From: Paracoccus salipaludis
Lineage (GTDB): Bacteria; Pseudomonadota; Alphaproteobacteria; Rhodobacterales; Rhodobacteraceae
Assembly: GCF_002287065.1 (NCBI RefSeq)
Contig: NZ_NSJZ01000012.1
Location: 1-64,000, forward strand
DNA length: 64,000 nt
Direction: 5' to 3'
Part shown: one piece after another, positions 1 through 64,000 of the stretch
How positions within the stretch are numbered: position 1 is the stretch's first letter
Layout: each line of letters opens with the position of its first letter
Notes under the pieces: generated by a model
The model's database searches: none
The model's input: the letters and a program-made list of their open reading frames with translations, nothing else
Told to the model about the DNA's origin: nothing
Position numbers and translations under genes: made by a program

Positions 1-249
1 CTCAGCCGCCCGCTGTTCCTGATGTCGGGCATCTTCTACACCTACGAGCTGATGCCCAAGGTCGTGCAGGATGTCCTGTGGTGGAACCCCGTCCTGCACC
101 TGGTCGGTCTGATGCGGCGGGGGATCTATGTGGTCTATCCCGCCGACTATGTCAGCGAGAGCTATGTCATCGCGGTGTCGCTGCTGACCCTGGTGTCCGG
201 GCTGCTGCTGATGTGGCGGCGCTACCGCGACCTGCTGGAACTGGGCTGA
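1..249 (+). CDS. ABC-2 type (polysaccharide export) permease, C-terminal fragment
   Basis: The open frame enters from the window edge and ends in TGA at 247-249; about 82 C-terminal residues are visible. They contain a YTYELMP stretch, WWNPVLHLVGLMR, and a last hydrophobic segment followed by a short basic tail (WRRYRDLLELG). This pattern matches the C-terminus of KpsM/RfbA-type ABC-2 inner-membrane permeases that export capsule or O-antigen polysaccharide. The ATPase partner would lie outside the window. The 5' part is missing because of the window limit, not truncation. The family call is good; the substrate is inferred. Confidence 0.7.
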   Translation, partial: LSRPLFLMSGIFYTYELMPKVVQDVLWWNPVLHLVGLMRRGIYVVYPADYVSESYVIAVSLLTLVSGLLLMWRRYRDLLELG

Positions 250-264
250 GGCGCGAGCCCGGGC

Positions 265-915
265 TCAGGTCAGCCCCTCGATGATCGCGCGCAGGGTTGG
301 GATGCCCTCGCCCTTTTCCGAGGAGGTCACGACCAGTTCGGGATAGGCGGCGGGGTGCTTCTGCAGCTCGGCCTCGATCTGGGCAAGGGTCTGGGCCAGC
401 GTGCCGCGCCCGATCTTGTCGGCCTTGGTCACGACCACCTGGAAGGGCACCGCCGAACGGTCCAGCAGCGTCATGATCTCGTGGTCCACGGGCTTGATGC
501 CGTGGCGCGCGTCGATCAGGGCGAAGGCGCGGCGCAGGTTGGGGCGGCCCGCCAGATACTGCTTCAGCAGCGCCTGCCATTTCTGCACGACCGCCACCGG
601 CGCCTGGGCGAAGCCGTAGCCCGGAAGGTCCACCAGATAGCCGCGGTCGCCCAGGGCGAAAAAGTTCAGTTCCTGCGTCCGCCCCGGCGTGTTGGACGCC
701 CGCGCGATCCCCTTGCGCCCGGTCAGCGCGTTGATGAGGCTGGACTTGCCGACGTTGGACCGGCCGGCAAAGCAGACCTCGGGGCGGTCGGCCGGGGGCA
801 GGCCGTCCATGGCGACCACGCCCTTGATGAAATCGACGGGACCCGCGAACAGCAGGCGCCCGGCCTCGGCGGCCTCGGCATCGGGCTCGGGGGCAGGGGG
901 GAAGGCGACCTTCAA
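265..915 (-). CDS. engB: Ribosome biogenesis GTP-binding protein EngB (YsxC/YihA)
   Basis: A 216-residue TrmE/Era-like GTPase needed for 50S subunit maturation. All G motifs are visible: GRSNVGKS (51-58), NTPGRTQ (75-81), DLPG (96-99), TKAD (163-166) and SSEKG (199-202). The start is taken as TTG at 915, because the conserved segment LLFAGPVDFIKGV lies before the first internal ATG. This TTG overlaps the TGA of the MOSC gene by two bases, which implies translational coupling. It is the last gene of the yidC-MOSC-engB unit, a common Rhodobacterales arrangement linking membrane insertion with ribosome assembly. Function is secure; the start is moderately secure. Confidence 0.93.
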   Translation of the reverse strand: MKVAFPPAPEPDAEAAEAGRLLFAGPVDFIKGVVAMDGLPPADRPEVCFAGRSNVGKSSLINALTGRKGIARASNTPGRTQELNFFALGDRGYLVDLPGYGFAQAPVAVVQKWQALLKQYLAGRPNLRRAFALIDARHGIKPVDHEIMTLLDRSAVPFQVVVTKADKIGRGTLAQTLAQIEAELQKHPAAYPELVVTSSEKGEGIPTLRAIIEGLT

Positions 916-1670
916 AGGACTTCGACCTCGTCTCCGGGGCGGATGGTGCCGCCGGTCTGAACCTCGGCATAGATGCCGAAGTCCTGGTGCCAGAACTGGT
1001 CCTGCAGGGCCTTCGGCATGTCCAGGTCGATGCGGCCGGTGGCGGTGTCCACACTGGTCGCGGCGCAGCGGCCGATCCGCTCGGTCAGCTTCAGCACGAC
1101 CGTGTCGCCGATGCGGATGCGGTGCAACTGCATGTCGCGCTCGGCATAGGGCTCCCACCCGTCGATCCACAGGTTCGCGCGCCAGCGGTGGGTGCCGAGC
1201 GGCTGGCCGAGCCGGTCCTCCAGGTCACGCAGCGAGGACAGCGACAGGACCGACAGCCACGGGTGGTTCACGTCCGTCAGCGCTTGCGGGGCCTCGACCA
1301 GCCGCGCGGCAGGAGCCTTGCCGCTGGGGTCCCACAAGGGGGCGAGCCAGTCCAGCAGCGTTGCCTGATCGCGGGTGGGGTCGAAGCGCAGGGGCGGCAG
1401 GTCGGGATGGGACAGGACGAGATGGTCACCGTCCCAGCCGCCGCTGATCGCCTGAAGGGGCGCCGAGGCGACCCCCCGCAGAAAGGCGGACTTGGGCAGC
1501 CAGCGGCGAAGCTCGTCGCCGTCCAGGTGCTGGATCGCCGCTTCGTGCAGGACCGCGAAGCGGCGGTCGCCGGGCAGGGGCTGGCCCTCGGTCAGCCGGA
1601 CCTCGTCCAGCGCCTCGCCCCCGACCGACTTGACCGGGTGGCGGAAGATGTGGGCCAGCCGCGCGGTCAC
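912..1670 (-). CDS. MOSC domain-containing protein
   Basis: A 252-residue protein with an N-terminal MOSC beta-barrel region (opening RLAHIFRHPVKSVGGE) and a C-terminal MOSC domain. The family's conserved cysteine context is present as GRCAATSVD, with Cys202. MOSC proteins carry sulfur or bind molybdenum cofactor, as in the mARC/YiiM families; the exact substrate here is unknown. The GTG start (1670-1668) overlaps the yidC stop as GTGA, and its own stop overlaps the engB start, so it is translated from a three-gene chain. The position between yidC and engB is recurrent in this order, but a functional link is not established. Confidence 0.85.
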   Translation of the reverse strand: MTARLAHIFRHPVKSVGGEALDEVRLTEGQPLPGDRRFAVLHEAAIQHLDGDELRRWLPKSAFLRGVASAPLQAISGGWDGDHLVLSHPDLPPLRFDPTRDQATLLDWLAPLWDPSGKAPAARLVEAPQALTDVNHPWLSVLSLSSLRDLEDRLGQPLGTHRWRANLWIDGWEPYAERDMQLHRIRIGDTVVLKLTERIGRCAATSVDTATGRIDLDMPKALQDQFWHQDFGIYAEVQTGGTIRPGDEVEVL

Positions 1671-3523
1671 TTCTTGGCGCTGCGCTTGGGCAGGCCGGCG
1701 CGGATGTTGCCGAACAGGTCGGGCCGGTGGCCGTGCATCGACATGATCCCGTACTGCTGGATGATCGTGATGGTGTTGTTGGTGATCCAGTAAAGCACCA
1801 GCCCCGAGGCGAAGCCACCCAGCATGAACATGAAGATCCAGGGCATCCAGGCGAAGATCATCTTCTGCGCCGGGTCGGTGGGGGCCGGGTTCAGCTTCTG
1901 CTGCAGCCACATGGTGATGCCCAGCACGATCGCCAGCAGCGGCAGCGACAGCGAATGCAGCATGGTCCCCTGCGCGGGCGCGTCCCAGGGGAACAGCCCG
2001 AAGAGGTTCAGCAGCGACGAGGGGTCCGGCGCCGACAGGTCGCGGATCCAGCCGACCCAGGGGGCGTGGCGCAGTTCCAGCGTGACGAAGATCACCTTGT
2101 AGAGCGCGAAGAAGATCGGGATCTGCAGCAGCAGCGGAAGGCAGCCCGCCGCCGGGTTCACCTTGGCGTTGCGGTACAGCGCCATGACTTCCTGCTGGTA
2201 CTTCATCCGGTCGTCGCCGGTGCGTTCCTTGATCGCCTCCATCTCGGGCTGAAGCTCGCGCATCCGGGCCATCGAGACATAGGACTTCCGGGCCAGCGGG
2301 AAGACCAGCGCCTTGAGGATGAAGGTCAGCGCGATGATCGACCAGCCCATGTTGCCGATGAAGCCGTGCAGCCAGTGCAGCAGGCGGAAGATCGGCTTGG
2401 TCAGGAAGTAGAACCAGCCCCAGTCGATCGAGTCGACGAAGCGGTCGATGCCCTTGGCCTCCTGATAGCCGTTGATCGCTTCCCATTCCTTCGCGCCGGC
2501 GAAGAGATAGCTCGAGGACGACAGTTGCGTGCCGGGGGCGACGGTCTGCATCGGCAGGCGCGTCTCGGCCTGGTAGATGTCGGCGCCGGGGGCGTATTTC
2601 ACGACCGAGGTGAAGGGCTGGCCGGGCGCGGGAATCAGCGTCGTCATCCAGTACTTGTCGGTGAAGCCGATCCAGCCGTTTTCCGCGACCTCGGTGATCT
2701 CGGCGGGGCCTTCGGCGCCGGCCGCCTCGAACTTGGCCATGTCCTTGTACTTGACCTCGACCAGCTCGCCGTCGGTCATGCCGACCGCGCCTTCATGCAG
2801 GATGAAGAAGTTCTGCGTGTCGGGCTGGCCGTGGCGGGCGAGGATGCCGTAGGGGGCGGCGACGAAGGGCGCGGGGCCGGTGTTCTCGACGCTCTGCGTC
2901 ACGGTGAACAGGTAGCGGTCGTCCAGCGCGAAGGTGCGGCGGAAGACCTGGCCCGCGCCGTTGTCCCAGCGCAGGGTGACCGGCTGGTCGGGGCCCAGCG
3001 TCGCGCCGCTTTCGACCGTCCAAAGGGTGGCGGGCGAGGGGACCAGCGCCGGGTCCACGCCGGGGCCGGGCATCCAGCCGTAGACGGCGTAATAGGGTTT
3101 CTGCACCACGACCTCGGGGTCCGCGCCGGGCGCGACCGGCGTGCCCTCGGTGGTCAGGCGGGGCTGCGCGGTCGGCGACAGAAGCCGCACGAAGGGCGAG
3201 TTCGGGTCCAGCGTCTCGCGGTAGCCGGTCAGCAGGATGTCGTCGATCCGGCCGCCCGCCAGCGAGATCGAGCCGCGCATCGAAGGCGATTCGATCTGCA
3301 CGCGCGGCGCCGTCAGCACCGGATCGTCGGCCGCGCCGATCAGCGTCGGGGCGGGCGCCTGCTCGGCCGGAGCCGTGGGCGCGATGGCGCCGGGCGCGGT
3401 CTGCGTCGCCACGGCCGGGTCCGTCGGCTCGGGCGGAGGCGGCGCGAAGAAGGCATACCACCCGACCATGACCAGTGCCGACAGCACCATGGCAAGGATC
3501 AGGTTGCGGTTGTTGTCGTCCAT
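1667..3523 (-). CDS. yidC: Membrane protein insertase YidC
   Basis: A 618-residue inner-membrane insertase that acts alone or with SecYEG. Residues 1-25 hold the cytosolic start and first membrane helix (NLILAMVLSALVMVGWYAF), followed by a Pro/Ala-rich stretch, the large periplasmic domain (about 70-350) and the C-terminal 60KD_IMP domain with the remaining helices (FYFLTKPIFRLLHWLHG onward). It ends with a basic tail, KRSAKK. ATG at 3523 is the only sensible start before the first helix. Unusually, the upstream neighbour is pfkB (99-nt gap) rather than rnpA/rpmH. Downstream genes overlap it. Identification is secure. Confidence 0.96.
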   Translation of the reverse strand: MDDNNRNLILAMVLSALVMVGWYAFFAPPPPEPTDPAVATQTAPGAIAPTAPAEQAPAPTLIGAADDPVLTAPRVQIESPSMRGSISLAGGRIDDILLTGYRETLDPNSPFVRLLSPTAQPRLTTEGTPVAPGADPEVVVQKPYYAVYGWMPGPGVDPALVPSPATLWTVESGATLGPDQPVTLRWDNGAGQVFRRTFALDDRYLFTVTQSVENTGPAPFVAAPYGILARHGQPDTQNFFILHEGAVGMTDGELVEVKYKDMAKFEAAGAEGPAEITEVAENGWIGFTDKYWMTTLIPAPGQPFTSVVKYAPGADIYQAETRLPMQTVAPGTQLSSSSYLFAGAKEWEAINGYQEAKGIDRFVDSIDWGWFYFLTKPIFRLLHWLHGFIGNMGWSIIALTFILKALVFPLARKSYVSMARMRELQPEMEAIKERTGDDRMKYQQEVMALYRNAKVNPAAGCLPLLLQIPIFFALYKVIFVTLELRHAPWVGWIRDLSAPDPSSLLNLFGLFPWDAPAQGTMLHSLSLPLLAIVLGITMWLQQKLNPAPTDPAQKMIFAWMPWIFMFMLGGFASGLVLYWITNNTITIIQQYGIMSMHGHRPDLFGNIRAGLPKRSAKK

Positions 3524-3622
3524 CCTCGGACCCCGGCTTCTTGCGAGAAATACGCGCCGCTTCAACCGGACCCCCCTGCAAAGGTCAAGCCAATAGCGGG
3601 CAAGGCGCACGTGCGGCGATGG

Positions 3623-4591
3623 TCAGATGGGGGTGACGACGCGTTCCGCATAGAGCCGCTCGACGTCCTCGGGGCGGCAAAGGTCGGTCGCGGGGGTCAT
3701 GCAGGCGGCGGCTGCGGCGGCGGCGGCCAGCGCCAGCGCATCCGCCACGGCCATGCCGCGCGCCACGGCCAGCGTATAGCCCGCCACGAAGCTGTCGCCC
3801 GCGCCGACCTTGCTGATGACGGTCACGGGCGGCGCCTCGGCGTGCCAGCGGCCCTCCGGGCAGGCCACGATGTTGCCGTCCGCGCCCCGCGCCACGATCA
3901 CCGACTGCGCCGCCCCCGCCTGCACGAGGCTGGAGGCGAAGTCGGCCGTGTCCTTCCGCGCGGGCAGGGGACGTCCCGCCAGCCCCTCGGCCTCGGCATC
4001 GTCCATCCGCAGGACGGCGATGGGTGCGTCGCGGGCGCCCGCCACCGCCGCCAGCGCCGCGCCCGAGGTGTCCACGAACATCCGCGTGTCGCGTCCGGCC
4101 AGCCTGCGGGCCAGCGCCACCGCGAAGTCGGGCGGCACGCCCGGCGGGTTCGAGCCGGAGATCACCAGGATGCCACCCTGCGGCGCGGCGCCCACGACGG
4201 CGTCCAGCGCGCCCCGCACGTCCGAGGGCCGCCATTCCGGCCCCGGCAGGACAAAGCGGAACTGCGCGCCGTCGCTGCGGTCGATGACGGACAGCGATTG
4301 CCGCGTCTCGCCCGGCGCGTTCAGACGCAGGACGGGCAGGCCGGTTTGGTGCAGAAGGTCGCAGAGCCGCGTGCCCGTCGCGCCGCCCAGCGCCACCAGC
4401 GCGCGCGAACGCCCGCCCATGTTGGCGATGGCGCGGCTGACGTTGATGCCGCCGCCGCCGGGATCGATGTCGGGCGCCTCGCAGCGCAGCTTGAGTTCCG
4501 GCACCACCTCGTCCGTGCTGGTGGACAGGTCCAGCGCCGGGTTCAGCGTGACGGTCAGGACGGGCGCCTGGGGCTGCGGGGTCAGGATCAT
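3623..4591 (-). CDS. pfkB: PfkB-family phosphofructokinase (6-phosphofructokinase 2 type)
   Basis: A 322-residue ribokinase-fold sugar kinase. The N-terminal TLNPALD, KLRC and PGGGGINV (44-51) segments match the E. coli Pfk-2/1-phosphofructokinase branch. The C-terminal VGAGDSF (262-268) carries the catalytic base Asp266. The usual KPNxxE substrate/Mg motif is replaced by RMDDAE (195-200), which could alter substrate or metal handling. ATG at 4591 overlaps the stop of the metallopeptidase gene (ATGA). Fructose-6-phosphate versus fructose-1-phosphate cannot be settled from sequence alone. No fructose PTS genes are nearby. Confidence 0.85.
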   Translation of the reverse strand: MILTPQPQAPVLTVTLNPALDLSTSTDEVVPELKLRCEAPDIDPGGGGINVSRAIANMGGRSRALVALGGATGTRLCDLLHQTGLPVLRLNAPGETRQSLSVIDRSDGAQFRFVLPGPEWRPSDVRGALDAVVGAAPQGGILVISGSNPPGVPPDFAVALARRLAGRDTRMFVDTSGAALAAVAGARDAPIAVLRMDDAEAEGLAGRPLPARKDTADFASSLVQAGAAQSVIVARGADGNIVACPEGRWHAEAPPVTVISKVGAGDSFVAGYTLAVARGMAVADALALAAAAAAAACMTPATDLCRPEDVERLYAERVVTPI

Positions 4592-4995
4592 TCCCACCAC
4601 CGGTCGATGCGGGCGATGTCCTCGTCCGACCAGCCGAAGTGATGGGCAAACTCGTGGACCACCACGTTGCGGACCAGCGCCCCCAGCGTGACATCGCCGC
4701 GTTCGGCCCATTCGTCCAGGATCGCGCGGCGGAACAGCCAGACCGTGTCGGGGAAATGCTGGGGCTGGCTGGGCGACTTCTCGGTGCGGGGGATGCCGTC
4801 GTAAAGGCCCGTCAGCTCCAGCGGGTCGTCGATCTCGAGCTCGTCCAGCACGTCCTCGCCGGCGACCTCCTCGACCCGCAGGATGACCTCGGCGGCATGG
4901 CCCGCGAACTCGGGCGGCAGTCCCGCCAGCACTTCGCGCGCGATCGCCTCGATGTCGTCGGCAGAGGGCGCGGCGGCCTCGGTCCAGTCGGTCAT
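4588..4995 (-). CDS. Zincin-like metallopeptidase family protein
   Basis: A 135-residue protein with a clear HEFAHHFGWSD motif: H114 and H118 as zinc ligands, Glu115 as the general base and Asp124 as the probable third ligand. This fits the small PF06262-type metallopeptidase family, compact cytoplasmic proteins of unknown substrate. The acidic N-terminal half (GEDVLDELEIDDPLEL) is typical of that family. It is first in the minus-strand unit leading to pfkB, with a four-base overlap. It lies divergent to gltX, with 87 bases shared for both promoters. Zinc binding is a confident prediction; the biological role is unknown. Confidence 0.85.
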   Translation of the reverse strand: MTDWTEAAAPSADDIEAIAREVLAGLPPEFAGHAAEVILRVEEVAGEDVLDELEIDDPLELTGLYDGIPRTEKSPSQPQHFPDTVWLFRRAILDEWAERGDVTLGALVRNVVVHEFAHHFGWSDEDIARIDRWWE

Positions 4996-5082
4996 GGCGT
5001 TCCCTTGGCGTTCAACGGCTTTGGGGCCGATATGGACAAGAATCGCCCGGTGTGAAAGAGCGGGCGGATCAAGGAGACGCCG

Positions 5083-6411
5083 ATGACCACGACCCGTTTC
5101 GCGCCCTCGCCGACCGGCCATATCCACGTCGGCAACCTGCGCACCGCCCTGATGAACTACCTGATCGCCCGCAAGACCGGCGGCACGTTCATCCTGCGGC
5201 TGGACGACACCGACCGCGAGCGGTCGAAGCAGGAATATGCCGACGGCATCCAGCGCGACCTGGAATGGCTGGGCCTGACCTGGGACCGGCTGGAACGGCA
5301 GTCCGACCGGCTGGACCGCTATGCCGAGGCCGCCGACCAGCTGCGCGGCGCGGGGCGGCTTTACGAGGTCTTCGAGACGCCGACCGAGCTGGACCTCAAG
5401 CGCAAGAAGCAGCTGAACATGGGCAAGCCCCCGGTCTACGACCGCGCGGGGCTGAACCTGACGGACGAGGACCGCGCCCGGCTGCGGGCCGAGGGGCGCG
5501 AGGGCTACTGGCGCTTCCGGCTGGACCAGGAACGGATCGAGTGGCCGGACGGCATCATCGGCGACGTGTCGATCGACGCGGCCTCGGTCAGCGACCCGGT
5601 GCTGATCCGGGCGGACGGGCAGGTGCTTTATACCTTCGCGTCCTCCGTGGACGACGTGGACATGGGCGTGACCGACATCGTGCGCGGCGCGGACCACGTG
5701 ACAAACACCGCGACGCAGATCCAGATCATCAAGGCGCTGGGCGGCACGCCCCCGCGCTTTGCCCACCACAGCCTTCTGACCGGCCCGCAGGGCGAGGAAC
5801 TGTCCAAGCGCTTGGGCACCCTGTCGCTGCGCGACCTGCGCGAGAAGGGCGTCGCGCCCGAGGCGCTGCTGTCGCTGATGGCGCGGCTGGGGTCGAACCA
5901 GCCGGTGCAACTGCGGATGTCGCTGGACGAACTGGCCGAGGGCTTCGACCTGAGCCAGTTCGGCGCCTCGCCCACCAAGTTCGATGCCGAGGACCTTTGG
6001 CCGCTCACGCGTGAGCGCAACCAGCACCTGCCCTATGATGCCGTGCGCGAGCGCATTGCCGCCCTGGGCGTGCCGGATGACCTCGCCGAACGTTTCTGGT
6101 CGGTGGCGCGGCAGAACATCACCAGGCTGGACGACCTGGGCGAGTGGTGGACCCTGATGCGCGACGGCGCCGAGCCGGTGATCGCCCCCGAGGATGCCGA
6201 GTTCGTGGCCCAGGCGCTGGCGATGCTGCCGCCGCGTCCCTGGACGGAGACGACCTGGAGCGAATGGACCAATGCGGTCAAGGCCGCGACGGGGCGCAAG
6301 GGCAAGGGGCTGTTCATGCCGCTGCGCAAGGCCCTGACCGGCATGGACCACGGCCCCGAGATGGGCGAGCTGATGCCCCTGCTGCAAAGGGTGCCCGCCG
6401 CCGGGCGGTAA
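5083..6411 (+). CDS. gltX: Glutamate--tRNA ligase
   Basis: A 442-residue class I synthetase. The HIGH motif appears as HIHVGN (13-18) within FAPSPTGHIHVGN. The KMSKS motif appears as ELSKR (239-243), a variant found in one of the two GluRS types of alphaproteobacteria. The length covers the catalytic core and the alpha-helical anticodon-binding region. An AAGGAGA ribosome site sits about 6 nt before ATG 5083. Two hairpin terminators follow (6426-6451, 6472-6500). Because alphaproteobacteria often carry two gltX paralogues, this copy could charge tRNA-Glu, tRNA-Gln or both; the second copy is not in the window. Confidence 0.94.
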   Translation: MTTTRFAPSPTGHIHVGNLRTALMNYLIARKTGGTFILRLDDTDRERSKQEYADGIQRDLEWLGLTWDRLERQSDRLDRYAEAADQLRGAGRLYEVFETPTELDLKRKKQLNMGKPPVYDRAGLNLTDEDRARLRAEGREGYWRFRLDQERIEWPDGIIGDVSIDAASVSDPVLIRADGQVLYTFASSVDDVDMGVTDIVRGADHVTNTATQIQIIKALGGTPPRFAHHSLLTGPQGEELSKRLGTLSLRDLREKGVAPEALLSLMARLGSNQPVQLRMSLDELAEGFDLSQFGASPTKFDAEDLWPLTRERNQHLPYDAVRERIAALGVPDDLAERFWSVARQNITRLDDLGEWWTLMRDGAEPVIAPEDAEFVAQALAMLPPRPWTETTWSEWTNAVKAATGRKGKGLFMPLRKALTGMDHGPEMGELMPLLQRVPAAGR

Positions 6412-6425
6412 GGTCCCGGACGACG

Positions 6426-6451
6426 AAGGCGGCCACGGGGGCCGCCTTTTT
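6426..6451 (+). terminator. Rho-independent terminator of gltX
   Basis: Perfect 9-bp stem AAGGCGGCC / GGCCGCCTT (6426-6434 and 6440-6448) with a 5-nt loop, followed by a T run. It lies 15 nt after the gltX stop. Confidence 0.85.
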
Positions 6452-6471
6452 CATGCGCTCCGCTTCTGGCA

Positions 6472-6500
6472 GGGCGGCCCGGCAAGGGGCCGCCCTTGTT
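6472..6500 (+). terminator. Second hairpin between gltX and tonB
   Basis: 8-bp stem GGGCGGCC (6472-6479) / GGCCGCCC (6488-6495) followed by TTGTTTT on the plus strand, so it looks like a backup gltX terminator. On the minus strand it follows tonB closely but without a T run, so its role there is doubtful. Confidence 0.6.
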
Positions 6501-7460
6501 TTATCTCAGCTGAATCTGGACCGGCTGCTGGAAGGTGAAGGGCTGACCGTTGGGCGGAGCGGGCAGCTTCGGCATCCGCGCCGCCTGCCGGGCCAGCGCC
6601 GCGTCCACGGCCGGTTCCCCGGTCCCCCGTGCCAGTTGGGCGCTGGTCGCCCCGTTGGCCGAAACCCTGACGGTGACGGTCGCCCGCACGGTGCCGCCGC
6701 GCCGGCCGGGCACGCGGGTGCGGCTCATGTGCTGGCTGACGCGGGCACCCGCGCGCTGCTGCCAGCTGGCCTGCGCCTGGCGCGACGCGCCGGAGGCGGC
6801 GGCGGGGGCCTGACGCGCGCCGGTTTCGCCGCTGCGGCCCTGACGTCCGCTGCGCGACGCCTCGGCCTGCTCGCGCCGCTCGTCCTTCCGCTCGGCGCGG
6901 GGCTGCTCGCGCTCGCGCTCGCGCCGCGTCTCGCGGCGGGGCTCCTCGCGGGGCTCTTCCTTGGGTTCCTCCCGCGGCTCCTCGCGCCGGACCAGCCGCT
7001 CGGGACGGCGGCGGGGCGGCGGGACGATGGCGGGCGCGGCCTCGGCGGGCGGGGTGAGGCTGGCGAAGTCCGGGGGCGGCAGCGGCACGACCGGAGGCGG
7101 CACGAACTCCGGCACGGGCTCCGGGGGAGCAAGCGCCGCGAAATCGGGCGGGGACAATGGCTCGATCTCGGGCGGGGTGAACTCGGGCAGGGGCTCCGGC
7201 TCCGGTTCGGGCTCGGGTTCGGGCGCCGGCTCGGGCGCGGGTTCCGGCTCGGCCTCGGCGGCTGCCTCGCTTTCCTCCGAGGCTGCGGCAAGCTCGCCCG
7301 GCGGAGGGGGCTCGAGGTCCAGCAGGATCGCGTCGGGCGCGGCGGGCAGGGCCTGCCCGGGCTGGCGCAACGCCCAGGCGGCAGCCGCCACATGGGCTGA
7401 CAGGACCAGCGCGCCCACCGCCAGCCAGCCGCCTGCGCTGCCCAGGCGCCCCCCGCTCAT
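6501..7460 (-). CDS. tonB: TonB-family energy transducer
   Basis: A 319-residue protein with a single N-terminal membrane helix (about residues 13-33) followed by a very long periplasmic spacer. The spacer has three parts: an EP-repeat tract, a segment with two PPDFA(A/S)L(A/T)PP copies, and an Arg/Glu-rich tract (REEPREEPKEEPREEP and onward). The C-terminal TonB domain (about 235-319) includes VRATVTVRVSANG and PVDAAL-like motifs. It transmits ExbBD proton-motive energy to outer-membrane iron or heme receptors. The start overlaps the exbD stop (ATGA). No receptor gene is in the window. Confidence 0.9.
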   Translation of the reverse strand: MSGGRLGSAGGWLAVGALVLSAHVAAAAWALRQPGQALPAAPDAILLDLEPPPPGELAAASEESEAAAEAEPEPAPEPAPEPEPEPEPEPLPEFTPPEIEPLSPPDFAALAPPEPVPEFVPPPVVPLPPPDFASLTPPAEAAPAIVPPPRRRPERLVRREEPREEPKEEPREEPRRETRREREREQPRAERKDERREQAEASRSGRQGRSGETGARQAPAAASGASRQAQASWQQRAGARVSQHMSRTRVPGRRGGTVRATVTVRVSANGATSAQLARGTGEPAVDAALARQAARMPKLPAPPNGQPFTFQQPVQIQLR

Positions 7461-7918
7461 GGCGTCGCCGGAAGCGCCGCGGGCGGCGCGCTGGCGCGGT
7501 CCAGCCCGACCAGCGCGATCTTCAGATAGCCCGAGTCGCGCAGCCGGTTCATCACCCCCATCAGGTCGCCGTAGGCCACCGCCTGGTCGGCGCGCAGATA
7601 GATGCGGGTTGCCAGATCCCCCCCGGTCGCTGCCGCGAGTTCGGCCGCCAGCGCCTCGGGCGCGATCGCGCGGTTGCCCAGGGACAGCGCGAGGTTGGGC
7701 CCCACCGTCAGCCAGACCGGCGTGTCGGGCCGGCCCGAGACCGGCGCGTTCGACACCGGCAGGTCCACGTTGATGTCCACGGTGGACAGCGGCGCCGCGA
7801 CCATGAAGATGATTAGCAGCACCAGCATCACGTCGATGAAGGGGGTGACGTTGATCTCGTGGTTCTCCACCAGATCGTCGTCGCCGCCGCCCGACTGGTT
7901 CCGGATGCCCCCCGCCAT
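7457..7918 (-). CDS. exbD: Biopolymer transport protein ExbD
   Basis: A 153-residue ExbD/TolR protein. A cytosolic N-terminus is followed by one membrane helix, HEINVTPFIDVMLVLLIIFM, with the essential proton-conducting Asp29, and a periplasmic domain. Together with ExbB it forms the motor that energises TonB. The start overlaps the last base of the exbB stop (TGATG) and the stop overlaps the tonB start, so the three genes form one tight operon. It could in principle be a TolR, but direct linkage to a long-spacer tonB and to the heme/iron genes favours ExbD. Confidence 0.93.
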   Translation of the reverse strand: MAGGIRNQSGGGDDDLVENHEINVTPFIDVMLVLLIIFMVAAPLSTVDINVDLPVSNAPVSGRPDTPVWLTVGPNLALSLGNRAIAPEALAAELAAATGGDLATRIYLRADQAVAYGDLMGVMNRLRDSGYLKIALVGLDRASAPPAALPATP

Positions 7919-9003
7919 CAGACCCGGATCCCTGCCGCCGCGCGGTCGAGGTCGCGGCTGACCAGCCGTTCGACGCTTGCCGCCGTTTCGTTCAGGCGCA
8001 GCCGGTAGCCGGTGATCGCGCGGGCGAAGAAGTTGTAGATCACGACCGCCGGGATGGCCGCGACAAGGCCGATGGCGGTGGCCAGCAGCGCCTCGGCGAT
8101 GCCCGGTGCCACGACGGCCAGGTTCGTGGTCTGCGCCTCGGAAATGCCGATGAAGCTGTTCATGATCCCCCAGACGGTCCCGAACAGCCCCACGAAGGGC
8201 GCGGTCGAGCCGATGGTGGCCAGCACCCCCGTTCCGCGCCCGATGTGCCGCGCGGCCCGCGCCTGGATCTGGCCCAGGTGCGAGGCGATGCGCTCGCGCA
8301 CGCCGTCGGGCGAAAGGCCCGAGGCCGAGCGGTTCAACTCGCGCGCGGCGGCGCGCAGCATCCGCGCGTCGGGCCCGCGGCCATTCGCGCCCGACAAGGC
8401 AGTGCGCAGCGACTCGGCCGATTCGATGCGGCGGGCACCGCGGCCGATCGCGGACATGGCGATCAGGTATTCGACCACCTTCACGATCAGCACGGTCCAG
8501 GTGACGACCGAGGCGAAGGCAAGGCCGATCATCACCGCCTTCACCACGATGTCGGCCTGCCGGAACATTCCCATCGGCGACAGGTCGTGGGGCAGGGCAT
8601 CAGCGGGAATGGCCTCGGCGGCCGGAGCGGCGGGCAGGGGCGGCGACGCCTCGTCCTGCCCGGATGCCAGCGGCGAGATCCCGGCCGGGGCAGCGGCAGG
8701 GGCAGGGGCAGGGGCAGGGGCAGCGGCAGGGGCACCGGGCACGGCGGCAGGGACCGCAGACTGCCCAGCTTCGGTGTTGGAGATGGCCGGAGCCGCCGCT
8801 GCCGCGGGAACCGAGGCGGCCGGGACGCCCGTGCCTTCAGCCCCGACGGGCAACGAATCAGGCTGCGCGGGTGCGCCTGCCGTCGAAGCAGGCACGCTTT
8901 CCTGCCCCTGAGCCAGTGCCGGAGGCGACCCCATCAGGGCGCCGAGGCCCAGGGCGACGGCAGCTGCAAGCGAAAGGACGGCGCGGGACGGATCAGGCTT
9001 CAT
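7918..9003 (-). CDS. exbB: TonB-system proton channel subunit ExbB with extended N-terminus
   Basis: A 361-residue protein. ATG at 9003 gives a clean signal peptide ([22 protein letters not shown]), then about 110 Ala/Pro-rich periplasmic residues, then the MotA/TolQ/ExbB proton channel domain (about 150-345, with [13 protein letters not shown]). The N-terminal extension is known for one alphaproteobacterial ExbB class. A hexanucleotide repeat (8687-8734) encodes part of the Ala/Pro linker and could vary in length. It is first in the exbB-exbD-tonB operon and is divergent from hemP across 300 nt, suggesting shared iron control. Confidence 0.92.
8687..8734. repeat. Hexanucleotide tandem repeat inside exbB
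   Basis: Eight in-frame copies of a 6-base unit (GGGGCA, two copies being GCGGCA) run without interruption. On the coding strand they give alternating Ala-Pro/Ala-Ala residues in the periplasmic linker. Slippage would change the linker by two residues per unit without breaking the frame. Confidence 0.85.
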
Positions 9004-9231
9004 GGACAGACCTTGCTGGGCAAAGAGCGGGCAGGCCGCGTTCAAGTGGCTCCAAACAGACCTGACCATTCCTGTCAACTATATACGAGAACAAGGCTGC
9101 CCCTGAATGCCCACCTTTATCGGGATCAGGGCGGGCGGCGGGCTCATGTCCAAAGCCTTTTTCCGACTGCGATCCGGCTGCGCTGCGCCCGACATCCTTC
9201 ATGATGGTTGTGTGACCGCCCAAGTTTCCCG

Positions 9232-9259
9232 TTGACAGGCGGGGAACCTGACGTAAGAA
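9232..9259 (+). promoter_or_regulatory. Candidate hemP promoter in the exbB-hemP divergent region
   Basis: TTGACA (9232-9237), a 16-nt spacer and TAAGAA (9254-9259) lie 44 nt before the hemP start. The divergent region 9004-9303 holds nothing else I can name; I see no clear Irr or RirA box. A TATATA at 9080-9085 may serve exbB in the other direction, but lacks a convincing -35. Confidence 0.45.
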
Positions 9260-9303
9260 CTCGAACATACCCGAGTGAACTTCTCAACTAACAGGAGGCT
9301 CAG

Positions 9304-9474
9304 ATGAACGATCTTACCTTCCACGGAACGGATCGCACGCCCGTCCGGATGCCGACCCCCCTGCATGAGGCGACGACGCTGACGGGGGGCGGCCATCTGG
9401 CGCAGATCGCACTGGCCGACCAGGTCTATACCCTGCGCATCACCCGCGCCGGAAAGCTGATCCTGACCAAGTGA
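9304..9474 (+). CDS. hemP: Hemin uptake protein HemP
   Basis: A 56-residue protein read directly from ATG 9304 to TGA 9472-9474. The C-terminal half contains the family pattern: a variant of SxxLxxGxxxxxIxHxGxxYxLRxTxxGKLILTK, ending in YTLRITRAGKLILTK. An AGGAGG site lies 5 nt upstream, one of the strongest ribosome sites in the window. HemP is linked to heme uptake and, in some proteobacteria, acts as a regulator of heme receptor genes. It sits divergent to exbB-exbD-tonB and 85 nt upstream of bfd, which supports a coordinated iron/heme role. Confidence 0.9.
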   Translation: MNDLTFHGTDRTPVRMPTPLHEATTLTGGGHLAQIALADQVYTLRITRAGKLILTK

Positions 9475-9559
9475 TCCCTTCTTCCGCGCCCAGCCACTGA
9501 CAGGAAGCCCGGCCAATGCCCTCCTTGCTCCATCTGCCCATTGCACCCGGGTTGTCCCG

Positions 9560-9814
9560 ATGATCGTCTGCCATTGCATGGGCATCAGCGATGCCGACAT
9601 CCGTGCCGCCGTCGGCTGGATGCGCGCTTCGGATGCTGATACGATCGTCACGCCCGGCAAGATCTACCATGCTCTCGGCAAGAGCGCGGATTGCGGCGGG
9701 TGCATGAAACTGTTCGTTGCGACGATGCGCGCCGCCGACGGCTTTGCCGTCAATGCAGGCCAGAGGGATGTGCCCCCGGTGCTGCGCGGACTGCGTCAAG
9801 GCGTAGCGCGCTGA
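9560..9814 (+). CDS. bfd: Bacterioferritin-associated ferredoxin Bfd
   Basis: An 84-residue BFD-like [2Fe-2S] protein. The four ligands are Cys4, Cys6, Cys45 and Cys48 in the pattern CxC...CxxC (VCHCMG and ADCGGC). Bfd binds bacterioferritin and passes electrons to its heme so that stored ferric iron is reduced and released. The bfr gene starts 16 nt after the bfd stop, the usual partner arrangement. Length is slightly above the family norm of 60-75, with a short extra tail. No strong Shine-Dalgarno is seen before ATG 9560. Confidence 0.93.
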
Positions 9815-9830
9815 AAGCAGAGGGCTGTCC

Positions 9831-10316
9831 ATGAAGGGTGATCCGAAGGTCATCGACTATCTCAACGCCGCGCTCAGGTCCGAGCTGACGGCGGTCAGCC
9901 AGTACTGGCTGCATTATCGCCTGCAGGAGGATTGGGGCTACGGCCGGATCGCCGACAAGTCGCGCGCCGAGTCGATCGAGGAGATGCACCACGCCGACCG
10001 GCTGATCCAGCGCATCATCTTCCTGGAAGGCCACCCGAACCTGCAGAAGCTGGACCCGCTGCGCATCGGCCAGAACCTGCGCGAAACTTTGGAAGCCGAC
10101 CTCGCCGCCGAGCACGAGGCCCGCACCCTCTACCTCGAGGCGCGGAAATACTGCTCCGAGATCAACGACCAGGTGTCCAAGTCGCTGTTCGACGACCTGA
10201 TCGAGGACGAGGAAGGCCACATCGACTTCCTGGAAACGCAGCTGTCGCTGATGGGCGAGATCGGCGTCCAGAACTATGGCCAGCTGAACGCCAAGCCCGC
10301 CGACAAGGCCGAGTAA
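9831..10316 (+). CDS. bfr: Bacterioferritin
   Basis: A 161-residue heme-containing ferritin forming a 24-mer iron-storage shell. All diiron ferroxidase ligands are present at canonical positions: Glu18, Glu51, His54, Glu94, Glu127 and His130. Met52, the axial ligand to the intersubunit heme, is also present, so this is a true Bfr and not a Dps or heme-free ferritin. It follows bfd by 16 nt, and a strong terminator at 10341-10368 ends the unit. Regulation is probably iron-responsive, but no operator was recognised. Confidence 0.96.
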
Positions 10317-10340
10317 AGGGCGGCCACCGCCGGATGGACG

Positions 10341-10368
10341 AAACGCCGCCCCGAAAGGCGGCGTTTTT
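10341..10368 (+). terminator. Rho-independent terminator of bfr
   Basis: 10-bp stem AAACGCCGCC (10341-10350) / GGCGGCGTTT (10357-10366), with a 6-nt loop CCGAAA, followed by further T. It lies 24 nt after the bfr stop. Confidence 0.88.
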
Positions 10369-10406
10369 ATTTGTTCCTGCAGTCCTGCATATGACAGCGG
10401 TGCCTG

Positions 10407-11432
10407 CTAATGCTCGGATGCAGCCGTTGGCGCGTCTTCAGCCGTGGCCCGCTGAGAGGTAATCCGCTTTTCGGTGATTTGCAGCGCAAGATCGTTGGCG
10501 TGTCTGACAGAGGGCAGGGCCAGCAATCTTTGCATCTGCTCGGCCGTTGCGCCCTCGTGTCGCAGAATCGATCTGTCCTCTGCTTCGTTCCGATTGTGCT
10601 CGTCGAAGAACGTGGGGGTGTGGCGCGGCTTCCGTTTCGCTACGCCATTGTCGATGTTGACGAACCCTCGCCCCCGCCGCGCTTTCAGTTCGAACATCTC
10701 CCTGGTCCGCACGGCATAGTGATTGATCTGAACGAGATCCCACCCGTAATCCTCGGGGGCAATGCGGAAGTTGGCTTTCCCTTGTACTCCCCTGAGCCAA
10801 CGGGCCGTGGGAAAGAAGTCCAGGTTCAGGGTAGCTCCAGACGCATTAACGAAATCCGTGCCCTGGAAGTGCTTCCACCTCCTGAGGTGCGGCCGATGGT
10901 TGGCGATCTCGGACAATCTGGTCTTGCGCGCCCGATGGCGATAGAAGGTCTTGATGATCTTGTTGCCGGCAAAGTCCCGGTCGGCTGCCCGGCTGAAGTC
11001 CTGTGAAACAAACCTTCCCGGGAATGTCTTGTTCCCTCCGTCGCCGAAAATGCGCCAGGGAATCAGGACGCCATGCGCCCCGCCAAGGGAAAGAATGAGG
11101 TCATCAACTTTTCCCTGCCCGCAATGGATATTCAGGAATTCGTCAGCATCCAGCCAGATGACCCAGTCGCCATCGGCTATCGCTGAACTTTCATTCGCGG
11201 CCTTCGCTGCTTTTCCCTGCGGGGACTCGTCGGGACCGACAGAATGATGGATATGCTGTATCTCGCCTGCCGTATGCAGCGCGTCCAGCAGCTCGGTCGT
11301 GCCGTCGTCGCTGTCATTCGACACGATCAGGATCGTGTCGAACCCGATCGCCTTGTGATAGGCGATCCATTCCACCAGGAACGGACCCTCGTTCTTGACG
11401 GCCGAGAAAAGAACTTTCTTGGATTCGGGCAT
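10407..11432 (-). CDS. Family 2-like glycosyltransferase
   Basis: A 341-residue protein opening KKVLFSAVKNEGPFLVEWIAYHKAIGFD with the ISNDSxDGT-like segment IVSNDSDDGTTELLD, and a WLDADEF motif (DxD-type, metal/UDP-sugar binding). This matches the Glyco_tranf_2_4 branch of GT2 enzymes. Acceptor and sugar are unknown; surface polysaccharide or glycoprotein decoration is likely. ATG 11432 is chosen because the conserved fold begins there; a start at 11483 would add 17 poorly conserved residues. Base composition is visibly less GC-rich than its neighbours. The gene stands alone between the bfr terminator and a tRNA 3' end, suggesting acquired DNA. Confidence 0.8.
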   Translation of the reverse strand: MPESKKVLFSAVKNEGPFLVEWIAYHKAIGFDTILIVSNDSDDGTTELLDALHTAGEIQHIHHSVGPDESPQGKAAKAANESSAIADGDWVIWLDADEFLNIHCGQGKVDDLILSLGGAHGVLIPWRIFGDGGNKTFPGRFVSQDFSRAADRDFAGNKIIKTFYRHRARKTRLSEIANHRPHLRRWKHFQGTDFVNASGATLNLDFFPTARWLRGVQGKANFRIAPEDYGWDLVQINHYAVRTREMFELKARRGRGFVNIDNGVAKRKPRHTPTFFDEHNRNEAEDRSILRHEGATAEQMQRLLALPSVRHANDLALQITEKRITSQRATAEDAPTAASEH

Positions 11433-11556
11433 GAAAGGCTCGCAACGAATGTCCCGGGATGTTGAGGGACGATCAGGATGCAAGCGTTATGGTTGCATGG
11501 CCTTGCAAGCGCAAGACTGCGCCGGGACCTGATGCTGTGCCTGAAGAGAAGGTCGA

Positions 11557-11633
11557 TGGTAGCGGAGGAGGGATTTGAACCCCCGACACAAGGATTATGA
11601 TTCCTCTGCTCTAACCAGCTGAGCTACTCCGCC
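11557..11633 (-). tRNA. tRNA-Met (CAU), probably the elongator
   Basis: A 77-nt cloverleaf including an encoded CCA end (11559-11557). The acceptor stem GGCGGAG pairs with CTCCGCT; the D-stem is GCTC/GAGC. The anticodon arm GAGGA-ATCATAA-TCCTT gives anticodon CAT, and the T-arm GGGGG-TTCAAAT-CCCTC is intact. The G1-U72 wobble pair and loop sequence fit alphaproteobacterial elongator tRNA-Met better than initiator. A lysidine-modified tRNA-Ile(CAU) cannot be fully excluded by eye. Confidence 0.9.
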
Positions 11634-11786
11634 CCATGCATCCCGCGATGGGTGCGGGGGATTTAGGGCGGCGCGCGCGGGCCGTCAAGCGGAATCAGCA
11701 TGCCGCCGCTTGCCTGGGACCGGCCGGGCGTGCAGGGAAACTGGGCGCGCCCTGGGGCGTTGCAGGGGCAAAGCAAGAGGTTGCAG

Positions 11787-12713
11787 ATGGCGGACGATCC
11801 GTATGCCGCACTGGGCGTGTCGAAGACGGCGACCGATGCCGAGATCAAGAAGGCTTACCGCAAGATCGCGAAAAGGGATCACCCGGACCTGACCGATGAT
11901 CCGGCCGCGCACGAACGCTTCAAGGCGGCCTCTGTGGCCTACGACCTGCTGAAGGACCCCGAGCAGCGCGCCCGCTTCGACCGGGGCGAGATCGACGCCC
12001 AGGGGCAGGAACGCCCGCAGCGCCGCTATTACCGCGACTTCTCGGAGGCGCCGGACAATCCTTACCGGGGGCAGGCCGACTATGGCGACTTCTCGGACGT
12101 GTTCGCCGATCTTTTCGGCGAGCGCGGCTTCCGCCAGTCGGGCTTCGGGGGCGGAGCCCGCAGCTTCGACATGCGCGGACAGGACCATCGCTACACGCTG
12201 GAGGTCGATTTCATGACCGCCGCGCGCGGCGGGACGACCCGCATCACCCTGCCCGACGGCAATGTGCTGGACGTCAACATTCCCGCCGGCACCCGTGACG
12301 GCCAGACCATCCGGCTGCGCGGCAAGGGCGCTGCGGGCATGGGCGACGGTCCCCCTGGAGATGCGCTGCTGGCGATCACGGTGCGCGAGGACCCGGACTG
12401 GCGACGCGACGGCGATGACGTGTCCACGGTTCTGCCGATCTCGCTGGACGAGGCGGTGCTGGGAGCCAAGGTCCAAGCGCAGACCATCGACGGGCCCGTG
12501 ATGCTGACGGTCCCGCGCGGCGCCTCGTCGGGGCAGAAGCTCAGGCTGCGGGGCCGGGGCCTGACGGGCGCGGGCGGCAAGCGGGGCGATCAGCATGTCG
12601 AGCTGCGCATCGTCATGCCGCCGCAGATCGACGACGACCTGGCCCGCTTCATCGAGACGTGGCGCAAGGATCACGCATACAACCCGCGCGCCGCAGGGGG
12701 GAGGGGACGATGA
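11787..12713 (+). CDS. cbpA: DnaJ-class molecular chaperone (CbpA-like)
   Basis: A 308-residue J-domain protein. The J domain (about 1-70) has the essential HPD at 32-34 (KRDHPDLTD). A Gly/Phe-rich stretch follows, then the two C-terminal substrate-binding beta domains. No CxxCxGxG zinc repeats are present, so it is a class B protein of the CbpA/DnaJ2 type that stimulates DnaK. The next gene, a CbpM homologue, overlaps by ATGA, which is the diagnostic CbpA-CbpM pairing. ATG 11787 is preceded by AAGAGG. Confidence 0.9.
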   Translation: MADDPYAALGVSKTATDAEIKKAYRKIAKRDHPDLTDDPAAHERFKAASVAYDLLKDPEQRARFDRGEIDAQGQERPQRRYYRDFSEAPDNPYRGQADYGDFSDVFADLFGERGFRQSGFGGGARSFDMRGQDHRYTLEVDFMTAARGGTTRITLPDGNVLDVNIPAGTRDGQTIRLRGKGAAGMGDGPPGDALLAITVREDPDWRRDGDDVSTVLPISLDEAVLGAKVQAQTIDGPVMLTVPRGASSGQKLRLRGRGLTGAGGKRGDQHVELRIVMPPQIDDDLARFIETWRKDHAYNPRAAGGRGR

Positions 12714-13066
12714 TCCGCCAATTCAAGACCCGCGACGAGATCCTTTCGATGATCCCCGAGCTCTCGCCCGAGGCGCTGGCGGCGCTGACCGAGGCCGGCA
12801 TCATCCAGCCCCTGCTGGCGGAGGGCGAGCCGCGCTTCCGCGAGATCGACGCGGCGCGGCTGCAACTGGCCGTCGAACTCGAGGAGATGTTCCGGCTCGA
12901 CCCCGAGGCGCTGGCGCTGGTGCTGTCGCTGATCGACCAGTTGAACGGGATCAGGGGAGAGATGCGTGCGGTGCTGGGCGCGCTGGCAGAGGAGCCGCCC
13001 GAAACCCGCGCGCGCCTGCGCCGCGTGATTCACGAGATCCGGATCCTGCGGGTCCAGCGTGACTGA
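12710..13066 (+). CDS. cbpM: Chaperone modulator CbpM-like protein
   Basis: A 118-residue protein with a MerR-like helical N-terminus (LSPEALAALTEAGIIQPL and the FREIDAARLQLAVELEEMF segment) and a C-terminal coiled region. CbpM binds the J domain of CbpA and blocks both its DNA-binding and co-chaperone functions. The ATG overlaps the cbpA stop, so stoichiometric production by translational coupling is likely. Sequence similarity to E. coli CbpM is modest by eye; the operon position is the main support. Confidence 0.8.
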   Translation: MIRQFKTRDEILSMIPELSPEALAALTEAGIIQPLLAEGEPRFREIDAARLQLAVELEEMFRLDPEALALVLSLIDQLNGIRGEMRAVLGALAEEPPETRARLRRVIHEIRILRVQRD

Positions 13067-13508
13067 GCGGGTCGCCCTGCGGCCGCGCGGCCCGGCGCTT
13101 GGCATGGCCGAGGCGGAAGGGGGCTGCCACTGCGGCGCGGTGCGGTTCCGCACGAGGCTGGCGCAGGGCCTGGCCACCGCCGGCCGCTGCACATGTTCCT
13201 ATTGCCGGATGAAGGGCAGCATCTCGGTGACGGTCGCCGAGGGGGGCTTCCAGCTGCTTTCAGGCGAGGACAGCCTTGGCACCTACCATTTCGGCACGGG
13301 CGTCGCGGCCCATCATTTCTGCCGGGTCTGCGGCATCAACACCCATCACCACCGCAGCTCGGTTCCCGGCCAGGTCGCCGTCAGCGCCGCCTGCCTGGAC
13401 GGCGTGAGCCCCTTCGACTTTCTAGAACTGCCGGTCTGGGAAGGCGAGCGCGAGACGCCGCCGGGACAGGACGTGCTGGCGGGCGTGCTGCGCTACAGCC
13501 CGGCGTAA
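13059..13508 (+). CDS. GFA family protein (glutathione-dependent formaldehyde-activating enzyme-like)
   Basis: A 149-residue CENP-V/GFA fold protein. The zinc-binding cysteines are visible: GGCHCGAV (Cys23, Cys25), RCTCSYC (Cys44, Cys46, Cys49) and FCRVCG (Cys88, Cys91). Members were named after an S-hydroxymethylglutathione synthase activity, but most, like this one, have no proven substrate. The GTG at 13059 overlaps cbpM by 8 nt; ATG at 13104 is an equally possible start, leaving the conserved domain intact. Its 3' end overlaps the convergent rlmJ gene by 16 nt. Confidence 0.85.
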   Translation: MTERVALRPRGPALGMAEAEGGCHCGAVRFRTRLAQGLATAGRCTCSYCRMKGSISVTVAEGGFQLLSGEDSLGTYHFGTGVAAHHFCRVCGINTHHHRSSVPGQVAVSAACLDGVSPFDFLELPVWEGERETPPGQDVLAGVLRYSPA

Positions 13509-14269
13509 AGGGCGGCGAGGCGCTCGGCTTCGGCGTCCAGTCCGTAGGGCGGGTTGATGACGAACATGCCCGACCCGACCATGCCGTGACCGGCACGCGC
13601 CGGCGGAAAGCGGACCTCGGACAGCAGCGCCTGCGGGTGATCGGCGGCCAGCGCGCCTGCCATGGCCCGGTGCCGTTCGTCGGCAAGGATCGGGTACCAC
13701 AGCGCGATCACGCCGACGTTCCACTTGCGCGCCATGCGGGCGATCCAGCCGGGAATGCGGTTGTAGTCGGCCTTGACCTCATAGCTGGGGTCGATCAGCA
13801 GCAGTCCACGCCGCGGCAGGGGCGGGATCAGGGCGTTCGCCATGGCGAAGCCGTCCTGCTGGTGAAGCCGCGCGAAATCGGCGACCTCGGACAGGGCGGC
13901 GTGTTCGGCCGGGTGCAGTTCGGCCAGATGGGCCGAGTCGCCGGGCCGCAGGAAATGTGAGGCGATCAAGGGAGAGCCGGGATAGGCCTGCGGGCCGAAG
14001 CGGCCCCGGACCGCCGACAGTGCATCCGACAGGGGATGATCCGCCGGCAGCCAGCCTTGCGCCAGCGCGCGCGTGATCCCGGCCTCTGCTTCCTGCGTCC
14101 GTTGCGCTTCCTCGGACCCGAGGTCGTAGAGGCCGCGCCCGGCATGGGTCTCGATATAGGTCAGCGGCTTCGGCTTGGCCGTCAGGTGGGACAGCGCCGT
14201 GGCGAGCAGGGCGTGCTTGTGCACGTCCGCCAGGTTTCCCGCGTGATACGCGTGCTGATAGGACAACAT
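13493..14269 (-). CDS. rlmJ: 23S rRNA (adenine-2030-N6)-methyltransferase RlmJ
   Basis: A 258-residue SAM-dependent methyltransferase. The N-terminus MLSYQHAYHAGNLADVHKH is highly characteristic of RlmJ. ETHAGRGLYDL (40-50) is the SAM site, and the catalytic motif is DPSY (160-163), close to the canonical DPPY. It methylates A2030 of 23S rRNA before 50S assembly. The upstream region on the same strand carries three CCUCCUCCC-loop hairpins (14314-14422) and a promoter at 14431-14459, so the gene may be read from a long structured leader. It overlaps the convergent GFA gene by 16 nt. Confidence 0.92.
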   Translation of the reverse strand: MLSYQHAYHAGNLADVHKHALLATALSHLTAKPKPLTYIETHAGRGLYDLGSEEAQRTQEAEAGITRALAQGWLPADHPLSDALSAVRGRFGPQAYPGSPLIASHFLRPGDSAHLAELHPAEHAALSEVADFARLHQQDGFAMANALIPPLPRRGLLLIDPSYEVKADYNRIPGWIARMARKWNVGVIALWYPILADERHRAMAGALAADHPQALLSEVRFPPARAGHGMVGSGMFVINPPYGLDAEAERLAALYAGL

Positions 14270-14313
14270 GACCTGTCCCTAGTCGGCGCATCCGGGAATG
14301 GGAAGAGGAGGAA

Positions 14314-14348
14314 GCGGCGACCCCGGGGAGGAGGAGAGGGGTCGCCGC
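14314..14348 (-). ncRNA. Anti-Shine-Dalgarno hairpin C (CcsR/cuckoo-like)
   Basis: Perfect 11-bp stem GCGGCGACCCC / GGGGTCGCCGC (14314-14324 and 14338-14348). On the minus strand the 13-nt loop reads TCTCCTCCTCCCC and contains the exact CCUCCUCCC motif of the Rhodobacter CcsR (cuckoo) small RNAs. It is the last of three hairpins before rlmJ and is followed by a pyrimidine tract, so it may also act as a weak terminator. Confidence 0.65.
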
Positions 14349-14354
14349 CAACAA

Positions 14355-14384
14355 CGCGCCCAGGGAGGAGGAGGGGCGGCGCTG
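14355..14384 (-). ncRNA. Anti-Shine-Dalgarno hairpin B (CcsR/cuckoo-like)
   Basis: The stem is weaker than in its neighbours: GCGCC / GGCGC (14356-14360 and 14378-14382), with possible extension across a one-base bulge. The minus-strand loop contains CCUCCUCCC. It lies 6 nt from hairpin C and 4 nt from hairpin A, so all three could form one RNA of about 110 nt. Confidence 0.55.
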
Positions 14385-14388
14385 CATC

Positions 14389-14422
14389 GGATCGCTACCG
14401 GGGAGGAGGTCGGCTGCGATCC
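14389..14422 (-). ncRNA. Anti-Shine-Dalgarno hairpin A (CcsR/cuckoo-like)
   Basis: The outer stem GGATCGC / GCGATCC (14389-14395 and 14416-14422) is perfect; after a 2+2 internal loop an inner CCG/CGG stem follows. The minus-strand loop is ACCUCCUCCC, a precise copy of the CcsR loop. A promoter-like pair (14431-14459) predicts a transcript start within 1-3 nt of this hairpin. Confidence 0.65.
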
Positions 14423-14430
14423 ATGAACAC

Positions 14431-14459
14431 AAGATGGCCCGAATGCTGCGCTTGCACAA
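14431..14459 (-). promoter_or_regulatory. Candidate promoter for the anti-SD hairpin RNA / rlmJ leader
   Basis: On the minus strand TTGTGC (14459-14454) and CATCTT (14436-14431) are separated by exactly 17 nt. The expected start, about 7 nt downstream, falls at 14423-14425, directly before hairpin A. The -10 is weak for a housekeeping sigma factor, leaving room for a stress sigma factor of the RpoH type. The remaining plus-strand stretch to mrp (14460-14717) shows no further recognisable element. Confidence 0.5.
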
Positions 14460-14717
14460 CGGCTGTTTCGGACGATCTGCTATGCTCTGGATGCATGGAA
14501 AATTGCGCCCGTTGGTCACAAAACCGCCATCTTTTGACGGATTCTGGCACTTGTTGCATCCTGAACACGCAGAAGATGTATCACCTATGCGTGTGACGCA
14601 ACGTTTTCCGGGAACCATGCGTCACGATGCTGCGCAGCAGCATGGTTTTGCGCGCGTCTGGTTGCCGGATGCCGGCGGCCCTATATCGCTGCCAACGACA
14701 GTTGAAGGATCGGGCGC

Positions 14718-15818
14718 ATGGCAGTGAATCGCGACAGGGTGATGCAGGAACTCGAACAGGTGGCGGTTCCCGGCGGCAGCAATCTGGTCAGGGCCGATCT
14801 GATCCGGGCGCTGACAATGACCGAAGATGAGGTGAGCTTCGTCATCGAGGCCTCGGACGCGGCGCTTGCCCGTGCGCTGGAAACCGCCAGCGCCGAGGCG
14901 GAATCGCGGCTGCGTGCCCTGGGCTTTTCCCGCGTGCGCATTGTCACGACCGCTCCTGCGGGCAAGCAGGCCGGCGTGGCCGCGCGCTCGGGGCCGGCCG
15001 CGGGGGCGGGTGCGCCGCCCAGCCTGACGATCGGACGGCATCCGACGCCGCAGGCGGGCCCCCAAGCGATTCCGGGTGTGAAGCACATCATTGCCATCGG
15101 CTCGGGCAAGGGGGGCGTCGGCAAGTCCACCCTGACCACCAACCTCGCCGTTGCACTGGCGCGCAAGGGGCGGCGAATCGGGGTGCTGGATGCCGACATC
15201 TACGGCCCCAGCCAGCCCCGGATGCTCGGCGTGGCCGACCGCCCCCGCAGCGAGAACGACCGCATCATTCCCGTCCGCGCCCATGGCGTCACCATGATGT
15301 CGCTGGGCCTGATGATGAAGGAAGGCGAGGCGGTCGTCTGGCGCGGCCCGATGCTGATGGGCGCGCTGCAGCAGATGCTGAACCAGGTCGAATGGGGCGA
15401 ACTGGACGCCCTTCTGGTGGACCTGCCGCCCGGCACCGGCGACGTGCAGCTGAGCCTGTGCCAGAAGGCGCCGGTCACGGGCGCCATCATCGTGTCCACG
15501 CCCCAGGACGTGGCCCTGATCGACGCGCGCCGCGCCATCGACATGTTCGGCAAGCTCAGGACCCCGGTGCTGGGGCTGGTCGAGAACATGTCCTCCTATG
15601 TCTGCCCCAATTGCGGGCACGAGGCGCACCTGTTCGGTCATGGCGGCGTCGCGGCCGAGGCGGCCGAGCGCGGCCTGCCCTTCCTGGGCGAGGTGCCGCT
15701 GGACCTGTCGGTGCGCCTTGCGGGCGATTCGGGGCAGCCGGTCGCGCTGGGCGAGGGGCCGGTGGCCGGGGCCTATGCCCGGCTGGCCGAGCGGCTGATC
15801 CAGGGCGGCATGGCCTGA
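14718..15818 (+). CDS. mrp: Mrp/NBP35-family Fe-S cluster carrier ATPase (ApbC)
   Basis: A 366-residue P-loop ATPase that binds and transfers [4Fe-4S] clusters to target enzymes. An N-terminal DUF59/MIP18-like domain (about 1-80) and an Ala/Gly linker precede the deviant Walker A GSGKGGVGKST (128-138). The bridging cluster ligands are Cys296 and Cys299 in CPNCG. It is monocistronic, with 235 nt between the rlmJ-side RNA promoter and its own ATG. Length and motif order are normal for the family. Confidence 0.93.
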   Translation: MAVNRDRVMQELEQVAVPGGSNLVRADLIRALTMTEDEVSFVIEASDAALARALETASAEAESRLRALGFSRVRIVTTAPAGKQAGVAARSGPAAGAGAPPSLTIGRHPTPQAGPQAIPGVKHIIAIGSGKGGVGKSTLTTNLAVALARKGRRIGVLDADIYGPSQPRMLGVADRPRSENDRIIPVRAHGVTMMSLGLMMKEGEAVVWRGPMLMGALQQMLNQVEWGELDALLVDLPPGTGDVQLSLCQKAPVTGAIIVSTPQDVALIDARRAIDMFGKLRTPVLGLVENMSSYVCPNCGHEAHLFGHGGVAAEAAERGLPFLGEVPLDLSVRLAGDSGQPVALGEGPVAGAYARLAERLIQGGMA

Positions 15819-15835
15819 GCCTGCGGAGTTTCCTT

Positions 15836-15885
15836 CGGGAAATCACGGGACCGCGGGGCTTGGCCTCGGCGGGAAATCATGGGAC
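15836..15885. repeat. 16-nt direct repeat pair
   Basis: CGGGAAATCACGGGAC (15836-15851) and CGGGAAATCATGGGAC (15870-15885) differ by one base and are spaced 34 nt start to start, just after the mrp stop. The function is not recognised; a protein-binding pair on nearly the same helix face is possible. Confidence 0.6.
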
Positions 15886-16170
15886 AGGCGGTCCGCCCGG
15901 CCGCCGTCCCGCAGAATCGCAGCCCCGTGATGGGGCGTGATCGACCGGGCTGCAGGCGCCAGATCGCCGACGGGGCTCATTGCCGCAGGCAGTTTTCTTC
16001 TTGACCGGGAGAATCTGGGACTATTCTGCCACAGCCTCTTTTCCACAACATATAGTTGTTGTGCCCTGAATCACACACCACATCTACCAAAGTTAACCGC
16101 TCGTTCGGCGGACGTTCACGCCTCGCGCGCGAAGCCGGCCCTGCGAGATCGTCGGTGTTCCCGCATTCAC

Positions 16171-16204
16171 CCCATTGCTTCCCATGCTTTCCCATGGCAT
16201 CCCT
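16171..16204. promoter_or_regulatory. MraZ-binding box array of the dcw promoter
   Basis: Three CCCA units at 16171, 16181 and 16191 plus a CCCT at 16201 repeat every 10 bp. On the other strand this reads TGGG-N6 repeats, the recognition pattern of MraZ. One helical turn of spacing fits the ring-shaped MraZ oligomer. The position, 260 nt ahead of mraZ, implies a long leader or a promoter close to the boxes, and autoregulation of the whole cluster. Confidence 0.8.
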
Positions 16205-16464
16205 TCAACCACGGAAGACGGGCAGTTAAGGGGCGGCAAAGACCCCAGCCAAGGCAGGCTTCATACAGGCACCCGCGATCCGAAAAATGACCTGGCCGCG
16301 CGCGAGCAGCACCTTCCCCCGAGGTGGCGCATGAGACCGGGCGATCCCCGAAACTTCGGGGCCCAGAGATGGGACGAGGGCGGCGGATCGGGCAGTGGCA
16401 GCGGCCCGATCCGCTCTTTCCCGTTCAGGGCATCCTGTTCGGGTCGGGACAGTGGAAGGTGGCG

Positions 16465-16965
16465 GTGGCACGCAGGTTCAGAGGCTCGGAGGAGGTCAAG
16501 GTCGACGCCAAGGGGCGCGTCTCGATCCCTGCCAAGTTTCGCCGCGTCTTCGAATCGGCCGATCCGGATTTCCCCTCCCGCAACCGCGCGCAGCTGGTCG
16601 TCGTCTATGGCTTCGCCGACTGGACTCATCTGCGACTGTATACCATGGAAGCGATCGAGGAAATCGACGAGGGCATCAGCCGGATGCCGCGCGGCTCGGC
16701 CGAGCGCAGCTATCTTGAAACCCTGATGAACGGGTTGTCGGACGAGGCCGAGATCGACGCCGACGGCCGGCTGGTCCTGCCGCAGCGCCTGCGCGAGAAG
16801 ATCGGGCTCGACGACCGCGCCTTCTTCATGGCGCAGGGCGACTACCTCAAGGTCTCGACGCCCGAAACCCACGAGGCCGACCTGCGCGCCATCGAGGCCG
16901 ACATGCCCGCGCTGGAGCCCGGCGCCGACCCGCTGTCCCTGCTGCCCCCGGCCCCCGAAAGCTGA
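16465..16965 (+). CDS. mraZ: Transcriptional regulator MraZ
   Basis: A 166-residue AbrB-like double-swapped-hairpin protein, first gene of the division and cell wall cluster. Two repeats are visible, [16 protein letters not shown] near the N-terminus and [17 protein letters not shown] later, each carrying the DxxGR signature. The start is GTG at 16465, giving the typical opening VARRFRG, with GGAAGG five nt upstream. MraZ represses dcw transcription through TGGG repeats, and such boxes occur at 16171-16204. Its stop overlaps the rsmH start (TGATG). Confidence 0.93.
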
Positions 16966-17927
16966 TGACTGCGCCGCATATCCCTGTCCTGCTGCGCCCC
17001 CTTCTGGCGGCGGTGGCTCCCGTTCGCGGCACCTGGGTGGATGGCACCTTCGGCGCGGGCGGCTATGCGCGCGGCCTGCTGGATGCGGGCGCCGACCGCG
17101 TGATCGGCATCGACCGCGACCCGGCTGTGTTCGACATGGCCCGCGCATGGGCAGGCGGTTACGGCGACCGGCTGCGGCTGGTGCAGGGGACCTTCTCGGA
17201 CCTCGACGAACTGGCCGGAGAGCCGGTGGACGGCGTGGTGCTGGACCTCGGCGTCAGCTCGATGCAGCTCGACCAGCCCGAGCGCGGCTTTTCCTTTCTG
17301 CGGGACGGTCCCCTGGACATGCGCATGGGGCAGGAGGGGCCATCCGCCGCCGACCTGCTGAACACGGCCGAGGAATCGCGCATCGCCGACGTGCTGTATC
17401 ATTATGGAGAGGAGCGCGCCGCCCGCCGCATCGCCCGCGCCATCGTGGCGGCGCGTCCGTTGGCGACCACGGCGCAGCTGGCCGAGGTCGTCCAGTCCTG
17501 CCTGCCTCGCCCCAAGCCGGGCCAGAGCCACCCGGCGACCCGCAGCTTCCAGGCCATCCGCATCTGGGTGAACGATGAATTCGGCCAGCTTCTGTCCGGT
17601 CTCATGGCGGCGGAACGCGCGCTGAAGCCCGGCGGCAGGCTGGCGGTGGTCAGCTTCCATTCGCTGGAGGACCGGGTGGTCAAGCGCTTCATGCAGGCCC
17701 GCGCCAATGCGGCGGGCGGCGGCAGCCGCTATGCGCCCGAGCTGCGGCACGAGGCCGCCGCCTTCACGCTGCCCTTCCGCCGCGCGATCGGCGCGGACGA
17801 CGAGGAACTGGCCGCCAACCCCCGCGCGCGCTCGGCCTTTCTGCGCGTCGCGGTCCGCACCGACGCGCCCGCGGGCAGGCCCGATCCTGCCGCGCTGGGC
17901 TTGCCGCAGCTTCCCGGAGGAATGTGA
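16965..17927 (+). CDS. rsmH: 16S rRNA (cytosine-1402-N4)-methyltransferase RsmH
   Basis: A 320-residue SAM-dependent enzyme methylating C1402 in the ribosomal P site. Diagnostic segments are HIPVLL at the start, the SAM loop [27 protein letters not shown] and the late [13 protein letters not shown]. It shares one base with the mraZ stop and its own stop is overlapped by ftsL. This fits the conserved mraZ-rsmH-ftsL gene order and implies coupled translation. Confidence 0.96.
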
Positions 17928-18364
17928 TGCGGCCGCTTCTGTATCTCATGGCCGCCATGGTGGTGATGGGTCTGGCCTTCTGGGCCTATCGCGAGAATTA
18001 CCGGACCCAGGCCCAGATCGACCAGATGCAGGCCGTTCAGGTTGAAATCGCGGGTCTGCGGGAAAACCTGGGCGTGCTGCGCGCCGAATGGGCCTATCTC
18101 AACCGCCCCGACCGGCTGCGCCAGCTGGTGGACATGAACTTCGAGCGCCTGCGGCTTGCCCCCGTGCAGGCCAACCAGTTCGGCTCGGCCCGCAACATCG
18201 ACTATCCGCCGCCCGAGCCCGTGGCGCCCCCGACCGAACTGGCGCCGGGCGAGACGACCGCCGGCTGGGTGCCGCGCACGCCCTCCAACAACCGCGGCGC
18301 CCCCATGCCGCGCCCCGCCCTGCCGGCCCCCGCCGAAACCATCCCTGCCCTGGAACAGGAGTGA
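17927..18364 (+). CDS. ftsL: Cell division protein FtsL
   Basis: A 145-residue bitopic membrane protein: an N-terminal helix (about 4-20, LLYLMAAMVVMGLAFWAY), a periplasmic coiled coil (about 25-75, with leucine heptads), and a low-complexity Pro/Ala tail. FtsL bridges FtsQB to FtsWI in the divisome. Sequence identity to other FtsL is low, so the call rests on topology and on the position between rsmH and ftsI. ATG 17927 overlaps the rsmH TGA, with GGAGG 6 nt upstream; a GTG just before it is also possible. Confidence 0.88.
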   Translation: MRPLLYLMAAMVVMGLAFWAYRENYRTQAQIDQMQAVQVEIAGLRENLGVLRAEWAYLNRPDRLRQLVDMNFERLRLAPVQANQFGSARNIDYPPPEPVAPPTELAPGETTAGWVPRTPSNNRGAPMPRPALPAPAETIPALEQE

Positions 18365-18369
18365 CCGCC

Positions 18370-20172
18370 ATGATCCGCACCCCTCTGCGCCCCCTGGCCC
18401 GCATCCTCAGCGCGCGGCAGGCAGGGCAGGACCCCGACGAGATCGAGGCCGAACTGCGCGCCCAGCGCCACGCCGAGATCCAGGACCGCGCCCGCCGCCG
18501 GGCCGAGACGCGGCTAAAATGGATGGTGGTGTGCTTTGTGGTGGCCTTCGGCACCGTGGGGCTGCGGATGGGCGCGCTGGCCAGCAGCCAGCCGGCGGAA
18601 CCCCGCGCCCACGCCTCGGGCGCGCAGATCATCTCGCAACGGGCGGACATCGTGGACCGGCGCGGGCGGGTGCTGGCGACGAACCTTTCGACGCACGCGC
18701 TTTACGCCCACCCCCGCGACCTGGTGGACCCGCAGACGGCGGCGGCGAAACTGGCGAGGATCTTCCCCGACCTGGATGCCGAGCGGCTCAAGAACGACCT
18801 GACCGGCGAGCGCAAGTTCGTCTGGATCAAGAAGAAGCTGTCGCCCGAGCAGATGCAGGCCGTTCATGACATCGGCGAGCCGGGGCTGGTCTTCGGCCCG
18901 CGCGAGATGCGCCTTTACCCGAACGGGCGGCTGGCCAGCCATATCCTCGGCGGGTCCCAGTTCGGGGCCGAGGGCGTCAGCTCGGCCGAGGTGCTGGGCA
19001 TGGCGGGCGTGGAAAAGGCCTTCGACCGCTGGCTGCGCGACCCGGCCAATGGCGGCGCGCCCCTGCAGCTCTCCATCGACCTGACTGCCCAGGCCGCCAT
19101 GGAGGAAGTGCTGTCGAACGGCATGAAGGTGATGAACGCCAAGGGCGCGACCGGCATCCTGATGGAGGTGAAGTCGGGCGAGATCCTGGCCTTGGCGAGC
19201 CTGCCCGACTTCGACCCCAACGACCGCCCGCGCCCGCTGCTGAAGGGCGACCCTTCGGACAGCCCGCTGTTCAATCGCGCCGTGCAGGGGCAGTACGAGC
19301 TTGGCTCGACCTTCAAGATCTTCCCGGTGGCGCAGGCCATGGACGAGGGGCTGGTCAACGCCAACACGATGATCAACGCGTCCTCGCCCATGAAGATCGG
19401 GAAATACCTGATCCACGACTTCCACAACTATGGCGGCCAGCTGTCCGTCAGGGACATCATCGGCAAGTCCTCGAACGTGGGCACCGTCCGCGTCGCCCAG
19501 ATGCTGGGCGCCGAGCGGCAGCAGAAGTTCCTGCGCGACCTGGGCTTCTACGAGCCGACCCCGGTCGAGATGTCCGAGGCGCCGACCGGCAAGCCGCTGG
19601 TCCCCTCGCGCTGGCCGGCGGTCACGGCGGCGACGGTGGCCTTCGGGCACGGGCTTGCGGCGAGCCCCCTGCACCTGGCCGCGGCCTATGCGACCATCGC
19701 CAATGACGGCCGCCGGGTGCGCCCCACGCTGGTGCATCGCAAGGAACCGGTGCAGGGCGAGCAGGTGCTGTCGCCCAAGGCGGCGAAGCAGGCGCGCGAT
19801 CTTCTGCGCCATGTCGTGACCAAGGGCACCGCCAAGGCGGCCGAGGTCGCGGGCTACCAAGTCGGCGGCAAGACCGGCACCGCCGACAAGCCGCGCCCCG
19901 GCGGCGGTTACTACAAGAACCGCAACGTTTCGACCTTCGCTTCGATGTATCCGACCGACCATCCCGAATACGTGCTGGTCGTGACGCTGGACGAGCCCAA
20001 GGTTTCCGCCGCCGGCGGGGGCGAGATGCGCACGGCGGGCGCCACCGCCGCGCCGGTGGCCGCCGCCCTGATCCAGCGGCTGTCGCCCATGCTGGGCCTG
20101 CGTCCGGACGGGCTGGAGCTGCCCGTGATTGAACCCCGTCCGGCCGATGCCGTAAAGGTCTCGGCGAAATAA
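18370..20172 (+). CDS. ftsI: Penicillin-binding protein 3, septal transpeptidase FtsI
   Basis: A 600-residue class B PBP that cross-links septal peptidoglycan. A cytosolic basic N-terminus is followed by one membrane helix (about 51-73), a pedestal domain and the transpeptidase domain. Active-site motifs are STFK (313-316, nucleophile Ser313), SSN (367-369) and KTG (501-503). It begins 5 nt after ftsL and ends 10 nt before murE. It is the direct target of beta-lactams and works with FtsW from 26.0 kb. Length is normal. Confidence 0.96.
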   Translation: MIRTPLRPLARILSARQAGQDPDEIEAELRAQRHAEIQDRARRRAETRLKWMVVCFVVAFGTVGLRMGALASSQPAEPRAHASGAQIISQRADIVDRRGRVLATNLSTHALYAHPRDLVDPQTAAAKLARIFPDLDAERLKNDLTGERKFVWIKKKLSPEQMQAVHDIGEPGLVFGPREMRLYPNGRLASHILGGSQFGAEGVSSAEVLGMAGVEKAFDRWLRDPANGGAPLQLSIDLTAQAAMEEVLSNGMKVMNAKGATGILMEVKSGEILALASLPDFDPNDRPRPLLKGDPSDSPLFNRAVQGQYELGSTFKIFPVAQAMDEGLVNANTMINASSPMKIGKYLIHDFHNYGGQLSVRDIIGKSSNVGTVRVAQMLGAERQQKFLRDLGFYEPTPVEMSEAPTGKPLVPSRWPAVTAATVAFGHGLAASPLHLAAAYATIANDGRRVRPTLVHRKEPVQGEQVLSPKAAKQARDLLRHVVTKGTAKAAEVAGYQVGGKTGTADKPRPGGGYYKNRNVSTFASMYPTDHPEYVLVVTLDEPKVSAAGGGEMRTAGATAAPVAAALIQRLSPMLGLRPDGLELPVIEPRPADAVKVSAK

Positions 20173-20182
20173 GGACCGAGGG

Positions 20183-21673
20183 ATGATGGACAACGACAAG
20201 GCCATGAACCTGTCCCGGCTGGGGCTGCGGGCAGGGGACGGAAGCGATCCGCTGATCACCGGCATTTCGGTCGATTCGCGCCAGGTGCGCGACGGGCACC
20301 TGTTCGCCGCGCTGCCCGGATCGGCGGCGCACGGGGGCGAGTTCATCCGGTATGCGCTGCGCCAGGGCGCGGGCGCGATCCTGACCGACCGCCAGGGCGC
20401 CGAGATCGCGGCGGCCGAGCTTGCGGCCTCCCAAGCCGCGCTGGTCGTGGCCGAGGACCCCCGCGCCGCCCTGGCCGGTGCGGCCGCGCTGTGGTTCCAG
20501 GCGCAGCCCGACACGGTCGTGGCGGTCACGGGCACCTCGGGCAAGACTTCGGTCACGACCTTCACCCGCCAGATCTGGCAGGCGCTGGGCCTGAAGGCGA
20601 TCAACCTCGGGACCATGGGCGTGCAGGGGGATTTCACCGCCAAGCTTGCCCACACGACGCCCGAGCCGGTGACGCTGCACCGCGTGCTGTCCGAAGCCGC
20701 CGCGTCGGGCGTCACCCATGCGGCGATGGAGGCGTCCTCGCATGGCCTCGACCAGCGCCGCCTGGACGGGGTGCGGGTCGCGGCGGGGGCCTTCACCAAC
20801 TTCAGCCAGGACCACCTCGACTATCACCACGACTTCGACAGCTACTTCGCCGCCAAGGCGCTGCTGTTCAGCCATATCCTCGAACCCGGCGCCGCGGCGG
20901 TGATCTGCACCGACGATGCGCGGGGGCGCGAGGCGGCACAGATCGCCCGCGACCGGGGCCTGAGGCTTATGACCTACGGCCGGGCCGAGGGCTGCGACCT
21001 GCGCATCCTCGCCCAGCGCTATGACGCGACCGGGCAGGAGCTGCGGTTCTCGCTGAACGGCCGGACGCACCTGATTCGCCTGAACCTGATCGGCGGCTTC
21101 CAGGCGGAAAACGTGCTCTGCGCGGCGGGCCTGTGCATCGCCACCGGGTCGGACGAGGCGCGCGTCATCGCGGCGCTGCCCGGGCTGACGACCGTGCGCG
21201 GCCGGATGGAACTGGCCGCCCAGCGCCGGAACGGGGCCGCGGTCTTCGTGGACTATGCCCACAAGCCGGGCGCCGTGATCGCGGCGCTGCAATCCCTGCG
21301 CCCGCACGTGATGGGCCGCATCATCGCCATCGTGGGCGCGGGCGGCGACCGCGACCGGGGCAAGCGCCCGCTGATGGGCGAGGCCGCGCGGCAACATGCC
21401 GACGTGGTCTATGTCACCGACGACAACCCCCGGACCGAGGACCCCGCCGCCATCCGCGCCGAGGTCATGGCCGGCGCGGGGCCGGACGCCACCGAGGTCG
21501 GCGACCGGGCCGAGGCGATCCTGCGCGCCGTGGATGCGCTGGAACCCGGCGACGCGGCCCTGATCATGGGCAAGGGGCACGAGACCGGCCAGATCGTCGG
21601 CTCGGACGTCTTTCCCTTCGACGACGCGGAACAGGCCTCGGTCGCCGTCGCCGCGCTGGACGGCACGATATGA
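20183..21673 (+). CDS. murE: UDP-N-acetylmuramoyl-L-alanyl-D-glutamate--2,6-diaminopimelate ligase
   Basis: A 496-residue Mur ligase adding the third stem-peptide residue in the cytoplasm. The ATP loop is GTSGKTS (about 116-122). The DNPR motif (in VTDDNPRTEDP, about 414-417) selects meso-diaminopimelate over lysine, so the cell wall is the Gram-negative type. MEASSHGLDQRR and the C-terminal MGKGHETGQ are also characteristic. Its stop overlaps the murF start. Confidence 0.96.
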   Translation: MMDNDKAMNLSRLGLRAGDGSDPLITGISVDSRQVRDGHLFAALPGSAAHGGEFIRYALRQGAGAILTDRQGAEIAAAELAASQAALVVAEDPRAALAGAAALWFQAQPDTVVAVTGTSGKTSVTTFTRQIWQALGLKAINLGTMGVQGDFTAKLAHTTPEPVTLHRVLSEAAASGVTHAAMEASSHGLDQRRLDGVRVAAGAFTNFSQDHLDYHHDFDSYFAAKALLFSHILEPGAAAVICTDDARGREAAQIARDRGLRLMTYGRAEGCDLRILAQRYDATGQELRFSLNGRTHLIRLNLIGGFQAENVLCAAGLCIATGSDEARVIAALPGLTTVRGRMELAAQRRNGAAVFVDYAHKPGAVIAALQSLRPHVMGRIIAIVGAGGDRDRGKRPLMGEAARQHADVVYVTDDNPRTEDPAAIRAEVMAGAGPDATEVGDRAEAILRAVDALEPGDAALIMGKGHETGQIVGSDVFPFDDAEQASVAVAALDGTI

Positions 21674-23055
21674 GCCTCTGGACCTCGACCGACGCCGCCG
21701 CCGCGACCGGTGGCCGGGCCACTGCCGAGTGGGTTGCCGAGGGCATCTCGATCGACACCCGCAGCATCCGGCCCGGCGATCTGTTCGTGGCGCTCAAGGA
21801 CGCGCGCGACGGCCACGACTTCGTCGCGCAGGCGCTGGAAAAGGGGGCCGCCGCCGCGCTGGTCAGCCGCATCCCCGAGGGCGTGGCCGAGGACGCGCCC
21901 CTTCTGGTCGTGGACGACGTCCTGCCCGCGCTGGAGGCGCTGGGCCGTGCCGCCCGCGCACGCACGAAGGCGCGGGTGCTGGCGATCACGGGCTCGGTCG
22001 GCAAGACCTCGACCAAGGACATGGCCGCCGCCGCGCTGTCCCCGCAGGGCCGGGTCCATGCCGCCGAGGCGAGCCTGAACAACCACTGGGGCGTGCCCCT
22101 GACGCTGGCGCGGATGCCCGCCGACACCGACTGGGCGATCCTTGAACTCGGCATGAACCATCCGGGCGAGATCGCCCCCCTGTCGCGCATGGCGCGGCCC
22201 CATGTGGCGATGATCACCACCGTCGCCCCCGCCCATATGGAGGCCTTCGGCAGCCTCGAAGGCATCGCCGTGGAAAAGGCCTCGATCTTCGAGGGGCTGG
22301 AGCCCGCGGGCCACGCGATCCTTCCCGAGGACCTGCCCGTCACGCAGATCCTGCGCGACGCCGCCGACCGGGCGGGCGCCATCGTCGTGGGCTTCGGCCG
22401 GGACGGCGTGGCCAAGCCCGTGAAGACCGAGGTGGCCGAGGGGGAAACCCGCGTCCGCGCCCGCGTGCTGGGCGAGACGCTGGACTTCGCCCTCGCAACC
22501 GCGGGCGCGCATTTCGTGATGAACGCGGTGGGCGTCCTCGCCGCCATCACCGCGCTGGGCGCCGACCCCAAGGCCTCGGCCCGGGGCCTCGCCGACTGGC
22601 GCCCCTACAAGGGCCGGGGCGGGGTGGAACGGATCGGCGGGATCACGCTGATCGACGACAGCTACAACGCCAATCCGACGAGCCTTGCCGCAGGGCTCTC
22701 GACGCTTGACGCCATGCCCCCGGGCCGCCGCGTGGCGATCCTGGGCGACATGCTGGAACTGGGCGAGGATGAATTCGCCCTGCACCGCGCCATTGCAGAT
22801 TACCCGCAGATGCAGGGGGTTGCGCTGGTCCATGCCTGCGGCCCCCGGATGCGCCACCTGATGGACGCGCTGCCCGCCGACCGCCGGGGCCTCTGGTCCG
22901 AGGAGGCCGCCGACCTCTGCGCCCGCGCGGGCGAGATGGTCCGCGACGGCGACGTGGTCTTCGTGAAGGGGTCCAAGGGATCGCGCGTGGCAAGCGTGGT
23001 TGACGCGATCCGCCGGGCGCGGCAGACGCCCGCATCAGATAACAACAAGGGGTAA
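21670..23055 (+). CDS. murF: UDP-N-acetylmuramoyl-tripeptide--D-alanyl-D-alanine ligase
   Basis: A 461-residue Mur ligase adding D-Ala-D-Ala to complete the pentapeptide. The ATP loop is [10 protein letters not shown] (about 108-117); other motifs are [25 protein letters not shown] and the late [13 protein letters not shown] 21670 overlaps the murE stop (ATGA). The D-Ala-D-Ala substrate comes from ddl at 31.2 kb in the same cluster. mraY follows after 5 nt. Confidence 0.95.
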
Positions 23056-23060
23056 ACCCG

Positions 23061-24140
23061 ATGCTCTACTGGCTGGCGAACCTGTCCGAGGATGGCGGCG
23101 TCTTCAACCTGTTCCGCTATATCACCTTCCGGTCGGGCGCGGCCTTCTTCACCGCGCTGATCTTCGGCTTCATCTTCGGCCGGCCGCTGATCGACTGGCT
23201 GCGCGTCAAGCAGAAGAAGGGCCAGCCCCTGCGCGAGATCGGCCCGGACCATTTCGCCAAGGCGGGCACGCCCACGATGGGCGGCATCCTGATCCTGTCG
23301 GCGCTGTTCTTCTCGACCCTGCTCTGGGCGCGGCTCGACAACGGCTACATCTGGGTCGTGCTGCTGGTGACGGCAGCCTTCGCGGCGATCGGCTTCGCCG
23401 ACGACTATGCCAAGGTGACCAAGCAGCACCACGCGGGCGTGTCGGGCCGGGTCCGCATGGCGATCGGGCTTGCCGTGGGCGCGCTGGCGGGGCTGGCCGT
23501 CGCCTGGCTGAACCCGGCGCCCCTGTCGGGCCAGCTGGCGCTGCCCTTTCTCAAGGACGTGCTGATCAACCTTGGGGTCCTCTTCATCCCCTTCGCCATG
23601 CTGGTGATCGTGGGCGCGGCGAACGCGGTGAACCTGACCGACGGGCTGGACGGGCTGGCCATCGGGCCGGTGATGATCGCGGCCGTCACCTTCGGGATCA
23701 TCGCCTATCTCGTCGGCAACGCCAACTTCGCCAACTACCTCGGCGTCCACTTCGTCCCCGGCACGGGCGAGATCGCCGTCTTTGTCGCGGCGCTGATGGG
23801 CGGGGGGCTGGGCTTCCTGTGGTACAACGCGCCGCCCGCCGCCGTCTTCATGGGCGACACCGGCAGCCTCGCCCTGGGCGGCGCGCTGGGCGCCATCGCC
23901 GTCTGCATCAAGCACGAGATCGTGCTGGCCATCGTGGGCGGCCTTTTCGTGGTCGAGGCGCTGTCGGTCATCATCCAGGTCGCCTATTTCAAGCGCACCG
24001 GGCGGCGCGTCTTCCTGATGGCCCCGATCCACCACCATTTCGAGAAAAAGGGCTGGGCCGAGCCGCAGATCGTCATCCGCTTCTGGATCATCGCCGTGAT
24101 CCTGGCGCTGATCGGCCTGTCCACCCTGAAGCTGCGCTGA
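23061..24140 (+). CDS. mraY: Phospho-N-acetylmuramoyl-pentapeptide-transferase MraY
   Basis: A 359-residue polytopic inner-membrane enzyme with about ten helices that makes lipid I from UDP-MurNAc-pentapeptide and undecaprenyl phosphate. Signature loops are FADDYAK (Asp-Asp site), [21 protein letters not shown] and the [11 protein letters not shown] motif near the C-terminus. An AAGGGG ribosome site precedes ATG 23061. A DUF2945 gene follows before murD, an insertion in the usual order. Confidence 0.97.
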
Positions 24141-24198
24141 GGAGGAACCGCCCGCTCCTGCCGGTGTTCGACCTTTGCCCATGGTGGAGGAGCATCGC

Positions 24199-24405
24199 AT
24201 GGCGGACGAGTTTCACCCGGGCCAGCGGGTCAGCTGGCAAAGCTCGGGCGGGACCTCGCATGGCAAGATCCTGCGCAAGCTGACCTCGCGCATGAAGATC
24301 AAGGACCACGAGGTCGCCGCCAGCGAGGACGAGCCGCAGTATCTCGTCGAAACCGACAACGGCGCGCAGGCCGCCCACAAGCCCGAGGCGCTGAAGCCTT
24401 TGTAG
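24199..24405 (+). CDS. DUF2945 (hypervirulence-associated Tudor-like) small protein
   Basis: A 68-residue basic/acidic protein read from ATG 24199, with GGTGGAGG eight nt upstream. The start [23 protein letters not shown] and the end [26 protein letters not shown] match DUF2945, whose fold resembles Tudor/SH3 barrels. The molecular function is unknown. It sits between mraY and murD on the same strand, 58 nt after mraY and 73 nt before murD, and so is probably cotranscribed with cell wall genes. That does not prove a cell wall role. Confidence 0.75.
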
Positions 24406-24478
24406 GCGCCCCGAAGGTTGCCGCCGCGCGGCGTCCATGCGACACCGGCTCCCGCATTTCCGTTGCAGCCGGTGCCGC

Positions 24479-25885
24479 ATGATCCCTGTCCAAGGCGTTC
24501 AGAACCAGACCATCGCCGTCCTCGGCCTCGGCCGCTCGGGCCGGGCCACCGCCGCAGCCCTGCGCGAGGGCGGCGCCACCGTTGTCGCTTGGGACGACAG
24601 CGCCGAGACGCGGGCGCAGGCGGAATCCGAGGGGTTGCAGCTTCTCGACCTCACCCGGGACGCCGGCTGGCGCGACCGGATCGACGCGCTGATCACCTCG
24701 CCCGGCATCCCGCATCTCTACCCGCATCCGCACCCTGCCATCGCGCAGGCCCTGCGGCGCGGCGTGCCGGTGGACAACGACATCGGGCTGTTCTTCCGCA
24801 GCTTCGGCGCGCTTGACTGGGCGGCCTTCGACACGCCGCCGAGGGTCATCTGCGTCACCGGCTCGAACGGCAAGTCCACCACCACGGCGCTGATCCACCA
24901 CATCCTGCAGGCCACGGGTCGTCCGACCCAGATGGGCGGCAACATCGGCACCGGCGTCCTGTCGCTCGACCCGCCCGTGGATGGCGAGGTGGTGGTGCTG
25001 GAGCTGTCGTCCTACCAGACGGACCTCGCCCGCGCGCTGACGCCGGACGTGGCGGTCTTCACCAACCTCTCGCCCGACCACATGGACCGGCATTCCGGCT
25101 TCGGCGGCTATTTCGCGGCCAAGCGGCGGCTGTTTGCGGAAGGCGGCCCCGACCGCTGCGTGATCGGCGTGGACGAGGACGAGGGCCGCTATCTGGCAAA
25201 TCAGATGGGGCAGGGGCCGCAGGACGACCGGGTGATCCGCGTCTCGGTGGAAGACAAGCTCGACGGCTTCGGCTGGTCCGTCTCGGCCCGCAAGGGATAC
25301 CTGTCGGAATGGCGCAAGGGGCGGCAGATCGCCTCCATCGACCTGCGCGGGATCAAGGGCCTGCCGGGTGCGCACAACCACCAGAACGCCTGCGCGGCCT
25401 ATGCCGCCTGCCGCAGCATCGGCCTTGCCCCGCGCGACATCGAGGCCGCCTTCCACAGTTTCGCGGGCCTGCCGCACCGCAGCCAGACCGTCGCCGAGAT
25501 CAACGGCGTGCGCTGGGTGAACGACTCCAAGGCCACCAACGTCGATTCGGCGGAAAAGGCGCTGACGGCCTTCGACAACATCCGCTGGATCGCGGGCGGC
25601 ATGGGGAAAGAGGGCGGCATCGCCGCACTGGCGCCGCTGTTTCCGCGCATCCGCAAGGCCTATCTGATCGGCCATTCCGCCCGCGACTTCGCGCTGCAAC
25701 TGTCGGACACGCCCCACGAGGTCGTCGAGACGATGGAAGTCGCCGTCGCCCGCGCGGCCGCCGAATCCGAGCCTGGCGACACGGTGCTGCTGGCCCCGGC
25801 CTCGGCCAGCTTCGACCAGTATCCGAACTTTGAGAAGCGCGGCGAGCATTTCACCGCGCTGGTCGAGACGCTGCGCCAGAGCTGA
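24479..25885 (+). CDS. murD: UDP-N-acetylmuramoylalanine--D-glutamate ligase
   Basis: A 468-residue Mur ligase adding D-glutamate to UDP-MurNAc-L-Ala. The N-terminal Rossmann part has [10 protein letters not shown]; the ATP loop is TGSNGKSTT (127-135); [24 protein letters not shown] and [11 protein letters not shown](Y/F) follow in family order. ATG 24479 is chosen because the fold begins a few residues later; an upstream in-frame ATG at 24437 would add 14 unlikely residues. A GC hairpin and a 132-nt gap separate it from ftsW. Confidence 0.95.
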
Positions 25886-25892
25886 ACCACGG

Positions 25893-25914
25893 GGCGGCCC
25901 GGCCGGGGGCCGCC
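25893..25914 (+). terminator. GC hairpin after murD
   Basis: 8-bp stem GGCGGCCC (25893-25900) / GGGCCGCC (25907-25914), with a 6-nt loop. No T run follows, so it is more likely an attenuating or RNA-stabilising structure than a strong terminator. It splits the cluster transcript just before ftsW. Confidence 0.4.
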
Positions 25915-26017
25915 ACCCGGCGCAATCATTTCTAGCCTCATGCGGCCATCCGCGCTATGGTTGCGCCCAGACCCGGGCCAAACCGGGCAGGGCAGAGGCA
26001 GTGTCAGCGGTGAACCC

Positions 26018-27184
26018 ATGACCGAGATGGTCTTTGGCGCCACGCCTGTACGGGCGGGGGATCCAATTCTTCCACGCTGGTGGCGAACGGTGGACAAGTG
26101 GGCGCTGGCCTGCGTGCTGGCGCTGTTCGCGCTGGGGCTGCTGCTGGGGCTCGCCGCCTCGGTGCCGCTGGCGGAACGCAACAACCTGCCGGCCTTCTAC
26201 TATGTCTCGCGGCAGGCGGCCTTCGGGGGCATGGCGCTGGGGGTGATGCTTGTCGTGTCCATGCTGTCGCCCGTGCAGGTGCGCCGCCTGGGCGTGCTGC
26301 TGTTCCTGGGCGCCTTTGCCACGGTCCTGGCGCTGCCGGTCATCGGCACCGACTTCGGCAAGGGGGCGACGCGCTGGCTGTCGCTGGGCTTTGCCTCGAT
26401 CCAGCCGTCCGAGTTCCTCAAGCCCGGCTTTATCGCGATCTGCGCCTGGTTCATGGCCTCGGCGCAGGCGGTGGGCGGACCGCCGGGGCGGCTTTATTCG
26501 TTCTTCGTGGCGGCGACGGTGATCGTGGTGCTGGCGCTGCAACCGGACTTCGGCCAGGCCTCGCTGATCCTGTTCTCCTGGCTGGTGATGTATTTCATCG
26601 CGGGCGCCCCCGTCGCGCTGATCGCGGGCACCATCGGGCTTGCGGCCATGGGCGGCCTGTTCGCCTATGCCAACAGCGAGCATTTCGCCCGCCGCATCAA
26701 CGGCTTCCTGTCGTCCGAGATCGATCCGCGCACCCAGATCGGTTATGCCACCAACGCCATCCAGGAAGGCGGCTTCTTCGGCGTGGGCGTGGGCGAGGGC
26801 AGCGTCAAGTGGTCGCTGCCGGACGCGCATACCGACTTCATCATTGCGGTCGCGGCCGAGGAATACGGCTTCGTCATGGTTCTGGCGATTATCGCGCTTT
26901 ACTGCGCGATCGTCGTGCGCTCGCTGTGGCGGCTGCTGGGGGAACGCGACCCCTTTGCCCGCATCGCGGGCACCGGGCTGGCCTGCGCCTTCGGGGTGCA
27001 GGCGCTGATCAACATGGGCGTCGCGGTCCGCCTGCTGCCCGCCAAGGGAATGACGCTGCCCTTCGTCAGCTACGGCGGCTCGTCGGTGATCGCCTCGGGG
27101 ATCACGCTGGGGATGCTGCTGGCGCTGACCCGGACGCGGCCGCAGAACGCGCTGGCGGACGTGCTGGGGCGCGCGGGACGATGA
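26018..27184 (+). CDS. ftsW: Septal peptidoglycan glycosyltransferase FtsW
   Basis: A 388-residue SEDS-family membrane protein with about ten helices that polymerises lipid II at the septum together with FtsI. Conserved loops are [46 protein letters not shown] and the late [17 protein letters not shown] 26018 is used; an upstream frame from 25940 lacks family similarity. Its stop overlaps the murG start (ATGA). Confidence 0.95.
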
Positions 27185-28272
27185 CCGGGACGGCGCGGCT
27201 GGCCCTGATCGCCGCCGGGGGCACCGGCGGGCACATGTTTCCGGCGCAGGCGCTGGCGGAACGCCTGCTGGCGGACGGCTGGCGGGTGAAGCTGTCCACC
27301 GATGACCGCGGCGCGCGCTATGCCGGGGGCTTCCCGCCCGAGGTTTCGCGCGAGATCGTGCGGTCCGCCACCACGGCGCGGGGCGGGCTCGGGGGCAAGC
27401 TGAGCGCCCCCTTGCGGATCGGGCAGGGGCTGGCGGGCGCGCTGCGCGCCATGCGCCGCGACCGCCCGGCGGTGGTCGTGGGCTTCGGCGGCTATCCGAC
27501 GATCCCCGCCATGGGCGCGGCCTCGATCCTGGGCGTGCCGCGCATGATCCATGAACAGAACGGCATCATGGGCCGGGTGAACCGGATCTTCGCCCGCCGG
27601 GTGGACCGGATCGCCTGCGGCACCTGGCCGACCGAACTGCCCCAGGGGGTCGAGGGCAGCCATGTCGGCAACCCCGTCCGCAAGGCTGTGCTGGACCAGG
27701 CGGGCGCCCCTTACCGCCCGCCGGGCGACGGCGCGCTGCACCTTCTGGTGATCGGCGGCAGCCAGGGGGCGCGGGTCCTGTCGGACTGCGTGCCTGCCGC
27801 CATCGCGGCCCTGCCGGACGATCTGCGCCCGCGCCTCGAGGTCAGCCACCAGGCCCGGGCCGAGGATGCCGAACGCGTGACGCGCGCCTATGACGAGGCG
27901 GGGGTCCGGGCCGAGGTCCGCCCCTTCTTCACCGACGTGCCCGAACGGCTGGCGGCCTGCCAGCTGGTCGTCAGCCGGGCAGGGGCCTCCTCCATCGCCG
28001 ACATCACCGTGATCGGCCGGCCGGCGATCCTGATTCCCTATGCCGCCGCCGCGGGCGACCACCAGACAGCGAATTCGCGGGCATTGGCGGATTCCGGCGC
28101 AGCGGTCGTCCTGCCCGAATCCGTGCTGGACGCCGACAGCCTGGCGCGCGATCTGCGCGCGATCCTGACGGACGCCCCCCGCGCCCGCCAGATGGCCGAA
28201 GCGGCCCTTTCCCTCGGCCGCCCCGACGCGGCGGCCCGACTGCATGACCTTGTGACGGAACTGACCCCATGA
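27181..28272 (+). CDS. murG: UDP-N-acetylglucosamine--lipid I glycosyltransferase MurG
   Basis: A 363-residue GT-B enzyme at the inner face of the membrane that converts lipid I to lipid II. Motifs are [12 protein letters not shown] (glycine loop 1), [34 protein letters not shown] (donor site), [11 protein letters not shown] and [13 protein letters not shown]. It overlaps ftsW upstream and murC downstream by four nt each. The [10 protein letters not shown] region is normal for alphaproteobacteria. Confidence 0.96.
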
Positions 28273-29693
28273 ACGCAGCCACCAAGCTTCCCGGAGAACT
28301 CGGGCCGATCCATTTCGTGGGCATCGGCGGCATCGGCATGTCCGGGATCGCCGAGGTGCTGATGACGCTGGGCTACACGGTCCAGGGGTCGGACGCCAAG
28401 CGGTCCAAGATCACCGACCGGCTGGAAAGCCTGGGCGCCACCGTCTTCGAGGGCCAGCGGGCCGAGAACATCGGGGACGCGGGCGTGGTGGTGATCTCGA
28501 CCGCCATCAAGAAGGGCAACCCCGAGCTTGAGGAAGCCCGCCGCCGCGGCCTTCCCGTCGTCCGGCGCGCCGAGATGCTGGCGGAACTGATGCGGCTCAA
28601 GTCCAACATCGCCATTGCGGGCACCCACGGGAAGACCACCACCACGACCATGGTGGCGACGCTGCTGGACGCGGGCGGGCTGGACCCGACCGTCATCAAC
28701 GGCGGCGTGATCCATGCCTACGGGTCCAATGCGCGGGCCGGTGCGGGCGAGTGGATGGTGGTCGAGGCCGACGAATCGGACGGCAGCTTCAACCGCCTGC
28801 CCGCGACCATCGCCATCGTCACCAACATCGACCCCGAGCACATGGAGCACTGGGGCTCGTTCGACGCACTGCGCAAGGGCTTCACCGACTTCGTGTCGAA
28901 CATCCCCTTCTACGGCCTTGCCGTCTGCTGCACCGACCACCCCGAGGTGCAGGGCCTCGTCGGCCGCGTGACCGACCGCCGGGTCGTGACCTTCGGCTTC
29001 AACGCCCAGGCCGACGTGCGGGCCGTGAACCTGCGCTACGAGAACGGCGCGGCCCATTTCGACGTTGCCCTTCAGGGAGAGCGTGGCGACGACGGCGAGG
29101 TGCCGATGATCGAGGGCTGCACCCTGCCGATGCCGGGCGACCACAATGTGTCCAATGCGCTGGCGGCGGTCGCCGTGGCGCGGCACCTCGGGCTCAAGCG
29201 CGCGCAGATCCGCGACGCGCTGGCGGCTTTCGGCGGGGTCGGGCGGCGCTTCACCCGGGTGGGCGAGGTGAACGGCGTCACCATCATCGACGACTATGGC
29301 CATCACCCGGTGGAAATCGCGGCGGTGCTGAAGGCGGCGCGGCAGGCGACCAAGGGCCGCGTGATCGCCGTCCACCAGCCGCACCGCTATTCGCGGCTGT
29401 CGAACCTGTTCGACGACTTCTGCACCTGTTTCAACGAGGCCGACGTGGTGGGCATCGCCGAGGTCTATTCGGCGGGCGAGGACCCGATCCCGGGCGCATC
29501 GCGCGACGACCTCGTGGCCGGGCTGATCGCCCATGGCCATCGCCATGCCCGCGCTGTGATGGACGAATCGGATCTTGCGCGGCTGGTGCGCGAACAGGCG
29601 CGGCCGGGCGACATGGTGGTCTGCCTCGGCGCGGGGACCATCTCGGCCTGGGCCAACGCCCTGCCCGAGCGGCTGTCGCTGAAGGCGGCCTGA
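28269..29693 (+). CDS. murC: UDP-N-acetylmuramate--L-alanine ligase
   Basis: A 474-residue Mur ligase adding the first L-alanine. The N-terminal [16 protein letters not shown] is diagnostic, followed by the ATP loop GTHGKTTTT (118-126), [19 protein letters not shown] and HQPHRYSR. It overlaps murG by four nt. A small membrane protein gene starts 4 nt after its stop and murB follows, as in related genomes. Confidence 0.97.
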
Positions 29694-29697
29694 GCCG

Positions 29698-29994
29698 GTG
29701 ATCGGCGACTTCGCCCTGCCGGCCGCCCTGGCCGGGACTCTGCCGGGGCTGCTGGCCTGGCTGGGCGCGCGCCGACTGGGGCTGGCGGGGCTGCTGGGGG
29801 CGCTGGCGGCCTGCGGCGCGTTGGCGATCCTCGGCTGGAACCTGACCCGCGACGTGCTGACGGGCGACGACCAGTTGCGCCGTGCGGGCATCATCTTCTT
29901 CGTCGTGGTGCCGGGCGTCGTTTCGCTGATCCTGGGCGCCATCGCGGGCTTCTGGGACGCGCATCGCCGCCGGATCGACTTGCCGGACCGCTGA
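29698..29994 (+). CDS. Small membrane protein of unknown function between murC and murB
   Basis: A 98-residue protein starting at GTG 29698, four nt after murC. Two or three hydrophobic segments are visible (about 8-22, 28-46 and 64-86), ending in a basic tail, DAHRRRIDLPDR. I do not recognise a named family. Rhodobacteraceae often carry a small membrane protein (for example DUF2484) at this place, but this sequence does not match that pattern well. Its tight spacing suggests cotranslation with murC. Codon usage is like that of its neighbours. Confidence 0.65.
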   Translation: MIGDFALPAALAGTLPGLLAWLGARRLGLAGLLGALAACGALAILGWNLTRDVLTGDDQLRRAGIIFFVVVPGVVSLILGAIAGFWDAHRRRIDLPDR

Positions 29995-29998
29995 GGGA

Positions 29999-30045
29999 CC
30001 GGGGGCCAGCCCCCGGACCCCCGGGATATTTGAGCGAAGAAGAAT
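29999..30045. repeat. Rhodobacteraceae-type extragenic repeat
   Basis: A GGGGGCCAGCCCCCGGACCCC segment with internal inverted symmetry is followed by CCGGGATATTTGAGCGAAGAA. Near-identical GATATTTG...AAGAAGAA extragenic elements recur many times in Rhodobacter and Paracoccus genomes. Only one copy lies in this window. It sits between the small membrane protein and murB; the function is unknown. Confidence 0.6.
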
Positions 30046-30140
30046 GGCCCTGACGCCTGCGGGAGGCTGCGGCGGCGCGGGGGCGCTTGCCCGGCCCGGG
30101 CCGCTGCCCTAGGCGGGGCGGCAAGAAAGGAAGGCTTCCG

Positions 30141-31058
30141 ATGACTGAACTCCCGCCGATCCGGGGCACGCTGACGCAGGACCGCCCCTTGGCCGACCTG
30201 ACCTGGCTGCGCGTAGGCGGGCCCGCCGACTGGCTGTTCCAGCCCGCCGACCGCGAGGACCTGATGCTGTTCCTGCAGAACCTCGTGCCCGAGGTGCCGG
30301 TCTTCGCGATGGGCGTCGGCTCGAACCTGATCGTGCGGGACGGCGGCATCCGGGGCGTGGTGATCCGGCTGGGCCGCGGCTTCAACGGGATCGAGATCGC
30401 GGACGGGCTGGTCCACGCGGGCGCGGCCGCGCTGGACATGCACGTCGCCAGGCGCGCGGCCGAGGCGGGGCTGGACCTGACCTTCCTGCGCACCATCCCC
30501 GGCACGATCGGGGGCGCGGTCCGCATGAACGCCGGCTGCTACGGGTCCTATGTCGCGGATCACCTGGTCGAGGTCGAGGCGGTCACGCGGCAGGGCGAAT
30601 CGCGGGTGCTGGCGGCGGGCGACCTGCGGCTTGCCTACCGCTCGTCGGCGCTGCCCGAAGGCTGGGTGCTGACCCGCGCGACCTTCCGCGCCGAGCCCGG
30701 CGACCCCGGGGCCCTTGCCGCCCGGATGGAGGAGCAGCTGGCCCGACGCGACGCGAGCCAGCCCACGCGCGAGCGCAGCGCCGGTTCGACCTTCCGCAAC
30801 CCGGCGGGGTTCAGCTCGACCGGGAAGGAGGGCGACGTCCACGACCTCAAGGCTTGGAAGCTGATCGAGGGCGCGGGCCTGCGCGGCCACCGCCTTGGCG
30901 GCGCCCAGATGAGCGAGAAGCACCCGAACTTCCTGATCAACACCGGGGGCGCCACCGCCGCCGAGCTGGAGGACCTGGGCGAGATGGTCCGCGCGCGGGT
31001 GCGGGAAACCAGCGGCCACGAGCTTGCCTGGGAGGTTGTCAGGGTGGGCGATCGCTGA
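30141..31058 (+). CDS. murB: UDP-N-acetylmuramate dehydrogenase MurB
   Basis: A 305-residue FAD enzyme reducing UDP-GlcNAc-enolpyruvate to UDP-MurNAc. FAD-binding segments [10 protein letters not shown] and [11 protein letters not shown], the [17 protein letters not shown] loop and the catalytic SAGSTFRNP region (Ser) are present; the absence of the Tyr loop marks it as type II. AAAGGAAGG precedes ATG 30141. It follows the extragenic repeat by about 95 nt. Confidence 0.95.
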
Positions 31059-31211
31059 TCGCGCAAAACGTGCAAATGCCCCAGAATCCTCTTCCCCCAT
31101 CTGCGGCTTTGTGACTATCATCGGCCCATCGAAAAGCGCCGTCCAAGGCGCAGGAAAACCGGGGGCGAAGATCCCCGAATCAGTCCCCGGCTTACGGGGC
31201 GAAAGGCAGAT

Positions 31212-32144
31212 GTGGCGGGCAGGTCGAGCAGGACAGCCCACACCGTAGCGGTCCTGATGGGCGGCCCCTCGGCGGAGCGAGAGGTGTCGCTGTCGTCGGG
31301 GCGCGGATGCGCGGATGCGCTGCGGGTGGCGGGATACGAGGTGGTCGAGATCGCTCTTGGCCCCGATGACGGCGCGGGCCTGCCTTCGCGGCTGGCCGAG
31401 GTCCGCCCCGACGTTGTCTTCAACGCGCTGCACGGCCGGATGGGCGAGGACGGCCGCGTCCAGGGCCTGCTGGAATGGCTGGGCTATCCCTATACCCATT
31501 CGGGCGTGCTGGCCTCGGCCTTGGCGATGGACAAGACGCGCGCCAAGCAGGTCTTCCGCGATGCGGGGCTGCCGGTCGTCGAAAGCGTGCTGGCCCGCCG
31601 CGAGGATGTCCGCGCGCGCCATGTCCTGCCGCCTCCTTACGTGGTCAAGCCCAATGACGAGGGCTCGTCCGTGGGCGTCTATATCGTCCGCGAGGGCGAC
31701 AACGCCGCGCCCCTGTCCGACGACATGCCCGCGCAGGTCATGGTCGAGGCCTATGCCCCGGGCCGCGAGCTGACCACCACCGTCCTGGGCGACCGGGCCT
31801 TGGGCGTGACCGAGATCGTGACCGCCGGCTGGTACGACTACGACGCCAAGTATTCCGAAGGGGGCTCGCGCCATGTCATCCCGGCCGAGATCCCCGACGA
31901 GGTCACCCGGGCCTGCCTCGACTATGCCCGCCGCGCGCATGAGGCGCTGGGCTGCCGCGGGCTCAGCCGCACCGATTTCCGCTGGGATGATTCGCGCGGC
32001 CTCGACGGGCTGGTGGTCCTGGAAACCAATACCCAGCCGGGGATGACGCCCACCTCGCTCGCGCCCGAGCAGGCGGCCCATGCCGGCATGGACTTCCCGG
32101 CGCTCTGCCGCTGGATCGTGGAGGACGCGCTGTGTCGGGACTGA
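31212..32144 (+). CDS. ddl: D-alanine--D-alanine ligase
   Basis: A 310-residue ATP-grasp enzyme supplying D-Ala-D-Ala to MurF. Motifs: [61 protein letters not shown] and the C-terminal [13 protein letters not shown]. The start is GTG at 31212, within ATGTGG; the conserved fold begins 11 residues later. The 153 nt to murB show no terminator. ftsQ overlaps its 3' end by 13 nt. Confidence 0.95.
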
Positions 32145-33151
32145 AGGACTTCACCCGGTCGTTCCAGGCGGCCGTCCAGCCCGCGCCCGTGCGCCGGGTC
32201 GGCACCCGCCCGGCCCCCGTCCGCGCGGCCCGGCGCGAGCCCGGCCCGTCGCGGCTGGCCTATCGGCTGAACCGTCTGTGGCTGACGCCGCTGTACCGCC
32301 GGCTGTTGCGGGTGGGTCTGCCGGCCTTTGTCGTCTGCCTGTTCGCCGGGCTGTGGCTGGCCGACGACACGCGGCGCGCGAACCTGACCGGCGCGATGAC
32401 GGCCATGGTGGACCGCATCCAGTCGCAGGAAGCCTTCATGGTCCACAGCATGGAGATCGAGGGCGCCTCGCCTGCCGTGGAGAAGGGGCTGCGCGCCATG
32501 CTGCCGGTGACGCTGCCCGCCTCGAGCTTCGACATCGACCTGCCCGAGCTGCGCGCTTCGGTCGAGCGGCTGGACGCCATCGAGAAGATGGAGCTGCGGA
32601 TCAAGCCGGGCGGCGTCCTGTCGGCGGTCGTGACCGAACGCAAGCCCGCGATCCTGTGGCGCCACGCCCGCGGGCTGGACCTGCTGGACGCCGAGGGGCA
32701 CCGCGTCGCCTCGATCACCTCGCGCGACATGCGGACCGACCTGCCCATGATCGCGGGCGAGGGCGCGGGCGCCCATGCGGCCGAGGCTCTGGCCCTGATC
32801 GACCTGGCCGGCCCAATCCTGCCGCGCCTGCGGGGGCTCGAGCGGATGGGCGAGCGGCGCTGGGACGTCGTTCTGGACCGCGGGCAGCGCATCATGCTGC
32901 CGACCGACCGGCCGCTGCCCGCGTTGCAGGCGGCCATGGCGATGGACCGCGAGGACGGCCTGCTGGCGCGCGACGTGGTGGCCGTGGACCTGCGCGACCC
33001 CGCGCGCCCGGTGCTGCGGATGGGGCTTGCCGCGCAGAACACGCTGCGGCGCGCCGCCGGGCTGCCGGAACTGGACGCCGAGGGCAATCTGATCGACCCC
33101 GAGGAGGGGGCCGAGGACGGCGACAAGACCGGCCAGGCGACACGCGGCTGA
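32132..33151 (+). CDS. ftsQ: Cell division protein FtsQ
   Basis: A 339-residue bitopic divisome protein. A long basic cytosolic N-terminus (about 1-55, Pro/Arg-rich) is followed by one membrane helix (about 60-77, [17 protein letters not shown]), the POTRA region and the FtsQ beta domain, with a short acidic tail. FtsQ recruits FtsBL to midcell. GTG 32132 overlaps ddl by 13 nt; no better start is seen. ftsA follows after 28 nt. Confidence 0.92.
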
Positions 33152-33179
33152 GGCAGGGGCAGGAAGGAACGGAAAAGGG

Positions 33180-34517
33180 ATGCGCGATCTTTACGAGGCT
33201 CAGCGGGCGATGCGGCAGATGCGCCGCCAGGCGATGGCGCGCGGGGTCATGGCGGTGCTGGACATCGGCACCTCGAAGGTCACCTGCATCATCCTGCAGT
33301 TCGACGGCCCCGGCCAGTTCCGCGAAACCGACGGCGTGGGGCCGATGGCGGGGCAGTCGTCGTTCCGCGTGATCGGCCAGTTCACCACCCAGTCGCGCGG
33401 CGTCCGCTACGGCGAGATCGAAACCATGGCCGATGTCGAGCGCTGCGTCCGCCACGCCGTGCAGGGCGCGCAGAAGCAGGCGGGCGTCCGCGTCGATCAC
33501 GTCATTGCCACGATCTCGGGGGCGCGCCCCGCCTCCTACGGGCTGGCCGGCGACATTCCGCTGCGGTCCGGCAAGGTCACCGAGGAGGATGTGGCCGCCG
33601 TGCTGGCCGCCTGCGACGCGCCCGACTTCGGCAAGAACCGCGAGGTGCTGCACGCCCAGCCGGTGAACTTCGCCGTCGATTCGCGCTCGGGGCTGGCGGA
33701 CCCGCGCGACATCGTGGGCAACACGCTGGCGGTGGACATGCATGTCCTGACCATCGACGGATTCGCGGCCTCGAACCTCGTCCACTGCATCCGCCGCTGC
33801 GACCTTGAACTGGCGGGCGTGGGCTCGGCCGCCTATGCGGCAGGCCGAGCGGCGCTGGTCGAGGACGAACAGGAACTGGGTGCGGCCTGCGTCGACATGG
33901 GCGGCGGCGTCACGGGCGTGTCGCTGTTCCTCAAGAAGCACATGCTGTTCGCCGATGCCGTACGGATGGGCGGCGATCTGGTCACGCGCGACATCAGCCA
34001 GGGGCTGCGCGTCCCGCTGCCGGTCGCCGAATGGCTCAAGACGCGCCACGGCGGGCTTGAGGCGACGGGCCGCGACGACCGCGAGATGATCGACGTCACC
34101 GGCGAGCCGGGCGAGGACTGGGACGGCGAGCGCCGCTTCGTCAGCCGCGCCGATCTCATTGGAATCATGCGCCCCCGGGTCGAGGAGATCCTGGACGGCG
34201 TGCGCGAGATCCTGGAAGCGGCCGGCTTCGACCAGATGCCCTCGCGCCAGGTGGTGCTGACCGGCGGCGCCAGCCAGATCCCCGGACTGGACACGCTGGC
34301 CACGCGCATCCTGGGCTACAACGTCCGCATCGGCCGGCCGCTGCGGATCCAGGGTCTGGCGCAGCAGCACACCGCCCCCTGCCACGCGGCCACCGTGGGC
34401 CTTGCCCTGCACGCCGCCAATCCGCAGGATGAATGGTGGGATTTCGAGATGCCGGTCGAGCGCGCGGGCGTGGTCGGCCTGCGGCGGGCCTATCGCTGGT
34501 TCCGCAACAACTGGTGA
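33180..34517 (+). CDS. ftsA: Cell division protein FtsA
   Basis: A 445-residue actin-fold ATPase tethering FtsZ to the membrane. Visible motifs are AVLDIGTSKVTCII (phosphate 1), the SHS2 1C region around ATISGARP, CVDMGGGVTGVSLF (phosphate 2) and VVLTGGASQIPGL (adenosine). The C-terminal GLRRAYRWFRNNW forms the amphipathic membrane-targeting helix. ATG 33180 follows GGAAAAGGG. It precedes ftsZ by 197 nt, a region likely to hold an extra ftsZ promoter. Confidence 0.95.
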   Translation: MRDLYEAQRAMRQMRRQAMARGVMAVLDIGTSKVTCIILQFDGPGQFRETDGVGPMAGQSSFRVIGQFTTQSRGVRYGEIETMADVERCVRHAVQGAQKQAGVRVDHVIATISGARPASYGLAGDIPLRSGKVTEEDVAAVLAACDAPDFGKNREVLHAQPVNFAVDSRSGLADPRDIVGNTLAVDMHVLTIDGFAASNLVHCIRRCDLELAGVGSAAYAAGRAALVEDEQELGAACVDMGGGVTGVSLFLKKHMLFADAVRMGGDLVTRDISQGLRVPLPVAEWLKTRHGGLEATGRDDREMIDVTGEPGEDWDGERRFVSRADLIGIMRPRVEEILDGVREILEAAGFDQMPSRQVVLTGGASQIPGLDTLATRILGYNVRIGRPLRIQGLAQQHTAPCHAATVGLALHAANPQDEWWDFEMPVERAGVVGLRRAYRWFRNNW

Positions 34518-34714
34518 AATGACGGCGCAGGCGGATCGAACCGCTTGCGCCGTCGGCGACATATCGCCAAAAGCCTGCCAGCCAAGGGCGGCATGACGGG
34601 GTATGTGGCGATTGGCAAGTGACGGCAGGGTGCAATCTGCTACCCTTGCCGCGAGCGGCGGAATCGACCGGGCGCCCTGACGCGCCGGCACAAGAAACGG
34701 AAGGGCAGGCGGCG

Positions 34715-36340
34715 ATGAACCTCAACCTGATGATGAGTGACGACGACGAGCTGCGCCCGCGCATCACCGTCTTTGGTGTGGGCGGCGCAGGCGGCAACGC
34801 CGTCAACAACATGATCGAGAAGCAGCTGGACGGCGTGACCTTCGTGGTCGCCAACACGGACGCGCAGGCCTTGGCGCAAAGCCGGTCCGAGGCGCGCATC
34901 CAGCTTGGCCCCAAGGTCACCGAAGGCCTGGGCGCGGGCGCCAAGCCCTCGATCGGCGCGCAGGCGGCCGAGGAAACCATCGAGGACATCGTCGATCACC
35001 TGATGGGCGCGCACATGTGCTTCATCACCGCCGGCATGGGCGGCGGCACCGGCACGGGCGCCGCGCCGATCATCGCGCAGGCCGCGCGCGAGATGGGCAT
35101 CCTGACCGTCGGCGTCGTGACCAAGCCCTTCCAGTTCGAGGGCTCCAAGCGTATGCGGCAGGCCGACGAGGGCGTCGAGAACCTGCAGAAGGTCGTCGAT
35201 ACCCTTATCATCATCCCCAACCAGAACCTGTTCCGCATCGCCAACGAGAAGACCACCTTCACCGAGGCCTTCGCGCTGGCCGACGACGTCCTGTACCAGG
35301 GCGTCAAGGGCGTGACCGACCTGATGGTGCGCCCGGGCCTCATCAACCTCGACTTCGCCGACGTCCGCGCGGTGATGGACGAGATGGGCAAGGCCATGAT
35401 GGGCACCGGCGAGGCGACCGGCGACAACCGCGCCGTGGAAGCCGCCGAGAAGGCCATCGCCAACCCGCTGCTGGACGAGATCAGCCTGCACGGCGCCAAG
35501 GGCGTCCTGATCAACATCACGGGCGGCCACGACCTCACCCTGTTCGAGATGGACGAGGCGGCCGAAAAGATCCGCGAGAAGGTGGATGCCGACGCCAACA
35601 TCATCGTGGGTTCGACGCTGGACCCGACGATGGAAGGCAAGGTCCGCGTGTCGGTCGTCGCCACCGGCATCGACAGCGCCGCCGCCGCCGAGGCGCCCGC
35701 CCCGCGCCGCGGTCTCAAGGAGCCGCTGACCCAGACGCCCTCCGTCGGCACCCGCGCCATGGCTCCGGCCGCGCCTGCCGCCGAGGAAGCGCCCGTGCCG
35801 CCGCGCCGCAGCCCGGTCATGGAAAGCCCGGCCGCGCGCCCGGCCCCGGCCGCCGAGGATCTGCCCGAGCCCGCCTATCGCCCGGCCGCCGAGCCCGTCG
35901 CCGAGGCCCGTCCCCCCGTCCGCGCCGACACCCGCAGCATCGACCAGCGCCTGAGCGACCCGGCCAGCGAGTTCACCGCCCCCGCGCGCCCGCAGGCTCC
36001 GCGCGGCGAACCCGCCCCCGCCGTGAAGGAGCGTCTTGATCGCGCCCTGAACCGCGGCGGCGACGTTCCCGTCGCGCCGCGCCGCCCCGGCGCTGCGGCG
36101 GCCCCTGCCGCCCCTGCCGCCCCGCAGGGCCGCATGTCGGGCCTGGGCCGGATGCTGAACCGCGTCGCCGGCGCCTCGGCCGAGGTCGAGCGTCCGCGCC
36201 CCGAGACGATCGCCGAGCGCGTGAGCGACCGGCTGGCCCGCGCGCGCCAGGCCGAAACGGATTTCGACGATCTGACCTCGCCCGACGCTGCCCAGGACAA
36301 CGTGGAAATTCCCGCCTTCCTGCGGCGTCAGGCAAACTGA
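34715..36340 (+). CDS. ftsZ: Cell division protein FtsZ
   Basis: A 541-residue tubulin homologue forming the Z ring. The GTP signature GGGTGTG is at 109-115; [15 protein letters not shown] and the T7 loop [11 protein letters not shown] are intact. The conserved core ends near residue 320, followed by a long Ala/Pro-rich linker (about 200 residues, typical of alphaproteobacteria) and the C-terminal peptide [10 protein letters not shown] that binds FtsA and other partners. ATG 34715 is preceded by AAGGGCAGG. A strong terminator follows, ending the dcw core. Confidence 0.97.
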
Positions 36341-36374
36341 GGCGCCCCGAAGCAGGTGCCGATCCGCAACAGGC

Positions 36375-36406
36375 AAGAGGCCGCGAAAGCGGCCTCTTTT
36401 CCTTTT
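36375..36406 (+). terminator. Rho-independent terminator of ftsZ
   Basis: 10-bp stem AAGAGGCCGC / GCGGCCTCTT (36375-36384 and 36389-36398) with a GAAA tetraloop, then TTCCTTTT. It is the clearest intrinsic terminator in the cluster and closes the dcw operon before lpxC. Confidence 0.92.
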
Positions 36407-36551
36407 CGGCGCAACGATTTGCCCTTGGGGGCGCGCGCTGGGGCCGCGTGTTACAACCCGTCACAAATCGTTAATTGAGCGGCAGGCGGGGGGACCCTAA
36501 GTCTGTGGAAACGGGAAGCCATGTCGTTTCCCAGGATCGACGGACAAACCC

Positions 36552-37487
36552 ATGCAGGCCACTCTCGCAACCCCAGCCCGCTTCACGGGCGCCGGACTCC
36601 ACTCGGGCAAGCCCGCGCGGCTGGTGATCAACCCCGCGCCTGCGGACCACGGCATCGTGTTCCGCCGCACCGATCTGGGCGGCGCGCGCATTCCCGCGCG
36701 CTGGGACCATGTGGTGCCCTCGCCCCTCTGCACCCTGCTGAAGGGCGAAGGCGGGGCGACCGTCTCGACCGTGGAACATGTCATGGCCGCGCTGGCCGGG
36801 ACCGGCGTCCACAACGCCCTGATCGACATCGACGGACCGGAAGTGCCGATCCTCGACGGCTCGTCCGCACCCTTCGTGGCGGGCATCCTCAAGGCCGGCC
36901 TGTTCCATTCGCCCGAGCCGCTTCGCGCCATCCGCGTCCTGCGTCCGGTCGAGGTGCATGAAGGCGCGGGCTACGCCCGGCTGTCGCCCGCCGACCACCT
37001 GCGGATGGACTTCACCATCGATTTCACGGACGCGGCCATCGGGCACCAGGAAAAGCAGCTGGATCTCGCGAACGGCACCTTTGTGCGTGAACTGATGGAT
37101 TCGCGCACCTTCTGCCGCCAGGCGGATGTCGAGGCGATGAAGGCGAATGGCCTGGCCTTGGGCGGGACCTATTTCAACGCCGTCGTGGTGGACGGCGACC
37201 GCGTGCTGTCGCCCGGCGGCCTTCGCCACCGCGACGAGCCGGTGCGCCACAAGATGCTGGACGCCGTGGGCGACCTCGCGCTGGCGGGCGCGCCGCTGCT
37301 GGCCCGCTACAGCGGCAACCGCGCGGGCCATGCGATGACGAACAGGCTGCTGCGCGCGCTTTTCGCCAGCGACGGCGCCTGGGAATGGACGACCTGCACC
37401 GACGAACTGGAGGGCCAGTTGCCCGGTGCGGGCCTTCTGGCGCACCAGGCGGTCGAGGCCGAGACGCGCCGCCGCGCCGTCGCCTGA
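36552..37487 (+). CDS. lpxC: UDP-3-O-acyl-N-acetylglucosamine deacetylase LpxC
   Basis: A 311-residue zinc amidase catalysing the committed step of lipid A synthesis. Zinc ligands lie in STVEHVMAAL (His) and RHKMLDAVGDLAL (His and Asp); the ILDGSSAPFV and GHEKQ-like (GHQEKQ) segments and the catalytic His near the C-terminus (SGNRAGHAMTN) are also present. It has its own promoter region after the ftsZ terminator. Location downstream of ftsZ is conserved in many proteobacteria. Confidence 0.95.
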   Translation: MQATLATPARFTGAGLHSGKPARLVINPAPADHGIVFRRTDLGGARIPARWDHVVPSPLCTLLKGEGGATVSTVEHVMAALAGTGVHNALIDIDGPEVPILDGSSAPFVAGILKAGLFHSPEPLRAIRVLRPVEVHEGAGYARLSPADHLRMDFTIDFTDAAIGHQEKQLDLANGTFVRELMDSRTFCRQADVEAMKANGLALGGTYFNAVVVDGDRVLSPGGLRHRDEPVRHKMLDAVGDLALAGAPLLARYSGNRAGHAMTNRLLRALFASDGAWEWTTCTDELEGQLPGAGLLAHQAVEAETRRRAVA

Positions 37488-37661
37488 CGAACGGCGGTGC
37501 CTGCCCGCCCGCCCGGCATGGCAGGTCACGACCCTTTGCCCCAGCCACCCGACTTGCCCTTTTGCGCGTCATTATGTTGTGTGCTAGGACGGCCGGGCCG
37601 CGCGCCGGGCGCAGGCCAGACGGGCGCAAGCCGCAGGACGACGGGACGGACAAGGACAGAC

Positions 37662-38507
37662 ATGGCATTCAGGAATACGCGCCTCGTGCTCATGGCGGTC
37701 GTGGTGTCCCTTTCGCTGGCGGCCTGCGGGCAGCGGGACCCTGGCGCCCGCAGCGAGCCGCTGGACAACTTCACCGCCGAGCAGATCTGGAAGCGCGGCG
37801 AATACGAGCTTGAGAACCGCAACCGGCCCAAGGACGCGGTCCATTATTTCAGCGAGATCGAGCGGCTTTACCCCTATTCCGAATGGGCCAAGCGCGCGCT
37901 GATCATGCAGGCCTATTCGCACCACAAGGCCGGCCAGTATGACGAGGCGCGGGGTGCCGCGCAGCGGTTCATCGACAACTACCCGGGCGACGAGGACGCG
38001 GCCTACGCCAAGTATCTTCTTGCGCTCAGCTATTACGACCAGATCGACGAGGTGGGCCGCGACCAGGGCCTGACGTTCCAGGCCCTGCAGGGGCTGCGCG
38101 AGGTGATCGAGCAGTATCCCGACAGCGAATACGCCAAGTCCTCGGTGCTCAAGTTCGACCTGGCCTTCGACCATCTGGCCGGCAAGGAAATGGAGATCGG
38201 GCGCTATTACCTCAAGCGCGGCCATTACACCGCCGCCATCAACCGCTTCCGCGTCGTGGTCGAGGATTACCAGACCACCACCCACACGCCCGAGGCGCTG
38301 ATGCGGCTGGTCGAGGCCTATCTTGGCCTGGGCCTGACGGACGAGGCGCAGACGGCGGGGGCGATCCTGGGGCACAACTTCCGGTCCTCGCCCTTCTACC
38401 AGGATGCCTATGCCCAGTTGCGCGGGCGCGGGCTGACGGCCACGCCGCAGGGGAACAGCTGGCTCACGCGGATCTACCGCGAGATGATCCAGGGCCGGTG
38501 GCTTTAA
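37662..38507 (+). CDS. bamD: Outer membrane assembly lipoprotein BamD
   Basis: A 281-residue lipoprotein of the Bam complex that inserts beta-barrel proteins. The signal peptide ends in the lipobox SLAAC, with Cys22 to be acylated. Five TPR-like helical pairs follow (YFSEIERLYPYSEWAKRA; QRFIDNYPGDEDAAYAKYLLALSYYDQID). ATG 37662 lies 174 nt after lpxC. recN follows after 54 nt. Length is at the upper family norm. Confidence 0.93.
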   Translation: MAFRNTRLVLMAVVVSLSLAACGQRDPGARSEPLDNFTAEQIWKRGEYELENRNRPKDAVHYFSEIERLYPYSEWAKRALIMQAYSHHKAGQYDEARGAAQRFIDNYPGDEDAAYAKYLLALSYYDQIDEVGRDQGLTFQALQGLREVIEQYPDSEYAKSSVLKFDLAFDHLAGKEMEIGRYYLKRGHYTAAINRFRVVVEDYQTTTHTPEALMRLVEAYLGLGLTDEAQTAGAILGHNFRSSPFYQDAYAQLRGRGLTATPQGNSWLTRIYREMIQGRWL

Positions 38508-38561
38508 GACTGTAGGCGATAGGGCGCGGCTGGCCGGGAAAGCCGGCGGAAACGGGGTCGG

Positions 38562-40241
38562 ATGCTTCGCACTCTGGACATACGCGACATGCTGCTGATC
38601 GACCGCCTGTCGCTGGATTTCGCGCCGGGGCTGAACGTGCTGACGGGCGAAACCGGCGCGGGCAAGTCGATCCTGCTGGACTGCCTGGGATTCGTGCTGG
38701 GCTGGCGCGGCCGGGCCGAACTGGTCCGCGCGGGCGCCTCGCAGGGCGAGGTCACGGCCGTCTTCGACCTGCCTCCGGGCCATCCCGCCCGTGCCGTCCT
38801 GGACGAGGCGGGGATCGAGGCCGAGGAGGAGCTGATCCTGCGCCGGGTGAACGCCGCCGACGGCCGCAAGACCGGCTGGGTCAACGACCGCCGCGTCTCG
38901 GGCGAGGTGCTGCGGGCGCTCTCGGACGCGCTGGTGGAACTGCACGGCCAGCATGACGACCGGGGCCTTCTGAACCCGCGCGGGCACCGGATGCTGCTGG
39001 ACGCCTTCGGGGCGCTGGACCTGTCCGGCGTCCGTGCTGCCTGGGCCGCGCGGCGGCAGGCCACATCGGCCCTGGCCGAGGCCGAGGCCGCCATCGAGGC
39101 CGCCCGGAAAGAGGAAGACTTCCTGCGCCATGCGGTCGCCGAGCTGGAAAAGCTCGATCCCCAGCCCGGCGAGGAGGCGACGCTGGACGCAGCCCGCCGC
39201 CAGATGCAGGCGGCCGAGCGGGTGCGCGGCGACGTGGCCCGCGCGTTGCAGATGCTGGCAGGCAGCGGCTCGGACCTTGGCGCCGAGGGGCTGATCGTTG
39301 AGGCGACCCGCTGGCTGGAAGGCGCCGCCGACAAGATCGGCGACGACCCCGAGGAGGGCCTGGCCGAGCCGCTGGCCGCGCTCGCCCGCGCTTCGATCGA
39401 ACTGGGCGAGGCCACGCGCGGGGTTGAGGACGCCCTGGCGCGGATGGACTTCGACCCCCGCGCGCTGGAGGCCGCCGAAGAGCGGCTGTTCGCCCTGCGC
39501 GCGCTGGCCCGCAAGCACGACGTGCTGCCCGACGACCTGGCGACGCTGGCCTCTGAGCTGTCCGCCCGCCTGTCTGCGCTGGACGCCGGCGAGGCGCGGC
39601 TGGCGGATCTTCAGCAGGCCCTGCGCGAGGCCGAATCTGCCTATGACACGGCGGCGACGAAGATCAGCGCCGAACGGCGCGCGGCGGCGGGGCGGCTCGA
39701 TGCCGCCATGGCCGCCGAGCTTGCGCCACTGAAGATGGAGCGTGCCGTCTTTGAGACCCGCGTGACCGAGGGCGAGCCCGGCCCCGACGGCCGCGACGCC
39801 GTGGCCTTCACCGTCGCGACCAACCCGGGCGCGCCTGCCGGGCCGCTGGACCGCATCGCCTCGGGCGGCGAGCTTTCGCGCTTCCTGCTGGCGCTCAAGG
39901 TCTGCCTTGCGCGCGGGGGCGAGCCGCTGGTCATGATCTTCGACGAGATCGACCGGGGCGTGGGCGGGGCCACCGCCGATGCCGTGGGGCGCCGCCTCGC
40001 GCGGCTGGCCGAGGGCGCTCAGGTGCTGGTCGTGACCCACTCGCCGCAGGTCGCGGCCTTGGGGCAGCAGCATTTCCGCGTGGCCAAGTCGGTCGAGGAC
40101 GGCATCACCACCTCGCGCGTGGCGGCGCTGGACGCGCCCGAACGGGTCGAGGAGATCGCCCGGATGCTGGCGGGCGAGGAGATCACCCCCGCCGCGCGGG
40201 CCGCGGCGCAGGCGCTTCTGACGGCGGGCGCGCCGGCCTGA
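38562..40241 (+). CDS. recN: DNA repair protein RecN
   Basis: A 559-residue SMC-like ATPase for double-strand break repair. Walker A GETGAGKS (29-36), a central coiled coil (about 160-360), the signature ASGGELSRFLLALK and Walker B MIFDEIDRGVGG are in order; VVTHSPQVAA is the H-loop. It is usually LexA-controlled, but I see no clear SOS box in the 54 nt before it. It is convergent with the RcnB-like gene, 21 nt apart. Confidence 0.95.
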   Translation: MLRTLDIRDMLLIDRLSLDFAPGLNVLTGETGAGKSILLDCLGFVLGWRGRAELVRAGASQGEVTAVFDLPPGHPARAVLDEAGIEAEEELILRRVNAADGRKTGWVNDRRVSGEVLRALSDALVELHGQHDDRGLLNPRGHRMLLDAFGALDLSGVRAAWAARRQATSALAEAEAAIEAARKEEDFLRHAVAELEKLDPQPGEEATLDAARRQMQAAERVRGDVARALQMLAGSGSDLGAEGLIVEATRWLEGAADKIGDDPEEGLAEPLAALARASIELGEATRGVEDALARMDFDPRALEAAEERLFALRALARKHDVLPDDLATLASELSARLSALDAGEARLADLQQALREAESAYDTAATKISAERRAAAGRLDAAMAAELAPLKMERAVFETRVTEGEPGPDGRDAVAFTVATNPGAPAGPLDRIASGGELSRFLLALKVCLARGGEPLVMIFDEIDRGVGGATADAVGRRLARLAEGAQVLVVTHSPQVAALGQQHFRVAKSVEDGITTSRVAALDAPERVEEIARMLAGEEITPAARAAAQALLTAGAPA

Positions 40242-40262
40242 GGCGGCGCAACCGCCGGTCAC

Positions 40263-40706
40263 TCAGTCGAGGATCGCGTCAACCGTCCGGATGATCGACA
40301 GGACCTTGGCCGTGCGCGAATCGATCCTCACCAGCCGCCCGTCGACAATGGCGTAGTTCTGCCCGCTCGGGGCCTGCGCCAGTCCGTAAAGTCCGGGCTT
40401 GCGAACGACATGGACGTCGCGCCAGTCGACGACCCGCCCCACCAGCCCGTTGCGCGCCTGTCCCGGCGGAACGCAGGCCGGCGACTTCTTCGCCAGCCCC
40501 GGCGGGCAGCGCGCGCCCTGGTCCTTGGCCACCACGACCTGATCACGCCGCGCGCGCGCAGGCGCCCGGGCCGGCGCGGGTCTGGCCTGCGCTGCGGCAT
40601 GGCCGTGCGGCCCCTTCTGCCCCGCATGTGCAGGCTTTTCCGCGTGGCCGAGCGCAGGCATCGCCAACGCCACCGCGGCGACGGCAAGAAAACCTCTCAG
40701 CTTCAT
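40263..40706 (-). CDS. RcnB-like secreted protein
   Basis: A 147-residue protein with a signal peptide (MKLRGFLAVAAVALAMPALGHA). A His/Ala/Pro/Arg-rich middle is followed by CPPGLAKKSPACVPPGQA, with two cysteines, and the C-terminal RcnB-like domain: VVRKPGLYGLAQAPSGQNYAIVDGRLVRI. RcnB proteins are periplasmic and linked to nickel/cobalt efflux, but most family members are uncharacterised. ATG 40706 has AAAGGA upstream. No metal transporter gene is adjacent. Family call moderate, role unknown. Confidence 0.75.
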   Translation of the reverse strand: MKLRGFLAVAAVALAMPALGHAEKPAHAGQKGPHGHAAAQARPAPARAPARARRDQVVVAKDQGARCPPGLAKKSPACVPPGQARNGLVGRVVDWRDVHVVRKPGLYGLAQAPSGQNYAIVDGRLVRIDSRTAKVLSIIRTVDAILD

Positions 40707-40761
40707 CTTGCGTCCTTTCTGCTGCGTCCGAACCAACGTCCGGTCACCGCCATGGGTTCGC

Positions 40762-41646
40762 TCAGGCCGTCCCCGCCGGCCGTCCCCGCGCCGCAAGCCT
40801 CGGCAGCATGGCAGAAAAGTCACGCCCCTTGCCGTCCTCGCGTTCGACGAACTCGGTGTAAAGCCGGGTCGCGAGTTCGCCCATGGGCGTGTCGGCATCC
40901 GCGCTGTCCGCCGCCTGCTGGGACAGGCGCAGGTCCTTCAGCATCAGCTCGGCCGCGAAGCCCGGGCGATAGCCGTTGTCGGCGGGCGAGACGGGGCCCA
41001 CGCCCGGCGCGGGGCAATAGGCGTTCATCGACCAGCTGTAGCCCGACGAGGTGGACACCACGTCGAACATCTTCTGCCGGTCCAGCCCCAGCTTGTCGGC
41101 CAGCGCGAAGGCCTCGCAGGTGGCGATCATCGTCACGCCCAGGATCATGTTGTTGCAGATCTTGGCCGCCTGTCCCGCGCCCGAATCGCCGCAATGGACC
41201 GCCTTTTGGCCCATGATGTCGAACAAGGGCTTCACCTTCGCGAAGGCCTCGGCCGTGCCGCCGACCATGAAGGTCAGCGTGCCGGCCGCGGCCCCGCCGA
41301 CGCCGCCCGAAACGGGGGCGTCCAGCGCCCCCAGGCCTGCCGCCCCCGCCTGTTCCGCCACCGCACGGGCGCTGTCCACGTCCACCGTCGAGCAGTCGCA
41401 AAGCACCGCCCCCGGCTTCATCGCCGGGATCACCTGGTCGGCCACGCTGCGCAGGATGGAACCGTTCGGCAGCATGGTGATGACCACGTCGGCGTCGCGG
41501 GCGGCCTCGGCCGCGCTCAGCGCCGGGGTCACGCCCTCGACATCGGGAGCCGCCACGTCGAAGCCCGAGACCTCGTGGCCCGCGGTCGCCAGGTTGCGGG
41601 CCATCGGCCCGCCCATGTTGCCGAGGCCAATGAATCCGACCTTCAT
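40762..41646 (-). CDS. mmsB: 3-hydroxyisobutyrate dehydrogenase
   Basis: A 294-residue NAD-dependent beta-hydroxyacid dehydrogenase oxidising 3-hydroxyisobutyrate to methylmalonate semialdehyde in valine breakdown. The N-terminal GFIGLGNMGGPMA is the NAD fold, DAPVSGGVGGAAAGTL the substrate site and GQAAKICNNM holds catalytic Lys162. It overlaps the upstream hydrolase gene by ATGA. Downstream of the acyl-CoA dehydrogenase and hydrolase it completes three sequential valine steps; mmsA at 45.5 kb takes the next. Confidence 0.93.
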   Translation of the reverse strand: MKVGFIGLGNMGGPMARNLATAGHEVSGFDVAAPDVEGVTPALSAAEAARDADVVITMLPNGSILRSVADQVIPAMKPGAVLCDCSTVDVDSARAVAEQAGAAGLGALDAPVSGGVGGAAAGTLTFMVGGTAEAFAKVKPLFDIMGQKAVHCGDSGAGQAAKICNNMILGVTMIATCEAFALADKLGLDRQKMFDVVSTSSGYSWSMNAYCPAPGVGPVSPADNGYRPGFAAELMLKDLRLSQQAADSADADTPMGELATRLYTEFVEREDGKGRDFSAMLPRLAARGRPAGTA

Positions 41647-42650
41647 GCGTCATCCTCCCACGTCAGTTCGGCCGGCCCCAGGTCGGCCAGCATGGCGTCC
41701 ACCTTGGCCCGGTCGGAAGCCGAGTTCCATGCCGGGTTGCGGTCCTTGTCGATGATCTGCGCCCGCACGCCTTCCAGGAAATCGCCGTCCGCCGTCGCGC
41801 GATGGGTGAAGCGGTATTCGCGCGACAGCGACTCGTGCATCCGCAGGTCGCCGCGCGCGGCCCGCACCATCGTCAGGGTCGCCGCCATGGACAGGGGCGA
41901 GTTCCGCCGGATCGGCTTCAGCGCCTCGTCGTCGCCCGCATGTTCCAGCGCGGCCACGATCTCCTCGACCGTGCGGCCGCCGAAGGCCGACAGGTCGCGG
42001 CTTTCCAGCGCGGCAGGGGGCGGGGCCTGCCGACGCAGGGCCGAGGCGTCGCCCGTTTCGGCCAGCCTGTCCTTCTCGGCGTCCCATTCCGCCTCGGGCA
42101 GGTAGATGTCGGCGAAGCCCGCGTGGATCGCGTCGCCTGCGCCCATGCGCGCGCCCGTCAGGCCGAGGTATTCCCCGATCCGCCCCGGCGCGCGGGCCAG
42201 AAGCCAGGTGCCGCCCACGTCGGGGATCAGCCCGATCCCCGATTCGGGCATCGCCACCTGCGTCGTGTCGCCCACGACCCGATGGCTGGCATGGCCGCCG
42301 ATGCCGACGCCGCCCCCCATGACGAAGCCCTGCATGAAGGCGACGACCGGCTTGGGATAGTCCCTGATCGCGGCGTTCATGCGGTATTCGTCCGCAAAGA
42401 AGCGCTGCCCGATCCCGTGGTCGCCCGCGCGGCCGCCGTGATAGACCGCCGCGATGTCGCCGCCCGCGCAGAAGGCGCGGTCGCCCTCGGCGTCGATGAT
42501 GACCAGCCGGACGGCCGGATCGTCGCGCCAGCCGTCCAGCGCGGCCTTGATCGCGTTCGCCATCTCGTGGGTCAGCGCGTTCAGCGCCCTGGGGCGCGTC
42601 AGGGTGATGCGGCCGGCGTGGCGGTCGCGGCGGATGTTCAGGTCGTCCAT
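41643..42650 (-). CDS. 3-hydroxyisobutyryl-CoA hydrolase
   Basis: A 335-residue crotonase-fold protein. Sequence landmarks are RPRALNALTHEM, EGDRAFCAGGDIAAVY (oxyanion hole), FMQGFVMGGGVGIGGHA and PESGIGLIPDVGGTW, which together separate HIBCH from ordinary enoyl-CoA hydratases. It frees 3-hydroxyisobutyrate from CoA and avoids build-up of reactive methacrylyl-CoA. Start and stop overlap both neighbours (TGATG and ATGA), so it is coupled in the valine operon. Confidence 0.9.
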   Translation of the reverse strand: MDDLNIRRDRHAGRITLTRPRALNALTHEMANAIKAALDGWRDDPAVRLVIIDAEGDRAFCAGGDIAAVYHGGRAGDHGIGQRFFADEYRMNAAIRDYPKPVVAFMQGFVMGGGVGIGGHASHRVVGDTTQVAMPESGIGLIPDVGGTWLLARAPGRIGEYLGLTGARMGAGDAIHAGFADIYLPEAEWDAEKDRLAETGDASALRRQAPPPAALESRDLSAFGGRTVEEIVAALEHAGDDEALKPIRRNSPLSMAATLTMVRAARGDLRMHESLSREYRFTHRATADGDFLEGVRAQIIDKDRNPAWNSASDRAKVDAMLADLGPAELTWEDDA

Positions 42651-43795
42651 CAGCCACGCTCCGCCAGCAGGGCGCGGCTGACGATCAGCCGCATGATCTC
42701 GTTGGTGCCTTCCAGGATCTGGTGCACGCGCAGGTCGCGCACGATCTTTTCCACGCCGTAATCGGCCAGGTAGCCATAGCCCCCGTGCAGTTGCAGGCAG
42801 CCGTTCGCGACCTCGAAGGCGCGGTCGGTCACGTACATCTTCGCCATGGCGCAGAACTTGGTCGCGTCCGGCGCCTTGTTGTCCAGCTTCCACGCCGCCT
42901 GCCGCAGGAAGGTCCGCGCGGATTGCAGCGCCACCTCGAACTCGGCCAGCCGGAACTGCAGCGCCTGGAACTGGTCGAGCGACTTCCCGAAGGCCTTCCG
43001 CTCGCCCATGTAGACCAGCGTCCGGTCCAGCGCCGCCTGCGCCCCGCCCAGCGCGCCCGCCGCGATGTTCAGCCGCCCGCCGTCAAGCCCCGCCATGGCA
43101 TAGGCGAAGCCGCGCCCTTCCTCGCCCAGCAGGTTCTCGGAAGGAACAAGGCAGTCGTCGAACTGCACCTGCGTCGTCGGCTGCGCCTGCCAGCCCATCT
43201 TGTGTTCCAGCGCGCCGAAGGACAGCCCCGGAGCCCCGTCCTCGACCACGACGGTGGAAATGCCCTTCGGCCCGTCCTCTCCGGTGCGGACCATGCAGAC
43301 ATAGGCGTCAGAATAGCTGCCGCCCGAGATGAAGGCCTTGGTGCCGTTCAGCTTCCAGCCCTCGTTGGTGCGCTCGGCCCGCGTCCGCAGCGCGGCGGCG
43401 TCGGATCCCGAGCCGGGCTCGGTCAGGCAGTAGGAGAACACCTTCGCCATGCTGCACAGGTCGGGCAGCCAGCGTTCCTTGTCCTCGGGCTTGCCGAACT
43501 TGTCGATCATGCCGCCGCACATGTTGTGGATCGACAGGAACGATCCCACCGCCGGGTCGGCCATCGCCAGCGCCTCGAAGACCAGCGTGGCGTCCAGCCG
43601 CGTCAGCCCCGAGCCGCCGTATTCCTCGGACACGTAAAGCCCCCCGAAGCCCAGCTCGGCAATGCGCGGCCACAGGTCCTTGGGGATGGTCCCCGCGGCC
43701 TCCCATTCGCGCGAATGGGGCGCGATATGCTCGGCCCCGAAATCGCGCGCCATGTCGAAGATGGCCTGCTGTTCCTCGGTCAGTGCGAAATCCAT
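42650..43795 (-). CDS. Isobutyryl-CoA dehydrogenase (acyl-CoA dehydrogenase family)
   Basis: A 381-residue FAD flavoprotein. Family signatures are CLTEPGSGSDAAALRTRA, GTKAFISGGSYSDAY and QLHGGYGYL; the catalytic glutamate is in QILEGTNEIMR near the C-terminus. Placement directly before 3-hydroxyisobutyryl-CoA hydrolase and 3-hydroxyisobutyrate dehydrogenase argues for isobutyryl-CoA as substrate. It is first in the minus-strand operon. A palindrome (43827-43842) lies 32 nt upstream of the start. Confidence 0.9.
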   Translation of the reverse strand: MDFALTEEQQAIFDMARDFGAEHIAPHSREWEAAGTIPKDLWPRIAELGFGGLYVSEEYGGSGLTRLDATLVFEALAMADPAVGSFLSIHNMCGGMIDKFGKPEDKERWLPDLCSMAKVFSYCLTEPGSGSDAAALRTRAERTNEGWKLNGTKAFISGGSYSDAYVCMVRTGEDGPKGISTVVVEDGAPGLSFGALEHKMGWQAQPTTQVQFDDCLVPSENLLGEEGRGFAYAMAGLDGGRLNIAAGALGGAQAALDRTLVYMGERKAFGKSLDQFQALQFRLAEFEVALQSARTFLRQAAWKLDNKAPDATKFCAMAKMYVTDRAFEVANGCLQLHGGYGYLADYGVEKIVRDLRVHQILEGTNEIMRLIVSRALLAERG

Positions 43796-43826
43796 GCGAC
43801 CTCCCATCGCCTTTCTGATCGGTTTT

Positions 43827-43842
43827 TGCGCCCAAGGGCGCA
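43827..43842. promoter_or_regulatory. Inverted repeat upstream of the valine-degradation operon
   Basis: TGCGCCCAAGGGCGCA: 7-bp arms around AA, 32 nt before the acyl-CoA dehydrogenase start. Next to it is a TTGCA-N6-TTGCA direct repeat (43847-43862). The position suits an operator or a leader hairpin; the binding protein is unknown. Confidence 0.45.
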
Positions 43843-43962
43843 GTGTTGCACAACTATTGCAGGGCGCGCGGCCGAAAGGCCAGCGGCGCGCAAGGACATT
43901 GGACAGGCGCGCGCGGCAGGCGCAGGCTGCGTCCGTCGCAACCATGCACAAGCGGATTTCCC

Positions 43963-45444
43963 ATGCATGTCACCAATCCCTCGCCCTCGCTTTACAACGA
44001 GGATCTCGCCCCGGCGCAGGAACGGCGCTGGGGCGCCTTCTCGATCTTCAACGTCTGGACCTCGGACGTCCATTCGCTGTGGGGCTACTACCTTGCCGCC
44101 AGCCTCTTCCTGCTGTGCGGCAACTTCTGGAACTTCCTGCTGGCGATCGGGGCGGGCTCGCTGGTCATCTACTGGCTGATGACGCTGGTGGGCGTCGCCG
44201 GCGTCAGGACCGGCGTGCCCTTTCCGGTGCTGGCGCGGGCGTCCTTCGGCACCTTCGGCGCGAACATCCCCGCGCTGATCCGGGGCCTCGTCGCCTGCTT
44301 CTGGTACGGCGCGCAGACCGCCGCGGCCTCGGGGGCGCTGGTCGCGCTGATGATCCGCTCGCCCGCGATGCTGGAATTCCACCAGTCCAGCCAGCTGCTG
44401 GGCCATTCCACGCTGGAAGTGATCTGCTACCTGCTGGTCTGGGCCGCGCAGCTTCTGATCATCCAGCGCGGGATGGAGACGGTGCGCCGCTTCCAGGACT
44501 GGGCGGGACCGGCCGTCTGGCTGATGATGCTGGTGCTGGCCGTCTACCTTGTCGTGAAATCCGGCCGCTTCAGCTTCGGCGAGGAAATCCCCCGCGACGT
44601 GCTGGTCGAGGCGACGCGGGACGCGGGCATTTCCACCCCGCCGGGCAGCCTGCCCACGCTGATGGCGGTGGCCGCGACCTGGATCACCTATTTCGCGGCG
44701 CTTTACCTGAACTTCTGCGACTTCTCGCGCTATGCGACCTCGGAACGCTCGCTCAGGATCGGCAACCTGTGGGGGCTGCCGGTGAACCTGCTGGCCTTCT
44801 GCCTTGTGGCGGGCGTGACGACCACCGCGGCTTTCCATGTCTATGGCGAGGTGCTGCTGCATCCCGACCAGATCAGCGCCAAGTTCGACAGCTGGTTCCT
44901 GGCCCTGCTGGCCGCGCTGACCTTCGTGGTGGCGACGCTGGGGATCAACGTGGTGGCGAACTTCGTCTCGGCCGCCTTCGACTTTTCCAACGCCGCGCCG
45001 CGCGCCATCGACTTCAAGAGGGGCGGGCTGATCGCCGCCGGGATCGCGCTGGTGCTTTACCCCTGGGCGCCCTGGGAAACGGGGGCCACGCGCTTCGTGA
45101 ACTTCATCGGCTCGACCATGGGGCCGATCTTCGGGATCATGATGGTGGACTACTACCTGATCCGGCGCACGCAGCTGAACGTGCCCGATCTTTACCGCGA
45201 GGGGGGCGAGTTCCGGTTCAACGGCGGCTTTCACGGCAAGGCTTTCGTGGCGCTGTTCGTGGGCATGGTGTTCAGCTCGATCCTGCCGACCTTCACGACG
45301 CTGCTGCCGTCCTGGTGGGGGCTTTACGGCTGGTTCTTCGGGGTGCTGATCGGCGGGGCGAGCTATTGGCTGATGCGCCGGGGCGATCCGGTCTGGTCGG
45401 ACGGCGTCCCGGGCGTCACGCCTGCCGGCGCCGCCCGGCACTAG
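43963..45444 (+). CDS. NCS1-family nucleobase/hydantoin permease
   Basis: A 493-residue polytopic membrane protein with about 12 helices. The NCS1 pattern is clear: LYNEDLAPAQERRWGAFSIFNVWTSDVHS at the N-terminus, GVPFPVLARASFGTFGANIPALIRG in helix 3 and a late IFGIMMVDYYLIRR. NCS1 carriers import cytosine, uracil, allantoin, hydantoins or thiamine with protons or sodium; the substrate here cannot be read. It lies on the plus strand between two parts of the valine pathway. No catabolic gene for nucleobases is adjacent. Confidence 0.9.
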   Translation: MHVTNPSPSLYNEDLAPAQERRWGAFSIFNVWTSDVHSLWGYYLAASLFLLCGNFWNFLLAIGAGSLVIYWLMTLVGVAGVRTGVPFPVLARASFGTFGANIPALIRGLVACFWYGAQTAAASGALVALMIRSPAMLEFHQSSQLLGHSTLEVICYLLVWAAQLLIIQRGMETVRRFQDWAGPAVWLMMLVLAVYLVVKSGRFSFGEEIPRDVLVEATRDAGISTPPGSLPTLMAVAATWITYFAALYLNFCDFSRYATSERSLRIGNLWGLPVNLLAFCLVAGVTTTAAFHVYGEVLLHPDQISAKFDSWFLALLAALTFVVATLGINVVANFVSAAFDFSNAAPRAIDFKRGGLIAAGIALVLYPWAPWETGATRFVNFIGSTMGPIFGIMMVDYYLIRRTQLNVPDLYREGGEFRFNGGFHGKAFVALFVGMVFSSILPTFTTLLPSWWGLYGWFFGVLIGGASYWLMRRGDPVWSDGVPGVTPAGAARH

Positions 45445-45453
45445 GGCAGGGCA

Positions 45454-45479
45454 GGGGCGCCCCCGATCGGGGGCGCCCC
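45454..45479. terminator. Palindromic hairpin between convergent NCS1 permease and mmsA
   Basis: 11-bp stem GGGGCGCCCCC / GGGGGCGCCCC around GATC, perfectly symmetric, between two convergent genes (10 and 8 nt from their stops). It lacks a T run on either side, so it acts as a transcription barrier only with help or as RNA end protection. Confidence 0.6.
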
Positions 45480-45486
45480 GCGTCGT

Positions 45487-46986
45487 TCAGTCCATGGCCT
45501 TGAAGTTGAAGGCCGCACCTTCCTTGATGCCCGAGGGCCAGCGCGCGGTCACCGTCTTGGTCCGGGTGTAGAAGCGGAAGGCGTCCGGCCCGTGCTGGTT
45601 CAGGTCGCCGAAGCCCGACTTCTTCCAGCCGCCGAAGGTGAAATAGGCCAGCGGCACCGGGATCGGCACGTTGATGCCCACCATGCCGATGTTGCAGCGG
45701 CTGGCGAAGTCGCGGGCGGCATCGCCGTCGCGGGTGAAGATCGCGGTGCCGTTGCCGTATTCGTGGTCCATCGCCAGCTTCAGGGCTTCCTCGTAGGACG
45801 CGGCGCGGACGGTGGAGAGGACCGGCCCGAAGATCTCGGTCCTGTAGATGTCCATGTCGGGCGTCACGCGGTCGAACAGGTGCGGGCCGACGAAGAAGCC
45901 GTTCTCGTAGCCCTGAAGGCTGAAGTCCCGGCCGTCCACGACCAGTTCCGCGCCCTGTTCCACGCCGCGTTCCACCAGCCGCAGGATGTTCTCCTTGGCG
46001 GCCTTCGTCACCACGGGGCCATAGTCGATGTCGTTTCCGGCGGTCCAGGGACCGACCTTCAGCTTCTCGATGCGGGGCACCAGCTTCTCGATCAGGCGGT
46101 CGGCGGTTTCCTCGCCCACCGGCACCGCGACCGAGATCGCCATGCAGCGCTCGCCCGCGGCCCCGTAGCCCGCGCCGACCAGCGCGTCCGCCGCCTGGTC
46201 CAGGTCGGCATCGGGCATGATGATCATGTGGTTCTTGGCGCCGCCGAAGCACTGGGCGCGCTTGCCGGTCTGGGCCGCGCGCTCATAGATGTACTGCGCG
46301 ATCGGGGTCGAGCCGACGAAGCCCACCGCCTGGATGATCTCGCTGTCGAGGATCGCGTCCACCGCTTCCTTGTCGCCGTGGACGACCTGCAGCACGCCGT
46401 CCGGCAGGCCCGCTTCCTTGAACAGCGCCGCGATCATGTTCGGCACGGACGGGTCGCGCTCGGACGGCTTCAGGATCACCGCGTTGCCGGATGCCAGCGC
46501 CGGGCCCAGCTTCCACAGCGGGATCATGGCCGGGAAGTTGAAGGGCGTGATCGCGGCCACGACGCCCAGCGGCTGGCGCATGGAATACATGTCGATGCCG
46601 GGTCCGGCGCCGTCGATGAACTCGCCCTTCAGCAGGTGCGGCGCGCCGATCGAGAACTCGATGACCTCGAGGCCCCGCTGGATGTCGCCCTTGGCGTCGG
46701 GGAAGGTCTTGCCGTGCTCGGACGACAGCATCTCGGCCATCTTGTCCATGTCGCGGTTCAGCAGCCGCACCATCTCCATCATCACGCGGGCGCGGCGCTG
46801 GGGGTTGGTGGCGCCCCATTTCACCTGCGCCTCGGCCGCGCGCTCGATGGCGGCGTCCATCTCGGACTTCGTGGCCAGATCGACCTTGGCCTGGACCTCG
46901 CCGGTCGCGGGGTTGAAGACATCGGCGGTGCGGCCGGACGTGCCGGGCGCTTCCTTGCCGTCGATCCAGTGGTGAATGGCGCGCAT
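45487..46986 (-). CDS. mmsA: CoA-acylating methylmalonate-semialdehyde dehydrogenase
   Basis: A 499-residue aldehyde dehydrogenase converting methylmalonate semialdehyde to propionyl-CoA with NAD and CoA. Landmarks: ITPFNFPAMIPLW, GFVGSTPIAQYIYE, CFGGAKNHMIIMPDAD (CoA-type) and the nucleophile Cys281 in GERCMAIS. ATG 46986 has GGGGAGAG upstream. It is the last enzyme of valine degradation, convergent with the NCS1 gene and divergent from a LysR gene. The reading frame stays open upstream far beyond the start; this is a high-GC artefact. Confidence 0.95.
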   Translation of the reverse strand: MRAIHHWIDGKEAPGTSGRTADVFNPATGEVQAKVDLATKSEMDAAIERAAEAQVKWGATNPQRRARVMMEMVRLLNRDMDKMAEMLSSEHGKTFPDAKGDIQRGLEVIEFSIGAPHLLKGEFIDGAGPGIDMYSMRQPLGVVAAITPFNFPAMIPLWKLGPALASGNAVILKPSERDPSVPNMIAALFKEAGLPDGVLQVVHGDKEAVDAILDSEIIQAVGFVGSTPIAQYIYERAAQTGKRAQCFGGAKNHMIIMPDADLDQAADALVGAGYGAAGERCMAISVAVPVGEETADRLIEKLVPRIEKLKVGPWTAGNDIDYGPVVTKAAKENILRLVERGVEQGAELVVDGRDFSLQGYENGFFVGPHLFDRVTPDMDIYRTEIFGPVLSTVRAASYEEALKLAMDHEYGNGTAIFTRDGDAARDFASRCNIGMVGINVPIPVPLAYFTFGGWKKSGFGDLNQHGPDAFRFYTRTKTVTARWPSGIKEGAAFNFKAMD

Positions 46987-47023
46987 GATAGGCTCTCCCC
47001 TGATTTCGGGCGGAAACCTACCC

Positions 47024-47031
47024 TTGCGCAA
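47024..47031. promoter_or_regulatory. TTGCGCAA palindrome in the mmsA-lysR divergent region
   Basis: An 8-bp perfect palindrome in the 96-nt region between mmsA and the divergent LysR gene. Such a site is where a LysR regulator would act, but a clear T-N11-A box is not seen, so assignment is tentative. Confidence 0.35.
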
Positions 47032-47082
47032 ACGCAGGCGTAAAGCGACGATGCGGCCAAACCGTTTTGCAGGAATGCAGGC

Positions 47083-47979
47083 ATGGACTGGGACGACCTG
47101 CGCATCTTCCTGGCCGTCGCGCGCGAGGAATCGCTGTCGCGCGCGGGCCGCAGGCTGGGGATGGACGCCTCGACCGTGGGGCGGCGCGTGGCGCGGCTGG
47201 AAACCGCGCTGGGCCGGGTGCTGTTCGCCAAGACGCCGCAGGGCTATGCGGTGACGCCCGAGGGCGCGGCGCTGGTCCCCCATGCCGAGGCCGCCGAGGT
47301 GGCGGCGCAGGCGGCGGCCGAGGCCCTCACCCAAGGGGGGCTGACGGGGCAGTTGCGCATCGGCGCGCCCGACGGCTGCGCCAACTACCTGATGCCGCAG
47401 CTTGCCGCCCGGCTGATGGACGAGCATCCGGGGCTGGAGATCCAGATCGTCGCCCTGCCGCGCGTCTTCAACCTTTCCCGGCGCGAGGCGGACATGGCCA
47501 TCGCCGTCAGCCGCCCCCAGACGGGCCGGGCGGCGATCCAGAAGATCGCGGACTACCAGCTGCACCTTGCGGGCCATGCCGACTATCTGGACCGCCACCC
47601 GCCGATCCGGGGCCGCGCCGACCTGAAGGGGCACCGGATGATCGGCTATATCCCCGAGATGATCTTCGACCGCGAGCTCGACTACCTGTCTGAAACGGGG
47701 GCGGACCATGCGGCGCTGTCCTCGAATTCGGTCAGCGTGCAGATGCAGGCGATCCGGGCCGGGGCGGGCCTGGGGATCGTCCACGACTTCGCCATTCCCT
47801 TCGCGCCGGGCGTCCGGCGCGTGCTGGCCGACCAGGTCGCGCTGACCCGGTCCTTCTGGCTGCTGCGCCCGGCCGACGACCGGCGCTCGGCCCGGCTGAA
47901 CCGGCTGGCCGAGGCGGTGGCGCTGGGCCTGCGCCGCGAGGTGGCGCGGCTCGAGGCGCTGGTCGATGCGCAGGGTTGA
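47083..47979 (+). CDS. LysR-family transcriptional regulator
   Basis: A 298-residue regulator with the N-terminal winged helix (DLRIFLAVAREESLSRAGRRLGMDASTVGRRVARLE) and a C-terminal periplasmic-binding-like effector domain. Its divergent position to mmsA, with 96 nt between the starts, is the classic layout for control of the adjacent gene, so valine-pathway regulation is likely. Effector candidates are branched-chain intermediates; none is proven. The recognition helix carries MDASTVGRR instead of the more common QPAVS type, a subclass feature. Confidence 0.9.
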   Translation: MDWDDLRIFLAVAREESLSRAGRRLGMDASTVGRRVARLETALGRVLFAKTPQGYAVTPEGAALVPHAEAAEVAAQAAAEALTQGGLTGQLRIGAPDGCANYLMPQLAARLMDEHPGLEIQIVALPRVFNLSRREADMAIAVSRPQTGRAAIQKIADYQLHLAGHADYLDRHPPIRGRADLKGHRMIGYIPEMIFDRELDYLSETGADHAALSSNSVSVQMQAIRAGAGLGIVHDFAIPFAPGVRRVLADQVALTRSFWLLRPADDRRSARLNRLAEAVALGLRREVARLEALVDAQG

Positions 47980-48034
47980 CGAAACGATCCGTCGCGGCAA
48001 CGCTGGATTGAACCCAATGCGAAGGTGCCCCGCC

Positions 48035-48475
48035 ATGATCGTGAAGCAGATCCTCGCCATGAAGTCCGGCCCGGACGAGATCGTGACGATCCGGCCCGAC
48101 ACCACGGTCGCCGAGGCGGCGCGCCTGCTGTCGGAACGCCGCATCGGGGCGGTGGTCGTGTCCTCGGACGGACGCCGCGCCGAGGGGATCCTGTCGGAAC
48201 GCGACATCGTGCGCGAGCTGGGCCGGTCCGGGGCCGAGGTGCTCGACCGCAAGGCCAGCGACATGATGACCAGCAAGGTCAGCACCTGCGTCTGCGCCGA
48301 CGACGCGCTCGAGGTGCTGGAGCGGATGACCCAGGGGCGCTTCCGCCACCTGCCGGTGGTGAACGACAAGGGCGAGATGCTGGGGGTCGTGTCCATCGGG
48401 GACGTGGTGTTCGGGCGGCTCAAGGAACTGAGCGCCGAAAAGGAGGCGCTGACCGGCATGATCATGGGCAACTGA
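48035..48475 (+). CDS. Tandem CBS-domain protein
   Basis: A 146-residue protein made of two CBS repeats (about 10-65 and 75-135: VTIRPDTTVAEAARLLSERRIGAVVV and VCADDALEVLERMTQGRFRHLPVV). Such stand-alone CBS pairs bind adenine nucleotides and act as energy sensors. ATG 48035 is chosen because MIVKQIL opens the family; an earlier in-frame codon at 47966 is unlikely. It lies alone between the LysR gene and coaD. Confidence 0.88.
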   Translation: MIVKQILAMKSGPDEIVTIRPDTTVAEAARLLSERRIGAVVVSSDGRRAEGILSERDIVRELGRSGAEVLDRKASDMMTSKVSTCVCADDALEVLERMTQGRFRHLPVVNDKGEMLGVVSIGDVVFGRLKELSAEKEALTGMIMGN

Positions 48476-48557
48476 GCCCGTGCGATTGCATCGCGGCGCT
48501 TGCATGGCCTCGGGTTTTCGGCTTCCGTCATGACGGAACCGTGAACGGAGCAGACCC

Positions 48558-49076
48558 ATGCGGATCGGCCTTTACCCTGGCACCTTCGACCCGATCACGC
48601 TGGGCCACGTGGACATCATCCAGCGCGCCGCGACCCTCGTGGACCGGCTTGTGATCGGCGTCGCTATCAACCGCGACAAGGGCCCGCTGTTCTCGCTGGA
48701 GGAACGCGTGGCCATGGTTCACGCGGAATGCGACGCCATCGGCCAGGGCCGCGGGGTCGAGATCGTGGTCCATCCATTCGAGAACCTGCTGATCGACTGC
48801 GCCCGCGACGTGGGCGCCAGCGTCATCGTGCGCGGCCTGCGGGCGGTGGCCGACTTCGAGTATGAATTCCAGATGGTCGGCATGAACCGCGCGCTGGACG
48901 CCAGCGTGGAAACCGTCTTCCTGATGGCCGACGCGCGCCGGCAGGCCATCGCCTCGAAGCTGGTCAAGGAGATCGCGCGGCTGGGCGGCGACGTGTCCAA
49001 GTTCGTGACCCCCGCCGTGAACCAGGCGCTGCGCGCCCGCTATGCCGCAGCTCCCGGCGAAAGGAGGGCGGGATGA
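48558..49076 (+). CDS. coaD: Phosphopantetheine adenylyltransferase
   Basis: A 172-residue nucleotidyltransferase making dephospho-CoA, the penultimate step of CoA synthesis. The GTFDPITLGH motif (8-17) is exact, followed by RGLRAVADFEYEFQMVGMNR. The C-terminal IASKLVKEIARLGGDVSKFV corresponds to the ISSSxVKE region; here Ala-Ser-Lys replaces the usual triple serine. Its stop overlaps the DUF2189 start by four nt. Confidence 0.96.
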   Translation: MRIGLYPGTFDPITLGHVDIIQRAATLVDRLVIGVAINRDKGPLFSLEERVAMVHAECDAIGQGRGVEIVVHPFENLLIDCARDVGASVIVRGLRAVADFEYEFQMVGMNRALDASVETVFLMADARRQAIASKLVKEIARLGGDVSKFVTPAVNQALRARYAAAPGERRAG

Positions 49077-50029
49077 GCGATCCAGGCGTCCCGAGGCCCC
49101 GGCCGATCCCCGACCCCACCCGGCCGCCCATGCCCGACCCGGCGCCCGACCCCGGGCCGCAGCCCGCCGCGCGGCGGTCGCAGAACTTCACGCGGCTGAC
49201 CGCGCATGACGAGCGGGGGACGCCCTACCGTCCCGGCTCGGTGCGGGACGACATCACGCCCGACACCATTCCCGAACCCGCGCTGATCGGCTTCGACGCG
49301 ATCGCCGATTCGCTGCGCGCGGGCTGGTCGGATTTCCAGCGCGCGCCCGGCTTCGGGCTGTTCTTCGCCGCATTCTACGTGCTGGGCGGGCTGGTGCTGA
49401 CCGCCGTCGCCACGGCCTCGGGGCAGGAATGGTGGCTGATGCCCTTTGTCGTGGGCTTTCCGCTGATCGCCCCCTTCGCCGCCGTGGGGCTTTACGAGGT
49501 CAGCCGCCGGATCGAGTCCGGCCTGCCCCTGGACTGGCCGGGCGTGCTGGGCGTGGTCTTCGCGCAAAAGGACCGGCAGGTGCCCACGATGGCCATGGCC
49601 ATCCTGCTGATGTTCATGTTCTGGGTCTTCGTCGCCCACACCATCTTCGCGGTCTTCATGGGCATCCAGTCGCTGACCAACGTCACCACCTCGCCCGAGA
49701 TCCTGCTGACGGGCCGCGGCCTGACGATGCTGGCGCTGGGCACGGTGATCGGCGCGGGCTTTGCCGCCGCCCTGTTCGGCATGACCGTGGGAGGCCTGCC
49801 CCTGATCCTCGACCGCGAGGTGGACCTGGCCAGCGCCATCATCGCCAGCTTCGACGCGGTGACCGCAAACCCGCTGGTGATGCTGGCCTGGGCGCTGGTG
49901 ATCGCGCTGATCCTGTTCGCCGGGATCGCGCCGCTGTTTTTGGGGCTGTTCATCGCCCTGCCGGTCCTCGGACACGCAAGCTGGCACATGTACCGCCACC
50001 TGCTGCCGCCCGAGGACGACGAGGGCTGA
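49073..50029 (+). CDS. DUF2189 membrane protein
   Basis: A 318-residue membrane protein. Residues 1-45 are Pro/Asp/Arg-rich and probably cytosolic; about six hydrophobic segments follow between 95 and 305. DUF2189 is common in alphaproteobacteria next to coaD or cytochrome oxidase genes; no molecular function is known. ATG 49073 overlaps the coaD stop. The run APLFLGLFIALPVLGHASWHMYRHL near the C-terminus is family-typical. Confidence 0.85.
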   Translation: MSDPGVPRPRPIPDPTRPPMPDPAPDPGPQPAARRSQNFTRLTAHDERGTPYRPGSVRDDITPDTIPEPALIGFDAIADSLRAGWSDFQRAPGFGLFFAAFYVLGGLVLTAVATASGQEWWLMPFVVGFPLIAPFAAVGLYEVSRRIESGLPLDWPGVLGVVFAQKDRQVPTMAMAILLMFMFWVFVAHTIFAVFMGIQSLTNVTTSPEILLTGRGLTMLALGTVIGAGFAAALFGMTVGGLPLILDREVDLASAIIASFDAVTANPLVMLAWALVIALILFAGIAPLFLGLFIALPVLGHASWHMYRHLLPPEDDEG

Positions 50030-50037
50030 AACGAAAG

Positions 50038-50058
50038 CGGGCGCCGCAGGGGCGCCCG
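50038..50058. terminator. Hairpin between convergent DUF2189 and bactofilin genes
   Basis: 8-bp stem CGGGCGCC (50038-50045) / GGCGCCCG (50051-50058) with loop GCAGG, located between two convergent stops. No T run follows on either strand, so its efficiency is uncertain. Confidence 0.5.
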
Positions 50059-50080
50059 TCCGTGACCGCTTCCCGAAGGA

Positions 50081-50578
50081 TCAGTCGTCCAGATCGACCG
50101 GCTGAGGTGGGGCCAGCTTCGGCGTGACGCCGTTGCCCAGCGGGTCTTCCTGACGCTGGACCGAGCCCTCGAAATGCGCGCCCGATTCAATGGCGATGGT
50201 CTTGTGGACGATGTCGCCTTCCACCCGCGCGGTGGCCGACAGGCGCACCTTGAGGCCCCGGACGCGGCCCACGACGCGGCCGTTCACGATGATCTCGTCG
50301 GCCACGATCTCGCCGCGGATGGTGGCGCTTTCGCCGACCGTCAGCTGGTGGGCGCGGATGTCGCCTTCCACCACGCCCTCGATCTGGGCGTCGCCCTGGG
50401 TGGTGATGTTGCCCTTGACCGTCAGGTCGCTGGACAGCACCGACGGACCCGAACGGGGACGCATCGCCTGCGGGGCTGCGGGAAAGTCGGGCTTGGTATC
50501 CATCACGGGCCGGTTCACTTCGGAGTCCTGGGGGTAGGCGCGGGGGCCGGGTTCGGTGACGCGGGTCTTAGAAAACAT
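50081..50578 (-). CDS. Bactofilin-family polymerising protein
   Basis: A 165-residue bactofilin (DUF583). A flexible Pro-rich N-terminus (about 1-45) precedes a right-handed beta-helix of repeated GNITTQGDAQIEGVVEGDIRA-like turns (about 50-140) and a short tail. Bactofilins form nucleotide-free filaments that place cell wall enzymes. ATG 50578 overlaps the upstream M23 peptidase gene by 11 nt, so the two are translated together. This fits the known pairing of bactofilin with M23 peptidase in shape control. Confidence 0.92.
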   Translation of the reverse strand: MFSKTRVTEPGPRAYPQDSEVNRPVMDTKPDFPAAPQAMRPRSGPSVLSSDLTVKGNITTQGDAQIEGVVEGDIRAHQLTVGESATIRGEIVADEIIVNGRVVGRVRGLKVRLSATARVEGDIVHKTIAIESGAHFEGSVQRQEDPLGNGVTPKLAPPQPVDLDD

Positions 50579-51803
50579 TCTGTGCGGCCTTGATGAAGCT
50601 CATGGGGTTCACGGCCTTCCCGTCCACACGCACCTCATAGTGCAGATGCGGCCCGGTCGAGCGGCCAGTGTTGCCCATATCACCGATCAGGCTGTTGCGC
50701 GAGACTTTCTGCCCCACTTTCACCCGGATCTTGGACAGGTGGCCATAGCGCGTCTCGGTTCCCAGCTCGTGCTGGATCTTGATCAGGTTGCCATAACCGC
50801 GCTGCCAGCCCGCATAGGTCACGACGCCGTCGCCGGTGGCGAAGATCGGCGTCCCGACGGGCCCGGCCATGTCGATGCCCTGGTGCGCGCGGCCCCAGCG
50901 CTGGCCATAGCCCGAGGTGAAGCGGAAGGCCGACTTGACCGGCATCGCCAGCGGCAGCTTGCTGATGGCGATCTTGTAGTCCTTGACCTTGCCCAGGGAC
51001 ACCATGACCTCGCTGGCGCGGGCCTCGGATTCGGTGATCGCCGCGTTGCCGCGCGACGAATAGCCCATGGGGGTCAGCGGACCGCCGGTGCCTTCATAGC
51101 CCTCGCGGACGGTGGCCAGCAGTTCCTCGCTGTCCACGCCGACCTGCTTGAACATCTCGTCCAGCGGCTTGACCGAGGCCTCGACGGCTTCCTCCAGCTG
51201 GGCGAAGATTTCCTCGTTGCGGGCGATCATGGCGTCGCGCTCGGCCGCCATCGCCTCGGCCGTGCGGACGGCCTGGTCGGCGCGCAGGGTGGCGGCGGTG
51301 CGCTCGGCGGCGGCGGATTTCAGTTCGCCGGACAGGACGTCCAGCGCCGCCGACATCTCCTCGGCGCGCGCGGCCCGGGGCAGGGCGCCCGACACCTGGG
51401 CCTGGGCCTCGGCAAGCTGCTGGCGCGTGTCCTGCGCCTCGGCCAGCGCGTCGTGCAGCGAGGCCTGGATCGCGCCGATCCCGCTTTCCAGTTCGCGCCG
51501 CTTTTCCTCGGAGGCCAGCAGTTGCGACTGCATGGCCGAGATCTGGTCCAGTGCGGCGGTGAAGCGCGTCTGCGCGGCGGTGGCCTCGGCCGCGCGGGCG
51601 TCGCGCTCGGCGACAAGCTGCGCAAGCCCGCCTTCCATGGCGGCGGCGCTGGTGCGCGGCCCGGTGGCGTCCAGCGCCAGGATCGAGGTGGCGACCGCCG
51701 CCCAGCCGAAGACCATCACCGTGCCGACCCGGCGCACCATCGGGCGCCGGGGCGCAGCCACAGGAGTATCGGTTGCGGAACGGAGAGAAGCCGATCGCGT
51801 CAT
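50568..51803 (-). CDS. M23-family peptidoglycan peptidase with N-terminal coiled coil
   Basis: A 411-residue protein. A short cytosolic part leads to one membrane helix (about 24-45, RRVGTVMVFGWAAVATSILAL), a long coiled coil (about 55-230, Ala/Glu/Arg-rich) and a C-terminal LytM domain. Zinc site residues His307, Asp311 and the HLH (386-388) are intact, so it should be catalytically active. ATG 51803 is chosen because 24 upstream residues look non-conserved. The 3' end overlaps the bactofilin gene by 11 nt. The likely role is localised wall cutting guided by bactofilin. Confidence 0.9.
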   Translation of the reverse strand: MTRSASLRSATDTPVAAPRRPMVRRVGTVMVFGWAAVATSILALDATGPRTSAAAMEGGLAQLVAERDARAAEATAAQTRFTAALDQISAMQSQLLASEEKRRELESGIGAIQASLHDALAEAQDTRQQLAEAQAQVSGALPRAARAEEMSAALDVLSGELKSAAAERTAATLRADQAVRTAEAMAAERDAMIARNEEIFAQLEEAVEASVKPLDEMFKQVGVDSEELLATVREGYEGTGGPLTPMGYSSRGNAAITESEARASEVMVSLGKVKDYKIAISKLPLAMPVKSAFRFTSGYGQRWGRAHQGIDMAGPVGTPIFATGDGVVTYAGWQRGYGNLIKIQHELGTETRYGHLSKIRVKVGQKVSRNSLIGDMGNTGRSTGPHLHYEVRVDGKAVNPMSFIKAAQNVF

Positions 51804-51995
51804 GGGGTTTATCCAGTCGTGAGAGGCCGAGGGCAGCGCCTCGAGGTTGCGGCTTGCTAGCGGAAACCGTGGCAAGGGCGCAACGCTGGCGGAAAACTTT
51901 GCAGTCCGGTCGGCGGAACCTCGCCCAACGGCGCGGGCGGGTGGGAACCTTTCCGCGCAACGGTCGCGGCTGCGACGATGGAGGGTCTTGCCGAC

Positions 51996-53393
51996 TCAGG
52001 CGATGGCGTAGGGCAGTGGGCCGGTGCGGTCGCCCGGGATCGTCACCTCGCGGTCGATCGGCGGGACCGAGCGCTGGTGGCACTCACGGCGCGGGCAGAT
52101 GCGGCAACTGACCCCGATCTGCTCGTAGCCGGCGGGATTCGCGACGTCGAGATCGTCGGCATAGGTCAGGTCGCGGGCGTGGGCGATCTCGCAGCCAAGG
52201 CAGATGGCAAAGCGGCGCACGGGCGCGCGGAAGGCCCCGCCGGGCTTGGCCACCTCGCGCGACAGGCACAGGTAGCGCACCCCGTCGGGCGTTTGGGCCA
52301 GCTGGCGCAGGAACTGGCCCGGAGTCTCGAAGGCGCGGTGGACGTTCCACAGGGGGCAGGCGCCGCCGAAGCGGGCGAATTGCAGCCGGGTGGCGGAATG
52401 GCGCTTGGTGATCGTGCCCGCCTGGTCCACGCGCACGAAGAAGAAGGGAATGCCGCGTTCCCCCGCCCGCTGCAGGGTGGACAGACGGTGCGCCACCTGT
52501 TCCAGCGAGGCGCCGAAGAGATGCGCGAGCCGTTCGAGGTCGTGGCGTTCCGTCCGCGCCGCCGAAAGGAAGCTGCGGTAAGGCAGCAGGGCCGCGCCGG
52601 CGAAATAGTTCGCCAGCCCCAGCCGGGCGATGTCGCGTGCGGCGGGGCTGCGGAAGCGCGCGAGGTCCAGCGTCGCGTCCAGAAGCTCGCCCCGCGTTTC
52701 CCGTGCAACCAGGTTCAGCAACTGGAAGACCTGCGTCGCCGGGTCCGCCGCCGCGTTCAGCGTGATCACCTCGCCGTCACGCCGGAAGACCGAGCCGGGC
52801 GGCAGCTCGGCGATGCGGACCGCGATGCCGCGCTCGGCCAGCGCCGCCACGGCCCGCTCCATCGGGGGCACGCGCCGCCCCTCGGGGCAGGCGAAGCGTT
52901 CGGCCGCGCGGTCCACGGCGTCGATGTAGTTGTCGCAGTAATGGAAGAAGTCGCGCACCTCCTCCCACGGCGAGGTGAGCGCGTTCTGCCCCGTGGCGCC
53001 GATGGCCTCGTCCAGCGCGGCCAGCCGGTCCTGGCCCTCGCGGTGGGCCCGGTAGAGGTCCAGGAAGGCCCGCACCAGACCCGGCGTGTTGGACGCCGCC
53101 AGCCGCATGTCGGCCAGCGTGGGCGCGTCGTCGAACAGCGGGTCGGCCAGCGCCTCGGCCAGGTCCACCACCATCCGGTCCGCGTCGCCCGCCGCCAGCG
53201 CGCCCACGTCCACCGAGAACTCGGACGCGAGCCGCAGCAGCACGCCCGCCGAAACGGGGCGGTGGTTGTTCTCCATCTGGCTGAGATAGGGCAGCGAGAC
53301 GCCCAGCCGGTCGGCGAAGACCCGCTGCGTCAGGCCGTGGCGGTTGCGCGTCTCGCGCAGCGAGGCCCCGGCATAGATCTTGTGGCTGGCCAT
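51996..53393 (-). CDS. ScfR-type XRE regulator of short-chain fatty acyl metabolism
   Basis: A 465-residue regulator. Residues 9-63 form an XRE helix-turn-helix (LRETRNRHGLTQRVFADRLGV), the middle is an ImmA/IrrE-like domain and the C-terminal DUF2083 part contains cysteine clusters (CLGCEIA and CRICPRRECHQR). This architecture is shared by PccR, MccR and RamB, which sense acyl-CoA and control propionyl-CoA, acetate or glyoxylate pathways. A palindrome of two TTTGCAAA boxes at 53412-53442 lies 18 nt before the start. Upstream and downstream genes are not fatty-acid genes, so the targets are elsewhere. Confidence 0.92.
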   Translation of the reverse strand: MASHKIYAGASLRETRNRHGLTQRVFADRLGVSLPYLSQMENNHRPVSAGVLLRLASEFSVDVGALAAGDADRMVVDLAEALADPLFDDAPTLADMRLAASNTPGLVRAFLDLYRAHREGQDRLAALDEAIGATGQNALTSPWEEVRDFFHYCDNYIDAVDRAAERFACPEGRRVPPMERAVAALAERGIAVRIAELPPGSVFRRDGEVITLNAAADPATQVFQLLNLVARETRGELLDATLDLARFRSPAARDIARLGLANYFAGAALLPYRSFLSAARTERHDLERLAHLFGASLEQVAHRLSTLQRAGERGIPFFFVRVDQAGTITKRHSATRLQFARFGGACPLWNVHRAFETPGQFLRQLAQTPDGVRYLCLSREVAKPGGAFRAPVRRFAICLGCEIAHARDLTYADDLDVANPAGYEQIGVSCRICPRRECHQRSVPPIDREVTIPGDRTGPLPYAIA

Positions 53394-53411
53394 GGGTTCC
53401 TCGTGCCGCGT

Positions 53412-53442
53412 CGTTTGCAAAACTATCAGAATTTTGCAAACG
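53412..53442. promoter_or_regulatory. Palindromic ScfR-type operator
   Basis: 11-bp arms CGTTTGCAAAA and TTTTGCAAACG around a 9-nt centre. Each arm carries TTTGCAAA (53414-53421 and 53433-53440), the half-site used by PccR/RamB-like regulators. It overlaps the expected promoter and sits right before the regulator's own ATG, indicating autoregulation. Confidence 0.8.
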
Positions 53443-53491
53443 AAAATGCAGGATGCCGTTCAGATCGGTCGTGCATCCGATGCACGGGCCT

Positions 53492-53848
53492 TCAGCCCCA
53501 GTCGTGGAACACGAACCAGGCGCCCGCGCAGATCAGCCCGAAACCGACGGCGTGCTGCCAGCCAAGCCGCTCGCCGAGATAGAGCCACGAGAATCCCGCG
53601 AAGACGGTCAGGCTGATGACCTCCTGGATGGTCTTCAGCTGGGCCGCGCTGAAATGCCCGTGGCCGATGCGGTTCGCGGGCACCTGCAGGACATATTCGA
53701 AGAAGGCGATGCCCCAGCTGACCAGGATCACCGTGACCAGCGGCGCCGTCTTGAACTTGAGATGCCCGTACCAGGCCAGCGTCATGAACAGGTTCGACGC
53801 GACCAGCAGGCCGATGGTGACGGCAGGGACCGGCAGGCTCAGCCCCAT
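53492..53848 (-). CDS. DUF486 (DMT-like) membrane protein
   Basis: A 118-residue protein with four predicted membrane helices, matching DUF486, a short relative of drug/metabolite transporters (LASNLFMTLAWYGHLKF, VILVSWGIAFFEYVLQVPANRIGH). The substrate is unknown; four-helix members probably act as dimers. It overlaps the dnaB 3' end by 10 nt, so the two are in one transcript, though no functional link is obvious. Confidence 0.87.
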   Translation of the reverse strand: MGLSLPVPAVTIGLLVASNLFMTLAWYGHLKFKTAPLVTVILVSWGIAFFEYVLQVPANRIGHGHFSAAQLKTIQEVISLTVFAGFSWLYLGERLGWQHAVGFGLICAGAWFVFHDWG

Positions 53849-55332
53849 TGCTGGACGTGGTGCCGTTCCAGGTTGCCGAAGCGGGTAAAGCGGCCCTCGA
53901 AGCTGAGTTCCACCGAGCCGATGGGCCCGTGGCGCTGCTTGCCGATGATGACCTCGGCCTTGCCGTGGACCTGCTCCATCAGCTTCTGCCAGTCCGCCAT
54001 CTTGTCGAGGTCGTGGTCGGACGGCTTCTCGCGCTCGCGGTAATATTCCTCGCGGAAGACGAACATCACGATGTCGGCGTCCTGCTCGATCGAGCCGGAC
54101 TCGCGCAGGTCGGAAAGCTGCGGGCGCTTGTCCTCGCGGCTTTCGACCTGGCGGCTCAGCTGCGACAGAGCGATTACCGGGATGTTCAGCTCCTTGGCGA
54201 TGGCCTTGAGCCCCTGGGTGATCTCGCTCACCTCGTTGACGCGGCTGTCCTTGGCCGAGGCCGCGCGCAGAAGCTGCAGGTAGTCCACGATCAGCAGGTC
54301 AAGACCCATGGTCCGCTTCAGCTTGCGGGCGCGGGCGGCAAGCTGGTTGATCGGCAGCGCGGGCGTGTCGTCGATGTAAAGCGGGCAGTTCTGAAGCGCA
54401 TGGGCGGCTTCCACGAAGCGGCGGAACTCCTCTTCGGACAGCTCGCCCCGGCGGATCAGCTCGCTCGGCACCTCGGCGGCTTCCGAGAGAATTCGCGCGG
54501 CCAACTGCTCGGCCGACATTTCCAGCGAGAAGAAGCCGACGACGCCGCCGTCCACCGTGCCCCGGCTGCCGTCGGGCAGGTCGCCCATCCGGTGCGCCTT
54601 GGCGACGTTGAAGGCGATGTTGGTGGCCAGCGAGGTCTTTCCCATCGAGGGGCGCCCGGCCAGGATCAGCAGGTCCGACTTGTTGAGGCCGCCCAGCTTG
54701 GCGTCGAGGTCGATCAGCCCGGTCGAGATCCCCGACAGCTTGCCGCCGCGCTGATAGGCGGCATTGGCGGTTTCCACGGCGCCCGTCACCGCCTGCAGGA
54801 AGGACTGGAAGCCGCGCTCGGCCACGCCCTGCTCACCCAGCTTGTACAGCGTCTGCTCGGCCGTCTTGATCTGGTCCTCGGCGTCGTCGTCGATGGCGAC
54901 GGTCGCGGCGCGGGCCGAGATTTCCTGCCCCAGCGCGATCAGTTCGCGCCGCAGGGCGAATTCGCGGATCATCCGGGCATAGTCGCGCGCGGCATAGGAG
55001 GAAACGGCGGCGCCCGCGAGGCGCGCCAGATAGGCGGGGCCGCCCAGTTCCTTGAGCCCCGCGTCATGTTCCATGAAGGCCTTGATCGTCACCGGGCTGG
55101 CCAGCGCGTTCCGCACGATGCGCTCGGAACACAGCTCGAAGATGCGGCGGTGGACGGGATCGTAGAAATGCTCGGCCCGGATCAGGCGGGTGATCGAGTC
55201 GAACACGTCGTTGTTGGTCAGCAGCGCGCCCAGAAGCTGCTGTTCGGCCTCGATCGAGAAGGGCACTGAAGGGGTATCGGACTCCTCGGCGGCCGCCGTG
55301 GGGCGGGGCGCGAGCGCGCGAAGCTCGTTCAT
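53839..55332 (-). CDS. dnaB: Replicative DNA helicase DnaB
   Basis: A 497-residue hexameric helicase of the replication fork. The N-terminal domain (about 20-125) binds DnaG primase; a linker leads to the RecA-like motor with Walker A GRPSMGKTS (226-234), FFSLEMS, Walker B LLIVDYLQL and the late LSDLRESGSIEQDAD. Two perfect DnaA boxes and a third weaker one lie 99-140 nt upstream on the same side (55431-55470), suggesting DnaA influence on its expression. It overlaps the DUF486 gene downstream. Confidence 0.96.
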   Translation of the reverse strand: MNELRALAPRPTAAAEESDTPSVPFSIEAEQQLLGALLTNNDVFDSITRLIRAEHFYDPVHRRIFELCSERIVRNALASPVTIKAFMEHDAGLKELGGPAYLARLAGAAVSSYAARDYARMIREFALRRELIALGQEISARAATVAIDDDAEDQIKTAEQTLYKLGEQGVAERGFQSFLQAVTGAVETANAAYQRGGKLSGISTGLIDLDAKLGGLNKSDLLILAGRPSMGKTSLATNIAFNVAKAHRMGDLPDGSRGTVDGGVVGFFSLEMSAEQLAARILSEAAEVPSELIRRGELSEEEFRRFVEAAHALQNCPLYIDDTPALPINQLAARARKLKRTMGLDLLIVDYLQLLRAASAKDSRVNEVSEITQGLKAIAKELNIPVIALSQLSRQVESREDKRPQLSDLRESGSIEQDADIVMFVFREEYYREREKPSDHDLDKMADWQKLMEQVHGKAEVIIGKQRHGPIGSVELSFEGRFTRFGNLERHHVQQWG

Positions 55333-55430
55333 CTCATGTCCTCGACTCGGGTGCGCCGACTATCTCACGCCCGGGCGCGGCGGTCCACGATCACGCCCCG
55401 CGCGGGCGCGGGACGGATCGGTGGAAAGCC

Positions 55431-55458
55431 TGTGGATAAGGGGTGAACCTGTGGATAA
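55431..55458. promoter_or_regulatory. Two perfect DnaA boxes upstream of dnaB
   Basis: TGTGGATAA, the complement of TTATCCACA, occurs at 55431-55439 and 55450-55458 in the same orientation, 19 bp apart. A TGTGG half match follows at 55462. They lie in the 139-nt gap between the pyrE stop and the dnaB start. Confidence 0.75.
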
Positions 55459-55471
55459 CCCTGTGGTTCAA

Positions 55472-56140
55472 TCAGGGATGAGCCGCCTGCCACCCCCGCG
55501 GGTCGTTCAGGAAAGCCTCGACTTCAGAAAGGGTTGCCTGGTCGAAGGACCCCTGCGCTTTGGCTTCTTCCAGCACGTCCCACCACGTGCACAGGTGATG
55601 CAGCGTTACACCATGATCGCCCAGACGCTGCGTCGTCTCGGGAAAGATCCCGTAATAGAAGATCACCGCCGTATGGACGCAACTCGCCCCCGTTTCCCGG
55701 ATGGCATCCACGAAGGACAGCTTGGACCCGCCGTCGGTCGTCAGGTCCTCGACCAGCAGGACGCGCTGGCCTTCGCGCATCTCGCCCTCGATCCGGGCGT
55801 TGCGGCCGTAGCCCTTGGGCTTCTTGCGGACATAGGTCATGGGCAGGCCCAGCCGTTCCGCGACCAGCGCCGCGAAGGGAATGCCCGCCGTCTCGCCGCC
55901 CGCGATGTTGTCGAAGGCCTCGAAGCCCGCGTCGCGGCAGACGGTCGCCGCCATGAAGTCCATCAGCGTGCCCCGGATGCGGGGGTATGAGATCAGCTTG
56001 CGGCAGTCGATGTAGGTCGGCCCCTTCAGCCCCGAGGCATAGGTGAAGGGCTCGGCCGAGAAATGCACGGCCCTGATCTCCAGCAGCATCCGGGCCGAAA
56101 GGCGGGCGATCTCCTCGCGCGTGGGAAAGGTCAGGGTCAT
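55472..56140 (-). CDS. pyrE: Orotate phosphoribosyltransferase
   Basis: A 222-residue type I PRTase converting orotate and PRPP to OMP. The PRPP motif [13 protein letters not shown] is exact, and the flexible loop [17 protein letters not shown] carries the catalytic lysines. ATG 56140 overlaps the pyrC stop (ATGA), so the two pyrimidine enzymes are coupled. No attenuator-like leader was seen. Confidence 0.96.
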
Positions 56141-57189
56141 GCGTCGGTCTCGATATGCCAGAACAGGGGAAAGCCGGGGTCGAAGACGGTCACAGTCTCG
56201 CCCCCCGCCTCGATGCGGTCGGGGAAGACGGCGGGCTCGTCGCGGCGGACAAGGCGGATGTGGTCCGCGTTGGGGGGCAGGCGGTAGAAGGCGGGGCCGT
56301 TCAGGCTGGTGAAGCCTTCCAGTCTGTCCAGCGCATCCGCCTCCTCGAAGACATTGGCGCAGATGGACAGCCAGTTCGGCGCGGTGAAGCAGCCCGCGCA
56401 GCCGCAGGCGCTTTCCTTGGCCCGGTCGGGGTGCGGCGCGCTGTCGGTGCCGGAAAAGAACCGCGGGTCGCCCGAGGTGGCGGCCTCGACCAGCGCCAGC
56501 CGGTGCGATTCGCGCTTGGCGACCGGCAGGCAGTAGTAATGCGGCCGGATCCCCCCCGCGAGGATGTGGTTGCGGTTGATGACGAGGTGGTGCGTCGTGA
56601 TCGTGGCGCCGATGTCGCCGCCGGCGCGGACGTAATCGACGCCGTCCTTTGTCGTCACATGCTCCATCACCACGCGCAGGCCAGGCGTCGCGCGGCGGAT
56701 CGGGTCCAGCACGCGGTCGATGAAGACGGCCTCGCGGTCGAAGATGTCTACGGAAGGGTCCGTCACCTCGCCGTGAACGCACAGCGGGATGCCCGCCTCG
56801 GCCATCGCCTCGAACACCGGGCGCACGCGGTCGAAGTCGCGCACGCCGCTGGCCGAGTTGGTGGTCGCGCCCGCCGGATACAGCTTGACGGCCGCGATGA
56901 TGCCGGCCCCGTGGGCGGCCAGGACGTCGGCCGGATCGGTGGTCTCGGTCAGATACAGCGTCATCAGGGGACGCAACGTCGCGTTTTCCGGCAGTGCGGC
57001 CAGGATGCGGGCGCGGTATTCTGCCGCATGCGTCCCTGTCACCACCGGAGGAACGAGGTTGGGCATGATGATCGCCCGCCCCAGTCCGGCGGACCAGGGG
57101 GCCACGGCCGCCAGCATCTGCTGGTCGCGCAGGTGAAGATGCCAGTCATCCGGACGGCGCAGTCGCAAGAAGTTGTCCATGGCCTGCAT
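56137..57189 (-). CDS. pyrC: Dihydroorotase
   Basis: A 350-residue class II dihydroorotase (E. coli PyrC type). The metal site begins with HLHLRD (His17, His19); the carboxylated lysine lies in [12 protein letters not shown] and the final Asp in FSGTDSAPH. It closes the dihydroorotate ring in the cytoplasm, one step before the dehydrogenase. ATG 57189 or ATG 57180 can serve as start. TATAAT at 57191 on the opposite strand has no matching -35. Confidence 0.95.
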
Positions 57190-57319
57190 CTATAATGAAC
57201 CGTATGGCGTTAGCCAGAAGCCCGGCGGCGCCCGATTGCAGTCCGTGCAACCGCGCGCAGCCTTCGCCGTTCAGGGTGATCCTGGCTGACACGACGTTTA
57301 TCGTGAAAGGATATCGCGG

Positions 57320-57622
57320 ATGAATATGATGATCGCACCCTACGCGCCCTCGATGCGGCTTTGGGGAGACATGATGCGCATGGGGATCGAGGCTCAGTTC
57401 ATCATGACCCTGCGCACGGCGGGGATGCTGGGGATGCTGCCGCATGGCAAGGACGAGAACCTGCTGATGGTCACCGAAAAGGCCGATGCCTGCCGGGAAT
57501 CGATGAGCGCGGCGTTCCGTTCGGCCGCGCGCGGCGCGCGTGCCGACCAGATCCTCGCGGCGGCGCTGAAGCCTTACGGGCGCCGGACGCGCGCCAATGC
57601 CAAGCGGCTGGGGCGCGGCTGA
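57320..57622 (+). CDS. Small conserved Rhodobacteraceae protein of unknown function
   Basis: A 100-residue protein, Met-rich at the start (MNMMIAPYAPSMRLWGDMMRMGIEAQFIMTLRTAGMLGM), with a basic C-terminus (PYGRRTRANAKRLGRG). The ENLLMVTEKADACRESMSAAFRSAARGARADQILAAAL segment is a predicted helix. Similar Rhodobacterales proteins are sometimes labelled antifreeze protein, without evidence; I would not adopt that name. AAAGGA lies 9 nt before ATG 57320. The gene is divergent from pyrC and convergent with gap, sharing the terminator at 57693. Confidence 0.7.
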   Translation: MNMMIAPYAPSMRLWGDMMRMGIEAQFIMTLRTAGMLGMLPHGKDENLLMVTEKADACRESMSAAFRSAARGARADQILAAALKPYGRRTRANAKRLGRG

Positions 57623-57692
57623 GCCACCGGCCCCGGCGCATCGCGCCGGGATGATGCCGTGCCGGCCGCCACGACCGGGGCCGCCGCAATGA

Positions 57693-57718
57693 AAAGGCCC
57701 GGCAGTTGCCGGGCCTTT
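57693..57718. terminator. Bidirectional terminator between gap and the 57320 gene
   Basis: 11-bp stem AAAGGCCCGGC / GCCGGGCCTTT (57693-57703 and 57708-57718) with loop AGTT. A run of A before and T after makes it functional on both strands, 21 nt after the gap stop. Confidence 0.9.
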
Positions 57719-57738
57719 CGTTCATTCCGCGGGCGATC

Positions 57739-58758
57739 TCAGATCAGCTTGCCCATGGCGACCGCGGTGTCCGACATGCGGTTCGAGAAGCCCCACTCGT
57801 TGTCGTACCAGGACAGGATGCGGACCAGCTTGCCCTCCATCACCTTGGTCTGGTCCATGTGGAAGACCGAGGAATGCGGGTCGTGGTTGAAGTCGGACGA
57901 GACCAGCTTCTCCTCGGTGTAGCCGAGGATGCCCTTGAGCTTGCCGTTCGCGGCTTCCTTGATCGCGGCGTTGATTTCCTCGACCGAGGTGTCGCGGGCG
58001 GCTTCGAACACCAGGTCCACGACCGAGACGTTCGGGGTCGGCACGCGGATCGACACGCCGTCCAGCTTGCCCTTGAGGTTCGGCAGCACCAAGCCTACGG
58101 CCTTGGCCGCACCCGTCGAGGTCGGGATCATCGACAGCGCCGCGGCGCGGGCGCGGTACAGATCCTTGTGCATCGTGTCCAGCGTCGGCTGGTCGCCGGT
58201 GTAGCTGTGGATCGTGGTCATGAAGCCGCGGGTGATGCCCACCGCCTCGTTCAGGACGTAAGCCACGGGCGCGAGGCAGTTCGTCGTGCAGGAGGCGTTC
58301 GAGACGACGTGATCCCCGGATTCCAGCGTTTCGTGGTTCACGCCGTAGACGATCGTCTTCAGCGCGCGGTCAGTGGACCATTCGCCCGACACGGGGGCCG
58401 AGACCAGCACGCGCTTCGAGCCGTTTTCCAGGTGGATCTTGGCCTTCTGCCCGTCGGTGAAGATGCCGGTGCATTCCAGCGCCACGTCCACGTCGCCCCA
58501 CGGCAGCTTGGCCGGGTCACGCTCGGCGGTGACGCGGATGGGGCCGCGGCCGACGTCGATGCTGTCGGCGGTGGTCGTCACCTGCGCCGGGAAGCGGCCG
58601 TGGACCGAGTCGTAGCGCAGCAGGTGCGCGTTGGTTTCCACCGGCCCGAGGTCGTTGATGGCCACCACCTCGATATCGGTGCGGCCCGATTCAACGATCG
58701 CCCGCAACACGTTCCGTCCGATCCGGCCAAAGCCGTTGATCGCTACCTTGACAGCCAT
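57739..58758 (-). CDS. gap: Type I glyceraldehyde-3-phosphate dehydrogenase
   Basis: A 339-residue NAD(P)-dependent enzyme of the lower Embden-Meyerhof and Calvin routes. The NAD fold opens with [14 protein letters not shown]; the catalytic Cys157 lies in [12 protein letters not shown] and the C-terminal [12 protein letters not shown] is intact. ATG 58758 has GGAGGT upstream; a longer frame from 58770 is not needed. Cofactor preference is not clear from the sequence. A 47-residue gene precedes it on the same strand. Confidence 0.96.
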
Positions 58759-58866
58759 GAATACCTCCAACCGCTTGTCTGCGCGCGGACGGAATGCCCA
58801 AAATGGCCGGGAAATGCAATCATGCGACCGCGCGCATTGTTTCCGTGGCCGGGCTGCGGCGGAGGC

Positions 58867-59010
58867 TCAGCGCCAGAAGCTGACCCATTCCACGAAATGC
58901 AGCATCTGCCGGCCGAACAGCAGCGGCAGGCCCCAGTGCAGGACCATGCCATCCAGCACGAAAAGGCCGACGATCAGCAGCGCCAGAACGAGCGCGATCT
59001 TGTTGGTCAT
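58867..59010 (-). CDS. Small membrane protein upstream of gap
   Basis: A 47-residue frame: ATG at 59010, TGA at 58869-58867. It reads as one hydrophobic helix (IALVLALLIVGLFVLDGMVLH) and a short tail ending EWVSFWR. GGGGCAG lies before the start. Similar short proteins with a terminal (I/V)(S/A)FWR occur near gap in Rhodobacteraceae, so I regard it as real. The function is unknown; a membrane anchor or regulator role would be a guess. gap follows 108 nt downstream. Confidence 0.65.
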   Translation of the reverse strand: MTNKIALVLALLIVGLFVLDGMVLHWGLPLLFGRQMLHFVEWVSFWR

Positions 59011-59123
59011 ATCTGCCCCGGAACGATGCGCCTTCTCTTAGTCGCGGGCGCGCGCGGCGTGCAAGTCCGCGCACGGCGGCGCTTCATCCCACCGCGCCAT
59101 CTGCGCGCCTTGCGGCCCCTCCG

Positions 59124-60158
59124 TCACCCGGCCGGCGCGGCGCTGTCCAGTTCCTCCTCCTCGACCAGCAGGAACAGCTCTCCCGCCTGCTCCATCCGCC
59201 GGATGGCGGCGACGACCGCGTTCATCGCTTCTTCGGCGTCCTTGGCGGTGACCTTGCCGATCGTTTCCATTTCTTCACGCATGCTGTCGGCCAGGCGCGA
59301 ACTGAGGCCGGACAGCAGGAACCCGACCGTGGGGGCGTTGTCGCCGGCGGCCCCGGCCAGGGCGCGGGTGATGGTCACCGCGTCCACCTCGCGCATGATG
59401 CGGGGGACGTCGCGGGGGTCGATGCGGCGGGGGATGTTGGCCCAGGTGAAAATGGTCTTGCGCACCCGCCCGGCGAAATCGGCGTCGTCCTGATCCAGTC
59501 CCGTCAGCACCGCGTCGCGCGTGAGGGCGGGGGCGAAGTTCAGGATCGCGCCGACCTTCTCGACGGGCTGCCCCTCGATCGCGGGCTGGGGGCGGGCATC
59601 GATGGCGCGGATCAGGGCAAGGCCGATGCGGCGCAGGGCAGGGGCCTCGATCCCTGCGGTCAGCGACATCGCATAGGCGATCTGGCGCGCCAGACCGGCG
59701 TCCAGCAGCCCGAAAACCTCGGAGGCGCGGGCGACGGGCAGGCGGGTGAACATGACCGCCGCGACCTCGACCGCCTCGGTCCGCGCGACCTCGGCCAGTT
59801 GCGCGGGTGGCATGGCGGCGATTCGGTCCCAGGGGTCCGTGATGCCGTTCAGGGCCGCGAGCCTGCGCAGCCGGTTCGTCGTGTCCGCGGACAGGTGCGC
59901 GCCCAAGAAATCCAGCGTGCCGTCGATCGAGCCGGGGAAGGTCACCCCCACCGACTCGATCATGTCGCAGAACTCGGCGATGACTTCGTCGCAGGTGTCG
60001 CGGTCTACCAGCTCCATCCCCGCCATTTCCTGCGCCAGCAGCGCCTGCAACTCAGGCGGCAGGCGCGACAGGTCCAGCCCCGCCCCGTCGGCCAGCATCA
60101 CGCGCACCACCACCGCCGCCTTCTGCCGGGGCGAAAGCCCCGGTGCCGCCCTGAGCAT
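59124..60158 (-). CDS. FliG-like flagellar motor switch protein, orphan
   Basis: A 344-residue protein with FliG architecture: an N-terminal domain (LSPRQKAAVVVRVMLADG), a middle domain (LAEVARTEAVEVAAVMFTRLPVARASEVF) and a C-terminal charged-ridge domain (about 240-335, with RIDPRDVPRIMREVD and LSSRLADSMREEME). In FliG this protein couples stator force to rotor rotation. No other flagellar gene is in the window, and Paracoccus-like relatives are often non-motile. The family call is fair; a flagellar function in this strain is uncertain. Confidence 0.8.
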   Translation of the reverse strand: MLRAAPGLSPRQKAAVVVRVMLADGAGLDLSRLPPELQALLAQEMAGMELVDRDTCDEVIAEFCDMIESVGVTFPGSIDGTLDFLGAHLSADTTNRLRRLAALNGITDPWDRIAAMPPAQLAEVARTEAVEVAAVMFTRLPVARASEVFGLLDAGLARQIAYAMSLTAGIEAPALRRIGLALIRAIDARPQPAIEGQPVEKVGAILNFAPALTRDAVLTGLDQDDADFAGRVRKTIFTWANIPRRIDPRDVPRIMREVDAVTITRALAGAAGDNAPTVGFLLSGLSSRLADSMREEMETIGKVTAKDAEEAMNAVVAAIRRMEQAGELFLLVEEEELDSAAPAG

Positions 60159-60227
60159 CCGCGCCCCCCTGAGTCGAACCCTTGGGGAACAGCCTGCCAG
60201 AGCGGCCTTAATCTTCGGTGAACGGCC

Positions 60228-61535
60228 TCACGCCGCGCCGAAGACCCGGCGGAAGATCGTGTCGACGTGCTTCGTGTGATAGCCGAGGTCGAACTTTTCC
60301 TCGATTTCGGCGGGCGACAGCGTCGCCGTCACCTCGGGGTCGGCCAGCAGTTCCTGCCGGAAATCGGCGCCCTGTTCCCAGACCTTCATGGCATTGCGCT
60401 GGACCAGGCGGTAAGCGTCCTCGCGCGACACGCCCGCCTGCGTCAGCGCCAGCAGCACGCGCTGGGACATCACCAGCCCCTTGAATTTGTTCATGTTCTT
60501 CAGCATGTTCTCGGGGTAGGTCACCAGCTTCTCGATCACGCCCGCCAGCCGGTTCAGGGCAAAGTCCAGCGTGATCGTGGCGTCCGGCCCGATGCCGCGT
60601 TCGACCGAGGAATGGCTGATGTCGCGTTCGTGCCAGAGGGCCACGTTCTCCATCGCGGGGACCACGGCCATGCGGACAAGGCGGGCAAGGCCCGTCAGGT
60701 TTTCCGTCAGCACCGGGTTGCGCTTGTGGGGCATGGCCGACGAGCCCTTCTGGCCCGGCGAGAAATATTCCTCGGCCTCCAGCACCTCGGTCCGCTGCAT
60801 GTGGCGGATCTCGATGGCGATGTTCTCGATCGAGCTGGCGATCACGCCCAGCGTGGCGAAGAACATCGCGTGGCGGTCGCGGGGGATGACCTGCGTGCTG
60901 ATCGGCTCGGGGCGCAGGCCCATCATGCGGCAGACATGTTCCTCGACGGCCGGGTCGATGTTGGCGAAGGTGCCGACCGCGCCCGAGATCGCGCCGGTGG
61001 CGACTTCCTCGCGGGCGCGCTCCAGCCGCTCGCGGCCGCGCGCCATTTCGGCGTAGAAGCGGGCGAAGGTCAGGCCCATGGTGGTCGGCTCGGCATGAAT
61101 GCCGTGGCTGCGGCCGATGCGGACAGTGTCCTTGTGCTCGAACGCGCGGGTCTTCAGGGCGGCCAGGACGCGGTCCATGTCGGCCAGCAGGATATCGGCG
61201 GCGCGCACAAGCTGGACGTTCAGCGTGGTGTCCAGCACGTCGGACGAGGTCATGCCCTGGTGGACGAAGCGGGCTTCCTCGGCGCCGATATGCTCGGCCA
61301 GGTGCGTCAGGAAGGCGATCACGTCGTGCTTGGTGACGGCCTCGATCTCGTCGATGCGGGCGACGTCGAATTCGACGTCCTTCGCCTTCCACACGGCCTC
61401 GGCATTCTCGCGCGGGATCACGCCCAGGTCGGCCTGGGCGTCGCAGGCATGGGCCTCGATCTCGTACCAGATGCGGAACTTGGTTTCGGGCGACCAGATG
61501 GCCACCATCTCGGGGCGGGAATAGCGGGGGATCAT
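60228..61535 (-). CDS. purB: Adenylosuccinate lyase
   Basis: A 435-residue fumarase/[20 protein letters not shown] enzyme acting twice in purine synthesis (SAICAR and adenylosuccinate cleavage). The signature GSSAMPHKRNP, the TSSDVLDT segment and the GRSHGIHAEPT catalytic histidine region are all exact. ATG 61535 gives the typical MIPRYSRPEM opening. It lies 69 nt upstream of the fliG-like gene, and 103 nt separate it from the dehydrogenase gene. Confidence 0.96.
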   Translation of the reverse strand: MIPRYSRPEMVAIWSPETKFRIWYEIEAHACDAQADLGVIPRENAEAVWKAKDVEFDVARIDEIEAVTKHDVIAFLTHLAEHIGAEEARFVHQGMTSSDVLDTTLNVQLVRAADILLADMDRVLAALKTRAFEHKDTVRIGRSHGIHAEPTTMGLTFARFYAEMARGRERLERAREEVATGAISGAVGTFANIDPAVEEHVCRMMGLRPEPISTQVIPRDRHAMFFATLGVIASSIENIAIEIRHMQRTEVLEAEEYFSPGQKGSSAMPHKRNPVLTENLTGLARLVRMAVVPAMENVALWHERDISHSSVERGIGPDATITLDFALNRLAGVIEKLVTYPENMLKNMNKFKGLVMSQRVLLALTQAGVSREDAYRLVQRNAMKVWEQGADFRQELLADPEVTATLSPAEIEEKFDLGYHTKHVDTIFRRVFGAA

Positions 61536-61604
61536 GGCGGGCCTTCCGTGGGGTGGCGTTCGCCCGCCTCTTAGAACCCCCCGCGCCGGCAGTGCAACCG
61601 AATC

Positions 61605-61627
61605 GGGCCGGCCGCGCGGGCCGGCCC
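61605..61627 (-). terminator. Hairpin after the alcohol dehydrogenase gene
   Basis: 9-bp stem GGGCCGGCC (61605-61613) / GGCCGGCCC (61619-61627) with loop GCGCG, 11 nt past the dehydrogenase stop. No T run follows on the minus strand, so termination is only probable. Confidence 0.5.
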
Positions 61628-61638
61628 CCGTCAGTCGA

Positions 61639-62808
61639 TCAGGGAGTCATCACGCATTTGGTGAACTCGGAGCGGTTGTCGCGGAAGTTCCTGTAGAACT
61701 CCGGCCCGTCTTCCAGCGTGCCGCGGTGGCTGATGATGGTGCTGGGGTCGATCTCGCCCGCCTCGATGCGCTTGAGCAGGCGCTCCATGTAGGCGCGGGT
61801 ATTGGTCTGGCCACCGCGCATCATCAGGCCCTTGCCGAAGGCGGCGCCGATGGGGAACTTGTCGACAAAGCCCGCATAAACGCCCGGGATCGAGACCGCG
61901 CCGCCCTTGCGGCAGCACATGATCGCGTCCCGCAGGGCGTTCGGGCGGTCGGATTCCAGCATCATCGCGGTCTTGGCCTTGTCGTAGATGTTGCCGATGA
62001 CCGAGGCGCCGTGCGCTTCCAGCCCCACTGCGTCGATGCAGCGGTTGGGCAGCTTGCCGCCGGTCAGGTCCAGCAGGCGTTCATAGCTGTCTTCCTTGGA
62101 CAGGTTGATCGTTTCGGCCCCCGCCTGGCGGGCAAGCTCCAGCCGCCCTTCCTCGAAGTCGAGCGAGAACACCCGCTCGGCCCCCAGCAGGAAGGCCGAG
62201 CGGATGGCGAACTGCCCCACAGGACCCGCGCCCCAGACCGCGACCATGTCGCCGGGACCGGTGCCGACCTGTTCCACCGCCTGGTAGCCGGTCGGGAAGA
62301 TGTCGGTCAGAAACAGCACCTTCTCGTCGGGAAGGCTTTCCGAGACCGCGACCAGCCCCACGTCGGCATGCGGCACGCGCACGTATTCCGCCTGACCGCC
62401 CGCGTAGCCGCCGAACAGGTGCGAATAGCCGAACATCCCGCCGGGCGACTGGCCATACAGCGGCTCGACCTTCTCGTGGTCCGGGTTGGTGTTGTCGCAA
62501 AGCGAGAAGGCGTCCATGCGGCAGTAGGCGCAATGTCCGCAGGCGATGTTGAATGGCACCAGCACACGGTCGCCGGTCTTGAACTTGGTCACGCCCGAGC
62601 CGACGGCGACGATCTCGCCCATGAACTCGTGGCCAAGGACATCGCCCTTGCGCATCTCGGGGATGAAGCCGTCGTAGAGATGCAGGTCCGACCCGCAGAT
62701 CGCGGTCGAGGTGACCTTCAGGACGATGTCGCCCGGCTCCTCGATGGTCGGGTCGTCGACATTGTCCACCTGAACCTTGCCGGTGCCCTGAAAGGTGATC
62801 GCGCGCAT
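61639..62808 (-). CDS. Zinc-dependent alcohol dehydrogenase (formaldehyde dehydrogenase-like)
   Basis: A 389-residue medium-chain dehydrogenase. Catalytic zinc ligands are Cys38, His60 and Glu61 (ICGSDLH, GHEFMGEIV); the structural zinc set is Cys90, Cys93, Cys96 and Cys104 (CGHCAYC...LC). NAD binding is at VWGAGPVGQF. The length and insertions near TNPDHEKVEPLYG fit the glutathione-independent formaldehyde dehydrogenase-like branch; the substrate is not proven. ATG 62808 has GGAGG upstream. It is followed by a hairpin and preceded by the glnA terminator, so it is a single-gene unit. Confidence 0.9.
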   Translation of the reverse strand: MRAITFQGTGKVQVDNVDDPTIEEPGDIVLKVTSTAICGSDLHLYDGFIPEMRKGDVLGHEFMGEIVAVGSGVTKFKTGDRVLVPFNIACGHCAYCRMDAFSLCDNTNPDHEKVEPLYGQSPGGMFGYSHLFGGYAGGQAEYVRVPHADVGLVAVSESLPDEKVLFLTDIFPTGYQAVEQVGTGPGDMVAVWGAGPVGQFAIRSAFLLGAERVFSLDFEEGRLELARQAGAETINLSKEDSYERLLDLTGGKLPNRCIDAVGLEAHGASVIGNIYDKAKTAMMLESDRPNALRDAIMCCRKGGAVSIPGVYAGFVDKFPIGAAFGKGLMMRGGQTNTRAYMERLLKRIEAGEIDPSTIISHRGTLEDGPEFYRNFRDNRSEFTKCVMTP

Positions 62809-62897
62809 ATGTGCCTCCAGCTGTTGTGCCAGCCAAACGGCGCGAAGGGCCGGGGCGTTCCGCCCGCGTCCGGCGCCACGGGCCTCGACCATGCGAA

Positions 62898-62922
62898 AAG
62901 GGCGCCCACGAGGGGCGCCCTT
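62898..62922 (-). terminator. Rho-independent terminator of glnA
   Basis: 10-bp stem AAGGGCGCCC / GGGCGCCCTT, read on the minus strand as AAGGGCGCCC-CTCGT-GGGCGCCCTT followed by TT, 21 nt after the glnA stop. Confidence 0.85.
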
Positions 62923-62942
62923 CCTGGCCGAGCCCGGGGGGA

Positions 62943-64000
<1,058 letters not shown>

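Follow-up and report, generated by a model that had tools for sequence, protein, structure and literature searches.

A candidate multi-loop anti-Shine-Dalgarno sRNA at a CIN1-type locus that lacks its DUF1127 gene in Paracoccus salipaludis

What does an array of anti-Shine-Dalgarno (anti-SD) hairpins do at a locus from which the accompanying protein gene is gone? The pairing of DUF1127 proteins with CcsR-like RNAs has been named the CIN1 locus, and the operon is described as having an RpoHI/RpoHII promoter, RNase E processing and a terminator (available portions of PMC10253847). In published accounts, CcsR1-4 and ccaF1 are co-transcribed from that promoter, the transcript is cut by RNase E, and flhR mRNA is targeted (PMC10253847, PMC8307010, PMC8625941, PMC7866481). 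The window, by which we mean the whole 64,000-nt stretch of P. salipaludis DNA analyzed here, contains three tandem hairpins at 14423-14314 on the minus strand, between rlmJ and mrp, and the loop of each is CCUCCUCCC. For these hairpins the initial annotation offered two functions: a multi-loop sRNA that mimics the 3' end of 16S rRNA, or a 5' leader by which rlmJ senses free SD or anti-SD capacity. The features needed to weigh them are as follows.

14718..15818 (+): mrp, an apbC-type Fe-S carrier ATPase (PF10609, E 2.9e-98), the divergent neighbor marking the locus
14482..14496 (-): palindrome ATGC-N7-GCAT upstream of the array promoter, a possible regulator site, also present in other genera
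14454..14459 (-): -35 element TTGTGC of the array promoter; its TTG fits positions -36..-34 of RpoHI/RpoHII promoters as given in excerpts of PMC3441632
14431..14436 (-): -10 element CATCTT, 17 nt from the -35 element, with A at -12 and T at -9
14423 (-): predicted transcription start (+1) by RpoH numbering from TTG, the first base of hairpin A (distance 0)
14388..14423 (-): hairpin A, loop motif CCUCCUCCC at 14409-14401; both-side changes at 4 of 11 pairs
14351..14385 (-): hairpin B, loop motif CCUCCUCCC at 14371-14363; both-side changes at 2 of 11 pairs
14314..14348 (-): hairpin C, loop motif CCUCCUCCC at 14334-14326; both-side changes at 1 of 11 pairs; weak T tail
14277..14304 (-): promoter-like signal of rlmJ, TT at -35/-34 (14304-14303) and CTAGGG at -13..-8 (14282-14277), conserved over 123 loci
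13493..14269 (-): rlmJ, 23S rRNA methyltransferase (PF04378, E 5.5e-47), a neighbor judged to lie outside the RNA unit

Direct reading of the minus strand gave CCTCCTCCC at all three loop positions (14409-14401, 14371-14363 and 14334-14326). Folded separately, A, B and C each gave a single hairpin whose motif stays unpaired (-16.0, -15.7 and -24.0 kcal/mol; z of -4.0, -2.9 and -4.3, respectively). Folded together, 14423-14314 formed exactly three hairpins with all loops free, at -57.9 kcal/mol (z -5.1), which none of 200 shuffles equaled. A longer fold (14430-14270) retained A and C; the hairpin B stretch paired there with downstream sequence, and B was not formed. Across the window, CCTCCTCC was found nine times against 3.7 expected (as high in none of 100 shuffles), and four of the nine occurrences (two overlapping) are at the array. 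Between the array promoter and mrp there is also a terminator-like hairpin with a T tail, at 14524-14540 on the minus strand. An mrp-side element, TTGCGTCA-N3-5-GCAT (window copy TTGCGTCACACGCAT, 14587-14601, minus strand), was dropped, its pattern occurring in only 9 of 99 loci.

The array proved to be a constant feature of the genus. RlmJ was found in 123 of 125 Paracoccus genomes, one match amounting to 26 codons at a contig end, and 123 regions upstream of rlmJ were examined (30 + 93). Leaving out L103, L131 and L152, in which the contig ends inside the region, gave 120 evaluable loci. An array lies upstream of rlmJ in all 120, with 2 to 20 hairpins each, counts that are lower bounds because the finder misses bulged hairpins (it found two of the three in the window). 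The nearest named record to the window is P. chinensis, with 92% RlmJ identity, and all three loop motifs are kept in six three-hairpin relatives (L004, L005, L006, L014, L063 and L066). Individual loci vary: L145 has four hairpins with one exact loop only, and in L139 (genome G075) a local rearrangement places the DUF1127 gene and the array about 2 kb from rlmJ. The largest array, with 20 hairpins by the finder, belongs to L119 (genome G121). Locus L029 carries a Hva1_TUDOR (PF11160) gene between array and rlmJ, and L019 looks alike by eye.

The stems changed across these loci and continued to pair. In the 12 loci with an A-B-C block, 90.8% of cells pair, compared with 87.9% in column shuffles and 35-50% with slid partners. 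Changes on both sides with pairing kept were seen at 7 of 33 pairs (shuffle mean 3.7; 8 of 500 shuffles as high), further pair types numbered 16 (27 of 500 as high), and the covariation score was 0.124 (0 of 500 as high); the single counts are rough because the MAFFT alignment puts hairpin B out of place in three or more rows and hairpin C in one. An arm-swap control covered 1234 loop motifs from 121 loci. A stem score of 20 was reached by 852 motifs with their true flanks, by 191 with swapped 3' arms and by 69 with shuffled 3' arms. In the stems of 994 hairpins, G-U exceeded A-C (594 vs 340), as expected for an RNA of the array strand; the same comparison in the DUF1127-less loci alone (27 vs 22) says little. 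L139 is left out of both the arm-swap and the strand counts, as are motifs lying in roughly the first 20 nt of a region. Chance pyrimidine repeats are ruled out by the conservation and the arm-swap control. Overall, the three anti-SD hairpins of the initial annotation are borne out by the sequence reading, by single and joint folds and by the arrays at all 120 evaluable rlmJ loci, and the conservation of loops and stems in relatives that it had named as a check was indeed observed, with pairing kept through changes.

The initial annotation had further placed a promoter, TTGTGC-17-CATCTT, pointing into hairpin A; the sequence is as it described, and a looser pattern of this type matched 112 of 123 Paracoccus loci. 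TTGTGC itself is present in 111 of the 112, a count owed partly to selection because the loose promoter pattern demands TTG[TC]GC; three of the 11 loci with no match are the truncated ones. With spacings of 15-20 permitted, CATNTT stood at a spacing of 17 in 106 of the 112 promoter-matched loci. A-12 and T-9 are the bases stressed for RpoH promoters in the available part of PMC3441632, and from this fit in sequence (TTG at -36..-34, A-12, T-9) we infer that the array is transcribed by an RpoH-type holoenzyme. Upstream of the -35 element, at 15-45 nt, the palindrome [AT]TGC-N7-GCA[TA] was found in 96 of the 112 promoter-aligned loci; the flank of the window copy deviates from the genus consensus.

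We extended the comparison to other genera through the 30 top-scoring CcsR1 loci, which are not a random sample. The array promoter was present in 24 of these best-scoring loci, mrp was divergent in 27, and a DUF1127 gene was present in 23. Loci L174, L177, L178 and L184 have mrp and lack DUF1127. In L178 and in L171, for which no mrp was found, 84 and 91 nt, respectively, separate the promoter from the first loop, and no DUF1127 gene was found. Three other-genus genomes (G373, G241 and G235) have CcsR1 matches on several contigs and perhaps more than one array.

Within Paracoccus, 105 of 120 loci carry a DUF1127 gene upstream of the array. The other 15 have none, among them the window locus, where an HMM built from 103 locus proteins detected no such gene between mrp and rlmJ. 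Because of the 105 loci with the gene, we read the window gene as lost; its presence in 23 of the 30 other-genus loci likewise makes losses of the absences in general. The possibility that a one-sequence search had overlooked DUF1127 genes was discarded after the HMM recheck, which moved only L087 from absent to present. A quick single-gene RlmJ tree (122 rows, no bootstrap; L155, with 26 codons of rlmJ, left out) gathered 14 of the 15 DUF1127-less loci in a single 16-row clade (SH-aLRT 98) whose two remaining rows have the gene; L011 (genome G021) stands apart. The fewest changes on this tree were four, with starred branches forcing at least two, and the absence therefore probably reflects more than one loss. 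The initial annotation, which had seen no DUF1127 gene here, was thus right about the window locus, and the absence there looks like a subclade loss.

A Pfam search of 61 genomes, covering 12 of the 15 DUF1127-less loci, gave one DUF1127 match in each of those 12 genomes, located either on a different contig from rlmJ or hundreds of kilobases away from it. The one remaining in the window genome scored 34.6 bits on the locus HMM, compared with 69-132 for the 103 building proteins, and so looks like another paralog; it could act in trans. A search for an array near it found one lone TCCTCC only, and CTCCTCCC was found in none of the 30 top-scoring DUF1127 loci, taken with 1.5 kb flanks. The DUF1127-less loci also differ in size, with a median of 5 hairpins (range 2-8, n=15) against 10 (range 4-20, n=105) elsewhere, as given by a finder that undercounts. 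Across these 15 loci, the predicted +1 lies at most 1 nt from the first hairpin in seven, 6 nt in two and 38-65 nt in six. Of the last group, L065, L066 and L073 have a visible first loop that the finder missed, and none was seen in L011, L080 and L097. Judged by these predicted starts, DUF1127-less loci do not generally have the start fused directly to a hairpin.

We next consider the family to which the array belongs. At the gathering level, tRNA was the sole Rfam match in the window. In E-value mode, RF02344 (ar14) covered all three hairpins (50.3 bits, E 2.9e-8) and RF02791 (CcsR1) covered B and C (46.8 bits, E 2.3e-10), both below their gathering cut-offs of 58.8 and 65.3. In the covariance-model check called for by the initial annotation, both families matched over the hairpins, and both scores fell short of the curated cut-off. 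Scores below the cut-off are common in this group, CcsR1 matching 205 of 248 family genomes at E 0.001 and exceeding its cut-off in 10 of 248, and ar14 passing its own in 3 of 20 chosen Paracoccus loci. Because sub-cut-off matches also occur in unrelated control genomes (ar14 in 3 of 14 at E 1, CcsR1 in 1 of 14 at E 0.001), the assignment rests on synteny and promoter as well. No second strong copy was found in the genome, the next matches having E 0.8 (ar14) and E 3.4 (our own R1 model). Cuckoo RNAs are defined by two to four adjacent hairpins; the window has three, each with a CCUCCUCCC loop, the loops being constant and the stems variable with pairing retained. Its genomic place and promoter are those of CIN1 loci in other genera, and a DUF1127 gene upstream of the RNAs is missing. 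We thus file the window array, by synteny and structure, as a probable variant of the cuckoo/ar14/CcsR family, in keeping with the kinship first proposed.

Taken together, the sequence comparisons establish a conserved promoter, three conserved anti-SD hairpins, the absence of DUF1127 and a conserved promoter-like signal before rlmJ. We consider it likely that this is a CIN1 (cuckoo/CcsR) locus that has lost its ccaF1-type DUF1127 gene and encodes a directly transcribed multi-loop anti-SD sRNA whose loops pair with SD sequences; of the two functions offered initially, this is the one that fits. An RpoH-type holoenzyme would produce an RNA of about 110 nt, from hairpin A to just past hairpin C. 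With the anti-SD core of 16S rRNA reproduced in its three CCUCCUCCC loops, this RNA would base-pair with GGAGG-type SD sequences, so that under stress several mRNAs would be translated less or become less stable. The 3' end of 16S rRNA we take to have the pattern GGATCACCTCCTTTCT; the genome contains one match to it, and CCTCCT is common to that match and the loops. Because the start touches hairpin A, this RNA would need no excision from a DUF1127 mRNA, unlike Rhodobacter CcsR, which involves RNase E with CcaF1. The RNA likely ends with hairpin C. Within the window's group (seven loci), the 8 nt that follow the last listed hairpin contain 2-4 T, compared with 5-7 T in 88 of the 115 remaining loci, and 3' end formation after C is thus the weakest step; a terminator scan listed none after C, its loop limit of 8 being too small for this hairpin.

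Alternatively, the array might act as a sponge: as a decoy of the 16S 3' end, it would capture Hfq or a DUF1127 protein and leave mRNAs alone. A hairpin number of 2 to 20 per locus would suit such a dosage role, and CcaF1 is described as RNA-binding and as altering CcsR levels in the accessible part of PMC10253847. We nonetheless think this unlikely, given that the array persists where the DUF1127 gene is gone, that the loop is an anti-SD sequence, and that CcsR1-4 are reported to target flhR mRNA (excerpts of PMC8307010).

The sRNA must also be weighed against the 5' leader, in which the hairpins would sense free SD or anti-SD capacity and control rlmJ. The array does end close to this gene, as first noted: we measured 44 nt from hairpin C to the rlmJ ATG (45 nt in the initial annotation), and the distance does not exceed 60 nt in 73 of 120 loci. 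Furthermore, hairpin C has a weak T tail in the window's clade, the downstream pairing of B in the longer fold is readable as a switch, and a sigma-70 consensus scan of 14200-14800 listed no site before rlmJ, whose hexamers are poor. Against this, a recurrent pattern precedes the rlmJ ATG across 123 loci: position -35 is T in 79% and position -34 in 98%, and 86 loci have TA at -12; a signal similar by eye occurs in some other genera. As this signal keeps a fixed distance to the ATG, we read it as a promoter that would start transcription at or beside the ATG, making the rlmJ mRNA leaderless or nearly so. In addition, more than 150 nt separates the end of the array from rlmJ in 34 of 120 loci, and no RlmJ match was found beside 29 of the 30 other-genus arrays within the fetched flanks of at most 1.5 kb. 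In view of the promoter-like signal and the varying distance, we set the leader aside as quite improbable; rlmJ looks independent of the array. It is less probable still that the stretch is a decaying relic, an array shrinking and no longer working after the loss of DUF1127: the lower hairpin numbers of DUF1127-less loci (undercounted by the finder), the deviating palindrome flank and the weak T tail would suit decay, but none of the three loop motifs is missing from the six three-hairpin relatives, stem pairing is kept and the promoter is intact.

For the directly transcribed sRNA, a broader interpretation can be put forward tentatively and with rather low confidence. The anti-SD array, and not the DUF1127 protein, may be the selected core of CIN1. 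The protein would have been dropped more than once, and in some lineages the stress promoter would have become fused with the first hairpin, yielding a processing-free mimic of the 16S tail in which loop number (2-20) sets a global brake on SD-led translation. CcsR RNAs and CcaF1 have been described as one operon, and Paracoccus offers natural cases with the array and without the locus protein gene. The two roles are therefore separable by species comparison, and with 2-20 hairpins at one orthologous site, it can be tested directly whether loop number sets the dosage. Among the papers searched, none joins DUF1127 with Paracoccus and none joins CcsR, RpoHII and Paracoccus; all six searched terms were absent from the main text of PMC5107571, on P. 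denitrificans sRNAs.

The CIN1 locus is already known, and what appears to differ here is the missing DUF1127 gene together with a predicted start at the first hairpin. The 5'-UTR-derived sRNAs of Rhodobacter, such as UpsM, are alike in being sRNAs upstream of a same-strand gene; they differ in that rlmJ seems to own a separate start, and the window array is not judged its leader. The cuckoo family of Rhizobiales (ar14/SmelA075, RF02344) likewise has adjacent hairpins with CCUCCUCCC in each loop and variable stems, and SmelA075, like the window array, has three hairpins (PMC3927594); the bacterial order differs, and the window score of 50.3 bits lies below the ar14 cut-off. The closest counterpart is CcsR1-4 in the CIN1 locus of R. 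sphaeroides (RF02791), where an RpoH-type promoter is likewise followed by hairpins with CCUCCUCCC loops, a likeness drawn through published descriptions and the loci of other genera, with which Paracoccus CIN1 shares mrp and the array promoter. In R. sphaeroides the locus includes the DUF1127 gene ccaF1 and the CcsR RNAs are cut from a 3' UTR, whereas the window locus lacks this gene, has three hairpins compared with two in RS0680a (PMC3927594), and its RNA is predicted to start directly at hairpin A.
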